The translations under genes were made by a program, and so were the position numbers. 46,020 nucleotides of DNA, taken from positions 1 to 46,020 of the forward strand of contig CACZVX010000029.1 in assembly GCA_902784755.1 (NCBI GenBank), written 5' to 3'. Positions 1 to 46,020 of this stretch are shown in pieces (the first letter of the stretch is position 1; the number at the start of each line of letters is the position of its first letter). This DNA comes from an uncultured Prevotellaceae bacterium. Lineage in GTDB: Bacteria; Bacteroidota; Bacteroidia; Bacteroidales; Bacteroidaceae. The notes under the pieces were generated by a model. That model saw only the letters and a list, made by a program, of their open reading frames with translations, was not told where the DNA came from and did no database searches.

Positions 1-1
1 G

Positions 2-112
2 TACGCCCAGCACTCGATGAAACAGGGCGAAACGCTGCACTACGCCCTCATCCTCGCCAATGTCTATAAGCGCGGCATACAAAAAGTGGAGTTCACAATT
101 AAGAAGAAATGA
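2..112 (+). CDS. C-terminal end of an unidentified protein (5' truncated by the window edge)
   Basis: An open frame enters the window in frame 2 and ends at a TGA at 110-112, giving the last 36 residues of a protein (ending in VEFTIKKK). The tail is basic and has no motif I recognise. Codon use looks like the neighbouring genes. The gene cannot be named from this fragment. It is followed by a transposon remnant and a terminator hairpin at 429-459. Confidence 0.55.
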   Translation, partial: YAQHSMKQGETLHYALILANVYKRGIQKVEFTIKKK

Positions 113-186
113 AGGGTGTGTCATTGGCCTGTCCGAGTGAATCAAGAACAGATTAATCGTGATTTATATGATAGTATCAAAGAAAC

Positions 187-294
187 CTATTGGGCTAATC
201 GTCCTGAGGAATCACAGGGACAGGTTTTTGATTCCTTCCCTTGCATCACATGGCAGATGCCCGTGCCGTTTTTCTCTCGCTTTTGTCGTAGCAT
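187..294 (-). pseudogene. 5' fragment of a REP-associated tyrosine transposase (RAYT, Y1 family)
   Basis: On the minus strand an ATG at 294 opens a 35-codon frame. Its first 17 residues (MLRQKREKNGTGICHVM) look like the conserved start of RAYT/Y1 transposases, which typically read R-K-x-R-x-x-S/N-x-T-G-I-x-H-V-M-L-R-G. Homology stops at about position 244, where the frame runs into the 18-bp terminal repeat and ends soon after. The catalytic HUH and Tyr region is missing, so this cannot be active. A good promoter at 321-352 (minus) still points at it. The family call rests on remembered consensus. Confidence 0.5.
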
Positions 295-386
295 AGAATG
301 CTTGTTTACGTTATATAGCGCAAAGATATTTATTTTTCTTGTTACCACCAAATATTCTTCATCAGAATGAATCAAAAACCTGTCCC
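217..386 (-). mobile_element. 170-bp RAYT-derived miniature element with 18-bp inverted ends
   Basis: Positions 217-234 and 369-386 are perfect 18-bp inverted repeats (GGGACAGGTTTTTGATTC and its complement). They enclose a minus-strand promoter and the first codons of a RAYT-like transposase. GGGACAGG-type motifs next to RAYT genes are typical REP sequences. The unit looks like an internal-deletion derivative that kept its ends, promoter and start codon. A partial second copy is at 2769-2838. Confidence 0.55.
321..352 (-). promoter_or_regulatory. Promoter of the RAYT remnant
   Basis: On the minus strand a TTTG (349-352) is followed after 20 bp by TATCTTTG (321-328), matching the Bacteroidetes -33/-7 consensus. 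The fragment's ATG is 26 bp downstream. The same promoter is intact in the partial copy near 2.8 kb. Confidence 0.55.
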
Positions 387-428
387 CTTGATTTTGCCAA
401 AGGACTCCAGTCCTCCAGTTAAAGGATT

Positions 429-459
429 GCAGTCCTACAGTTGCAGGACTGCCTTTTTT
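429..459 (+). terminator. Rho-independent terminator within short tandem repeats
   Basis: GCAGTCCT (429-436) pairs perfectly with AGGACTGC (445-452) across an 8-nt loop and is followed by a T-rich run. The stem belongs to a degenerate tandem repeat (about 21-bp unit built on AGGACT and CAGTCC) starting near 411, so alternative stems are possible. It could end transcripts coming from the window-edge gene. Confidence 0.5.
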
Positions 460-490
460 ATTCATCATACTTTCTGTTAACCTAGGTGAA

Positions 491-567
491 CAACTATTTA
501 AAGGGCTTAACAAAATGGGATAACTACAGAAAATAGTTGCGTGCATACATTATTATAGTTATCTTTG
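491..567 (+). promoter_or_regulatory. Promoter and candidate BlaI operator upstream of blaI
   Basis: TATCTTTG at 560-567 fits the -7 box. A TTG at 537-539 lies about 20 bp upstream as -33. A perfect 9-bp inverted repeat, CAACTATTT (491-499) and AAATAGTTG (531-539), ends on that -33 box. A shorter dyad, AACTA/TAGTT, lies at 522-538. BlaI-family repressors bind dyads that overlap their own promoter, so this is a reasonable operator candidate, but no Bacteroidetes BlaI consensus is known to me. Confidence 0.4.
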
Positions 568-620
568 CTGGCAGATACTGAAATTGCTCATTGATATTGA
601 ACTTAAAAACAAAGAACAAG

Positions 621-992
621 ATGAAGAAACTAACCAATAAGGAACGGGAAGTGATGGAACTGTTCTGGCAACATGGCCCCATGTTTGTCAGAGAGTTGCT
701 GGAGCATTATGAGGAGCCCAAGCCGCATTTCAATACGCTGTCGACCATCGTGCGCCGACTGGAGCAGCAAGGCTACGTATGCCATAAGAAGTATGGGTCC
801 ACCTATCAGTATCACGCGCTGATTACAGAGCAGGATTATGCCAAGAACAGCATCTTCAGACTGGTAGACCACTACATCAAGGACTCCTATCGAGGACTTG
901 TATCCACCTTACTCAAGGAGGAGAAACTCTCTGTCGGCGAGTTGCACGATTTGATTTCCCAGATAGAAACCTACGAAAGAAACAAGAAATGA
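621..992 (+). CDS. blaI: BlaI/MecI-type penicillinase repressor family regulator
   Basis: This 123-residue protein fits the BlaI/MecI family in length and layout. An N-terminal winged helix (about 1-75, beginning MKKLTNKEREVMELFW) includes a recognition-helix region with NTLSTIVRRLEQQGYV. A C-terminal dimerisation helix pair ends in a charged tail. The family represses its own operon and targets until the partner protease cleaves it. The ATG at 621 was chosen over an upstream TTG at 591 because the family begins at this methionine. It overlaps blaR1 by four bases (ATGA), suggesting coupled translation. The targets here are unknown: no beta-lactamase is adjacent, so antibiotic resistance should not be assumed. 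Confidence 0.85.
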   Translation: MKKLTNKEREVMELFWQHGPMFVRELLEHYEEPKPHFNTLSTIVRRLEQQGYVCHKKYGSTYQYHALITEQDYAKNSIFRLVDHYIKDSYRGLVSTLLKEEKLSVGELHDLISQIETYERNKK

Positions 993-2320
993 TATCCCTC
1001 TTCCTCTCTTACGAACTGAAAGTAGCTGTACTGATAGCAGTATTCTACACCTTCTGGCGCCTGTTGGTGGCCAAGGAAACATGGCACAGGCTGAATCGCA
1101 TTGTGCTGCTGTCAACCACGGTGGCATCATTCATTCTGCCCCTCTGTGTGATTACCATCCATCAGCGGGTAGAGGCTGTGCCAATTCTGCCTGAGATAAT
1201 CAGTCAGGCGGTGTTGCCAAACAGTCTGACGCCCCAGTCGCCAACCGGCTCTGCGCCAATGGTGGCAGAACTGGAGCAGGCGTTCGACTGGCAATCGCTT
1301 GTGCTCGCCATATATATCATCGGTGTGGCAGTGGTGCTGTCGAAGACGCTCTACGCCGTGTGGCGACTGCACCAGATAGCAACAGCAAGTGAGATTCACC
1401 CCTTAGAGGCTGGACGGCAGATAGCTGTCACCAACGAGGCAAAGGCGCCTTTCAGCTGGTGGAAGACGGTATTCCTGAATAAGAAAGACTATGAGGAAGG
1501 CATCACTGCCTTTCTGGCACATGAACTGGGACACATCCGACTGCACCACTCATTGGATGTTATCCTGGTGGAAACACTCACGGCCCTGCAATGGTTCAAT
1601 CCTACGATGTGGATGTTGCGCGCCGACTTGCGCACCATCCATGAGTATGAGGCCGACCAGCAGGTTATCTCTCACGGATTCAATGACATTCAGTATCTAC
1701 ATCTTTTAATCCGTAAGGCCGCTGTCCAGAGCGGGTACTCTCTGGCAAACGGTTTCTTTAACAGTACCCTTAAAAAACGTATCAATATGATGATGAAACC
1801 CAAAACACAACGCAGCCCATGGCTTCGCTTTGCCTATCTGCTGCCTATCATAGCCATATCATTAGCGCTGTCGGCTAAAGTCCAGAAAGACGTAGTACAA
1901 AGCTCCTCCCCCGCCATTGAGCAGAGATATAAGGGAGCATTTGTAGATGAAAACAGCCTCATCATGCTCATCTCTGATCTGGACGATTTGAAGAAGCTCT
2001 CATCCGAAGGGGGGAAAACGCGCAAAGTAAAATCGCATCTCGACTTCAATGAGCATGTCACCCGAGAGAGCATGGATGGTAAGACCATCATTGTCCATCT
2101 TGCCAAAGGCACATTATACGTCAACGATAAGGAGTCGAAGACGATAGAGGCCGACGTGAACTACGCCTTTCCTCAAGGCGGATTCGACTGGCAGATTAAC
2201 AGTGAGCCTTTCGACGAGACAACCACCCCAGCCCTTCACTACAAAACCCTCAAGAGGGTGGAAAACCACTGGAATGGCAAGAAGAACGTAGTGAACCTCA
2301 TCACAGATGCAGCTCATTGA
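989..2320 (+). CDS. blaR1: BlaR1-type M56 membrane metalloprotease sensor, ended by an in-frame TGA
   Basis: Membrane segments lie near residues 8-25, 38-57, 102-120 and 271-288. The zinc protease signature HELGH is at 168-172, and a downstream EYEAD at 209-213 could supply the third zinc ligand. These are hallmarks of peptidase family M56, whose members sense envelope stress or beta-lactams and trigger cleavage of BlaI-type repressors. No serine penicillin-binding sensor domain is visible, so the signal is unknown. The frame stops at TGA 2318-2320, but the same frame stays open for 100 more codons of domain-like sequence (next entry), so the natural protein was probably about 545 residues. 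It is translationally coupled to blaI. Confidence 0.8.
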   Translation: MISLFLSYELKVAVLIAVFYTFWRLLVAKETWHRLNRIVLLSTTVASFILPLCVITIHQRVEAVPILPEIISQAVLPNSLTPQSPTGSAPMVAELEQAFDWQSLVLAIYIIGVAVVLSKTLYAVWRLHQIATASEIHPLEAGRQIAVTNEAKAPFSWWKTVFLNKKDYEEGITAFLAHELGHIRLHHSLDVILVETLTALQWFNPTMWMLRADLRTIHEYEADQQVISHGFNDIQYLHLLIRKAAVQSGYSLANGFFNSTLKKRINMMMKPKTQRSPWLRFAYLLPIIAISLALSAKVQKDVVQSSSPAIEQRYKGAFVDENSLIMLISDLDDLKKLSSEGGKTRKVKSHLDFNEHVTRESMDGKTIIVHLAKGTLYVNDKESKTIEADVNYAFPQGGFDWQINSEPFDETTTPALHYKTLKRVENHWNGKKNVVNLITDAAH

Positions 2321-2623
2321 GCCCACACAGAAGAGCCCAAAGTTCTGATTGGCGCATACGTTCGTGATGCCGAAACGAAGGCCTATTTTAATCATGCCGA
2401 AGTAACCATCATGGACGCAGACAGCGTAGAGCTGGCAAAGCCCATTGTACAAGAAGTAACAAGAGGCTCCCAGATGTATCGCTACCTGTGGTCTGTACCC
2501 CGTAAGGACAAGTATATCATTCGCGCAACTAAGGGCGGCTTCTCAACCGAATACGTGAATGTGGCTCTCGGCAAAGACGAGCAACAGAAACTCGCCGGCG
2601 AGCTCTTCCTGCACAAAAAGTAA
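2321..2623 (+). pseudogene. In-frame continuation of the blaR1 product after the TGA
   Basis: Directly after the TGA at 2318-2320 the same frame reads on for 100 codons to a TAA at 2621-2623. The text (KVLIGAYVRDAETKAYFNHA, later VPRKDKYIIRATKGGFSTEY) resembles the beta-sandwich carboxypeptidase-regulatory-like domains attached to many Bacteroidetes surface and sensor proteins. The first internal ATG is at 2411, and starting there would cut the domain in half. The best reading is a nonsense mutation or sequencing error in one longer gene. TGA is a normal stop in this window, so recoding to Trp is unlikely. Confidence 0.6.
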
Positions 2624-2641
2624 TGATGCAAACTATTTGTA

Positions 2642-2674
2642 AACTCCGATAGGCATGCACTATCGGAGTTTTTT
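2642..2674 (+). terminator. Rho-independent terminator of the blaI-blaR1 operon
   Basis: AACTCCGATAG (2642-2652) and CTATCGGAGTT (2660-2670) form a perfect 11-bp stem with a 7-nt loop, followed by TTTT. It lies 19 bp after the TAA at 2623, which also supports 2321-2623 being part of the same transcribed gene. Confidence 0.85.
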
Positions 2675-2768
2675 AAAGAAAACACATTGCAGCAAGAATT
2701 GTTCTTTATTCAACTTGCGAAACTTGAATAGGTCTTTATAGTTCTTTGTATTTCTTGCGTTCCCGTAG

Positions 2769-2838
2769 GCGCAAAGATACTCATTATTCTTGTTACCACC
2801 AAATATTCTTCATAAAAAGAATCAAAGAATGAGACCCT
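2769..2838 (-). repeat. Partial second copy of the RAYT promoter segment
   Basis: This stretch closely matches 318-386 in the same orientation, with a variant terminal motif (complement reads GGGTCTCATTCTTTGATTC instead of GGGACAGGTTTTTGATTC). The minus-strand promoter is preserved: TTTG (2800-2803), 20 bp, TATCTTTG (2772-2779). No transposase start codon follows. With the copy at 217-386 it flanks the blaI-blaR1 block. Confidence 0.6.
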
Positions 2839-2895
2839 GTAATTCAGTCAAAATGAATTTGTTGAGTTTTTGAGTTTTCGTTATTGCTTTTAAAT

Positions 2896-2935
2896 AAAAA
2901 AGGTTCCCAAGCGTAAGGACTTAGGAACCTTTTTC
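2896..2935 (+). terminator. Strong hairpin terminator with no recognisable gene before it
   Basis: AAAAAGGTTCC (2896-2906) pairs with GGAACCTTTTT (2924-2934), continued inward by a few more pairs with one mismatch, and is flanked by A and T runs. The shape would work in both directions. No gene lies within 250 bp upstream, so it may close a short untranslated RNA or be left over from a lost gene. Confidence 0.6.
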
Positions 2936-3240
2936 TCATTTTTGTTTTTAGCTGTTGACTAAGATACGCCTTTTCTTCGTTATCGGCAAACTACTGTAAC
3001 AGAAAATTTGTGGAATCTTTGAAAACCTCGGGGGCGTATGTCTTGGGGGCTGACCTTGATGTGACCCATTAATGATGATTGTGAACAGAAGAGACTTCAC
3101 CTTGTTCTGCGTAATAGTTTAGGCGTATTGTTCATTGAGTTGCAGCCTGTCCGTGATGGATGGGCTGCAACGCTTTTATATAAAGGGTAAAGCGAAAAAC
3201 GCACAAACGCATAAACGCACAAAATTCGTTTTACTACTAT

Positions 3241-3392
3241 TGACTTCGTCGATAACGGGCTTCACCTTGGCATAAGTCATGCAAGCGCGACTTCTGCTCT
3301 CGGTTCGCACCGTCATTGACTTCGTCGATAACGGGCTTCACCTTGGCATAAGTCATGCAAGCGCGACTTCTGCTCTCGGTTCGCACCGTCAT
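3241..3392. repeat. Two perfect tandem copies of a 76-bp unit
   Basis: 3241-3316 is repeated immediately at 3317-3392 with no difference that I can see. Each unit contains an imperfect hairpin (CTTGGCAT ... ATGCAAG). Perfect identity means the duplication is recent or kept identical by conversion. The unit has no coding frame and resembles dispersed intergenic repeats of Prevotella-type genomes, which is recollection and not a search. Confidence 0.85.
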
Positions 3393-3473
3393 TCTCTGCG
3401 TCCTTATTTCTCCCCCAACTGGCGCGCTGCTTCAGCTGAGGTCTGTTCCCTGTAAAAGAATCATACACTCTAC

Positions 3474-3547
3474 TGTCTAATTATTAGACAATCGGCTTCC
3501 GAGCGGTCGAAAAGGCTTGCATGCTTCAGCACCCTGGTGTAAATTTG
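3474..3547 (+). promoter_or_regulatory. Palindromic operator and promoter for the gene at 3577
   Basis: A perfect 7-3-7 palindrome, TGTCTAA-N3-TTAGACA, is at 3474-3490. Downstream, TTG (3517-3519) and TAAATTTG (3540-3547) form a -33/-7 promoter. The palindrome centre is 58 bp upstream of the first base of the -7 box, an activator-like position. The same motif and distance recur before the permease gene. Confidence 0.6.
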
Positions 3548-3576
3548 CAGTACAAAACTTTTAAAACAAAGGGAAT

Positions 3577-4068
3577 ATGAAAACAATGTTGATAACCGCT
3601 GCCCTGCTGTTCGCCTCGATGCTGAACATGACAGCACAGACCAGTGAGAAGTATTTCGTGTATAACAACGTGATGACGAACGGGAATGTGACTACTGTCC
3701 ATACTTGTGAGATCGTGCTGGACACGCTTTCGCAGAAGCTGAAGACGGTCTATGACTTTGATCAGCAAGGAAGGGTCACCAAACGGGAGTTGATGAAATG
3801 GAATGAAAGGAAGCAACAATGGGTGAACTTGAAGCGCTGGACGTACAGTTACGATGGGGACAGGACTTCCATCGACTTCGCCGTGTGGAACAAGCACAAG
3901 GGGTGCTACAACCCGGTGAGGGACAAAAAGGTGTATGACTTCATTTCGGATAAGGTGATCTGTGTGAACGACTACAAACGGAACGACAAGCTGGACGACT
4001 TGCAGTATATGGGGAGTTGCCTGCTGATGAACAATTCGACCGATGAGCTTGCTGTGTCTAAAAATTAG
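3577..4068 (+). CDS. Small secreted protein, possibly DUF3836-like
   Basis: The 163-residue product starts with a clear Sec signal peptide (MKTMLITAALLFASMLNMTAQ, cut near residue 20-21). The mature part is beta-rich and polar, with a YDFDQQGRVTKRELMKWN stretch resembling the bristle-like repeats of Bacteroidales secreted DUF3836 proteins. Molecular function is unknown. It is a single gene with its own promoter, and its last codons lie inside the first of two operator palindromes serving the next gene. Control by the same factor suggests a link with the ABC exporter downstream. The family name is a tentative recollection. Confidence 0.6.
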   Translation: MKTMLITAALLFASMLNMTAQTSEKYFVYNNVMTNGNVTTVHTCEIVLDTLSQKLKTVYDFDQQGRVTKRELMKWNERKQQWVNLKRWTYSYDGDRTSIDFAVWNKHKGCYNPVRDKKVYDFISDKVICVNDYKRNDKLDDLQYMGSCLLMNNSTDELAVSKN

Positions 4069-4094
4069 ACACTTTTCTGTATAAATTTTAGACA
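4055..4094 (+). promoter_or_regulatory. Tandem TGTCTAA-N3-TTAGACA operators upstream of the ABC permease
   Basis: 4055-4071 is a perfect 7-3-7 palindrome overlapping the stop codon of the upstream gene. 4078-4094 is a second copy with one changed base in the left arm (TGTATAA). Centres are 23 bp apart, about two helical turns, so two dimers could bind on one face. The nearer centre is 57 bp from the -7 box at 4143, matching the 58 bp seen at 3474-3547. Confidence 0.6.
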
Positions 4095-4103
4095 TTCGCA
4101 CGC

Positions 4104-4150
4104 CAGCCCGCGAAAAATGATGGCGGGCTGAACTTTTTGACCTAACTTTG
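4104..4150 (+). promoter_or_regulatory. Terminator hairpin followed at once by the permease promoter
   Basis: CAGCCCGC (4104-4111) and GCGGGCTG (4123-4130) make a perfect 8-bp stem followed by a T run (4134-4138), a likely terminator for the secreted-protein gene. TAACTTTG at 4143-4150 then fits the -7 consensus. No TTG-type -33 box is present at the right distance, which suits a promoter dependent on an activator bound at 4055-4094. Confidence 0.5.
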
Positions 4151-4170
4151 CGGTAGAAAATAAAAAAGGT

Positions 4171-6525
4171 ATGAAATTATTCGCTAAGGGCCAAGGGGCC
4201 ATCATCAAAATCATCTCACTCGCCATCGGTCTGACCGTCGGACTGGTGCTGATCGCCAAGGTGCAACTGGAACGCAACTACGACAACTGCACGGTGGACA
4301 AGGAGCGGGTGTATGAACTGCATGAGGCATTTCAGCGTCAGGGGGAGGAAATGAAAGAGTATCCGGCCACACCTGGCGGTATCGCGCCCGTTTTAGTACA
4401 GCATATTCCTGAGATAGAGGTCGGCACACGATATACGGGCCAGTTTGAAGAGGAGAAGCTGACGCTGGAGAATGGCTCGCGCCATTACTTCCAGCAGGCT
4501 ATGTTTGCTGATTCCTGCTTCTTCGACATCTTCGAGACCAAGGTGATTCAGGGCGATGCGCGGAAGATACTTTCCTCAGCAGGACAGTGCCTGATCAGCG
4601 AGCGGTTGTATAAGAAGATGGGTGACGAGGTCGTAGGCAAGACGTTCTGCTTCGCTTCGGCCCCCGGCAAGCCGATGACGATTGCGGGCGTGTTCGAGGA
4701 CTATCCCGAGAACTCCAGTTTTTCGAAGTCCGACATCCTGATGTCGATGCCCTCCACCGGCACTTATACATGGGACGGCACCCAAAACCTGATGGGCAAC
4801 GACCGCTACCACTCGTTTGTGCGCCTTCGTGAGCATAGTGATTTGAAAAAGGTGCGCCAGGAGGTGGATAAACTGATGAAACGCGTTCTGCCTTGGGAAG
4901 ATTTGAAGAACATCGGCTTGACGGACGGAGGTTTCCTGCTCGTGAGTGTGGTAGGCCAGCGAACTCAGGATACGAGTGTGCGCACGACTTGCATCATTCT
5001 GGCCATCGTGGCACTGGTGATGCTCTTCACGGCTGTGATGAACTATATCCTGGTGGTCATCAGTTCGCTCGTGGGCCGTGCGCGACAGGTGGCTGTCCGC
5101 AAGGTGTATGGTGCACCGCGGGCTTCGTTCTACCGCTCTACCTTTGGCGAGGCTTCGGCCCATCTGCTGACGGCACTCGCCATCACAGCGCTGCTGCTCT
5201 ACGTGGGGCAGGACATCGTGCGTTCGCTGTTGGGCGTGTCGGTGACCACACTCTTTTCTCAGCAGACGGCCATTGTCGTCATGGCGGTATGCCTGCTGGT
5301 GCTGCTCTGCTGCGGATTGTTGCCGGGCTTCATCTACGCCCGCATCCCTTTGATTTATGCCTACCGCATCTTCAGCGAAAACAAGCGGGTGTGGAAGCTC
5401 TCGCTATTGGCTTTCCAGTTTGTGCTATCCACGATGCTGCTCTGCGTGCTCACCACCATCTACCGGCAGTATGACTACCTGCTCTCGAAGGATATGGGCT
5501 ATGAGTATGACCGTGTGGCTTATGTGAATGTGGAGGCACTACACGGCGACTCCATCTATTCCCTGGCCCGCGAAATAGAGAAACTGCCCTGTGTGGTGCG
5601 CACGGCTGCTGCCTACTCCTTGTTCTGCCATGGTCAAAGTGGCGACAATGTAGTCATGCCCGGCGACACCCGCGAACTCTTCAACTGTGCTAATCTGTTC
5701 TTCGCCGAGAGCGGACTGGTGGAGACGATGGGACTGAAGATTATCCGGGGGCGCGACTTCAAGCGCGTTGATCACAAGGGTTGGATACAGGAGATGCTGG
5801 TGGACGAGAATTTCGCCAGGAAGATGAAGGAGGTGGCCGGCATCGACGATGTGGTAGGACAGCAGTTTAGTCACACCTCGTTAGGCCGGGAATATCCGCT
5901 GACCGTCGTGGGCGTGGTGAAGAACTTCACGATGGGTTCGCTCATCTACCGTGAAGAGCGCCCGATGATGGTGACCAACGGTAATGTGTGGACGCACTTC
6001 ATCATGATCCGCCTGCAAAGCATTACGCCCGAGAATATCAAGGCCGTACAGCAACGCTGCGACAAGATGTACCCTGATGCCGAGTTGAACGTAAAACTCT
6101 ACAAGAACGAACTGGCAGACCAATATACGGAAACCCACAACACCCGCGACCTGATCATGATCGGCTGCATCGCCACGCTGCTCATCACCCTCATCGGACT
6201 GATCGGTTATATCCGCGACGAAGTGCAGCGACGCACGCGCGAGCTGGCCATCCGCAAAGTCTTCGGGGCTTCGGTCAGCGAACTGCAATCGATGTTCGTG
6301 CGCAGCATAGCATGGATAGCCTTGCCCACCATCGTCATCGGAGCCATACTGGGCTATGCGCTGAGCCAGCTGCTGATGGAACAGTTCCCCGACCGCACCG
6401 GTCTCCCGTGGTGGACGTTTGCAAGCGCTGCACTGGTGGTACTGCTCATCATCATGGCGGTAGTCATCATACAGACCTATCGCGTAGCATTAAAGAATCC
6501 TGTTGAAAGTATTAAAACCGAATAA
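4171..6525 (+). CDS. FtsX/MacB-family ABC transporter permease (large, two-module)
   Basis: This 784-residue inner-membrane permease has two FtsX-type modules. A first membrane helix (about 13-31) is followed by a MacB-like periplasmic domain, then helices near 273-295, 330-347, 366-390 and 406-430. A second periplasmic domain follows, then helices near 661-681, 713-730 and 750-768. Each module has the family's cytoplasmic coupling motif: VAVRKVYGA near 307-315 and LAIRKVFGA near 692-700. Such Bacteroidetes permeases move lipoproteins, peptides or drugs, or transmit force; the substrate cannot be told from sequence. Three bases separate it from its ATPase gene. A membrane-fusion partner is not encoded here. 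Confidence 0.85.
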   Translation: MKLFAKGQGAIIKIISLAIGLTVGLVLIAKVQLERNYDNCTVDKERVYELHEAFQRQGEEMKEYPATPGGIAPVLVQHIPEIEVGTRYTGQFEEEKLTLENGSRHYFQQAMFADSCFFDIFETKVIQGDARKILSSAGQCLISERLYKKMGDEVVGKTFCFASAPGKPMTIAGVFEDYPENSSFSKSDILMSMPSTGTYTWDGTQNLMGNDRYHSFVRLREHSDLKKVRQEVDKLMKRVLPWEDLKNIGLTDGGFLLVSVVGQRTQDTSVRTTCIILAIVALVMLFTAVMNYILVVISSLVGRARQVAVRKVYGAPRASFYRSTFGEASAHLLTALAITALLLYVGQDIVRSLLGVSVTTLFSQQTAIVVMAVCLLVLLCCGLLPGFIYARIPLIYAYRIFSENKRVWKLSLLAFQFVLSTMLLCVLTTIYRQYDYLLSKDMGYEYDRVAYVNVEALHGDSIYSLAREIEKLPCVVRTAAAYSLFCHGQSGDNVVMPGDTRELFNCANLFFAESGLVETMGLKIIRGRDFKRVDHKGWIQEMLVDENFARKMKEVAGIDDVVGQQFSHTSLGREYPLTVVGVVKNFTMGSLIYREERPMMVTNGNVWTHFIMIRLQSITPENIKAVQQRCDKMYPDAELNVKLYKNELADQYTETHNTRDLIMIGCIATLLITLIGLIGYIRDEVQRRTRELAIRKVFGASVSELQSMFVRSIAWIALPTIVIGAILGYALSQLLMEQFPDRTGLPWWTFASAALVVLLIIMAVVIIQTYRVALKNPVESIKTE

Positions 6526-6528
6526 AAT

Positions 6529-7206
6529 ATGATTAAGATTGAGAATTTATCGAAAGTATTCCGTACGGAAGAGGTGGAGACCGTTGCGCTCGACGGTGTG
6601 AACCTGAGTGTTGAGGAAGGTGAGTTTGTGGCCATTATGGGTCCCAGCGGCTGCGGAAAGTCGACGTTGCTGAACATCATGGGCTTGCTTGACAATCCGA
6701 CCAGCGGCTCTTATCTGCTGGACGGTCAGGAAGTGGGCTCGCTGAAGGAAAGCCAGCGCACCTCCGTCCGCAAGGGCAAGATTGGCTTTGTGTTCCAGAG
6801 TTTCAACCTCATCGATGAGCTGAACGTGGAGGAGAACGTGGAACTGCCGCTGAAATATCTGGGCGTTCCCGCTGCAGAAAGGAAGCAGCGCACCAAGGAA
6901 ATACTGCGCCGCCTGGAACTCTCGCATCGCGCCAAGCACTATCCCCAGCAACTCTCGGGAGGTCAGCAGCAGCGTGTGGCCATCGCCCGTGCCGTGATCA
7001 TGAATCCCAAGCTTATCCTCGCCGACGAGCCCACGGGTAACCTCGACTCGAAGAACGGCCTGGAAGTGATGCAGCTGCTCACGCAACTGAACGGAGAGGG
7101 CACCACGATCGTGATGGTGACTCACTCACAGCATGATGCCTCGTACGCCAACCGCACCGTCAATCTCTTCGACGGACAGATTGTCAAGGAGTCGCAAGGG
7201 CTGTAA
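6529..7206 (+). CDS. ABC transporter ATP-binding protein (MacB/LolD type)
   Basis: The 225-residue ATPase carries every expected motif: Walker [10 protein letters not shown] (38-46), Q-loop glutamine 90, signature LSGGQ (142-146), Walker B LILADE (162-167) and H-loop histidine 199. Length and the EPTGNLDS text are typical of the LolD/MacB/FtsE group that pairs with FtsX-type permeases. It begins three bases after the permease stop, so the two form one operon and one transporter, with this subunit on the cytoplasmic face hydrolysing ATP. No further gene follows in the operon. Confidence 0.93.
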
Positions 7207-7367
7207 GAAAAATAAGTGCGCGGGGAGAATCTGTGCGTGATGGCAAAGGGCTGTTGCGCACAGAATAGTCGTGAGAGTGTGTTTCCCCGTAAGGCTGACT
7301 CTTTAATAAAAAAATGGCTAACGAACTGACGAACAATCCATTAGCCAAGACATCGACTTTTTGAAAG
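7207..7367. other. Intergenic hairpins between the ABC operon and tRNA-Pro
   Basis: After the ATPase stop, CTGTGCG (7231-7237) pairs with CGCACAG (7257-7263), enclosed by a weaker GGGGA/TCCCC pairing. This may stabilise or end the plus-strand mRNA, although no clear T run follows directly. The rest up to the tRNA holds the tRNA terminator. Confidence 0.4.
7308..7347 (-). terminator. Terminator of tRNA-Pro
   Basis: Read on the minus strand, TGGCTAA (7341-7347) pairs with TTAGCCA (7315-7321) and is followed by seven T residues (7308-7314). It lies 20 bp beyond the tRNA 3' end and is correctly oriented for it. Confidence 0.65.
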
Positions 7368-7440
7368 TCGGGATGAGGCGACTCGAACGCCCGACCCCTA
7401 CGTCCCGAACGTAGTGCGCTACCAACTGCGCTACATCCCG
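7368..7440 (-). tRNA. tRNA-Pro (anticodon CGG)
   Basis: The minus strand folds into a complete cloverleaf. The acceptor stem is CGGGATG/CATCCCG with discriminator A. The D arm contains AGCGCAGTTGGTAGCGC. The anticodon stem is CTACG/CGTAG with loop TTCGGGA, giving anticodon CGG. The T arm contains GTTCGAGTC. It strongly resembles the E. coli proline CGG tRNA. The CCA end is not encoded, as is usual in Bacteroidetes. A small hairpin (7354-7370) overlaps the 3' end. Confidence 0.95.
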
Positions 7441-7614
7441 AGTGATTTTTTTTGAAATCGTGCAATATTTGTGCAAATGAGCGTCATGAAAGTTTACTTT
7501 CAAATGGCCGAATGCAGCCAAATATCGCAGTCGATTCTGAAAATCGACTGCAAAGGTAGTGAGATTTAGAGAGAATTCAAAATAAAAGGGCGAAAATTTT
7601 TGTTTTTTGTCTTT

Positions 7615-8499
7615 TCAGTATTGCAGATAGGGTTCCAAGCGCTCGATATCCTGAGGGGAAAACTCTTTCAGCAGACGCAGCTGCTGCAGGCTGTGCAAAG
7701 GACCATGAAGCCGATGGTACTCGGTGATGGCACGGGCCTGATAGAAATTGATATAAGGATGGGCCTTGAGCTGCTGAAGGGTGAGGCGGTTGACGTCCAA
7801 CTTCCGGAGATTCCCACTGCCTAACTCAAAATAAGGAAGTGCCGACGGTGGAAAATCTTTTATCTCACGCAGTTGTTCCACACGATAGAAACCTCCTAAA
7901 CGCTGACGGTAGCTGACAATGCGACGGGCGTAAACGGGACCAATGCCAGGGACCTGACGCAAGGCTGTGGTGTCGGCATCGTTAAGGGAAAGAGTCTGCC
8001 CGGGGCTTAGCTTGACGGGATAGCGGAGGGTGTCGCGGTGATACGCTTCGGGAGTGGTTTTCAAAGCAAAAGCACGGGGTTCTTCGTGGACGCGGATGTA
8101 GGGACGCAGCCGCTCATATTCCCGGGTGGTAAGTCCATAGAGACGTGCAAAATCGGAGGGCTTACGGAAACGGCCTCCTGCCTCACGGTATTTAAGCAGG
8201 TTGCGAACTTGCCAGTCTTTCAAACCCAGCCGGCTCAGCTGGCGGGCGTCGGCGGTATTGGGGTCGAAAGGAAACAGGCGGTCGCTTTTTGCAGAAGTAT
8301 GATGATAGAAATGATGAGGGGCCTGGCGCCAGACGGTGTCGCGCTGCCGGCTCATGGAAAGGGAATCGGTCAGGGAAAGAGGGGTGGACTGGTATCTCCC
8401 TCCTACTCCCCAAATCACGATGCCTGCCACGGCTATGAGTGCAAGAAGCACGAGAAGGGCCATGCGATCGGATTTCCGGAGAAAGAAAGGAGATTTCAT
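7615..8499 (-). CDS. ComEA-like helix-hairpin-helix protein with an N-terminal membrane anchor
   Basis: The 294-residue protein has a basic N terminus, one membrane helix (about 12-31), a polar linker and three repeated helix-hairpin-helix modules. They begin near residue 78 (FDPNTADARQLSRLGL), near 172 (LNDADTTALRQVPGIGPVYA) and near 232 (LDVNRLTLQQLKAHPYI). The middle one has the classic PGIGPVYARRI hairpin that contacts the DNA backbone non-specifically. ComEA proteins bind incoming DNA at the membrane during uptake, but no other competence gene is near, so the role is a family-level guess. It lies downstream of the M20 gene, and the heptamer repeat arm comes within 2 bp of its start codon. 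Confidence 0.8.
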   Translation of the reverse strand: MKSPFFLRKSDRMALLVLLALIAVAGIVIWGVGGRYQSTPLSLTDSLSMSRQRDTVWRQAPHHFYHHTSAKSDRLFPFDPNTADARQLSRLGLKDWQVRNLLKYREAGGRFRKPSDFARLYGLTTREYERLRPYIRVHEEPRAFALKTTPEAYHRDTLRYPVKLSPGQTLSLNDADTTALRQVPGIGPVYARRIVSYRQRLGGFYRVEQLREIKDFPPSALPYFELGSGNLRKLDVNRLTLQQLKAHPYINFYQARAITEYHRLHGPLHSLQQLRLLKEFSPQDIERLEPYLQY

Positions 8500-8501
8500 A
8501 T

Positions 8502-8760
8502 TAATTAGTAATGAGTAATGAGTAATTAGTAATTATGATTACCTGACAGGGGTGGCGGCTTCCTCTTGAGAGTGAATCTGATTAAGTAATTAGTAATTAG
8601 GAATGAGTAATTAGTAATTATGATTACTTTACAGGGCGGCGACTTCCTCTTGAGAGTGCTACGAACCCTTTATTCAAGGAATTAGGAATTAGTAATTATG
8701 ATTACCTGACAGGGCGGCGATTTCCTCTTGAGAGTGCTACGAACCTTTTATATTAATCTG
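8502..8760 (-). repeat. Three direct copies of a heptamer-array unit between the M20 gene and the HhH gene
   Basis: On the plus strand, heptamer arrays (consensus KAATKAG) ending in GATTAC occupy 8502-8542, 8587-8627 and 8679-8705. Each is followed by the same 40-50 bp flank (core ACAGGGCGGCGACTTCCTCTTG, shown here in parts: ACAGGGCGGCGA then TTCCTCTTGAGAG). The flank of the third copy runs into the 3' end of the M20 gene (stop at 8737-8739). The other two carry broken copies of that gene tail, so the unit was duplicated with the end of the gene. Confidence 0.8.
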
Positions 8761-9807
8761 ATCAAGGAGACGGATGTAGGTTTCGATGGCGGCGGCGATT
8801 TCGGAAATGCGGATGAATTCGTCGGCACTGTGGGAACGGGAGGATTCGCCAGGACCCAACTTCAGCGAGGGGAAGGACATGAGGGCCTGGTCGCTCAGCG
8901 TGGGAGAACCGAAAGGTTTCAGACCCATCGACTTACAGCGGCGCACAATGGGATGCTGAGGGTCGATGCGGGAGGAATGAAGACGGAAGGAGCGGGCGGT
9001 GACCTCACTCTTCAGACGCTTCTTCAGGAACTCAAAGACAAACTCGTTCTGATAGAATTCGTTGGTGCGTATATCAACGACCATCTCACAACGGTCGGGC
9101 ACTACATTGTGCTGGGTGCCGGCATGAATCATGGTGACATTCATGATGGTGGGGCCCAAAAGGTCGCTCACCTTGCGGAACTTATGGGTGTGGAGGAAAT
9201 GAAGGTCTTCGAGAGCTTCATAAATGGCATTGACACCTTCACCACGGGCAGCATGGCCTGATGTGCCATGGGCTACGACATCGAGCACCATGAGTCCTTT
9301 CTCGGCAATGGCAGGCTGCATGCCAGTAGGTTCACCGACGATGGCAACTTCCACGGGAGGGAGCAGCGGCAGGACACGCGAGATGCCGTCCTTTCCCGAA
9401 ACTTCTTCTTCGGCAGAGGCCAGATAAATGACATTGTAGGGCTGTTCCTTGGCAGTGAGCCACGCAAACACCTGCAGGAGCGATACCAGACCTCCACCAC
9501 AGTCGTTGCTGCCCAGTCCGTAGAGCACATCGCCATCCTGCTCAGGACAATAGGGATTGCGCGTCCAGGTAGCCACGGGTTTCACCGTGTCGAGATGGGC
9601 ATTGAGGAGCAAGGTGGGACGGTTCTCGTCGAAGTGGGGATCGAGTGCCCACACGTTGTTGGCTTCGCGACGGGGCTGGAATCCGAGGTCGCGGATGGCC
9701 TGCTCCATGACGTTGGCAGCCTGTTCTTCGCTACGGCTTACGGAGGGTGTGGCAATGAGGTGTTTCAACAGTTCAACGGCTCTGTCAGTGAGTTCCGGGT
9801 ATTTCAT
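8737..9807 (-). CDS. argE: M20-family N-acyl-amino-acid deacylase, probably the arginine-pathway ArgE-type enzyme
   Basis: The 356-residue zinc hydrolase has the M20 signature HLDTV (71-75) giving the first metal ligand and catalytic Asp, a bridging Asp in SNDCGG (102), the catalytic Glu in SAEEEVSG (133-135) and a dimerisation domain in the middle (about 165-280). This layout is that of ArgE/DapE enzymes, which remove an acyl group from ornithine, citrulline or diaminopimelate intermediates in the cytoplasm. Bacteroidales arginine synthesis uses succinylated intermediates, so the substrate may be N-succinyl or N-acetyl citrulline/ornithine. No other arg gene is present to decide. Its last codons (INIKGS) lie in the repeated flank of the heptamer unit. 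A -7 box is at 9835-9842. Confidence 0.75.
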   Translation of the reverse strand: MKYPELTDRAVELLKHLIATPSVSRSEEQAANVMEQAIRDLGFQPRREANNVWALDPHFDENRPTLLLNAHLDTVKPVATWTRNPYCPEQDGDVLYGLGSNDCGGGLVSLLQVFAWLTAKEQPYNVIYLASAEEEVSGKDGISRVLPLLPPVEVAIVGEPTGMQPAIAEKGLMVLDVVAHGTSGHAARGEGVNAIYEALEDLHFLHTHKFRKVSDLLGPTIMNVTMIHAGTQHNVVPDRCEMVVDIRTNEFYQNEFVFEFLKKRLKSEVTARSFRLHSSRIDPQHPIVRRCKSMGLKPFGSPTLSDQALMSFPSLKLGPGESSRSHSADEFIRISEIAAAIETYIRLLDQINIKGS

Positions 9808-9834
9808 ATTCTATGGGATTTGGGGTTTCTTTTG

Positions 9835-9910
9835 CAAAATTAGGAAAAAAACCCGAGACTGAAAAATTTCGGTGATTATTTTGTTTTTTGATTTTTTATT
9901 TGTACTTTTG
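9835..9910. promoter_or_regulatory. Divergent promoters between argE and the acyl-CoA synthetase gene
   Basis: For the plus-strand synthetase, TTG (9881-9883), 19 bp and TACTTTTG (9903-9910) make a full -33/-7 promoter, with the ATG 24 bp further on. For the minus-strand deacylase, TAATTTTG lies on the complement of 9835-9842, 27 bp before its ATG, without a clear -33 box. Confidence 0.7.
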
Positions 9911-9934
9911 CGTTTTAATAAACATGTTACGCTT

Positions 9935-11743
9935 ATGCAAACAAGATGTCATTATTCGCAACTAATCCATAAGCAGGCAGAAAAGTATGGTGACCGCACG
10001 GCGCTCATCTATCGTGATTTCGGCAGCCTGAAGTGGAAGGAATGTTCGTGGAATGAGTTTTCCAAGAATGTCCGGGTGGTGAGCAATGCCATGCTCAACA
10101 TGGGGGTGAAGGTGCAGGAGAATGTAGGTGTGTTCTCGCAAAACACAGTACAGTACCTGTTCACGGACTTCGGTGCCTTTGGCATACGTGCCGTTACCGT
10201 GCCGTTTTATGCCACCAGTTCGGAGCAGCAAATCCAGTTTATGATTGGTGACGCACAAATCCGCATCCTCTTCGTGGGTGAACAAGAGCAGTATGACAAG
10301 GCTTACCGTGTGCTGCCGCTATGCCCGACGCTGGAGAAGATCATTATTTTCGACTCTTCCGTGCGCAAGGCCCAGCACGACACGTCCAGCATCTATTATG
10401 AGGAATTTCTGAAGCTGGGTGAGGGCTGTCCGCGTCAGAGTGAGTTGGAAAACCTGTACGCACAGGCGAATGACGACGATATTGCGAACATTCTCTATAC
10501 CAGTGGAACAACGGGAGACTCGAAGGGTGTGATCTTGACCCACGGACAGTTTAATGCGGCGATGATAGCCAACGACGAGAACCTGCCGGTGGACGAAAAG
10601 GACCGCGTCATGTGCTTCCTGCCGCTGACGCACGTGTTTGAGCGAGGCTGGTGCTTCCTGTGTATCTCGGAGGGTGCCACCATCATCGTGAACACTTATC
10701 CGAAGGAGGTACAGGAGTCCTTGCGCGAGACGAATCCCACGTGTATGAGTAGCGTGCCCCGTTTCTGGGAAAAGGTGTATATCGGCGTGAAGTCGAAGAT
10801 TGAAAATGCCGGTGCCGCGAAGCGCAAGCTTTTCAAGCATGCCCTTGCCGTAGGTCATAAACATAATATTGAATACCTGAGCCGTGGCAAGCGTCCGCCG
10901 CTCGCTTTGGCAATGGAATATAAGATGATGGATAAGACGGTGTTCTCGCTGGTACGCAAGCAGCTGGGCCTGGAGAATCCGAACTTCTTCCCGACGGCAG
11001 GTTCCTATGTGTCGCCTGAGGTGGAGGAGTTTATCCACAGCATCGGCATCTATATGATGGTGGGCTACGGTTTGACGGAGAGTCTCGCCACGGTGAGCAA
11101 CGACCATAAGGGAGAGCCTTTCACCATCGGTTCGGTGGGACGTCCGATTAACGGTCTGGACATCAAGATCGGAGAGAACGATGAGATTCTGCTGAAGGGT
11201 CCGACGATTACACGCGGCTACTACAAGCGCGATGCCCTGAATGCAGAGGCTTTCACCGAAGACGGCTACTTCCGCACGGGTGATGCCGGTTACCTGAAGA
11301 ACGGTGAGCTTTATCTGAAGGAGCGCATCAAGGAGCTTTACAAGACCTCCAACGGCAAGTATATCGCACCGCAACTGATTGAGTCGAAGCTGCTCGTGGA
11401 CAAGTTCATAGAGCAGATTGCCGTCATTGCCGACCAGCGGAAGTTTGTAAGCGCCCTCATCGTGCCGACGTTCGATGTGCTGGAGGAATATGCCAGGGAC
11501 AATGATATCGAGTTCACGTCACGTGAGGACCTCTGCAACAACAAGAAAATCTACAAGATGATGGAGGAGCGTATCGCCACGCTGCAGCAACAGTTGGCCA
11601 ACTACGAAAAGGTGAAGCGCTTCACCCTGCTCCCCACCCCCTTCTCGATGGAAGCTGGTGAGCTGACCAATACGCTGAAAATCAAGCGCCGCGTTCTCAA
11701 CAAAAATTATGCTGCACAAATAGAAGCCATGTACGAAGAGTGA
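9935..11743 (+). CDS. fadD: Long-chain fatty acid-CoA ligase (AMP-forming)
   Basis: The 602-residue enzyme activates fatty acids to acyl-CoA via an acyl-adenylate. The AMP-binding P-loop YTSGTTGDSKG begins at residue 188. Also visible are the LPLTHVFERG stretch, GYGLTES (motif binding the adenine/acyl region), YFRTGDAGYL with the ribose-binding Asp, and a C-terminal lysine region (NTLKIKRR). The ATG at 9935 follows a good promoter. An upstream GTG at 9872 would place the start inside the promoter and was rejected. The protein matches the soluble FadD15-like group common in Bacteroidetes, likely used for recycling or import of fatty acids. It is followed six bases later by the heptamer element. 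Confidence 0.88.
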   Translation: MQTRCHYSQLIHKQAEKYGDRTALIYRDFGSLKWKECSWNEFSKNVRVVSNAMLNMGVKVQENVGVFSQNTVQYLFTDFGAFGIRAVTVPFYATSSEQQIQFMIGDAQIRILFVGEQEQYDKAYRVLPLCPTLEKIIIFDSSVRKAQHDTSSIYYEEFLKLGEGCPRQSELENLYAQANDDDIANILYTSGTTGDSKGVILTHGQFNAAMIANDENLPVDEKDRVMCFLPLTHVFERGWCFLCISEGATIIVNTYPKEVQESLRETNPTCMSSVPRFWEKVYIGVKSKIENAGAAKRKLFKHALAVGHKHNIEYLSRGKRPPLALAMEYKMMDKTVFSLVRKQLGLENPNFFPTAGSYVSPEVEEFIHSIGIYMMVGYGLTESLATVSNDHKGEPFTIGSVGRPINGLDIKIGENDEILLKGPTITRGYYKRDALNAEAFTEDGYFRTGDAGYLKNGELYLKERIKELYKTSNGKYIAPQLIESKLLVDKFIEQIAVIADQRKFVSALIVPTFDVLEEYARDNDIEFTSREDLCNNKKIYKMMEERIATLQQQLANYEKVKRFTLLPTPFSMEAGELTNTLKIKRRVLNKNYAAQIEAMYEE

Positions 11744-11749
11744 TCGGCC

Positions 11750-12205
11750 TAATTAGAAATGAGTAATTAGGAATTAGTAATTATGATTACATTTGTATGA
11801 TGAAGAGAAGCGAGAATGTGGTTGTAGAGAAGACGGAACATTTCGCTGACCGAATTATTAAGATGTGCAGATATCTAAATAAAAGAGGCTCTGCTGAAAA
11901 GGATATGCTCCGGCAAATTTATAGGAGTGGCACCAGCATAGGTGCAAATACTGCCGAGAGCCAGTATGCCCAAAGCAGGGCTGATTTTTTGACAAAGTTG
12001 ACAATCGCCTTGAAAGAAGCTAATGAAACAAAATTCTGGCTGGGAAGGCTTTATTCAGCAGAAAACCTGACAGACGAAGAATATTCGTCAATAAGGGATG
12101 ACAATGAAGAAATAATAAAGTTATTAACAAGCATAACAGGAACGGTAAAAAAGTCTGGGTAAGAGTAATCATAATTACTCATTACTCATTCCTAATTACT
12201 CATTA
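11750..12205 (+). mobile_element. Heptamer-ended element enclosing a four-helix-bundle ORF
   Basis: The left arm (11750-11790) and right arm (12165-12205) are each exactly 41 nt: five heptamers of consensus KAATKAG and a terminal GATTAC, in inverted orientation, about 34 of 41 positions matching. The ORF at 11797-12162 starts six bases inside the left arm and ends two bases before the right arm, so the arms wrap the gene precisely. The element fills the gap from the fadD stop (11743) to the prfB start (12214). A transcript would fold into a long stem with the ORF as its loop. Confidence 0.65.
11797..12162 (+). CDS. Four-helix-bundle protein (23S rRNA intervening-sequence protein family)
   Basis: The 121-residue acidic/basic helical protein has the family's key text: an N-terminal F-A-D-R-I-I-K helix, RSGTSIGANTAESQYAQSRADFLTKL (given in pieces: RSGTSIGANTAE at about 43-54, then FLTKL near 64-68), and KEANETKFWLGRL near 73-85. 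This is the S23/IVP family (TIGR02436-type), found inside 23S rRNA intervening sequences of spirochaetes and as free genes in Bacteroidetes, and related to the Avd accessory proteins of diversity-generating retroelements. Biochemical role is unknown; nucleic-acid binding is inferred from the relatives. Here it sits inside inverted heptamer arms, recalling the stem-enclosed layout of rRNA intervening sequences. Confidence 0.85.
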   Translation: MMKRSENVVVEKTEHFADRIIKMCRYLNKRGSAEKDMLRQIYRSGTSIGANTAESQYAQSRADFLTKLTIALKEANETKFWLGRLYSAENLTDEEYSSIRDDNEEIIKLLTSITGTVKKSG

Positions 12206-12213
12206 AGAAACAG

Positions 12214-13332
12214 ATGATTACGCAAGATCAGTTGAAGGATGTGCTGCAAAGGACAGAAGATTTGCACCGCTATCTGGACATCGACCGAAAACAAATAGAA
12301 TTCGAGGAGGAAGACCTCCGCACACAGGCTCCTGACTTCTGGGAAGACCCCAAAAGGGCACAGGAGCAAATGAAAAAGGTGAAGGACATCAAGCGCTGGC
12401 TCGATGGCTATAAAGAGGTACGTACCCTGGCCGACGAACTGCAGCTTGCCTTCGACTTCTTTCATGAGGATATGGTCACTGAGGAAGAGGTGGACGAGGA
12501 TTTTAATAAGGCCATCAAAGCCATCGAGGATCTGGAACTGAAGAATATGCTCCGCCAAAAGGAAGACCCGATGGACGCCGTGCTGAAGATTAACTCCGGG
12601 GCAGGAGGTACGGAGGCACAGGACTGGGCCGGCATGTTGATGCGTATGTATATGCGCTGGTGTGAGGCTCACGGACATAAAGTGACGATTGCCGACCTTC
12701 AGGAAGGTGACGAGGCGGGCATCAAAAGTGTGACGATGGAGATTGAGAAGGGAGAGTATGCCTATGGCTACCTGAAGAGCGAGAACGGTGTGCACCGTCT
12801 GGTGCGCGTTTCACCGTTTAATGCCCAAGGTAAGCGCATGACGAGTTTCGCCTCCGTCTTTGTGAGTCCGCTTGTGGATGACACCATTGAAGTGTATGTA
12901 GATCCCGCCAAACTCTCTTGGGACACCTTCCGTTCCTCTGGTGCCGGCGGTCAGAATGTGAACAAGGTGGAATCGGGTGTGCGCCTGCGCTATTGGTACA
13001 CGGACCCTGATACTGGTGAAGAAGAGGAAATTCTCATTGAGAACACCGAGACCCGTGACCAGCCTAAAAACAAGGAGAAGGCCATGCTGTTGCTGAAGTC
13101 GCAACTCTACGACCGTGCCATGAAGAAGCGTCTGGAGGCTCAGGCCAAGATTGAGGCCGGCAAGAAGAAGATTGAATGGGGCTCACAGATCCGCTCCTAC
13201 GTCTTTGATGACCGCCGGGTGAAAGATCACCGTACCAACTATCAGACCACGGATGTGGATGGTGTGATGGACGGTAAAATCGATGAGTTCATCAAGGCCT
13301 ACCTCATGGAGTTTCCCGTCAATGATCAGTAA
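12214..13332 (+). CDS. prfB: Peptide chain release factor 2, encoded without a programmed frameshift
   Basis: The 372-residue factor recognises UGA/UAA stops and triggers peptide release. The stop-recognition tripeptide SPF is at 200-202 and the catalytic GGQ at 245-247 within SSGAGGQNVNKVESG. In most bacteria prfB needs a +1 frameshift near codon 26 at CTTTGA. Here the equivalent region (HRYLDIDRK, residues 18-26, codons CTG GAC) is read in a single frame with no stop, so this autoregulation is absent. The start codon is 8 bp after the heptamer element, so its leader is made of element sequence. Confidence 0.95.
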   Translation: MITQDQLKDVLQRTEDLHRYLDIDRKQIEFEEEDLRTQAPDFWEDPKRAQEQMKKVKDIKRWLDGYKEVRTLADELQLAFDFFHEDMVTEEEVDEDFNKAIKAIEDLELKNMLRQKEDPMDAVLKINSGAGGTEAQDWAGMLMRMYMRWCEAHGHKVTIADLQEGDEAGIKSVTMEIEKGEYAYGYLKSENGVHRLVRVSPFNAQGKRMTSFASVFVSPLVDDTIEVYVDPAKLSWDTFRSSGAGGQNVNKVESGVRLRYWYTDPDTGEEEEILIENTETRDQPKNKEKAMLLLKSQLYDRAMKKRLEAQAKIEAGKKKIEWGSQIRSYVFDDRRVKDHRTNYQTTDVDGVMDGKIDEFIKAYLMEFPVNDQ

Positions 13333-13334
13333 TA

Positions 13335-13506
13335 TAATGAGTAATTAGGAATGAGTAATTAGGAATTATGATTACTTTCGTTGGCGGAATCTGGACAGAA
13401 ATTGAAAGTTTGAAATTATATTAATCAAAATATTAACAACGAGTGTGTGTAGTTGGAGGAATCGGGTCATCATAATTACTCATGATTCACTACTCATTAC
13501 TCATTA
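13335..13506 (+). repeat. Heptamer-ended element without an ORF (172 bp)
   Basis: The left arm 13335-13375 and right arm 13466-13506 are each 41 nt, with the same heptamer-plus-GATTAC plan as the element at 11750, inverted. The right arm is more diverged (GTCATC instead of GTAATC). The 90-bp core begins with TTTCGTTGGCGGA, shared with the element at 15981, and has no coding frame. The element starts 2 bp after the prfB stop and ends 11 bp before the next start codon. Confidence 0.7.
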
Positions 13507-13517
13507 AAAAATCTATT

Positions 13518-13661
13518 ATGAGTCAGAAAAGAAAATTGCAGCGCGCCCGCTATGCCGCTAAGGAAGAAGAAAAAGGTAAAAGCATCGTAAAATGGATCTT
13601 CGGCTGTCTGGTTGCTTTGGCCGTGATCTATATGATTTACATTGTTTATACCATGTCTTAA
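13518..13661 (+). CDS. 47-residue single-pass membrane protein
   Basis: An ATG at 13518 opens a 47-codon frame ending with TAA at 13659-13661, directly abutting the ATG of the CYTH gene at 13662. The product has a strongly basic N terminus (MSQKRKLQRARYAAKEEEKG) and one hydrophobic helix (about 27-44, IFGCLVALAVIYMIYIVY) with a short tail, predicting an inner-membrane protein with its N terminus in the cytoplasm. No family is recognised with certainty. The tight abutment to the next gene and ordinary codon use argue that it is real. Confidence 0.7.
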   Translation: MSQKRKLQRARYAAKEEEKGKSIVKWIFGCLVALAVIYMIYIVYTMS

Positions 13662-14183
13662 ATGAGCGGACTGGAAATTGAACGTAAGTTTCTGGTGCGG
13701 GGCGAGGACTACCGAAAGCAGTCAACTTCTAAAAGCCGCATCAAACAAGGTTATATCATGAGCAAAAACGGACGTACCGTCAGGGTGCGCATCCGCGATG
13801 CTCATGGTTTCCTCACCATCAAAGGACCCTCTCAGAACGGCGGCCTTTCACGCTATGAATTTGAGAAGGAAATTACGCTCGATGAAGCCAAACACCTGAT
13901 GGAAATCTGTGAGCCTGGCATCATTGACAAGACCCGTTATCTGGTGCCAAGCCCAGACGGGAAACATACCTTTGAAGTGGATGAGTTCTATGGAGACAAT
14001 GCCGGACTCGTGATGGCTGAAGTGGAACTCAAACATGAGGATGAACCGTTCGAGAAACCAGATTTCATCGGCGATGAAGTGACGGGTGACCGCCGTTTCT
14101 ATAATGCACACATGCGGCAGATGCCTTTCATCGTCTGGCGTGGTAGCATACCCAAAGAATTCCGCCACATAGAATTAGAGTAG
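13662..14183 (+). CDS. CYTH-domain protein (inorganic triphosphatase / adenylate-cyclase-like fold)
   Basis: The 173-residue protein is a single CYTH domain. The defining ExExK motif is at residues 5-9 (EIERK), and acidic/basic pairs recur along the tunnel strands (RVRIRD near 46-51, KGPS near 59, EKEI near 73, EVDEFYGD near 109-116, AEVELKHEDE near 123-132). Single-domain CYTH proteins hydrolyse tripolyphosphate or nucleoside triphosphates with Mg or Mn; the substrate here is unknown. It starts immediately after the stop of the 47-aa gene and was probably co-transcribed with it. Its 3' end overlaps the convergent VanZ-like gene by 56 bp. Confidence 0.85.
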   Translation: MSGLEIERKFLVRGEDYRKQSTSKSRIKQGYIMSKNGRTVRVRIRDAHGFLTIKGPSQNGGLSRYEFEKEITLDEAKHLMEICEPGIIDKTRYLVPSPDGKHTFEVDEFYGDNAGLVMAEVELKHEDEPFEKPDFIGDEVTGDRRFYNAHMRQMPFIVWRGSIPKEFRHIELE

Positions 14184-14562
14184 CACCTGTGGCATTGGCC
14201 AGAAAATCGAGCCAGTCACCGCTTCGAGTACCATGGGTGCAATAGGCTTGCAGCAGTTCGAGCAAGCCACCTTGAAGGACGGGCAACAGCCATCCGCCCA
14301 CAAGAAGCCTACCCCACCCCTCCCGGAAAGGAAGGAGGTTTTTCTTATCTACAAAGGAATGTCTCCGCAGATATTCCACCCAAATGGAGAGGCAGAGTAT
14401 TCCATACATGGCAATGTGGGTCCACTTATCAATGAAAGCCACGTTTTTGAGAGGTGTTTCCGGAACGGGAATCAGACAAACAACCCATATCACAAGTGCC
14501 AGAAACACTGAAACAGGATAATTCTTAACTTTTTGAAGAATGAAATCAGCTTTTGCTTTCAT
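14128..14562 (-). CDS. VanZ-like integral membrane protein
   Basis: The 144-residue protein has four predicted membrane helices (about 18-35, 49-62, 91-107 and 123-141) and the VanZ-like pattern: an early WVVCLIPVPETP, a DKWTHIAMYGILCLS stretch with the conserved H-x-x-x-Y/F-G/F-x-L, and late RSGDWLDFLANATGA with a conserved D-x-x-D/N-x-x-G. VanZ-like proteins are tied loosely to envelope antibiotics such as teicoplanin, but most have unknown function. The ATG at 14562 was chosen because the -7 box lies at 14571-14578. Starting further upstream would place the start inside the promoter. Confidence 0.75.
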   Translation of the reverse strand: MKAKADFILQKVKNYPVSVFLALVIWVVCLIPVPETPLKNVAFIDKWTHIAMYGILCLSIWVEYLRRHSFVDKKNLLPFREGWGRLLVGGWLLPVLQGGLLELLQAYCTHGTRSGDWLDFLANATGATLILCGGILWVCYHARR

Positions 14563-14566
14563 AACG

Positions 14567-14598
14567 TTTGCAAAGATACGGTTTTTTTTATAATTTTG
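14567..14598. promoter_or_regulatory. Overlapping divergent promoters (VanZ-like gene and SNF symporter)
   Basis: Plus strand: TTTG (14567-14570), 20 bp, TAATTTTG (14591-14598), with the symporter ATG 18 bp on. Minus strand: TATCTTTG on the complement of 14571-14578, only 8 bp before the VanZ-like ATG. The plus-strand -33 box touches the minus-strand -7 box, so the two promoters should compete for polymerase. Confidence 0.65.
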
Positions 14599-14616
14599 CA
14601 CCCAAAAGAGATAAGA

Positions 14617-15978
14617 ATGGCAAATTTAGATAGAGGAAACTTCGGAACAAAGTTGGGCGTAATCCTTGCAACTGCCGGTGGCGCTGTCGGTTTGGGAAAC
14701 GTTTGGCGCTTTCCCTATGTGACCGGACAGAACGGTGGCGCTGCCTTTATCCTTATCTATATCGGGTGCGTACTGATGATGGGTATTCCCGTGATGCTTT
14801 GTGAAATGATGATAGGCCGTCATGCGCAGGCCAATACGGCACGTGCCTATTCCATCATAGGCAACGGCTCTGCCTGGAAGCTCGTGGGCTATCTCGGTGT
14901 ACTGACCTCTGCCCTGATCCTAGGCTATTACAGTGTGGTGAGCGGATGGACGCTGCAGTATATCTTCTCTTCGCTGGCAGGTAACATCCATGGCACGCCC
15001 GAATATTTTAAGGAGTATTTCACGGCATTCTCCACACATCCCATCAAACCGATCATGTGGGCAGTCTTATTGATAGGCATCACTCATTTCGTGATTGTCC
15101 ACGGTGTGCAGGACGGCATTGAGAAGGCTTCCAAGATTATGATGCCCGTGCTTTTTGTGCTGTTGCTCATACTGATGATCTGTTCGCTCTCCCTTCCAAA
15201 TGCGTGGCAAGGCGTGGAATTCCTGCTGAAGCCCGATTTCTCGAAAGTAACGGGAAAAACTTTCCTGGAAGCCCTCGGACAGTCGTTCTTCTCGTTGAGT
15301 ATCGCAATGGGATGTCTGTGTACTTACGCCAGCTATTTCAAGCGTGAGACCAAACTGTTGCCTTCTGCCCTCCAGATAGCTGGTATCGACACACTCGTGG
15401 CTATTTTGGCCGGACTCATTATCTTCCCTGCGGCCCTCTCGGTAGGTGTACAGCCCGACAGTGGGCCTTCGCTGATTTTCATCACCTTACCTAATGTCTT
15501 CGAACAGGCTTTTGGTGGTTTACCTTTTGTTGAATATATCGTAAGCATCCTGTTTTATCTGCTGCTGACCATTGCCGCCCTCACCAGTAATATATCCATC
15601 CATGAGGTGAGCACTTCGTTCTTGAGTGAAGAGATGCATTTGGGCCGTCGGCACGCAGCCCGTCTGGTGACACTTTATGCCATCATCACAGGCGGCATCT
15701 GTTCCCTCTCACTGGGAATGTGGGATTGGTGTACACTGTTTGGTATGCCGCTCTTTGATTTCCTCGACTGGTTCACGGCTAACTGCTGTCTGCCTGTCGG
15801 CGCCTTCCTCACCTGTTTGTTTATTGGTTGGTATGTGGATCACAAAGTGGTACACGATGAAATCACTAACTGGGGAACGACGAATGTACACTTTGTCCAC
15901 ATCTTTGTGCTGGCCGTGAAATACATTTGTCCACTCTTCACCCTCGCCGTCTTCCTGCATCAGTTTGGATGGATCTAG
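14617..15978 (+). CDS. Sodium:neurotransmitter symporter (SNF/NSS) family transporter, first copy
   Basis: The 453-residue carrier has 11-12 predicted membrane helices and the NSS signature near the N terminus: GNFGTKLGVILATAGGAVGLGNVWRFPY, in pieces GVILATAGGAVGLGNVWRFP (residues about 13-32), the unwound first helix that binds Na+ and substrate. Family members co-transport amino acids or related amines with Na+. The bacterial prototype LeuT has 12 helices. The substrate is not determinable here. The ATG at 14617 follows a full promoter; an upstream start at 14533 would precede the promoter and was rejected. A close paralogue follows after a heptamer element. Confidence 0.9.
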   Translation: MANLDRGNFGTKLGVILATAGGAVGLGNVWRFPYVTGQNGGAAFILIYIGCVLMMGIPVMLCEMMIGRHAQANTARAYSIIGNGSAWKLVGYLGVLTSALILGYYSVVSGWTLQYIFSSLAGNIHGTPEYFKEYFTAFSTHPIKPIMWAVLLIGITHFVIVHGVQDGIEKASKIMMPVLFVLLLILMICSLSLPNAWQGVEFLLKPDFSKVTGKTFLEALGQSFFSLSIAMGCLCTYASYFKRETKLLPSALQIAGIDTLVAILAGLIIFPAALSVGVQPDSGPSLIFITLPNVFEQAFGGLPFVEYIVSILFYLLLTIAALTSNISIHEVSTSFLSEEMHLGRRHAARLVTLYAIITGGICSLSLGMWDWCTLFGMPLFDFLDWFTANCCLPVGAFLTCLFIGWYVDHKVVHDEITNWGTTNVHFVHIFVLAVKYICPLFTLAVFLHQFGWI

Positions 15979-15980
15979 TT

Positions 15981-16145
15981 TAATGAGTAATTAGGAATTA
16001 GGAATTAGAAATTATGATTACATTCATTGGCGGATTTATAAAAATAATAACGAAAAATCATAAGGTAAATCAGTAGGGGAAAAGGTAATCATAATTGCTA
16101 ATTACTAATTCCTAATTACTAATTACTCATTACTCATTACTCATT
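15981..16145 (+). repeat. Heptamer-ended element without an ORF between the two symporter genes (165 bp)
   Basis: The left arm 15981-16021 (41 nt) faces a longer inverted right arm 16085-16145 with eight or nine heptamer units, so the right array has expanded. The 63-bp core starts with ATTCATTGGCGGA, shared with the element at 13335, and has no ORF. It begins 2 bp after the first symporter stop and ends 8 bp before the second symporter ATG. Confidence 0.7.
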
Positions 16146-16153
16146 GACAGAAC

Positions 16154-17497
16154 ATGGAATCTCGCGGAACATTTGCATCGAAAATAGGCATCGTACTCGC
16201 CACAGCAGGCTCTGCCGTGGGATTGGGTAACGTATGGCGCTTTCCTTACGAAACAGGAATGAACGGCGGTGCTGCCTTCCTGCTTATCTATCTGGGATGT
16301 CTGCTGATTCTCGGACTTCCTGCTATGCTTTGCGAATTCATCGTGGGACGCCATGCACAGCAGAATGCCACACGCGCCTATGGAGGATGGCCCTGGAAAT
16401 TGGTGGGGTATATGGGAGTCCTGACCGGATTCATCATCATGGGCTTCTACAGCGTGGTGGCCGGATGGACGCTACAATATGTTTTTGCAGCGATTGCCGG
16501 TCATCTGCAAGGTGATGCCGATTATATTCAAAGGTATTTTGCCGAATTCACCAACAATCCCATTAAACCCGTGATGTGGACATTGGTGTTTATCTGCATC
16601 ACCCATATCGTGATTGTCCATGGCGTACAGAAAGGTATTGAGAAGGCTTCCAAGATTATGATGCCCGTGCTTTTCCTGTTGCTTATTCTCTTGGTGATAT
16701 GCTCCTTGATGTTACCTAACAGTTCTATAGGTGTGGAATTCCTTTTCCACCCTGATTTCTCTAAGGTGACTCACAGCACTTTCTTTGAAGCTTTGGGGCA
16801 AACCTTTTTCACATTGAGCACAGGTATGGCTTGTCTGGTAACCTATGCAAGCTATTTTGCAAAGGATGTGAACCTCACACGCAGTGCATTTCAGATAGCT
16901 GCCATCGACACACTGGTGGCACTCCTTTCAGGATTGATTATCTTTCCAGCTGCCTTCTCGGTAGGTGTTCAGCCAGATGCAGGCCCTTCACTCATTTTCA
17001 TTACATTGCCTAATGTGTTCCAGCAGGCTTTTGCTTCCATCCCTATTCTGGGTTACCTCATTGGGATTATATTCTATATTCTCCTCGTTCTGGCAGCTCT
17101 CACCAGCATCATCTCGATGCATGAGACACCTACCGCCTTTGTTAGTGAGGAGTTTGGTTTGGGACGTAAGAACGGAGCCCGTATCGTTACCGTTCTGGCG
17201 ATGCTCACAGGAGCCCTTTGTTCCTTGTCGCTGGGTCCTGTGCCTGAGTTACAAATATTTGGAAAAACTCTCTTTGATTTTTTCGACTTCCTATCTGCCA
17301 ACGTACTGCTCACGTTGGGTGGCTTCCTGACAAGTATCTATGTGGGATGGATTATGCCCCATAAGATTGTGCGTGACCAAATGACCAACTGGGGAACGCT
17401 TAGCGGGCGTTATTTCCATATCTTTGTTTTCGTCGTGAAATACATTTGCCCAGTTGGCATGCTTTTCATCTTCCTACATCAGTTTGGAATGGTGTGA
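16154..17497 (+). CDS. Sodium:neurotransmitter symporter (SNF/NSS) family transporter, second copy
   Basis: The 447-residue paralogue of the preceding gene has the same helix-1 signature (KIGIVLATAGSAVGLGNVWR, residues about 10-29) and long shared stretches such as HGVQ-GIEKASKIMMPVLF and IFPAAFSVGVQPDAGPSLIF. The two copies differ in helix 6 to loop regions and at the C terminus, so they may differ in substrate. A tandem duplication is the simplest origin. No promoter box is visible immediately upstream, where the heptamer element fills the gap, so it is probably read from the first copy's promoter. It ends 10 bp from the convergent EnvC-like gene. Confidence 0.9.
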   Translation: MESRGTFASKIGIVLATAGSAVGLGNVWRFPYETGMNGGAAFLLIYLGCLLILGLPAMLCEFIVGRHAQQNATRAYGGWPWKLVGYMGVLTGFIIMGFYSVVAGWTLQYVFAAIAGHLQGDADYIQRYFAEFTNNPIKPVMWTLVFICITHIVIVHGVQKGIEKASKIMMPVLFLLLILLVICSLMLPNSSIGVEFLFHPDFSKVTHSTFFEALGQTFFTLSTGMACLVTYASYFAKDVNLTRSAFQIAAIDTLVALLSGLIIFPAAFSVGVQPDAGPSLIFITLPNVFQQAFASIPILGYLIGIIFYILLVLAALTSIISMHETPTAFVSEEFGLGRKNGARIVTVLAMLTGALCSLSLGPVPELQIFGKTLFDFFDFLSANVLLTLGGFLTSIYVGWIMPHKIVRDQMTNWGTLSGRYFHIFVFVVKYICPVGMLFIFLHQFGMV

Positions 17498-17507
17498 GTC
17501 ATAATCC

Positions 17508-19184
17508 TTACCTTCCCAACCAAACTTCAGGATTCAGTTTAGCAGTTTCACGACGAAGCTGGAACTGAAGAATGTTGTCAGAACCCAAGGAACCTAATGC
17601 CTGCCGGGTACTCACTTTTTGTCCCCGCGAAACATTCACCGAACGAAGGTTACAATAGACGGAAATGTAACTTCCATGACGGACCATCACCACACTTGTG
17701 CCGCCAAAAGCAAACACAGCACTTACCTCACCATTGAAAATGGCACGTGCCTGAGCTCCTGGCGAACCTAAGATGTTGATTCCTTTATTATCGAGCGTTA
17801 CATTTTTCAAACCTTCCACGTTGTATTGTCCATAGTGGCTCACAATGCGATAAGAACCGGTAATAGGAATGGGCAAACGACCCTTGTTGCTCTCAAAGTT
17901 ACTGCTCAACTTGCGGTCCACGCTGCTGACAAGAGAAATCGTCTCGTTCTCCCGCCTGGCTTCTGCCACCTCTTTTTCATGCCGGCGATTATCCACCTCT
18001 GCCTTTCGTTCTGCAGCCTCACGGGCAGCTTGTGCCTCAAGAGCAGCCTGTTCTGCACGCGCTTTCTCCATGGCATCCTTCTTGGCAGCCTCACGAGCCA
18101 TGCGTTTAGCTTCAGCTTCGCGTTCACGGGCTTCCGCAATGCGACGGGCATTCTCACGGGCAGCAGCCTCGGCAGCGGCCTTCTTACGTGCCAATTCTTC
18201 CTCACGTTTCTTCTTGGCAGCAGCCTCAGCGGCAGCTCTCTGACGGGCTTCCTCAGCAGCACGGGCACGAGCCTTCGCTACTTCCTCGGCGATCAGTCTG
18301 TCAATCTGGGCATTGAGAGCCTGGTCTTTTTTGCGCTGATCATCAATGATACCCTGAATGGTACGCTGCTGTTTCTGCAACGTGTTCACCACCTGTTGCT
18401 GTTCATCTTTCTTGCCCTGCAAAGCTGCTTGCTCCTTCTTACCTTTATATAGCAGGTTATTCTTGTTACCTTTTTCCTTCTCCAGCTCCTGATGCTTGGA
18501 AGCTATCTGTTCCTGTTTGGCCTTCACCAATTCACCTTGAGCCCGCTGGAAAGCAGCATATTCTCTGACAAAACGCAAACGGCGATACATCTGATTAAAG
18601 TTCTTGGCAGAGAAAACGAACATCAGCTGATCCTGAATCTTACTGTGACGGGCCATATAGCGCAGACTCTTCAGGTATTTCTGCTGACGATCCTTCAACT
18701 GTGATTCCAACGTAGCCAACTGGGCTTTCAGCAGATCGATATTGCCTTCAATATGCGTGATATCTTTCTGAATGTCTTCGATTTTCTTCTGGCGCTCATC
18801 AATTTCACTATTGATAACCAACAGATCATCAAGACGCTTTTTTACGTCAGCCCTGTTAGCGCGGAGAAGTTTCTCCTGTTCCTGAATCTTTTTCTTGATA
18901 ACTGCCCGCTGACTCTGAAGACCTTTAATCTCAGCATTGGTATAAACAGGGGCTTTGGAAGTGGATTTCCTGGTTTTGCTGGTTTTGCCAGTTTTGCCAG
19001 ATTGTTTAGATGTACTTGATTTTCTAGAAGTACTGGCCTGTCTGGATTTTGTTGTTGTGGTCGTCTTGCGGGTAGTATTGGTACGCTGCGTTGTTGTCGT
19101 TTTTTTAGACGTAGTCTTCTTCTGCTGTGCTCCAACAGGAGCCAGCAATATGAGTGACAATATGATAGTGAACAGCGTTCTCAT
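17508..19184 (-). CDS. EnvC-like murein hydrolase activator with degenerate LytM domain
   Basis: The 558-residue protein has a signal peptide (1-19, ending GAQQ), a Lys/Thr/Ser-rich linker (about 20-80), long coiled coils (about 84-265 and, very Ala/Arg/Glu-rich, 285-405) and a C-terminal LytM/M23 fold (about 437-558). Zinc-site positions are changed: Asn470 replaces the Asp of the usual GxD, Asn512 stands for the His of the YxHL motif, and Gln540 for the His of HFEIR. Like EnvC and NlpD it should therefore be non-catalytic and activate an amidase during cell separation. It is the last gene of the dut operon and starts directly at the end of the DUF4292 gene. Confidence 0.85.
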   Translation of the reverse strand: MRTLFTIILSLILLAPVGAQQKKTTSKKTTTTQRTNTTRKTTTTTKSRQASTSRKSSTSKQSGKTGKTSKTRKSTSKAPVYTNAEIKGLQSQRAVIKKKIQEQEKLLRANRADVKKRLDDLLVINSEIDERQKKIEDIQKDITHIEGNIDLLKAQLATLESQLKDRQQKYLKSLRYMARHSKIQDQLMFVFSAKNFNQMYRRLRFVREYAAFQRAQGELVKAKQEQIASKHQELEKEKGNKNNLLYKGKKEQAALQGKKDEQQQVVNTLQKQQRTIQGIIDDQRKKDQALNAQIDRLIAEEVAKARARAAEEARQRAAAEAAAKKKREEELARKKAAAEAAARENARRIAEAREREAEAKRMAREAAKKDAMEKARAEQAALEAQAAREAAERKAEVDNRRHEKEVAEARRENETISLVSSVDRKLSSNFESNKGRLPIPITGSYRIVSHYGQYNVEGLKNVTLDNKGINILGSPGAQARAIFNGEVSAVFAFGGTSVVMVRHGSYISVYCNLRSVNVSRGQKVSTRQALGSLGSDNILQFQLRRETAKLNPEVWLGR

Positions 19185-20081
19185 TTAAAGACTCGTTATT
19201 TTCTCCAATACTTCCTCTACACTAACTGCCTTATATTTACCAGAAAGGGTGGTACGCGTCTCCCAGTCTTTGTCCATCTTCACCCCCTTCAATTTGATGC
19301 CTACTTTGACATCACGGGGTTTCTGAGTAGCCTGTGTCTTACCATTCAAAGTAAGCATATGCGGGAACAATTTGGTGCCTACGGGCTTGAAGTCATCATA
19401 TTTACATATAATCTTCGTTGTTCCACTCGATTTGTCAGCATAAGTAATTTCCGTCTGCTTAATCTGTCCGGTCTTCGACTCTGTCTGCCAAACATAGCTC
19501 ATATTCCCTTGCTTTAAGTTCACGGGCACCATCACCGATGAAGACTGGAGGTTAAGTGCAAACTGTTTCAGCATGTCATCAGTTACAGTTTTCGTTCCTG
19601 GCATAAACAACATGTTCCAGAACAAAGCCTGTAAAGAATAGAAATTCAGGCCATTGCGCTGCAGGAAACTGACTTTGTTATAGTCAGCTTTGATATATTC
19701 CTTATGGATGCGGTCCACAATCATCACATAATCCTTGGTGAACTCCAGACGTCCCACTTCCATCAGTCCAAAGGCCGTCAGCTGAATGCGTATCACATCA
19801 TCCTTGCGCATATGAAGCGAACCGCCAACGGAAATGTCCTTTGAACCCGTATCAATGGAGAAATCGATATTGCTCACGATGTTCTGCGTATAGACAGCAT
19901 TGTCGTACACCCTACGCATATAGTTGAGTTTCAGCTGTTCTGCATCTTCGGTGCCAGTAACGGTCTTCACATCGGTGCTGCTATCCACAACCGTCTTCTT
20001 TGTTCCACACGAAACAACCACCAACGCCATCAGCATCAGCCATAAAAACCTTTTCGTTATCGTTTTCCTGATCATCTTCAT
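19185..20081 (-). CDS. DUF4292 lipoprotein
   Basis: This 298-residue protein has a lipoprotein signal with the modified cysteine at residue 25 (VVVSCG), then a beta-rich region resembling LolA/LolB-like folds (SIDTGSKDISVGGSLHMRKDDVIRIQLTAFGLMEVGRLEFT, in short pieces around 75-115). DUF4292 proteins are widespread in Bacteroidetes, nearly always next to the EnvC-like gene, and their role is not established. A part in outer-membrane lipid or lipoprotein handling is inferred from the fold only. The start overlaps the stop of the TPR gene by four bases (ATGA), supporting the chosen ATG and translational coupling. Confidence 0.8.
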   Translation of the reverse strand: MKMIRKTITKRFLWLMLMALVVVSCGTKKTVVDSSTDVKTVTGTEDAEQLKLNYMRRVYDNAVYTQNIVSNIDFSIDTGSKDISVGGSLHMRKDDVIRIQLTAFGLMEVGRLEFTKDYVMIVDRIHKEYIKADYNKVSFLQRNGLNFYSLQALFWNMLFMPGTKTVTDDMLKQFALNLQSSSVMVPVNLKQGNMSYVWQTESKTGQIKQTEITYADKSSGTTKIICKYDDFKPVGTKLFPHMLTLNGKTQATQKPRDVKVGIKLKGVKMDKDWETRTTLSGKYKAVSVEEVLEKITSL

Positions 20082-21871
20082 TTCTTGAGATATTTTCTAA
20101 GTTTTATTTTCCGTATAAGGACTTTTGAATCGTTACCATTGTCGCGTGCCTTCCGCCAGAAATCAAGAGCCTTATCCATCTCACCCACTTTTGCATGGAT
20201 GTCACCTGCATGCTCCAGAATGACAACACTCACAGTAGAATCGTTCTGTACTGCCTGATCGATATATAACTTTGACTCCTCATAGCGTTCCTGCATAAAA
20301 AGAATCCAGGCATAAGTATCCAGATAGGTACTGTTCTGTGGCTCTGCCTTGATGGTACGATAACTCATCTGTTCAGCTCTTTGCAGATCTTTGCCTTGCT
20401 CACTCAAATAATAGGCATAGTTATTCAGACACCCTATATTGTCAGGTTTCCACTGCAGACAACTGTCATAGGCAGCATAAGCCTCTTTCTCACGTCCTTT
20501 TTCATGAAGGATATCACCCATGATGGCATAGAAATCACTGACAATCTCCTTGTTGCTGCTTTCATTGATCTGGGCAACACCACGTTGAAATGAGTTCAGA
20601 GCCTCGTCTCTTTCATCTTTCTGGAAATGGGCAAGCCCCATGAAATAGTAAAAAGCCATCTCATCGGGATTATACTCTTGGGCTGCCCTGGAAAGGCGAA
20701 TCACCTCATCAAAGTTCTTTTTACTCCACTCAGCCTGAATCAGTTCCAAACGAACGCCTGCATTATCAGGAGCGATTTCCAAAGCATCTCTCAAGGCTTG
20801 GTTGATGCTGTCCTGAGGCATTTTCTTCAGGGTCATATAGGCCGCGTATAGTTCATGCATGTCCGTCGTCTTTTGTGGCTGAGCAAGAATGCGATGGAAC
20901 AAATCGAGCACTTGTGTGGAGTCACCACCTTCCTGTTCGTTGTCGGCAACGACCTTACGCATCAATGTCATCTTGCTGTTAATAGGTGTATCCTCATTGA
21001 TGAGCATCTTTTCCTGCAAGTCATTGGCCAAAGAATCTTCTCCTACATTGCGGTAATAATCGAGCATCGACATTTGAGCCATGAGATTGTCAGGTTCCAT
21101 CTTCAGAACGTAGTCATATTCCTTCAAGGCTTCATCAGCACGATCGTTCTGCAAAAGCCAGTTACCCATCATCACATGATAATTCATGTCGTTAGGATGC
21201 TTTTCGGAGAGTGATTTCAATTCTGCCAACTCAGCCTCCTTATCCCCTTTCAAAGCAAGGACTCTCATTCGAGCCAGCGTAATCTCCTCACTACTGCCTT
21301 CGAGACTTTCCAGCCGGTCGATCGTACGCAGCATATTGTCATAATCTTTCTGGCGGTCGTATAGTTGAATCAAGATGTTCAGCACATCATCGCGGTCCCG
21401 GGTATTGGCATAAATTTTCTCGTAAGTCTCGATGGCCTTGGGGAATTTGCCCATACCAATGTAAATCTGCCCCAGACGTTCCATGAACGTAGTATTCGTC
21501 GGATTCAGAGCAGCAGCCCGCTCTATATCTGCCACCATCAGCGAATCGTTTTTCAGCATGGAATAATAAGCTGAACGCATGAAATACACCTCAGCCGCAT
21601 TAGGATTGATTTCCTGACAATGATTCAGCAAGTCAAAAGCAGCTGCATAATTGCCCTTGTTCTGTTGGTTGATGGCTTCCAGATAAAAATATTTGAAGCG
21701 CTGGGAGGTGTTATAATCTAATGGAGTATAAATTGTGGAGTATGTTGAATGATGATTTCCTTTTTTGGACGACATTGAGGCAGAACCACATGATGTCAAG
21801 AACAATGTTGCCAGCAGCAAAGCCACAATCCCCCAAAAAGAATTTATCCTATACCTAATAGAAACAATCAT
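20078..21871 (-). CDS. TPR-repeat lipoprotein
   Basis: The 597-residue protein has a lipoprotein signal peptide with lipobox LTSC (Cys28). A long array of tetratricopeptide repeats fills about residues 55-590, with typical text such as NPNAAEVYFMRSAYYSMLKND, PTNTTFMERLGQIYIGMGKF and KPDNIGCLNNYAYYLSEQGK (each one repeat). TPR arrays scaffold protein complexes, so this is likely an outer-membrane-attached periplasmic scaffold. Its conserved position between dut and the DUF4292/EnvC genes suggests an envelope-assembly task, which is an inference. It starts 24 bp after dut and overlaps the next gene by four bases. Confidence 0.85.
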   Translation of the reverse strand: MIVSIRYRINSFWGIVALLLATLFLTSCGSASMSSKKGNHHSTYSTIYTPLDYNTSQRFKYFYLEAINQQNKGNYAAAFDLLNHCQEINPNAAEVYFMRSAYYSMLKNDSLMVADIERAAALNPTNTTFMERLGQIYIGMGKFPKAIETYEKIYANTRDRDDVLNILIQLYDRQKDYDNMLRTIDRLESLEGSSEEITLARMRVLALKGDKEAELAELKSLSEKHPNDMNYHVMMGNWLLQNDRADEALKEYDYVLKMEPDNLMAQMSMLDYYRNVGEDSLANDLQEKMLINEDTPINSKMTLMRKVVADNEQEGGDSTQVLDLFHRILAQPQKTTDMHELYAAYMTLKKMPQDSINQALRDALEIAPDNAGVRLELIQAEWSKKNFDEVIRLSRAAQEYNPDEMAFYYFMGLAHFQKDERDEALNSFQRGVAQINESSNKEIVSDFYAIMGDILHEKGREKEAYAAYDSCLQWKPDNIGCLNNYAYYLSEQGKDLQRAEQMSYRTIKAEPQNSTYLDTYAWILFMQERYEESKLYIDQAVQNDSTVSVVILEHAGDIHAKVGEMDKALDFWRKARDNGNDSKVLIRKIKLRKYLKK

Positions 21872-21895
21872 AATTCTACACGCTACATTCTACAA

Positions 21896-22333
21896 TCACT
21901 TAACTCCCGTATGTCCATAACCACCGGCACCGCGCTCTGTCTCATCAAGTTCTTCCACAACCACAAGATCAGCCTGTTCATGACGGGCAATGACCATCTG
22001 TGCAATACGCTCACCATCTTCCACCGTAAAATCTTCTTGTGAAAGGTTAACCAGAACCACTCCGATTTCACCACGATAGTCCGCATCAATCGTACCTGGC
22101 GTGTTGAGTACTGTAATGCCATGCTTTAAGGCCAATCCACTGCGAGGACGCACTTGAGCCTCATAGCCTTCGGGCAAAGCGATGAAAAGACCTGTCTTGA
22201 TCAACTTACGCTCCAAAGGACGAAGTACGACAGGAGCATCCAGATTAGCTCGCAAATCCATGCCAGCACTTTGTGAGGTAGCATAAGCGGGCAGTTGCTG
22301 ATGCCCTTTATTTACAACTTTTATTTTCAACAT
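21896..22333 (-). CDS. dut: dUTP diphosphatase
   Basis: The 145-residue trimeric dUTPase converts dUTP to dUMP and pyrophosphate, keeping uracil out of DNA and feeding thymidylate synthesis. All five motifs are present: SAGMDLRA (1), [11 protein letters not shown] (2), [14 protein letters not shown] (3), GERIAQMV (4) and the C-terminal Gly-rich arm GAGGYGHTG (5). The ATG at 22333 was chosen since the family starts at MLKIKVV. An upstream start would add residues lying across the -7 box. First gene of a four-gene minus-strand operon. Confidence 0.95.
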
Positions 22334-22363
22334 TCTCGGTTTTACCTTATTATTATTAAGATG

Positions 22364-22371
22364 CAAAATTA
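22364..22371 (-). promoter_or_regulatory. dut: -7 box upstream of dut
   Basis: The complement of 22364-22371 reads TAATTTTG, fitting the Bacteroidetes -7 consensus, 30 bp before the dut ATG. No well-spaced -33 box is visible. It probably drives the whole dut to envC-like operon. Confidence 0.5.
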
Positions 22372-22538
22372 AGCATTTCAGTCCACATATCCCTAGTACA
22401 ACAGATAATTTACGGATAATTAACAACCCCATTCAATCGTGAAAAAGAGGCTTGCACAAATAACAAAGTCGTATCGCACGACGACGGAGAACCCATCGTA
22501 GGTGCCACCGTAATGATGAAAGTGCCACATCGCCACTT

Positions 22539-22751
22539 TGCCACTTTGCCACATTAAGGTGATTCCGACTTTCGGGGATTTGTGTAGAGTACTATAGTTA
22601 CTATAATATATAATATATAATTATATATTATATATTATAGTAAAATTATTGTACTTATAACCCATAATATTTTTTACTCCAATTTGTTTCAATCCACAAC
22701 CGCTCCCCCTGGCCTACCCCCTTGGAAGGGGCTTAATGTGGCAAAGTGGCA
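22539..22751. repeat. 213-bp inverted-repeat element with octamer arms
   Basis: TGCCACTTTGCCACATTAAG (22539-22558) is exactly complementary to 22732-22751. Both arms extend outward as GCCACWWT octamer repeats. The core holds the 46-bp palindrome and a CCCCTT/AAGGGG hairpin (22718-22731). No ORF. It looks like a miniature mobile or structural element. Confidence 0.7.
22598..22643. repeat. 46-bp perfect AT-only-core palindrome
   Basis: 22598-22620 and 22621-22643 are exact reverse complements with no spacer, almost entirely A/T (one C/G pair per arm). It could extrude as a cruciform in DNA or fold as a 23-bp hairpin in RNA. Confidence 0.9.
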
Positions 22752-22830
22752 TTGTGGCATTGTGGCATTTTCGGGGTTTGCATAAAAAATCCACTCCCGA
22801 AATGAGAGGGGCTGTTTTTTTCCTCAAAAT

Positions 22831-23036
22831 GTGTTCCGTTAAATAACGTTTTTGCATTTTCTCTCCGTCATTCTTACAGCGCTTCATTGGCATTCCTACA
22901 GGGTTTCCACGCCATTTAAGCAGCCGACAGCCTTCATTAGTGCATCTAATTGCACGTAACTGCACGTAAGTATATCATAAGTGCACCTAAGTGTATCATA
23001 ACTGGTATTTGCGTGCGATTTGATTTAACGGAACAC
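22831..23036. repeat. 206-bp unit with 14-bp inverted ends
   Basis: GTGTTCCGTTAAAT (22831-22844) is exactly complementary to 23023-23036. The interior has several near-palindromic GTGCAC/CTAAG words. No coding frame is credible. It may be a separate miniature element beside the one at 22539. Confidence 0.55.
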
Positions 23037-23242
23037 AGAGACACAAAATCGCGATTAAGTGAGTACCATAAGAGCTTGCTCTTAAATGGTCGAACGTGAG
23101 CGATTTATTTAAAGACACAAAGTCTAAAAGTCATCGTCATAGTCATAGTCATAGTTGAATTATGATAGTGAAAAAAACACCAATAAGAGAATGACTGGAG
23201 CCGCATCTTCTGTGAAGAATGCAGAGCCTTTTTTACTAAAAA

Positions 23243-23274
23243 TTTGGATAATCCATGGAAAAGCACTATCTTTG
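23243..23274 (+). promoter_or_regulatory. Promoter of the S9 peptidase gene
   Basis: TTTG (23243-23246), 20 bp, TATCTTTG (23267-23274) is a full-consensus promoter, 24 bp before the ATG at 23299. This fixes the start and rejects the upstream extension. Confidence 0.75.
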
Positions 23275-23298
23275 CTCCTTAACAATATACGAAAGCAA

Positions 23299-25902
23299 AT
23301 GAAGTCTGCAATCCTTTCCGTTTTATGCCTTGCCACACTCACAGTACAGGCACAGAAGAAGCCACTTGACCACACGGTCTATGACCAATGGCAGAGCATT
23401 GGCAATACGGTCCTTTCACCCAAAGGCAACGTGCTCACCTATGAAATTTGTCCACAAGAAGGAGACACCACCCTCATTGTTCGCAATAACCGTAATGGCC
23501 GTCAGTTGGAAATTCCCAGGGGATGTCGTGCTCGTATTCTTGATAACGAAGAGGCTGTGATTTGTATCATCAAACCTTTCTTCAAAGACATCCGTGAGGC
23601 TAAAATCAAGAAGACAAAGGCTGATGACATGCCAAAGGACTCGCTGGCGATCATATCATTACCATCTTTCAATGTCCGCAAGTTTGCAGCAGTCAAGAGT
23701 TTCCAATTAGGATTAAGAGGAACCAAGGCCGTGGCCTTCCTCTCTTCTGATACCATCCTGATTCCCAAGAAAGAACGTAAAGATAAAGATTTCGGTAGTC
23801 CTCTACTTATTTTTAACCTGCAAAGCGGACACATCGATACTCTGCGTCATGTGGCTGAATACACTTTCGACCGAGAAGGCAAGCTGATGGCCTACACGCT
23901 GAAAGAAGGGAAAAATCGTCAGATGGCAGCTATATACGACGTGAATACCCGTCAGAATATCCTGCAAAGCGACACAATGGCTTTTGTCTCACTTCCCACA
24001 TTCAACAAGCAGGGAACAGAAGCCCTCTTCCTCTCTGCCAATGATACCCTTAGCAGTGGAAGTAAACATTGTAGCCTTTGGTTAGCCAACATACATAATG
24101 CTACCCTCAAGTGTCTCACCACGCCCGAGAACCGAAAGAATATGCCCGAAGGATGGGGACTCACCGAAAACAGCAGTCCACAATTCAGTCATAACGGACA
24201 GCACATCTTTACTGGCATTCAGCCTTTCCAAGCGCCTAGAGACACAACCTTAGTGCCTTTCGAGACCGCAGAATTGGACATCTGGAACTATAATGCTCCA
24301 GAATTGCCGCCCATGACGAAAGTAAACCTGAAACGCGATCAAAAGCGAACTTGTCTGGCTAGTGTTGACCACGACGGGACACTACATCCCCTCACCACAA
24401 GTTTCTATGACCATCTTTCGTTAATAGACCGTGGCGATGCTCCGTTGGTGCTAAGTACGGACATGACTGCAGCAATGGTTTCCACTCAGTGGGATGAACA
24501 ACCCATACTTACAGCCTCTCTAGTGAATATCGCAAACGGTACACGCACCGAGGTGACAAAGGCTCGTTTTGAACGAGTAGTGCCTTCAACAAAAGGCCGT
24601 TTCCTGGCTTGGTTTGATCTCACACGGCATCATTGGATGCTCTATGACGTAAATCGCAAAACCACCCGAAACCTGACAGAAGGTCTCAATGAGAACTTCT
24701 GGAATGAGGAGGATGACCATCCCATGCTACCCGAAGCCTACGGCATAGGCGGATGGACTGCTGACGACAAATACCTGTTGCTCTACGACCGATATGATAT
24801 CTGGGCTTTCAGTACGACAGACGGCAAGGCGCAATGCCTTACCCGGGGAGAAGGCCGCAAACATCAGAGGACCTACCGCTACATTGACACTCGTAGCAAA
24901 GATGACGATCCTGGTATCCTTAAAGAAGAAAAGCTTTTACTTTCTGTCTTCGATAACAAGACAAAGGAACGCGGCATCAGCACAACCACACTGAATGGAG
25001 CTCTGAAAGACATTACTCTGGAAGGATATAGCCAGACATCTTTTATGAAAGCACGTGAAACGGATGTGTATGCCTACCGACGCGGAAACTTCCAACATCC
25101 TATGGACATCTATCTTACTAAAGGCTTACGTGGCAGCCAGCAACTGAGTCATATCAATCCTCAACAGCAAGACTATCTATGGGGAACAGCCGAACTTTTC
25201 CACTGGAATGCCTACGATGGTACACTCCTCGACGGATTACTCTATAAACCTGAGAACTTTGACCCCGAAAAGAAATATCCCGTGATGATATACTTTTACG
25301 AGAAACGTTCAGATAATCTCTATGCCTACTATCCTGTAGCCCCGAGCCGTTCCATTATCAACATTCCGTTTTTTGTGTCACGCGGATATGTAGTCTTTGT
25401 CCCTGACATTGTGTACCGCCCAGGAACACCCGGAGAATCTGCCTACAATTGCATTGTCAGTGGGGCTGAGGCATTGGCTCAGAATTCATGGATAGATCGT
25501 GAAAACATGGCCATTCAGGGACAGAGCTGGGGTGGTTACCAAGTTGCATATCTCATTACACGTACCAACCTTTTCAAAGCTGCCGGAGCAGGAGCGCCCG
25601 TAAGCAATATGACATCTGCTTACGGTGGCATCCGTTGGGAGTCAGGAATGAGTCGTCAGTTCCAGTACGAACAGTCACAAAGCCGGATAGGGCGTGATCT
25701 CTGGCATGGAATTGAACTTTACATGGAAAACTCACCCCTATTCAAATTGCCAGAAGTACAAACGCCGGTGCTTATCATGCACAACGACAACGACGGCGCT
25801 GTGCCCTGGTACCAAGGTATTGAGATGTTCATGGGGCTGCGGCGTCTGGGAAAGCCTGCCTGGCTGTTAGAATACAACAATTTTGGCTTCGAAACAGAAT
25901 AA
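23299..25902 (+). CDS. Secreted S9 (prolyl oligopeptidase family) peptidase missing the catalytic-His region
   Basis: The 867-residue protein has a signal peptide (MKSAILSVLCLATLTVQAQ), a long beta-propeller-like N-terminal part (about 20-610) and an alpha/beta-hydrolase domain. The nucleophile elbow is GQSWGG with Ser743. The acid is Asp832 in HNDNDGAVPW. Family members then have a HisN motif 30-40 residues after this Asp, plus about 30-40 further residues. Here the protein ends 36 residues after Asp832 as LLEYNNFGFETE, with no suitable His. The text before YNN is normal, so an in-frame deletion of the His segment is likely. The enzyme should be inactive unless another His substitutes. It lies directly upstream of dgt. 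Confidence 0.85.
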   Translation: MKSAILSVLCLATLTVQAQKKPLDHTVYDQWQSIGNTVLSPKGNVLTYEICPQEGDTTLIVRNNRNGRQLEIPRGCRARILDNEEAVICIIKPFFKDIREAKIKKTKADDMPKDSLAIISLPSFNVRKFAAVKSFQLGLRGTKAVAFLSSDTILIPKKERKDKDFGSPLLIFNLQSGHIDTLRHVAEYTFDREGKLMAYTLKEGKNRQMAAIYDVNTRQNILQSDTMAFVSLPTFNKQGTEALFLSANDTLSSGSKHCSLWLANIHNATLKCLTTPENRKNMPEGWGLTENSSPQFSHNGQHIFTGIQPFQAPRDTTLVPFETAELDIWNYNAPELPPMTKVNLKRDQKRTCLASVDHDGTLHPLTTSFYDHLSLIDRGDAPLVLSTDMTAAMVSTQWDEQPILTASLVNIANGTRTEVTKARFERVVPSTKGRFLAWFDLTRHHWMLYDVNRKTTRNLTEGLNENFWNEEDDHPMLPEAYGIGGWTADDKYLLLYDRYDIWAFSTTDGKAQCLTRGEGRKHQRTYRYIDTRSKDDDPGILKEEKLLLSVFDNKTKERGISTTTLNGALKDITLEGYSQTSFMKARETDVYAYRRGNFQHPMDIYLTKGLRGSQQLSHINPQQQDYLWGTAELFHWNAYDGTLLDGLLYKPENFDPEKKYPVMIYFYEKRSDNLYAYYPVAPSRSIINIPFFVSRGYVVFVPDIVYRPGTPGESAYNCIVSGAEALAQNSWIDRENMAIQGQSWGGYQVAYLITRTNLFKAAGAGAPVSNMTSAYGGIRWESGMSRQFQYEQSQSRIGRDLWHGIELYMENSPLFKLPEVQTPVLIMHNDNDGAVPWYQGIEMFMGLRRLGKPAWLLEYNNFGFETE

Positions 25903-25928
25903 GATTATTAATGAAAAGAGATAGTTTC

Positions 25929-27254
25929 ATGAACTGGAAACAACTTATATCCAACAAGCGCTTAGGACAGGAGAACCGACATTCTGAGCGACATGATGAC
26001 CGCACGGAATTCAAACGCGACTACGACCGCCTGATTTTTTCTGCCCCATTCCGACGAATGCAAAACAAGACACAGGTATTTCCCCTTCCAGGAAGCATTT
26101 TCGTCCATAACCGTCTGACACACTCATTAGAAGTAGCGTCAGTAGGAATGTCTCTTGGAAACGATGTGGCACATCGTGTCTTACAGAATAATCCCGAACT
26201 GATTGACACGCTGTTTCCACAAATCGGCACCATTGTCAGTACAGCCTGTCTTGCACACGATATGGGTAACCCACCCTTTGGTCACTCAGGAGAAAAAGCC
26301 ATTCAAACCTATTTCACAGAAGGGAAAGGAGCCTACCTAAAAGAAAAAGTATCCAAGGGGGTATGGGATGATATCACCCACTTTGAAGGCAATGCCAATG
26401 CTTTCCGCCTGCTGGCTCACCGGTTTAAGGGTCGTCGTGATGGAGGATTTGTGATGACTTACACGACTTTGGCCAGCATCGTGAAATATCCTGTATCTTC
26501 TTCATGCGCCACCAGGAAAGGAAAATTCGGCTTTTTCCATGAAGAGAAAAATATTTACGAAAGAATTGCCAGCGAATTAGGCATTATCAAGCTTGGTGAA
26601 GATCACTACACACGTCATCCACTTGTCTATCTCGTAGAAGCAGCTGACGATATCTGTTATGAGATCATGGACATTGAAGACGCGCACAAACTGAAAATCC
26701 TCTCGTTTGATGAAACCCAACATTTACTACTCGGTTTTTTCGAAGAAACCGAGCAAAACAATATCCAACAACGGATTTTTGATGAAGGAATCACCGATAA
26801 TAATGAAAAGGTTATCTATATGAGGGCATGCGTTATCGGAAAGCTCGAAAACTGCTGTGTGGATACTTTTATGGCTAACGAACAGGCCATTCTGAACGGA
26901 ACGTTTCAAGGGAGCCTTATTGACCACATTGCAGAAAGACAGCGTGACGCATATCGCAGATGCACAGAAATGTCAGCAAAAAAAATTTACAAGAGCAAGC
27001 CTGTGCTAGACGTGGAACTTTCTGGTTATAAGATTATGGCCACACTCATGGAAACCTTTATTGAGGCTGCTGTTCATCCGGAACGTTTCTATTCACAACA
27101 ATTGAATCGCCGCGTCAGCAGTCAGTACGACATCGACTCTCCTGATCTTGAGACACGCATCCTTGCCGTCATCGACTATATCTCAGGTATGACAGACGTC
27201 TATGCCCTTGATATCTACCAGAAAATCAACGGCATTTCCTTACCTATCGTGTAG
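25929..27254 (+). CDS. dgt: Deoxyguanosinetriphosphate triphosphohydrolase (dGTPase)
   Basis: The 441-residue HD-superfamily enzyme hydrolyses dGTP (or other dNTPs) to the nucleoside and tripolyphosphate. The characteristic RTEFKRDYDRLIFSAPFRRM region is near the N terminus (two pieces, RTEFKRDYDR and SAPFRRMQNKTQV). HNRLTHSLEVASVG supplies the first metal His, CLAHDMGNPPFGHSGE gives His110-Asp111, and HFEGNANAFRLL follows. The start at 25929 (MNWKQLI) matches the family better than the ATG at 25911. It is 26 bp after the truncated S9 gene with no promoter box of its own, so the deletion in the S9 gene did not remove dgt coding sequence. It ends 24 bp from the convergent glsB. Confidence 0.93.
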   Translation: MNWKQLISNKRLGQENRHSERHDDRTEFKRDYDRLIFSAPFRRMQNKTQVFPLPGSIFVHNRLTHSLEVASVGMSLGNDVAHRVLQNNPELIDTLFPQIGTIVSTACLAHDMGNPPFGHSGEKAIQTYFTEGKGAYLKEKVSKGVWDDITHFEGNANAFRLLAHRFKGRRDGGFVMTYTTLASIVKYPVSSSCATRKGKFGFFHEEKNIYERIASELGIIKLGEDHYTRHPLVYLVEAADDICYEIMDIEDAHKLKILSFDETQHLLLGFFEETEQNNIQQRIFDEGITDNNEKVIYMRACVIGKLENCCVDTFMANEQAILNGTFQGSLIDHIAERQRDAYRRCTEMSAKKIYKSKPVLDVELSGYKIMATLMETFIEAAVHPERFYSQQLNRRVSSQYDIDSPDLETRILAVIDYISGMTDVYALDIYQKINGISLPIV

Positions 27255-27278
27255 TACAAAAAAGATAAAGAAGAATAT

Positions 27279-28274
27279 TTATTCCTCTGACTTGTAAATG
27301 ATCTTATTGGCACCACTTGTAATGTTCAACGCATCTGGATTGTGCTGAACAAAGGTGTCAATATGGCGCATACGCTTCTCTTCAAGAATTTCATCAACAG
27401 CAATCAATATGCCCGTCTCTTCCACATCGCCAAATCCGTAGTTGATGGCCGTTCCGAAGAGTTTCATTGTTGGTGACAAGTTCATATAGGCATTTACCAA
27501 CGGAGGAATATTATAACCCATTTTACGGATTTCAGAATTCAAAATCCGGTAGTCTTTTCTGAAATCGTCTTCAACGAGAATAGATGCTAATTCTTCGGGA
27601 GAGGTTTCAAATTCCAACGGTTTCATCGGTACTATCAGGTTTTCCTTATCATCGAAATGCTTCTTCAGAAAATAAAGAATCATATCACGTCCTTTTCGGA
27701 TGTAAGAAGGATACATGGTCATCTTTCCAAAGAAATATTTCACATTAGGCATCACAACAGTGAGAGCACCTAAACCATCCCATAGATTATCGAGAGCAAA
27801 AAGACTCTTGGCACCCATCCGTGAACTCTGATAGCCTAATGAAACGAAAGAACGGCCCAGTTCTACCGTATAAGGCATGTATTCTTTTAAGAATTTATCC
27901 GAGAAATGGAACATATGGCTGGTGGCCAGTTTAGGCTGGCCATTTTCAGCAATCTCCCAATCTGTTCCCAAAAGATAACGATATCCACCTATTATCTCTT
28001 CCGTCTCAGGATTCCATACGATAAGCTGCTTGTAACAATTCTCACAAGTGTCGAATTCATCAATATCCACTTCCATACCAGTTCCACCACCAGCTTCACG
28101 AAAAGCCTCCTCACGCAAACGACCAATCTCTTGCATTACATGCGGAGCATTATGAGCTGTCACAATAAAAATTTCATTATGACTCTTATTCGTCATACGA
28201 AGCTGCTTGTCAGGCGTCAGCTCACTCTTGAGCAATTCCTTGTCGACAGGCTTGATAATTGGTTTTTCTAACAT
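27279..28274 (-). CDS. glsB: GNAT-fold N-acyltransferase of amino-acid lipid synthesis (GlsB-type)
   Basis: The 331-residue protein has an N-terminal acyltransferase domain of the hemolysin/OlsB type: EIGRLREEAFREAGGGTG (about 49-66), an acidic DIDEFDTCENCYKQLIVWN segment, ELGRSFV (near 139-145) and a helical C-terminal part. In Bacteroides, GlsB transfers a 3-hydroxy fatty acid to glycine, the first step towards glycine and serine lipids of the envelope. The adjacent PlsC-type gene is the expected O-acyltransferase partner, which supports the call. The genes are separated by 47 bp on the minus strand. Without the partner it could be read only as a generic hemolysin-type acyltransferase. Confidence 0.82.
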   Translation of the reverse strand: MLEKPIIKPVDKELLKSELTPDKQLRMTNKSHNEIFIVTAHNAPHVMQEIGRLREEAFREAGGGTGMEVDIDEFDTCENCYKQLIVWNPETEEIIGGYRYLLGTDWEIAENGQPKLATSHMFHFSDKFLKEYMPYTVELGRSFVSLGYQSSRMGAKSLFALDNLWDGLGALTVVMPNVKYFFGKMTMYPSYIRKGRDMILYFLKKHFDDKENLIVPMKPLEFETSPEELASILVEDDFRKDYRILNSEIRKMGYNIPPLVNAYMNLSPTMKLFGTAINYGFGDVEETGILIAVDEILEEKRMRHIDTFVQHNPDALNITSGANKIIYKSEE

Positions 28275-28321
28275 GGTCGTTGAGTTTAAACGTTAAGGAT
28301 TATGATATTGACACGATCTTT

Positions 28322-29146
28322 TTAAAGCTGATAAACCAGATCTTCAACATACTTCGCCCATTCTTTCGGCGTTTTTGACTTGTCAAAAGTCTGCCATGGT
28401 ATAGGTTTACCAAAGGTCACTTTGAAAGACTTATGAACATTCTTGTACATTTCATCAACCAAGAACAACATAGCGAGATTGAATTTGAGATGCTTATCGC
28501 TGAAATTAGCCAACCGATAAAAGAAGTTACTATTTTGTCCACTGAAATGAATAGGAACTACATCACGCTGATACTGCACACTCTTGGTTATAAACGTTTT
28601 TGTCCAAGGAAGATCATGAATCTCACCATTGATTCTGCGGGAACAAAGTCCAGCAGGATACATAAGCATATGATTGTCACTTTGAAATCCGGCTTCGACC
28701 ATAGCAGGGAAATTGCGACTCTGTTTACCTGTCTTATTGATGGGAATGCAAAGGGGTGCAAGACCTGGCAGATTCATCAGAATATCATTAACCAGATAAC
28801 GGAACCGGCTATCATAATGGCGGCCTATAATACTACCGAGAGCAACACCGTCAGCACCACCCAAAGGATGATTGCTAACGAAAGTGTATAATTTTCCATC
28901 ATCCTTTGCCGGAAGATTCTCCACACCTTCTATGTCGAGTGTCATATCCAGATAACGAACACATTCCTCAAGCCATTCGGTTCCTGAAAGGTGACGACTT
29001 TCCCATAAGAACTGATTCACCTGATCCTCATGGACGATGCGTTTCAGCCATTTCACTAGAAATCCAGGCACATACTTATATTTTGCGCCCATTTTTCCTC
29101 GAAGAATTTGTTCTACATCAACTGTCTTTTCTGTTATCTCTTTCAT
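28322..29146 (-). CDS. glsA: PlsC-family O-acyltransferase (GlsA-type)
   Basis: The 274-residue membrane-associated acyltransferase has the PlsC core: SNHPLGGADGVALG (about 86-99) with catalytic His, spaced by five residues from Asp instead of the usual four, a variant common in this subgroup, then PINKTGKQSRN (near 134-144) and MYPAGLCSRR (near 161-170), the substrate-binding block. GlsA adds a second acyl chain to the N-acyl-glycine made by GlsB, and the side-by-side pair supports this. The ATG at 29146 was chosen because it follows the -7 box at 29166-29173. An alternative TTG start is at 29161. Confidence 0.8.
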   Translation of the reverse strand: MKEITEKTVDVEQILRGKMGAKYKYVPGFLVKWLKRIVHEDQVNQFLWESRHLSGTEWLEECVRYLDMTLDIEGVENLPAKDDGKLYTFVSNHPLGGADGVALGSIIGRHYDSRFRYLVNDILMNLPGLAPLCIPINKTGKQSRNFPAMVEAGFQSDNHMLMYPAGLCSRRINGEIHDLPWTKTFITKSVQYQRDVVPIHFSGQNSNFFYRLANFSDKHLKFNLAMLFLVDEMYKNVHKSFKVTFGKPIPWQTFDKSKTPKEWAKYVEDLVYQL

Positions 29147-29165
29147 GAATTCATAAAACAATATG

Positions 29166-29173
29166 CAAAATTA
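29166..29173 (-). promoter_or_regulatory. glsA: -7 box upstream of glsA-glsB
   Basis: The complement of 29166-29173 reads TAATTTTG, 19 bp before the glsA ATG, with no clear -33 box. It is expected to drive both acyltransferase genes. Confidence 0.5.
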
Positions 29174-29385
29174 GCACTTTTTTTTCATAAACGTGCACCT
29201 TTTCAAGAAAAATGTGCTGAAAAGTTGGAATTTTGTAACAAAACGTCTACACCAAAAGTATCTCTGTTCGTTTTCTGTCATCAATTCATTTGCCTTCTTG
29301 AGTCCTCCCGATTCTTTTCGAAATGCCATACTTGGGGACTCCAAACCGAACTAAAGAAATAAAAATTAGTTAATTTGAAAATTTT

Positions 29386-29428
29386 GTGGAGGAAAGTGGT
29401 GGAAAGTGGAGGAAAATGATTATCTTTG
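29386..29428 (+). promoter_or_regulatory. mraZ: MraZ-type operator repeats and dcw promoter
   Basis: Three tandem decamers, GTGGAGGAAA, GTGGTGGAAA and GTGGAGGAAA, occupy 29386-29415. TATCTTTG at 29421-29428 is the -7 box; the expected -33 position falls inside the repeats. MraZ proteins bind several GTGG-type direct repeats with 10-bp period upstream of their own gene, so this is very likely the autoregulatory site of the dcw operon. Confidence 0.75.
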
Positions 29429-29456
29429 CCAACGAATTCGAATTAATAATGTACGT

Positions 29457-29909
29457 ATGCGTTTTTTAGGAAATATAGAAGCCAAAACTGATGCTAAGGG
29501 TAGAGTCTTTCTACCTGCTACTTTCCGTAAAGTACTCCAGGCATCGGGCCAGGAAGCACTCATTATGCGCAAAGATGTTTTTCAGGACTGCCTGAAACTT
29601 TATCCAGAAAGCGTGTGGAATGAGCAGATGGATTTGCTGCGTGGCCGGCTAAATCGCTACAATCGTCAGCATCAGGCAATTATGCGCCAGTTTGTAAGCG
29701 ATGCTGAACGTATTGAACTGGACGGGAATGGGCGTTTTCTCATTAACAAGCGCTACCTTCAGCTTGCAGGTATCAGTCGCGACGTAAAATTCCTGGGAAT
29801 GGACGACACCATCGAAATCTGGGCTGCAGAGAAGACAGAACAACCATTTATGGATGTGGACTCTTTCGGACAGGCTTTGGAAGAAGTGATGGGATCCGAA
29901 GAATTGTAA
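29457..29909 (+). CDS. mraZ: Transcriptional regulator MraZ
   Basis: The 150-residue protein has two SpoVT-AbrB-like halves (MRFLGNIEAKTDAKGRVFLP at 1-20, and DAERIELDGNGRFLINKRYL near 81-100), each with the DxxGR motif. MraZ forms a ring that binds direct repeats before its own gene and controls the division and cell wall cluster. The ATG at 29457 fits the family. The longer frame from 29406 would overlap the operator repeats and promoter and was rejected. It is the first gene of the cluster, 15 bp before rsmH. Confidence 0.93.
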   Translation: MRFLGNIEAKTDAKGRVFLPATFRKVLQASGQEALIMRKDVFQDCLKLYPESVWNEQMDLLRGRLNRYNRQHQAIMRQFVSDAERIELDGNGRFLINKRYLQLAGISRDVKFLGMDDTIEIWAAEKTEQPFMDVDSFGQALEEVMGSEEL

Positions 29910-29924
29910 AATTAGGGATAAGAG

Positions 29925-30830
29925 ATGAGTGACGTCTATCATGTTCCGGTTTTGCTCAATGAGAGCGTTGATGGGTTGGACATCCAGCCCAACGGTATTT
30001 ATGTTGACGTGACATTTGGCGGTGGAGGTCACAGTAGAGAAATACTTTCACGACTAGGAAAAAACGGTCATCTCTATAGTTTTGATCAGGATGCTGATGC
30101 AGAAAAGAATATCATTGATGACAAGAGATTCACTTTCGTGAGAAGCAACTTCCGCTATCTGAAAAACTGGATGAAGTACTATGGTGTGAACCAAGTGAAT
30201 GGACTATTGGCTGATTTGGGTGTTTCAAGCCATCATTTTGACGATGAGACTCGCGGCTTTTCCTTTCGATTTGACACACCACTGGATATGAGAATGAACA
30301 AAAGGGCCGGACAAACTGCTGCCGACCTTCTCAATAAAGCAGAGGAAGAGAAATTGGCAGATATCTTTTACCTTTATGGAGAGATGAAAAATGCCCGCCG
30401 TCTGGCCGCGGCCATTATCAAGAAAAGAACTGAGAAAACAATCTGTACAACTCAGGACTTACTCGACGCCATCAGTGCAATGCTCCCCAAAGAACGGGAG
30501 AAAAAGGACTTGGCCAAGATCTTTCAGGCCTTACGCATCGAGGTGAACCATGAAATGGACGCATTAAAAGAAATGCTTAAGGGTGCTACGGATCTTTTAA
30601 GCGATGGCGGCCGCCTCTCAGTGATAACCTACCATTCACTTGAAGACCGCATCGTGAAGAACGTGATGAAAGCAGGAAACGCAGAAGGGAAAGTAGAACA
30701 AGATTTCTTCGGACGTATCAAGTCGCCTTTCCAACTTATTAGCGGTAAAGTGATTACCCCTTCAGAAGAAGAACAGCAGCAGAATCCGCGTAGCCGTAGT
30801 GCAAAACTCAGAATTGCAGAAAAGAAATGA
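29925..30830 (+). CDS. rsmH: 16S rRNA (cytosine1402-N4)-methyltransferase
   Basis: The 301-residue enzyme (MraW/RsmH) methylates the N4 of C1402 in the decoding centre of 16S rRNA using SAM. The start (HVPVLLNESVDGL), the SAM-binding VDVTFGGGGHSREIL (about 28-42), GLLADLGVSSHHFD (near 94-107), RGFSFRFDTPLDMRM (near 112-126) and YHSLEDRIVK (near 240-249) are all family hallmarks. It overlaps ftsL by four bases (ATGA). Conserved second gene of dcw clusters. Confidence 0.95.
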   Translation: MSDVYHVPVLLNESVDGLDIQPNGIYVDVTFGGGGHSREILSRLGKNGHLYSFDQDADAEKNIIDDKRFTFVRSNFRYLKNWMKYYGVNQVNGLLADLGVSSHHFDDETRGFSFRFDTPLDMRMNKRAGQTAADLLNKAEEEKLADIFYLYGEMKNARRLAAAIIKKRTEKTICTTQDLLDAISAMLPKEREKKDLAKIFQALRIEVNHEMDALKEMLKGATDLLSDGGRLSVITYHSLEDRIVKNVMKAGNAEGKVEQDFFGRIKSPFQLISGKVITPSEEEQQQNPRSRSAKLRIAEKK

Positions 30831-31270
30831 CAGAAGAAAACATCATAGAAGAACAACCCGAAGACGTAAGGCCGAAGCATGAAGAAGAGCAACCGTCTCT
30901 TGAAGAAGCCTTCAAAGAACAGGCTCGAGAAGACGAGGCTGCCCAGTCGGCAACGTTTACACTTCGCAGAATCCTGGGTGGAGACTTTCTGACGACTCAA
31001 ATGTTGCGCCGGCAGATTGGTGTCATCTTACTATGCGTTTTCTTTATCATCATCTATATATCCAACCGTTATAGTTGCCAGAAAAAGATGTTGGAGATTG
31101 ACAAATTGAATATTGAATTGCAAGATGCCAAATACAAATCCCTTTCATCGGCAAGTGAGCTGACAGAGCGTTGTCGTGAGAGTAATGTCCTGAACATGCT
31201 AAAAACCAATAAAGACTCGTTGCTGAAGATGCCGGCACAGCCTCCATATATAATTAATGTACCCGAATAA
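30827..31270 (+). CDS. ftsL: FtsL-like divisome protein
   Basis: The 147-residue bitopic protein has a long acidic cytoplasmic N terminus (1-62), one membrane helix (about 64-82, IGVILLCVFFIIIYIS), and a short periplasmic coiled coil (about 86-120). This is the FtsL layout, and the position between rsmH and the FtsI-type PBP is the canonical ftsL site. FtsL forms a complex with FtsB/FtsQ that activates FtsWI. Sequence identity in the family is low, so the call rests on topology and position. The acidic N-terminal extension is typical for Bacteroidetes homologues. Confidence 0.8.
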   Translation: MTEENIIEEQPEDVRPKHEEEQPSLEEAFKEQAREDEAAQSATFTLRRILGGDFLTTQMLRRQIGVILLCVFFIIIYISNRYSCQKKMLEIDKLNIELQDAKYKSLSSASELTERCRESNVLNMLKTNKDSLLKMPAQPPYIINVPE

Positions 31271-31275
31271 AGAAC

Positions 31276-33459
31276 ATGAGCAGTAAATTTGACAGGAAAA
31301 AAATCATACCCCGTTACAAGATCATTGGATATGTGATGGTCATATTGGGGCTGCTCATCGTGGGCAAAGCCTTATATATCGCCACAGTTAAACGCGACTA
31401 CTGGATGCAGGTTGCCGACCGACTGAAACGTGACTCAGTGGACGTAAAACCCGTGCGCGGCAACATCCTCTCCTGTGACGGTCGACTGATGGCATCTTCA
31501 CTTCCGGAGTTCAAATTATACATGGATTTCCAGGCCGGTGACGAAACTACAGACTCGCTATGGAACGACAAAGTTGACAGTTTATGTGCCGGACTTCACG
31601 AAATATTCCCGGAAAAGAGTGCTGCTGAATTTAAAAAGCATTTAGAAGAAGGACGCGAGAAAATTGTAAAAGGGCATGATGGCAGGCCTGATACCAAGGG
31701 CAGCCGCCACTGGCCGGTTTGGAAACACCGCGTCAGCTATGACACTTACACAGAAGTGAAGCATCTGCCTTACTTCAATCTGCCTAAATACAAGAGCGGC
31801 TTCCATTGGGAAGAATTCAATTCCCGCCAGCGGCCTTTTGGTTCATTGGCACAGCGTACTGTAGGTGATATGTTTGGTGCCAAAGACACGGCACGTTGTG
31901 GCCTGGAACTCTCTTTCGACACTATTCTCCGCGGAAAAACGGGTATTGTTCAACGAAAGAAGGTCATGAACAAATATCTGAGCATCACTGAGCGTCCGCC
32001 TATTGATGGTGCCGACATCGTAACCACGATTGACGTAAACATGCAAGACTTGGCCGAGCGTTCCGTTATTGACGAGCTGAAACTCATCAATGGCAATGTG
32101 GGTGTGGCGATTGTGATGGAAGTAAAGACTGGCGACATCAAAGCCATTGTGAACATGACCAAATGCGAAGACGGTGTTTATCGTGAAGTGAAAAATAATG
32201 CCGTGAGCGATTTGTTGGAGCCGGGTTCAGTATTCAAGACTGCATCCATTCTTGTATATTTGGATGATCACCAATGTGACACAAACCTCTGGGTGGACAC
32301 CTACGGAGGTGTGATGGATATGCATGGAGCAAAAATGCGTGACCATAACTGGCGACGCGGTGGCTACGGCAGAATATCGCTGCCTCGTACACTGGAAGTA
32401 AGTTCCAATATCGGCGTAAGCCGCATCATTGATGAACATTACAACAAGTACCCAGAGAAATACGTAGAAGGTCTTTATCGAACTGGAATCCATGATGATC
32501 TGCATATTCCACTGGTAGGTTCTACGCCAGCAAAGATTCGTATGCCCAAGAAAAACGAGCGCGGTCAATGGCTCAACTGGAGTAAGACGGCACTTCCTTG
32601 GATGAGTATCGGCTATGAGACGCAGGTACCGCCTATCTCTACGCTCACCTTCTATAATGCTATTGCTAACAATGGCAAAATGATGCGACCGCGTTTCGTT
32701 AAGCAGGTGGTAAAAGACGGGCAGGTTATTATGGAGTTTCCACCCGTTGTACAACGTGAAAAGATATGCAAGAATCCAGAGACCATCAAGACCATGCAGA
32801 CTATCCTTACCCATGTTGTCAGTCAGGGATTGGGAAGAAAAGCAGGTTCTAAAAGTTTCAAAGTGGCTGGAAAAACTGGTACTGCCCAGATCTGGAACCG
32901 CTTTGGCAACACGGCTGCCTACCTACTCAGTTTCGCTGGTTTCTTCCCTGCCGACAGTCCTCGCTATTCCTGCATCGTCTGCATACAGAAAAGCGGTCTG
33001 CCAGCCTCTGGTGGCGGTATGAGCGGTGTCGTGTTCCATCATATTGCTGAAGGTATCATGGCACAAGACGTAAAGTTGAGTGTGGCTGATGCCCGCGACT
33101 CTTTGTCAGTCATGCTTCCGGATGTCAAAAATGGAAATCTATTAGCTGCAGACTATGTACTCAGCCATTTAGGTATCAAGACCAACAGCACATGGAGTGG
33201 TAGCTACACGAATGGTAATCCTATCTGGGGAGAAGCCTCTTTCAAGAATAATACGGTTCAATTAGCCCAATCTCCCACATACGCCAAGAATCTCATTCCT
33301 AACGTCTTGGGTATGGGTGCACGGGATGCTGTATATATGCTGGAAAGCCGCGGAGTGAGCGTACGGATATCTGGTCGAGGAAAGGTCGTGACACAAAGTC
33401 TGCCCGCTGGCCATGAAATCAAGAAAGGTGAAATATGTAACTTAAAACTAGATATATGA
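31276..33459 (+). CDS. ftsI: Division-specific penicillin-binding protein (transpeptidase) with PASTA domain
   Basis: The 727-residue class B PBP cross-links septal peptidoglycan. It has an N-terminal membrane helix (about 15-37), a pedestal domain with the RGNI motif near 56-59, and a transpeptidase with SVFK (catalytic Ser318, Lys321), SSN (376-378) and KTG (533-535). The C terminus has one PASTA-like domain (about 672-727, [20 protein letters not shown]). PASTA domains are usual in Bacteroidetes and Firmicutes FtsI/SpoVD-type proteins. It overlaps murE by four bases. Partner of FtsW encoded downstream. Confidence 0.93.
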
Positions 33460-34907
33460 GACTGAACGAGTTGCTGAAGAACATCAAACCCATACAGATT
33501 TGGGGAGATGTGAACACCGACATCAGCGGCATCAATATTGATAGCCGCAAAATTGAGCCGGGGCATTTATTTGTGGCCATGAAAGGTACACAGGTAGATG
33601 GCCATCAGTTTATACCGAAGGCTCTGGATTTAGGTGCTACTGCCATTCTATGCGAAAATCTTCCTGATGTGCGAAAAGATGGCGTGACTTATGTACAAGT
33701 CGAGTCTACGGAAGATGCCGTGGGTAAAGTTGCCACTTTGTTCTTTGGGAATCCGACAGAGAAGCTGAAACTGGTAGGAGTAACCGGTACGAATGGTAAA
33801 ACTACCATTGCCACCTTATTATATAATATGTTCCGTAAGTTGGGATATAAATGCGGCCTGCTAAGCACTGTCTGCAACTATATCGAAGGTGAAGCTATCC
33901 CTACGACCCATACGACACCAGACCCCATTGAGCTGAATGCTTTGTTAGGGAAAATGGTAGAAGCGGGCTGCCAGTATGCCTTTATGGAATGCTCGAGTCA
34001 TGCTATCCATCAAAAACGTATTGGAGGTCTAAAATTCGCTGGAGGTATCTTCACAAACCTGACCCGTGACCACATGGATTACCATAAAACTGTAGAGAAT
34101 TACCGTAATGCCAAGAAAGCATTCTTTGACGGACTGCCTAAGTCAGCCTTTGCAATTACAAATGCAGACGACAAGAACGGCATGGTAATGGTTCAGAACT
34201 GCAAGGCTCAAATCAAGACCTATAGCACCCGTTCGATGGCCGATTTCCGTGCTCGTATCCTTGAATGCCATTTCGAAGGAATGTACTTGGAGATTGATGG
34301 TCGCGAGGTAGGTGTACAGTTTATTGGTAAATTCAATGTTAGCAATCTGCTGGCTGTTTATGGAACGGCTATCATGCTCGGGCAGAAACCGGAGGACGTT
34401 TTGGTGGTTTTAAGTACTTTGAAAAGCGTTAGCGGCCGGTTGGAGCCCATTCATTCACCTGAAGGCTATACAGCCATTGTGGATTACGCCCACACACCTG
34501 ATGCTTTGGAGAATGTCCTTAAAGCCATCCACGAGGTTCTCAATGGCAAAGGTAGAGTGATTACCGTCTGTGGTGCAGGCGGAAATCGTGATAAAGGCAA
34601 GCGCCCGCTGATGGCGCAAGAAGCAGTCAAACAGAGCGACAAAGTCATCATAACGAGCGATAACCCACGTTTCGAGGAACCACAGGACATTATCAATGAC
34701 ATGTTAGCCGGTCTCGACAAACAGCAGATGAAGAAAGTGGTGAGCATCGTGGACCGCAAAGAAGCCATTCGCACGGCCTGCATGATGGCAGAAAAAGGGG
34801 ATGTCATCCTGATTGCCGGAAAGGGGCACGAAGATTATCAAGAGATAAAGGGTGTGAAGCATCACTTCGACGACAAAGAAGTCGTGAAGGAAATCTTTGC
34901 CTGCTAA
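33456..34907 (+). CDS. murE: UDP-MurNAc-L-Ala-D-Glu:meso-diaminopimelate ligase
   Basis: The 483-residue Mur ligase adds the third stem residue using ATP. The ATP loop GTNGKTT is at 111-117. The substrate-selecting motif DNPR is at 402-405, which in the family marks meso-diaminopimelate rather than lysine as substrate, so this organism should have DAP-type peptidoglycan. Conserved HTTPDP and ECSSHAI stretches are present (substrate loop and carbamylated Lys region). It overlaps ftsI by four bases, and mraY follows after 52 bp. Confidence 0.95.
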
Positions 34908-34959
34908 GTAGAAAGAGATAACCTAAGAATTGAAATCTGGAACTTGAAATAATAAGATT

Positions 34960-36231
34960 ATGCTGTACTATCTTTTTAGATTTTTAGAGCAATTCGGCAT
35001 CCCTGGCTCCCATGTCTGGGGGTATATATCTTTCCGTGCCTTGTTGGCACTTATCCTAGCCCTGATTATTTCTGCCTGGTTCGGAGAACGCTTCATCAAG
35101 TACATGAAACGAAAGAAGATTTCCGAGACAGCGCGTGATGCCTCCATTGATCCATTTGGGACAGCCAAGAAAGGTGTGCCTACCATGGGAGGTATCATTA
35201 TCATCGTTTCCATACTGATACCCGCTTTGTTACTGGGCCGTATGAGAAACATCTATCTTATCCTGATGATCATAACAACTGTTTGGCTAGGTTTCCTTGG
35301 ATTCTTAGATGACTATATCAAAATCTTTAGAAAAAACAAGGAAGGATTAAAAGGCAAGTATAAGATTGTAGGACAAGTAAGTATCGGTCTGATTGTGGGA
35401 TTAGTGCTATGGGCTAGCCCCGATGCAAAAGTCCGCGAAAATGTGGAGATGCAACGACAAAATCAGCAAACGGTAGTTGTGCATAAGTCAGAACCCGTGA
35501 AATCCCTGAAAACGACTATCCCATTTGTGAAAAACCACAATTTGGACTATGGACAGGCTTTTCCTTTCCTCGGCAAATATAAAACAGCTGCAGGTTGGGT
35601 ACTCTTTGTTATCATGACCATCATTGTGGTGACAGCCGTTTCTAACGGCGCCAACCTTAACGATGGCATGGACGGTATGGCTGCCGGCAACTCTGCCATC
35701 ATTGGAGTGGCCTTAGGCATATTGTCTTATGTGAGTTCACATTTGGAATATGCTGCTTATCTTAATATTATGTATATTCCTGGTTCGCAGGAATTGGTGG
35801 TGTTCCTTTGTGCATTCATTGGTGCCATGATTGGATTCCTATGGTATAATGCCTATCCCGCTCAAGTCTTTATGGGTGATACCGGTTCTCTCACTATCGG
35901 AGGAATCATTGGTGTCTGCGCTGTCATTATCCATAAGGAACTGCTCGTTCCGATACTCTGTGGAATTTTCCTTGTGGAGAGTTTGAGTGTGATGATCCAG
36001 ACGTTCTGCTTCAAATATTACAAAAGGAAGGGGCAGCGTGTACGCATTTTCCGGGCCACACCGATCCATGACAATTTCCGCAAACTGGATTCACAACTCG
36101 ATGAAACCAGCCGGTACGTATTCAAGAATTGGCCTCAACGCCAGTTTCATGAGTCAAAAATTACTGTACGTTTTTGGATTGTCACCATCATTTTAGCCGC
36201 ATTGACTATTATAACGTTGAAGATAAGATAA
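34960..36231 (+). CDS. mraY: Phospho-MurNAc-pentapeptide transferase
   Basis: The 423-residue, ten-helix membrane enzyme joins the pentapeptide precursor to undecaprenyl phosphate to make lipid I. Family motifs are FGTAKKGVPTMGG (near 66-78), FLGFLDDYIKIFRKN (near 112-126, catalytic Asp pair) and NGANLNDGMDGMAAG (near 229-243). The length is larger than the E. coli enzyme (360), with an insertion near 145-190, which is normal in Bacteroidetes. It sits between murE and murD in canonical order. murF is not between them, unlike in proteobacteria, and must be elsewhere. Confidence 0.95.
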   Translation: MLYYLFRFLEQFGIPGSHVWGYISFRALLALILALIISAWFGERFIKYMKRKKISETARDASIDPFGTAKKGVPTMGGIIIIVSILIPALLLGRMRNIYLILMIITTVWLGFLGFLDDYIKIFRKNKEGLKGKYKIVGQVSIGLIVGLVLWASPDAKVRENVEMQRQNQQTVVVHKSEPVKSLKTTIPFVKNHNLDYGQAFPFLGKYKTAAGWVLFVIMTIIVVTAVSNGANLNDGMDGMAAGNSAIIGVALGILSYVSSHLEYAAYLNIMYIPGSQELVVFLCAFIGAMIGFLWYNAYPAQVFMGDTGSLTIGGIIGVCAVIIHKELLVPILCGIFLVESLSVMIQTFCFKYYKRKGQRVRIFRATPIHDNFRKLDSQLDETSRYVFKNWPQRQFHESKITVRFWIVTIILAALTIITLKIR

Positions 36232-36238
36232 AAAATAG

Positions 36239-37570
36239 ATGAAAAGAATTGTTGTTTTAGGAGCCGCAGAGAGCGGTGCAGGTGCAGCCGTATTGGCAAA
36301 AAAGGAAGGCTTTGACGTCTTCGTATCCGATATGGGTGCCATCAAAGACCGTTACAAAAAACTACTGGATGACCACCAAATTGAATGGGAAGAAGGTCAT
36401 CACACGGAAGAAAAGATACTGAATGCCGATGAGGTTATCAAGAGTCCTGGCATTCCCGATGAGGCACCAATGATTCAGAAAATCATAGCCAAAGGAATCC
36501 ATATTATAAGCGAGATTGAGTTCGCCGGACGTTATACACATTCAACGATGATTTGTATCACGGGTTCTAATGGTAAGACAACGACGACGAGCCTCATTTA
36601 CCATATTTTCAAGCAAGCGGGCTATGATGTCGGACTGGCAGGAAACATCGGTAATTCTTTGGCTCTCCAAGTGGCTGAGACTCCGCATAAATACTATGTC
36701 ATCGAGTTATCCAGCTTCCAGTTAGACAACATGTATGACTTCCGTGCCAATGTCGCTATTCTCATGAATATTACACCCGACCATTTGGACCGTTATCAGA
36801 ACTGCATGCAGAATTATGTGGATTCCAAGATGCGCATCATTCAGAACCAACAACCTGAAGATGCCTTCATTTATTGGAACGACGACCCCATCATTAAAAG
36901 GGAACTTAAGAAATACGACATTAAGGCCATTCAGCTGCCGTTCTCTGAACTTAAGGAAAAAGGTTCTATCGCTTATATCGAAGAAGGACAATATAAGATT
37001 GAGAAACCTACCCCGTTCAACATGGAGCAAGAGGAACTCTCACTGACCGGAAAGCATAACATTTATAATTCTCTGGCAGCTGGTATAGCCTCAAACGTAG
37101 CTGGCATCAAAAAAGAAGTCATCCGGAAAAGTTTGAGTGATTTCCCGGGTGTGGAGCACCGTCTGGAATATGTGACGACCGTTCGCGGCGTCCGATACGT
37201 CAACGATTCTAAGGCCACGAATGTAGATGCCTGCTGGTATGCACTCGAAAGCATGAAGACCAAGACAATCCTGATTATCGGCGGCAAAGACAAAGGTAAT
37301 GATTACAATGCAATCAAAGACCTCGTATTGGAAAAATGTGCAGGGTTGGTATATCTAGGAGCAGACAACACGAAGCTGCACAACTTCTTTGACCCTCTGG
37401 GAATACCCGTTCGAGATACACACTCCATGAAGGAGTGTATGGAAGCTTGCTATGAAATGGCAGAACCTGGTATGACGGTACTACTCTCCCCCTGTTGTGC
37501 CAGTTTCGACCTCTTCAAAAATATGGAGGACCGCGGTGAACAGTTTAAATCACTCGCGAAGGCTTTATAA
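36239..37570 (+). CDS. murD: UDP-MurNAc-L-alanine:D-glutamate ligase
   Basis: The 443-residue ligase adds D-Glu to UDP-MurNAc-L-Ala. The ATP loop GSNGKTTT is at 109-116. ELSSFQLDN (about 158-166) and NITPDHLDRY (about 177-186) carry the catalytic and metal-binding residues, and VNDSKATN (near 321-328) marks the third domain. It starts 7 bp after mraY and ends 19 bp before the GTG start of ftsW. Length matches the family. Confidence 0.95.
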   Translation: MKRIVVLGAAESGAGAAVLAKKEGFDVFVSDMGAIKDRYKKLLDDHQIEWEEGHHTEEKILNADEVIKSPGIPDEAPMIQKIIAKGIHIISEIEFAGRYTHSTMICITGSNGKTTTTSLIYHIFKQAGYDVGLAGNIGNSLALQVAETPHKYYVIELSSFQLDNMYDFRANVAILMNITPDHLDRYQNCMQNYVDSKMRIIQNQQPEDAFIYWNDDPIIKRELKKYDIKAIQLPFSELKEKGSIAYIEEGQYKIEKPTPFNMEQEELSLTGKHNIYNSLAAGIASNVAGIKKEVIRKSLSDFPGVEHRLEYVTTVRGVRYVNDSKATNVDACWYALESMKTKTILIIGGKDKGNDYNAIKDLVLEKCAGLVYLGADNTKLHNFFDPLGIPVRDTHSMKECMEACYEMAEPGMTVLLSPCCASFDLFKNMEDRGEQFKSLAKAL

Positions 37571-37589
37571 AACTTGTAACTTCAATTAC

Positions 37590-38870
37590 GTGATAGACAG
37601 ACTATTAAAACTCAAGATTAAGGGCGATGGTATCATTTGGATGGTGTTCTTCTTCCTCTGTATCATCAGCATCATCGAGGTGTTCAGCGCTTCGAGTACA
37701 CTGACGTTTAAAAGCGGAAGCTATTTCGGCCCCGTTCTTCGCCATACAGGACTATTACTCATCGGTGTGGTCTTTATGGTAGCAACGATGAACATCAAAT
37801 GCAAATACTTTAAAATTGTGACCCCATTTGCCCTGTTCTTGTCGCTATTTATGCTGATAGCCGTATTAGCTGTAGGACAAAGCACCAACGGTGCCCAGCG
37901 ATGGATAGGACTATTTGGCATCCAGTTCCAACCCTCGGAATTGGCCAAAGGTGCTCTTATTCTGGCTGAAGCGCAAATCTTGAGTGCAATGCAGACTGAG
38001 AACGGAGCTGACCGACGCGCTTTCAAATACATCTGTTGGTTGAGCCTGCCTTTCGTTCTGCTTATCGCCATGGAGAATCTTTCTACAGCAGCCCTACTCT
38101 GTGCCACCATCTTTATAATGATGTTCATTGGTCGGGTGCCAAAAAGTCAGCTCAACCGTACTATTGGAGTTGTGGTCCTGATGGCTGCCATCGGTATCAG
38201 TATCATCATGCTTATGGGTAAAGACGAACCGAACATAACGGAACAATCTGAAAAGATGAGTATGACGGAACAGGTAGAGAATCCGGAAAAGAAAGACAAG
38301 CTTTCCAAAATCTTCCACCGTGCTGACACCTGGAAGGCACGTATCGATAAATTTCTCAGTAACAAAGAGATAGCACCTGCTGATTACGACCTTGACAAGG
38401 ACGGACAAGTGGCACATGCCAATATCGCTATTGCTTCTTCCAACGTGGTAGGTAAGGGTCCTGGAAATTCCGTTGAACGCGATTTTCTCTCACAGGCATT
38501 TTCTGATTTCATATATGCCATTATCATTGAGGAGATGGGCATTTGGGGAGCCTTCGGGGTTTGTCTGCTTTATATTATTCTCCTTTTCCGTACTGCAACC
38601 ATTGCCAATCGCTGTGCCAACGCCTTCCCAGCTCTGCTTATCATGGGCATAGCTCTCTTGCTGGTGACACAAGCATTCTTTAACATGATGGTGGCCGTGG
38701 GATTGGTACCTGTTACGGGTCAGCCTTTGCCACTCATTTCACGTGGAGGAACCTCTACGATTATGAACTGCGTCTATATCGGCATCATTCTCAGCGTCAG
38801 CTACACAGCCAAGAAAAAAGATGACGATGACAAGAAAAAAGTTTTAAAACCAGCTTTGGCTACAGCATAA
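37590..38870 (+). CDS. ftsW: SEDS-family septal peptidoglycan polymerase
   Basis: The 426-residue protein with about ten membrane helices is the SEDS polymerase that acts with FtsI. Signatures: FSASS at about 27-31, GAQRWIGLFGIQFQPSELAK (near 102-121) and PVTGQPLPLISRGGTS near 374-389. The start is a GTG at 37590 (VIDRLLKLKIKGDG). An upstream ATG at 37497 lies inside murD and was rejected. A large periplasmic insertion of about 80 residues (205-290) contains a DYDLDKDGQ stretch, larger than in E. coli but seen in Bacteroidetes. An 80-bp gap with an internal promoter follows. Confidence 0.9.
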   Translation: MIDRLLKLKIKGDGIIWMVFFFLCIISIIEVFSASSTLTFKSGSYFGPVLRHTGLLLIGVVFMVATMNIKCKYFKIVTPFALFLSLFMLIAVLAVGQSTNGAQRWIGLFGIQFQPSELAKGALILAEAQILSAMQTENGADRRAFKYICWLSLPFVLLIAMENLSTAALLCATIFIMMFIGRVPKSQLNRTIGVVVLMAAIGISIIMLMGKDEPNITEQSEKMSMTEQVENPEKKDKLSKIFHRADTWKARIDKFLSNKEIAPADYDLDKDGQVAHANIAIASSNVVGKGPGNSVERDFLSQAFSDFIYAIIIEEMGIWGAFGVCLLYIILLFRTATIANRCANAFPALLIMGIALLLVTQAFFNMMVAVGLVPVTGQPLPLISRGGTSTIMNCVYIGIILSVSYTAKKKDDDDKKKVLKPALATA

Positions 38871-38913
38871 CATAAAATAACATTATTCTTTCTCTAAAGA
38901 GAAAAAAATATAG

Positions 38914-38921
38914 TACTTTTG
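38914..38921 (+). promoter_or_regulatory. murG: Internal promoter upstream of murG
   Basis: TACTTTTG at 38914-38921 fits the -7 box, 29 bp before the murG ATG, inside the 80-bp gap after ftsW. A TCTCT/AGAGA dyad (38890-38901) lies just upstream. No clear -33 box is visible. It could supply extra transcription of murG to ftsZ. Confidence 0.5.
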
Positions 38922-38950
38922 CCCATTAAAATTTTAAAACCATACTATAT

Positions 38951-40057
38951 ATGGACGAAGATTTAAGAATTATCATAAGCGGCGGTGGCACGGGGGGGCA
39001 CATCTTCCCGGCTGTTTCCATTGCCAATGCCATCAAAGCCAAGCATCCCGAAGCCAAGATACTCTTTGTTGGTGCGCTCGGTAGGATGGAGATGCAGCGT
39101 GTGCCAGCTGCTGGTTATGAGATTAAAGGTCTTCCCATTCAAGGTTTCGACCGCAAAAATTTGCTGAAGAACTTTAAAGTTCTCTATAAGATTTGGAAAA
39201 GCCAGCGCATGGCTAAGAAAATCATCCGGGATTTCCGTCCAATGGCGGCAGTGGGTGTCGGTGGCTATGCTAGCGGACCTACGCTCAATAAAGCTGCAGC
39301 TATGGGTATTCCCTGCCTGATTCAGGAGCAGAACTCGTATGCCGGTGTGACCAACAAACTATTAGCAAAGAAAGCGGATAAGATTTGTGTTGCATATGAA
39401 GGTATGGAGCGTTTTTTTCCTGCTGACAAAATCATCATGACGGGTAATCCTGTACGTCAGGCTTTGTTAGAAACCAATATCTCCAAGGAAGAAGCCGTCA
39501 AGATCTTCGGCCTTGACCCTCAAAAGAAAACCATTCTCATAGTAGGCGGTTCTTTGGGTGCAGGAACGGTAAACAAGAGTGTGATGCAACACCTCGATGA
39601 GATAGAAAAGAGCGGTGTGCAAGTTATCTGGCAAACAGGTAAATACTACAATGCCAGTATTATGGAACAGCTGAAAGGCCGTGAACTACCGATGCTGAAG
39701 GTTCTCGATTTCATCAGTGATATGGGTGCTGCCTATAAGGCCGCTGATCTCGTTATCAGCCGTGCTGGCGCCAGTAGTATCTCTGAGTTCTGTCTTTTAG
39801 GAACACCTGTCATCCTCGTTCCGTCACCCAATGTGGCAGAAGACCATCAGACAAAGAATGCCATGGCACTTGTCAACAAACAGGCAGCCCTTTATGTAAA
39901 AGATGTGGAGGCTCCCGAAAAGGTCATCTCACTAGCACTGGAAACTGTACAGAATGAACAGCTACTTCGCTCGTTGAGCGAGAACATCAAGAAATTAGCA
40001 TTACCTAACTCGGCAGATATCATTGCTGATGAGGTGATCAAGTTAGCAAAAAGATAA
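38951..40057 (+). CDS. murG: Lipid II synthase (UDP-GlcNAc:lipid I N-acetylglucosaminyltransferase)
   Basis: The 368-residue GT-B glycosyltransferase adds GlcNAc to lipid I at the inner face of the membrane. The lipid-binding Gly-rich loop GGGTGGHIFPA (11-21, His17) is followed by PAAGYEIKGLPI, QEQNSYAGVTNK (near 130-141), GGSLGAGTVN (near 198-207) and the UDP-GlcNAc site RAGASSISEF (near 273-282). It overlaps murC by one base (TAATG), so translation is probably coupled. Length and motifs are standard. Confidence 0.95.
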   Translation: MDEDLRIIISGGGTGGHIFPAVSIANAIKAKHPEAKILFVGALGRMEMQRVPAAGYEIKGLPIQGFDRKNLLKNFKVLYKIWKSQRMAKKIIRDFRPMAAVGVGGYASGPTLNKAAAMGIPCLIQEQNSYAGVTNKLLAKKADKICVAYEGMERFFPADKIIMTGNPVRQALLETNISKEEAVKIFGLDPQKKTILIVGGSLGAGTVNKSVMQHLDEIEKSGVQVIWQTGKYYNASIMEQLKGRELPMLKVLDFISDMGAAYKAADLVISRAGASSISEFCLLGTPVILVPSPNVAEDHQTKNAMALVNKQAALYVKDVEAPEKVISLALETVQNEQLLRSLSENIKKLALPNSADIIADEVIKLAKR

Positions 40058-41442
40058 TGGAACTGAAAGATATAAAGGCAGTATATTTCGTAGGAGCAGG
40101 CGGCATTGGCATGAGCGCCATAGCACGCTATTTCCTGAAGAAAGGCATGATTGTAGGCGGTTACGACAAGACTCCGTCTGCCCTCACACTGCAGTTGGAG
40201 AAAGAGGGAGCACTCATCCATTACGAAGAAGATGTGAACCGCATTCCAAGAGCATGCCAAAATGCCAAGAACACACTGGTAATCTACACCCCAGCCATTC
40301 CGAAGGAACATGCTGAGCTGGTGTTTTTCCAGGAAAACGGATTTGACGTGGAAAAGCGTGCACAAGTGCTGGGAATGCTAACACGAACACATAAAGGACT
40401 CTGTGTTGCCGGCACTCATGGTAAGACAACCACCAGTACGATGTGTGCTCATATCATGCATCAGAGTAGTGTTGACTGCAATGCTTTCCTTGGAGGCATC
40501 TCCAAGAACTATGGTACCAACTATATTCTTTCAGAAAAAAGTGACTATGTAGTAATAGAAGCCGACGAATTCGACCGTTCTTTCCACTGGCTGCGTCCAT
40601 GGATGAGTGTCATTACAAGCACAGATCCCGACCATCTCGACATTTACGGAACGAAAGAAGCATATTTGGAAAGTTTCCGTCATTACACTACCCTCATTCA
40701 ACCGGGTGGCGCACTGATTATCCACAAAGGATTGGAAATGAAAGCTGAGGTGCAGAAAGGGGTCAAGGTCTATGATTACAGCCTTCATGATGGTGATTTC
40801 CATGCCGAGAACATCATCATCCAAAATGGTGAGATAAAGTTCGATTTTATCTCACCCATCGAAACTGTCAGGAACGTCCAGCTCGGACAGCCTGTACCCA
40901 TCAATATCGAAAATGGTGTGGCAGCCATGGCTATGGCTCAGTTGAACGGATGCAATGCCGAGGAACTGCGTTACGGCATGAAGACCTACGGAGGTGTGGA
41001 TCGTCGTTTCGATTTCAAACTGAAGAACGACCGTATCACTTTCCTCAGCGACTACGCACATCATCCGAAGGAAATCTACCAGAGTGCCAAAAGCATGCGG
41101 GAACTCTATCAGAACAAGAAAATCACTGCTATCTTCCAGCCACATCTCTATACTCGTACCCGCGACTTCTACAAAGATTTTGCGGATGCCCTGAGCCAGT
41201 TGGATGAAGTGATTCTCACCGAAATCTATCCAGCCCGTGAAGAACCGATTGAAGGGGTCACATCCAAACTTATTTACGATAATCTGAAGCAGGGTGTCGA
41301 GAAACAGATTATTGAAAAGAAAGACGTGCTGGAGTTCGTGAAAGAGCACGACTTCGAGGTTCTTATTGTCCTTGGAGCTGGAGATCTGGACAATCTGGTA
41401 CCCGAGATAACAAAAATATTGAAAACGAAATACAATTCGTAG
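40057..41442 (+). CDS. murC: UDP-N-acetylmuramate:L-alanine ligase
   Basis: The 461-residue ligase adds the first amino acid to UDP-MurNAc. The Rossmann-like GAGGIGMSAIA (13-23), ATP loop GTHGKTTT (119-126), EADEFDRSFHWLRP (near 169-182), TSTDPDHLDIYG (near 188-199) and DYAHHPKEI (near 332-340) are all diagnostic. It starts on the last base of the murG stop codon and is followed 12 bp later by ftsQ. The order murG-murC-ftsQ matches the usual cluster. Confidence 0.95.
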   Translation: MELKDIKAVYFVGAGGIGMSAIARYFLKKGMIVGGYDKTPSALTLQLEKEGALIHYEEDVNRIPRACQNAKNTLVIYTPAIPKEHAELVFFQENGFDVEKRAQVLGMLTRTHKGLCVAGTHGKTTTSTMCAHIMHQSSVDCNAFLGGISKNYGTNYILSEKSDYVVIEADEFDRSFHWLRPWMSVITSTDPDHLDIYGTKEAYLESFRHYTTLIQPGGALIIHKGLEMKAEVQKGVKVYDYSLHDGDFHAENIIIQNGEIKFDFISPIETVRNVQLGQPVPINIENGVAAMAMAQLNGCNAEELRYGMKTYGGVDRRFDFKLKNDRITFLSDYAHHPKEIYQSAKSMRELYQNKKITAIFQPHLYTRTRDFYKDFADALSQLDEVILTEIYPAREEPIEGVTSKLIYDNLKQGVEKQIIEKKDVLEFVKEHDFEVLIVLGAGDLDNLVPEITKILKTKYNS

Positions 41443-41454
41443 ACTGTAATAAAA

Positions 41455-42255
41455 ATGAAGGTCAGCGTCAAGAAAACCATCATCGTGCTACTGGATATAG
41501 TACTTGCAGTATATCTGGGATTTGCCATGACTTCGTTCAACAATCCGGACGAGACGATGAAGGCATGCACCAACGTGAGCATACAGATTGACGACGAGAC
41601 CACCAACGGATTCCTCAGTGCCAAGGAAATCAAAAACATTTTGGAACAGAAAAAGCTCTATCCTTACAAGCAGCTTATGGCTGATGTCAATCCCCGGAGC
41701 ATTGAGGATGCCCTGAAAAAGAGTTCTTTCGTAAACACATCACAGTGCTATAAAACAAAGGACGGCCACGTAGTCATCAATGTGACGCAGCGCCTGCCCA
41801 TCGTGCGCATCAAAAACATCAAGGGCGAAGACTATTATGTCGACGATCAGGGAGGCATCATGCCTAACTCCAAATATACCAGTGACCTCATCATCTGCAC
41901 AGGTCATGTGTCAAAATGGTTTGCCAAGAGTTATATTTCCCATCTTACAATCGCTTTAATGGGAAATGAATTTTGGAAGAATCAGATTGAACAGATTAAT
42001 GTGTTGCCCGATTTAGGCATTGAGATTATCCCACGTGTAGGTGACCATGTGGTTTATGTAGGTCATCTCCCACAGACAAAGATGCTCAATGAGCGTCAAA
42101 AGCTGGTAAGTGATTTCATCAACGGTAAACTCACCCGTTTGGAGAAATTCTATCGTTATGGCCTTAGTCAGGCAGGCTGGAACAAATATGCCTACATCAA
42201 TCTGGAATTCGACAACCAGATTATTTGCAAGAAGAGAAAACAGAATCAGATTTAG
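41455..42255 (+). CDS. ftsQ: Cell division protein FtsQ
   Basis: The 266-residue bitopic protein has a short cytoplasmic start, one membrane helix (about 8-26), a POTRA-like region (about 40-115, including DVNPRSIEDALKKSSFVNTS and VTQRLPIVRIK) and a C-terminal beta domain. FtsQ bridges early and late division proteins. Sequence similarity across phyla is weak, but position between murC and ftsA, topology and the POTRA-like RLPIVRI strand all support the call. ftsA begins 20 bp downstream. Confidence 0.85.
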   Translation: MKVSVKKTIIVLLDIVLAVYLGFAMTSFNNPDETMKACTNVSIQIDDETTNGFLSAKEIKNILEQKKLYPYKQLMADVNPRSIEDALKKSSFVNTSQCYKTKDGHVVINVTQRLPIVRIKNIKGEDYYVDDQGGIMPNSKYTSDLIICTGHVSKWFAKSYISHLTIALMGNEFWKNQIEQINVLPDLGIEIIPRVGDHVVYVGHLPQTKMLNERQKLVSDFINGKLTRLEKFYRYGLSQAGWNKYAYINLEFDNQIICKKRKQNQI

Positions 42256-42275
42256 AATAGTAAAACCGAAACAGT

Positions 42276-43730
42276 ATGGCAGCAAAGGAATTTATCGTAG
42301 CTATTGAACTGGGGTCATCGAAAATGACTGGTATTGCAGGAAAGAAGAATCTCGACGGCAGTATCTCCGTGCTCGCAGTAGTCACGGAGGAATCGAATAC
42401 CTTCATCCGCAAAGGTGTCGTTTATAACATCGACAAAACTGCGCAGTGTATCGCAAACATTGTAAAGAAACTTACCACTAACCTGAAAACTGAGATACGT
42501 CATGTATATGTTGGCGTAGGCGGACAGTCTGTTCGCAGTGTGAAGAACAACATCGTGAAGAATCTGCCTGAAGACACTGTCGTCACACAAGAGATGGTCA
42601 ATGAACTGATGGATGGTAATCGCAACATGAGCTACCAGGATCAGGAAATCATTGATGCTGCCACTCAGGAATACAAAGTAGACAACCAATACCAGATGGA
42701 CCCAGTGGGTATTCAGTGCACACGCTTGGAAGGTAACTTCCTTAATATCCTCTGGCGCAGACTGTTTTACCGCAATCTTAACAAATGCTTCGACCAAGCT
42801 GGTGTGGCTATCGCCGATATGTATTTAGCACCTTTGGCATTGGCCGACTCTATACTCACTGACGCCGAAAAGCGCTCAGGCTGTGTGCTTGTTGATCTGG
42901 GTGCTGATACGACTACTGTTTCTGTTTATTTCAAGAATGTTTTGCGCCACTTAGCTGTCATTCCACTTGGCGGTAACAATATCACCAAAGATATCGCCTC
43001 GCTGCAAATGGAGGAAAACCATGCTGAAGATATGAAGCTCAAGTATGCTTCTGCTTTTACGGACAACAGCGACATTGATTCTTCACTTAAACTTAGCATC
43101 GACAGCGACCGTTCCGTTGAAAGTCGAAAGTTCGTGGAAATCGTGGAAGGTCGCATGCAGGAGATCGTAGAGAATGTTTGGTACCAGGTTCCTAGCGAGT
43201 ATGCTGACCGCCTGTTAGGTGGTATTATTCTAACTGGAGGTGGTTCCAACATGAGAAATATCGAGACGGCATTCCGCAACCATACGCATATTGAGAAGAT
43301 TCGTGTCGCGAAATTCGTCACACAGGCTATCACCGCCAAAGACCCGCTTATCACTGCTAAGGATGGAACCATGAACACCGTACTTGGTATCCTGGCTAAG
43401 GGAAATATGAATTGCGCCGGTGATGAGATTGATCCCAATGCTGATCTCTTTGCAGAGAGCAAACCCGCTACCACCACAACCACTGCTGATATCCATCGCG
43501 AGCCTCGCAAGGTGAACGAAATACAGAGTGGTGTCGTCCTCACCGAAGCTGAGAAACAAAAGGCTGAGGAAGAGAAACGCCGTGCAGAAGAGGAAGCCGC
43601 TGCCAAAGCCGCTGCGGAAGAAGCTGCCGCCAAGGCTATTGAGGAAGAAGATGAGAAAGAGAACGGCATTAAAAATCTAGGCAAGAAAATCGGAAACTTC
43701 TTCAGAAGTATCATAGCTGAGGATGAGTAG
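42276..43730 (+). CDS. ftsA: Cell division protein FtsA
   Basis: The 484-residue actin-like ATPase tethers FtsZ to the membrane. Phosphate loops include ELGSSKMTGIAG (about 9-20) and LVDLGADTTTVSVY (near 208-221), and GGIILTGGGSNMRN is near 313-326. A low-complexity Glu/Ala/Lys helix (about 425-460) precedes a C-terminal amphipathic helix (GKKIGNFFRSIIAE, about 468-481), the membrane-targeting sequence. The charged linker is longer than in E. coli (420 residues), which is common in Bacteroidetes. Confidence 0.95.
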   Translation: MAAKEFIVAIELGSSKMTGIAGKKNLDGSISVLAVVTEESNTFIRKGVVYNIDKTAQCIANIVKKLTTNLKTEIRHVYVGVGGQSVRSVKNNIVKNLPEDTVVTQEMVNELMDGNRNMSYQDQEIIDAATQEYKVDNQYQMDPVGIQCTRLEGNFLNILWRRLFYRNLNKCFDQAGVAIADMYLAPLALADSILTDAEKRSGCVLVDLGADTTTVSVYFKNVLRHLAVIPLGGNNITKDIASLQMEENHAEDMKLKYASAFTDNSDIDSSLKLSIDSDRSVESRKFVEIVEGRMQEIVENVWYQVPSEYADRLLGGIILTGGGSNMRNIETAFRNHTHIEKIRVAKFVTQAITAKDPLITAKDGTMNTVLGILAKGNMNCAGDEIDPNADLFAESKPATTTTTADIHREPRKVNEIQSGVVLTEAEKQKAEEEKRRAEEEAAAKAAAEEAAAKAIEEEDEKENGIKNLGKKIGNFFRSIIAEDE

Positions 43731-43777
43731 TTTTTTTAATTCAAAATTAAGAATCAAGAGTTAAGTAACCGCTTTAG

Positions 43778-43792
43778 CGCTTTTTCAAAGCG
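43778..43792 (+). other. Small hairpin in the ftsA-ftsZ gap
   Basis: CGCTTT (43778-43783) pairs with AAAGCG (43787-43792) across a 3-nt loop in the 93-bp gap. No T run follows, so it is not a terminator. It could affect mRNA stability between ftsA and ftsZ. No promoter box is visible. Confidence 0.3.
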
Positions 43793-43823
43793 AAGTGACA
43801 AATAAATTATAGATTTGATAAAT

Positions 43824-45143
43824 ATGAAACCAGATTTCGATATATTGGATTTCGGTGAACCCGAGAAAGAAAATAGCATCATCAAAGTGATTGGTGTAGG
43901 TGGCGGTGGCGGTAATGCTGTCAACCACATGTACCGCGAAGGTATTCATGATGTTTCCTTCGTACTCTGCAACACTGACAATCAGGCGCTTAACGACTCT
44001 CCTGTACCCGTGCATCTTCAGTTGGGTAAGGAAGGATTAGGAGCCGGTAACAAACCCGAGAAAGCCCGTCAGGCTGCCGAAGAAAGCATCGAGGATGTGA
44101 AGAATATGCTCAGTGATGGCACTAAGATGGCTTTCATCACCGCCGGAATGGGCGGTGGTACTGGAACAGGTGCTGCACCCGTGATTGCCCGTGTTTCCAA
44201 GGAGATGGGGATTCTCACCGTGGGTATTGTCACGATTCCTTTCCGTTTTGAAGGCCCGAAGAAAATTGACCAGGCTCTCGACGGTGTAGAGGAGATGTCG
44301 AAACATGTTGACGCCCTGCTGGTTATCAACAACGAGCGGCTGCGTGAAATCTACCCCGAACTGACCGTTCTCGATGCTTTCGGTAAAGCTGACGATACCC
44401 TGAGCGTCGCCGCCAAGAGTATCGCTGAGATTATCACCGTTCACGGTCTGATCAACCTCGACTTCAACGACGTAAAGACCGTTTTGAAGGATGGCGGTGT
44501 AGCCATTATGTCTACAGGTTACGGTGAAGGCGAAGGCCGCGTAAAGAAAGCCATTGACGATGCGCTGAACTCCCCGTTGCTTAACGATAACGACGTATTC
44601 AACTCCAAGAAGATTCTGCTCTCCATCTCTTTCTGCAGCGACAAGCAGTCAAAGCAGGGCCTGATGATGGAGGAAATGAACGACGTGAACGACTTCATGG
44701 CCAAGTTCGGCAGCGACTTCGAAATCAAATGGGGTCTTGCCACCGATCCCGAACTGGGCGAGAAAGTGAAAGTAACCATTCTGGCCACAGGATTTGGCAT
44801 CGAAGACGTGGACGGTATGAGTGGCCATTTCACTAAGCGTACGCAGGAAGAGGCCGACCGTATCGCTGCCGAGGAAGAGAAGGCCGCCGAACGTCAGGAC
44901 CGTCGTAACCGCTATTATGGCAAGGACGGAAGTACTAGTCAGTATAAGCGTCGCCCCCACATCTTCATCTTCCGTCAGGAAGACCTCGACAACGACGATG
45001 TCATCTCCGCTGTGGAACAGACGCCTACCTACAAGCGTACACGTGCGGTACTTGATGAAATCCGCAATCAGGCTGCCGGAGAGATCAAGTCCAATGATGA
45101 AGGGCCTCGAGAGGCTATCCAGGGCACAATTAAATTCTCATAG
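43824..45143 (+). CDS. ftsZ: Cell division protein FtsZ
   Basis: The 439-residue tubulin-like GTPase forms the division ring. The nucleotide site has VIGVGGGGGNAVNHM (about 22-36) and the tubulin signature GGGTGTGAAPVIA (near 112-124). NFNDVKTVL appears here as DFNDVKTVL (T7-like region, about 214-222). A variable charged linker starts near 335. The end is QGTIKFS, different from the common Bacteroidetes terminal peptide, so the FtsA-binding segment may be the QTPTYKRTRAVLDEI region (about 397-411). The ATG at 43824 was preferred to a TTG at 43815. Last gene of the cluster. Confidence 0.95.
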   Translation: MKPDFDILDFGEPEKENSIIKVIGVGGGGGNAVNHMYREGIHDVSFVLCNTDNQALNDSPVPVHLQLGKEGLGAGNKPEKARQAAEESIEDVKNMLSDGTKMAFITAGMGGGTGTGAAPVIARVSKEMGILTVGIVTIPFRFEGPKKIDQALDGVEEMSKHVDALLVINNERLREIYPELTVLDAFGKADDTLSVAAKSIAEIITVHGLINLDFNDVKTVLKDGGVAIMSTGYGEGEGRVKKAIDDALNSPLLNDNDVFNSKKILLSISFCSDKQSKQGLMMEEMNDVNDFMAKFGSDFEIKWGLATDPELGEKVKVTILATGFGIEDVDGMSGHFTKRTQEEADRIAAEEEKAAERQDRRNRYYGKDGSTSQYKRRPHIFIFRQEDLDNDDVISAVEQTPTYKRTRAVLDEIRNQAAGEIKSNDEGPREAIQGTIKFS

Positions 45144-45182
45144 AAACTAATATCATAACAATTATTCATCATAAATGATAGG

Positions 45183-45220
45183 AATCCCGAGCGCTGTGAC
45201 AGCAGCTCGGGATTTCGGGT
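45183..45220 (+). terminator. Terminator after ftsZ
   Basis: AATCCCGAGC (45183-45192) pairs perfectly with GCTCGGGATT (45205-45214); the loop can pair further (GCTG/CAGC). A moderately T-rich tail follows. It is 40 bp after the ftsZ stop and closes the dcw operon before the convergent recO. Confidence 0.75.
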
Positions 45221-45251
45221 TTTATAGACTTTAGGTTTTTGTCTTGAGGTA

Positions 45252-45977
45252 TCATTTCCATAGTTCCTTCATCACCTCAAGTGAACGGAGTTCAGGAAAG
45301 GAAGGCACGTGGAGACGATAATATTGGATGATTACATCCACAATGCGGTTGCGATCTTCATGAGTCATGCGGAAAAGGTGCATAGAGGCATATTTCATGC
45401 GCAGTAGTGTGTTAATTCTTACAGCGTCGGGAGCAGACAGGTAATCCGTGTGCAAAGGCTCCTGCGAAGTAAAAGTGGCGGCACGTAGGTCAAAGAAGTC
45501 TCCTTCTTGATAATCTTCCACATTAGGGAAAAAACCTATGAAACGGCTCAGCCTCATCATAAAGACTAGATGGAAATTGGCAAACTGGCCTTCACAGCCG
45601 TCGAGCCACTGAAGACTAGTGGTTACAAACTGAAAAAGCGCAGGATTTGACTGTTCGTCACGCGTACCATAATATATAAATTCAGCAAGGAAAAGCGAAA
45701 TGCTTAGTTTACTGGGATTAAAGGGAATCGTGGCATAAGGAATGCTTATACGGGCGTCACGGATATGATGTAACTGCTGGCGAGGGCGAATATCCAGTTC
45801 CACTTCCAAAATGCTTAATGGCTGGAAAAACTGTTTCTTCAGCTTTCCCTTTTGTGTCTTGGGAATATTCACCACACACGACAGACGTCCTTCCACCTCT
45901 GTGAGGAAGTCCACTATCAACTTGTTTTCACCGTATTTAATGGTACGGAGCACAATGGCCTGTGTCTTGGTAAGCAT
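45252..45977 (-). CDS. recO: DNA repair protein RecO
   Basis: The 241-residue protein has an N-terminal OB fold (MLTKTQAIVLRTIKYGENKL, residues 1-20, then FLTEVEGRLSCVVN) and a helical C-terminal part. RecO helps load RecA on SSB-covered DNA in the RecFOR pathway. The four-cysteine zinc finger present in many homologues is not seen, as is common in Bacteroidetes. The OB start with K-x-x-G-E-x is characteristic. It converges with ftsZ and has a -7 box almost touching its start codon. Confidence 0.85.
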   Translation of the reverse strand: MLTKTQAIVLRTIKYGENKLIVDFLTEVEGRLSCVVNIPKTQKGKLKKQFFQPLSILEVELDIRPRQQLHHIRDARISIPYATIPFNPSKLSISLFLAEFIYYGTRDEQSNPALFQFVTTSLQWLDGCEGQFANFHLVFMMRLSRFIGFFPNVEDYQEGDFFDLRAATFTSQEPLHTDYLSAPDAVRINTLLRMKYASMHLFRMTHEDRNRIVDVIIQYYRLHVPSFPELRSLEVMKELWK

Positions 45978-45981
45978 AATG

Positions 45982-45989
45982 CAAAGGTA
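45982..45989 (-). promoter_or_regulatory. recO: -7 box directly upstream of recO
   Basis: The complement of 45982-45989 reads TACCTTTG, four bases before the recO ATG. The transcript would start at or next to the start codon, implying a leaderless or near-leaderless mRNA. No -33 box can be confirmed in the 31 bases left in the window. Confidence 0.45.
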
Positions 45990-46020
45990 GGAAAAAATAA
46001 GAAAATAAAAAAATGAGAAA

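Follow-up and report, generated by a model that had tools for sequence, protein, structure and literature searches.

Gene arrangement at the locus

The window analysed here, a stretch of 46,020 nt from an uncultured Prevotellaceae bacterium (contig CACZVX010000029.1 of assembly GCA_902784755.1), contains a small gene tightly framed by inverted tandem repeats. An AMP-binding acyl-CoA ligase-like gene (9872-11743) ends 6 nt ahead of a left arm (11750-11790) of five KAATKAG-like heptamers followed by GATTAC. An ORF of 121 aa (11797-12162) starts 6 nt after this arm and ends 2 nt before the right arm (12165-12205), the inverted complement of the left one, and the ATG of prfB (12214-13332) follows 8 nt further downstream. 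Gene, arm, ORF, arm and prfB all read in a single direction on the plus strand. The arms are 41 nt each and 83% complementary, and their flank alignment score of 47 was reached by none of 2000 composition shuffles. Just past the stop of the upstream gene, all three reading frames meet stop codons within the left arm. The arms, their five heptamers with GATTAC and the close spacing of the ORF are as described in the original prediction, whose coordinates are confirmed; its placement of the layout between protein genes likewise holds. The site is not within a 23S rRNA helix, and the only Rfam match across the window is a tRNA.

The ORF belongs, as had been proposed, to the four-helix-bundle family of 23S rRNA intervening sequence proteins (IVP). 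Profile searches assign it to PF05635 with 74.8 bits (curated cut-off 33.8, E = 7e-21) and to TIGR02436, "four helix bundle protein", with 88.3 bits (cut-off 24, E = 4e-25), and by sequence it has a solved relative in 2rld (E = 1.4e-28). PF05635 matches occur in 131 of 150 congeneric genomes and in 299 of the 394 genomes of a phylum sample; the accessible portion of PMC4990558 gives no function for these proteins.

Elements without an ORF

The expectation that ORF-less copies occur nearby is correct for two plus-strand elements. The first (13335-13506, arms at 13335-13375 and 13466-13506, interior of 90 nt) lies between prfB and the next small ORF, the second (15981-16145, arms at 15981-16021 and 16085-16145) after a sodium-dependent transporter gene. 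Their inner ends read GATTAC on the left and GTAATC or GTCATC on the right. Between two minus-strand genes, three direct tandem copies (8501-8751, minus strand) each consist of one arm with a GATTAC end and about 40 nt of interior; viewed from the minus-strand operon these are the right arm and interior, with the left arm absent, so that a half-element has been amplified.

The second part of the expectation, that such copies derive from the ORF-bearing form, is clear for only one of five interiors, and internal deletion of the ORF is not supported as their general origin. The interior of L056 clearly retains the 3' end of the ORF (none of 200 shuffles as good). Those of window element E2 (3' end, 5 of 200 shuffles) and L067 (5' end, 10 of 200) are suggestive, and no clear ORF trace was found in window element E3 (24 of 200) and L068 (30 of 200). 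Three ORF-less copies in genome G015 (L279, L280 and L281) have about 14 nt of interior in common, as expected of copies of one element. Two ORF-less stretches of the window's own genome (L295:8690-9030 and L306:270-600) are mostly alignable, yet differ in the array unit of both arms, which parallels the joint change of arms at IVP loci.

Other repeats in the window include inverted 8-nt arrays (GCCACTTT-like) at 22524-22769, separated by 179 nt that contain an AT palindrome, upstream of an ORF at 23155. An array of the unit AAACGCAC at 3197-3223 recurs on contig C17, where it forms each of the two arms of an element (L306:355-525), and an exact 76-bp tandem duplication lies at 3239-3393.

Inverted arms at other PF05635 genes

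The generality of this layout was assessed in 182 PF05635 loci: four from the own genome, 29 + 40 from congeners, 30 + 40 from the phylum sample, 25 from named records matched by the window protein and 14 of 25 plasmid matches. Congener and phylum loci were partly drawn from the upper part of E-value lists, and IVP genes interrupted by internal stops (L001, L029, L103, L110 and L149 among others) are counted. One locus was dropped for short flanks. For the remaining 181, the upstream 200 nt were aligned to the reverse complement of the downstream 200 nt, and a score of at least 24, a threshold fixed after the first 102 loci (79 of 102; later loci, by subtraction, 57 of 79), was taken to indicate arms.

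Inverted complementary arms, mostly of tandem 7- or 8-nt units, flank 136 of the 181 genes. The same score was reached at 4 of 352 shifted positions, in 192 of 3620 combinations of an upstream flank with the downstream flank of another locus, and by 29 of the 181 loci in direct orientation. Arms are present at 61 of 72 loci from congeners and the own genome, 24 of 25 from named records, 39 of 70 from the phylum sample and 12 of 14 from plasmids; several of the 45 genes below the threshold have short arrays by eye. The periodicity of the flanks has maxima at 7 (27.7%, versus 1.4% of shifted flanks) and 8 (11.6% versus 0.6%), and among the 136 armed loci the upstream arm fits a period of 7 best in 75 cases and one of 8 in 37. 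The 12 armed plasmid copies span all five phyla, and the plasmid records are titled complete except for one linear Planktothrix record, so that the pattern is no artefact of draft assembly. Among 15 further loci, taken from 12 genomes picked for their many arrays, 12 have arms (one of the 15, L247, repeats L070). At two loci, L256 and L265, the arrays are direct instead of inverted. The association of arms and ORF that the original prediction anticipated in related genomes is thus present, and arms are not placed at random relative to the ORF. These data support the conclusion that the helix-bundle gene and its arms belong together. The GATTAC ends are a feature of the window clade; across the family the unit varies, and what is shared is the inverted pair of short-unit arrays.

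By record annotation, seven of the 14 plasmid IVP genes adjoin or sit amid defence-type genes (L110, L117, L118, L119, L120, L122 and L123), whose types are type I R-M, cas, DISARM/BREX-like, methylase/helicase and DUF1156/Swt1. The IVP frame L110:1495-1845 from Monoglobus (Bacillota), with two stops, lies between hsdS and hsdR; its flanks have TAATTAG-like units as in Prevotella, possibly reflecting transfer together with the arms.

Arm units, sites and proteins

The array unit varies by locus (for example TAATTAG, GAGTTTTT, AGTCGTTT, GGTTATAC or GTAGGAA), and the two arms of a locus match each other better than those of other loci at the same site. We define a site by its homologous downstream gene. 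The loci fall into 91 downstream-gene clusters, that is, unrelated operons are occupied. In the 13 groups of at least three loci (88 loci) the mean own-pair score is 40.3 versus 24.3 for cross-locus pairs, and none of 2000 within-group permutations matched the observed own-pair mean. In 12 of the 13 groups own pairs score higher on average than cross-locus pairs, in groups 3 and 8 by little, where the units are alike; group 10 is the exception (24.3 versus 25.7). For site 4, which is ATPase-type, paralogues may have been grouped together. On a protein tree of 86 rows, with few columns and many forks unresolved, the downstream-gene groups require 18 label changes (minimum 12, shuffled 62.3). 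The proteins thus mostly stay beside their gene, and any movement must be old or rare. The simplest reading is long residence at one site with both arms changing together, either through selection for pairing or through copying of one arm from the other.

The unit also follows the protein across sites. Among 120 loci, arms at different sites are similar in 26 of 31 pairs with a protein identity of at least 70%, a class to which near-copies contribute, in 47 of 152 pairs at 60-70%, in 18 of 346 at 50-60% and in 5 of 3423 below 30%. Arm similarity and protein identity are correlated (r = 0.41, reached by none of 500 permutations). With the arms compared in opposite polarity, none of the 529 different-site pairs of at least 50% identity is similar.

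Heptamer arrays across genomes

A parallel association is seen at the level of genomes. At least 12 KAATKAG-array matches occur in all 12 congeneric genomes with a protein 61-100% identical to that of the window, against 22 of the 138 others (Fisher 3e-9 over 150 genomes, a statistic that ignores shared ancestry). The cut of 12 was picked with the table in view; with a cut of 10 the others number 25 of 138 (p = 1e-8). Including G097, a partial match of 60% identity with five array matches, changes the comparison to 12 of 13 versus 22 of 137 (p = 4e-8). Some genomes are rich in the reversed control pattern, too, G047 having 62 matches to it. KAATKAG-like flanks are present at 17 of 17 window-clade loci. 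Of the 22 array-rich genomes outside this clade 12 were searched, and all 12 have some PF05635 gene; KAATKAG-like flanks occur at 7 of 26 IVP loci fetched from them, in 6 of the 12 genomes, where the fetched loci are part of the IVP genes of partial assemblies. This is little above the background (29 of 160 loci), and the idea that array-rich genomes generally carry a cognate IVP gene was not retained.

Within the own genome the units of IVP loci are not consistently foremost. In the own-genome sample the window unit comes third among 154, matching 8 of 62 arrays, whereas the unit of L001 has 3 matches (rank 26) and that of L002 has none, like 119 of the 154; in G015 the own unit ranks ninth (21 of 63 arrays). 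The proposal that own units lead all others is accordingly only partly true.

Arrays of this kind raise the first alternative, namely that they are heptamer repeats of the ordinary intergenic kind, which slippage or another agent has spread and among which IVP genes settle or are tolerated, the protein being irrelevant to the arms. Over-representation of heptamers in bacteria has long been known (PMC4692102, PMC4679880, as far as their accessible text goes), and most arrays in the samples lie outside inverted pairs (G015, 45 of 65; own genome, 48 of 64). Inverted intergenic pairs number one in the samples of five IVP-free genomes and two in those of five IVP-rich ones. Other complete ORFs are sometimes bracketed too: 20 of 252 in the IVP loci, 12 of 307 in 434 kb of the own genome (including the window IVP and prfB, which lies between two elements) and 22 of 267 in 400 kb of G015, one of them its IVP. 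Array-rich genomes often have no locus of matching unit among those fetched, and G003 has arrays with no IVP gene detected. Overall, intergenic arrays of 7-9 nt units are rarer in the five genomes without IVP genes, with 5 in 349 kb versus 41 in 395 kb of five IVP-rich genomes (1.4 versus 10.4 per 100 kb, one-sided p = 0.009, five against five); all five of the former are in G003, and G144 has one weak IVP match. This difference speaks against an irrelevant protein, as do the tracking of protein identity by the unit across sites, the joint change of the two arms of a locus and the association of unit and protein clade among genomes. We consider ordinary repeats an unlikely explanation of the arms, though one that deserves serious weight.

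Occupied and empty sites

The comparison of occupied and empty sites that the original prediction called for can be made between species, and finds the element present or absent at the same site. The survey comprises the 30 best prfB matches, that is, the own locus and 29 relatives, of which 23 have the ligase gene adjoining. In 19 of these 23 the ligase-prfB gap is 2-75 nt without arrays; the other four hold an IVP element (L226), arrays (L233) or other sequence (L230 and L232). In L240, outside the scored set, the ligase end lies directly ahead of prfB. Since the same gene pair is mostly without an insert in relatives, the window element is best read as an insertion and not as part of the ancestral gap.

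In records that carry an IVP gene, the gaps before and after prfB, the latter bounded by a CYTH gene, are variously IVP-bearing, ORF-less, otherwise filled or empty. The gap after prfB contains a different PF05635 gene with another unit in L065 (Pfam E = 5e-24), is array-free and filled by other sequence in L055 and L066, and is short and empty in L060. The filling in L055 is a different inverted element (GGAGCCTCCCCCGCCCC...) where the window has the ORF-less heptamer element. In the gap before prfB of L059 and L060 the IVP gene has doubled arms on either side, as nesting of one element in another would produce.

Direct signs of recent movement could not be found among these genomes, which are one per species. 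No target-site duplication is evident by eye in the prfB-flanking gaps, and none of six copy pairs compared indicates a recent jump. Only one of the six is near-identical (L204:1368-2437 and L205:1668-2737 in G117); this duplicate of about 1.07 kb holds an IVP gene with short flanking repeats. The common stretch extends beyond the element, which indicates that a larger segment was duplicated, and recent transposition was rejected for this pair. A label of REP-type transposase for the frame downstream was dropped as well, as it has no Pfam or NCBIfam match. The other five pairs (one each in G359 and G249, three in G098) gave no alignment above threshold.

Orientation and secondary structure

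Both neighbours lie on the IVP strand in 104 of 118 callable loci out of 139 non-redundant ones, while among pairs of adjacent genes from the rest of these loci 77 of 119 share an orientation. In 126 of the 139 loci G outnumbers C in the upstream arm. Folding of the window element, suggested as a check on the original prediction, yields a long predicted RNA stem with z = -6.1. The other two two-armed window elements also give long predicted stems, with z = -2.1 and -8.6; the former fold is weak, 8 of 200 shuffles folding as well. Arm mismatches on the sense strand of the 139 loci show no excess of G-U over A-C (128 versus 148, p = 0.25). An A-C excess seen early (G-U 54 versus A-C 84 in 75 loci, p = 0.013) vanished at 139 loci, and wobble asymmetry was abandoned as an argument for a sense-strand stem. 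Neither strand is thus favoured, and pairing at the RNA and at the DNA level is not told apart by this signal.

Co-orientation with the neighbours, long residence beside one gene and a position adjoining stop and start codons would also suit a host regulatory RNA, that is, a vertically kept intercistronic hairpin that tunes the up- or downstream gene and has the protein as its local binding partner. TAACTGA heptamers have been proposed as translational regulators (in the accessible part of PMC4679880). Such a role fits poorly with the gene pairs that have no insert in most of the relatives examined, with the occupation of unrelated operons, as reflected in the 91 downstream-gene clusters, and with the lack of a G-U signal, and we regard it as improbable. 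A retroelement route, with the protein in an Avd-like role and reverse transcription of the stem RNA in trans, was suggested by the likeness of PF05635 to Avd, the related four-helix-bundle family of diversity-generating retroelements (PMC10053308, in the portion available). No reverse transcriptase (RVT_1) match was found in the own genome (G000, 84% complete), which leaves the supposed link to Avd systems unsupported, sets the element apart from diversity-generating retroelements, an assignment that we reject, and makes this route highly improbable.

Interpretation and relation to known elements

We prefer to interpret the locus as an insertion element of the intervening sequence (IVS) type, enclosed by a stem and located between protein genes of an operon, whose protein recognises the units of its arms; we assign this reading a probability of roughly 0.55. 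Such an element would consist of a single IVP-family gene with inverted arrays of 7-9 nt units on either side and would be read as part of the operon transcript, in which pairing of the arms may yield a long stem whose loop holds the gene. RNase III might cut out this stem, in analogy to the intervening sequences of rRNA, and leave the neighbouring cistrons usable. With the left arm immediately past one stop and the right arm immediately ahead of the following start, an insertion need do no harm. The protein is related to pentameric four-helix bundles. Its most likely role is to recognise the units of its own arms, whether as RNA or as DNA, and it may help to maintain or spread the element, which would then be mobile, with the ORF-less copies as its non-autonomous relatives.

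The closest known system is the IVS in the 23S rRNA of Coxiella burnetii, for which the following is taken from the accessible portion of PMC4990558. It is 428 nt long, contains an S23p/IVP ORF and has terminal inverted repeats that form a 28-bp stem; two or three tandem heptamers, depending on the strain, lie upstream of the ORF, and RNase III cleaves at the start of the first repeat. It is in sense orientation in its host transcript and has been termed selfish, with earlier proposals of mobility. The window element shares its ORF family, the capacity for a terminal stem and heptamers, and the kinship to 23S intervening sequences named in the original prediction is apt with regard to family and stem. 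The likeness in heptamers rests on the upstream ones, as an inverted recurrence downstream is not stated in that portion. Production of the Coxiella protein was doubted there and the RNA suggested to matter more, which counts against the need for a protein in that copy. Unlike the 23S IVS, which resides in an rRNA helix, the elements described here lie between protein genes, with several IVP genes and several unit types per genome and with ORF-less relatives.

Likewise similar are the intergenic 7-nt tandem arrays of cyanobacteria, Beggiatoaceae and Xanthomonas (PMC4679880, PMC4692102). Some of these heptamers form inverted pairs (Xanthomonas) or are often found near start codons (Beggiatoaceae), but in the accessible parts of both papers they are not linked to an IVP or four-helix-bundle gene, nor is an agent behind them named. 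BrickBuilt, a MITE-type element of Porphyromonas gingivalis (PMC4596501, available in part and compared by description), is another inverted-repeat element of Bacteroidota with a tandem repeat. There the repeat is internal, whereas the present elements have their tandem units as terminal arms and include a form with an ORF. In open-access literature, as far as its text was available and with subscription literature mostly uncovered, we found no paper that joins the PF05635 family to heptamer arms outside rRNA. What is new is thus best read as a stem-enclosed IVS-type element in protein operons instead of rRNA.

A wider version of the IVS-type reading is conceivable, and we put it forward with considerable doubt. 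It would recognise a widespread mobile class in which the protein reads a 7-9 nt unit, much of the heptamer repeat content of Bacteroidota and Cyanobacteria represents its non-autonomous copies, some process rewrites both arms together, preserving complementarity as the sequence turns over, and the rRNA IVS is the same element in an rRNA helix. The small share of KAATKAG-like flanks at the IVP loci fetched from array-rich genomes lowers its odds.

The findings tie a puzzling protein family to common heptamer repeats, in a framing seen across several bacterial phyla. If protein and repeats belong together, each becomes a handle on the other, and the protein should predict the unit. The concerted turnover of the paired arms itself calls for an explanation. 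If the IVS-type reading is true, the long-known 23S intervening sequences would be members of a broader family, whose elements owe their tolerance to the capacity to fold out of RNA.
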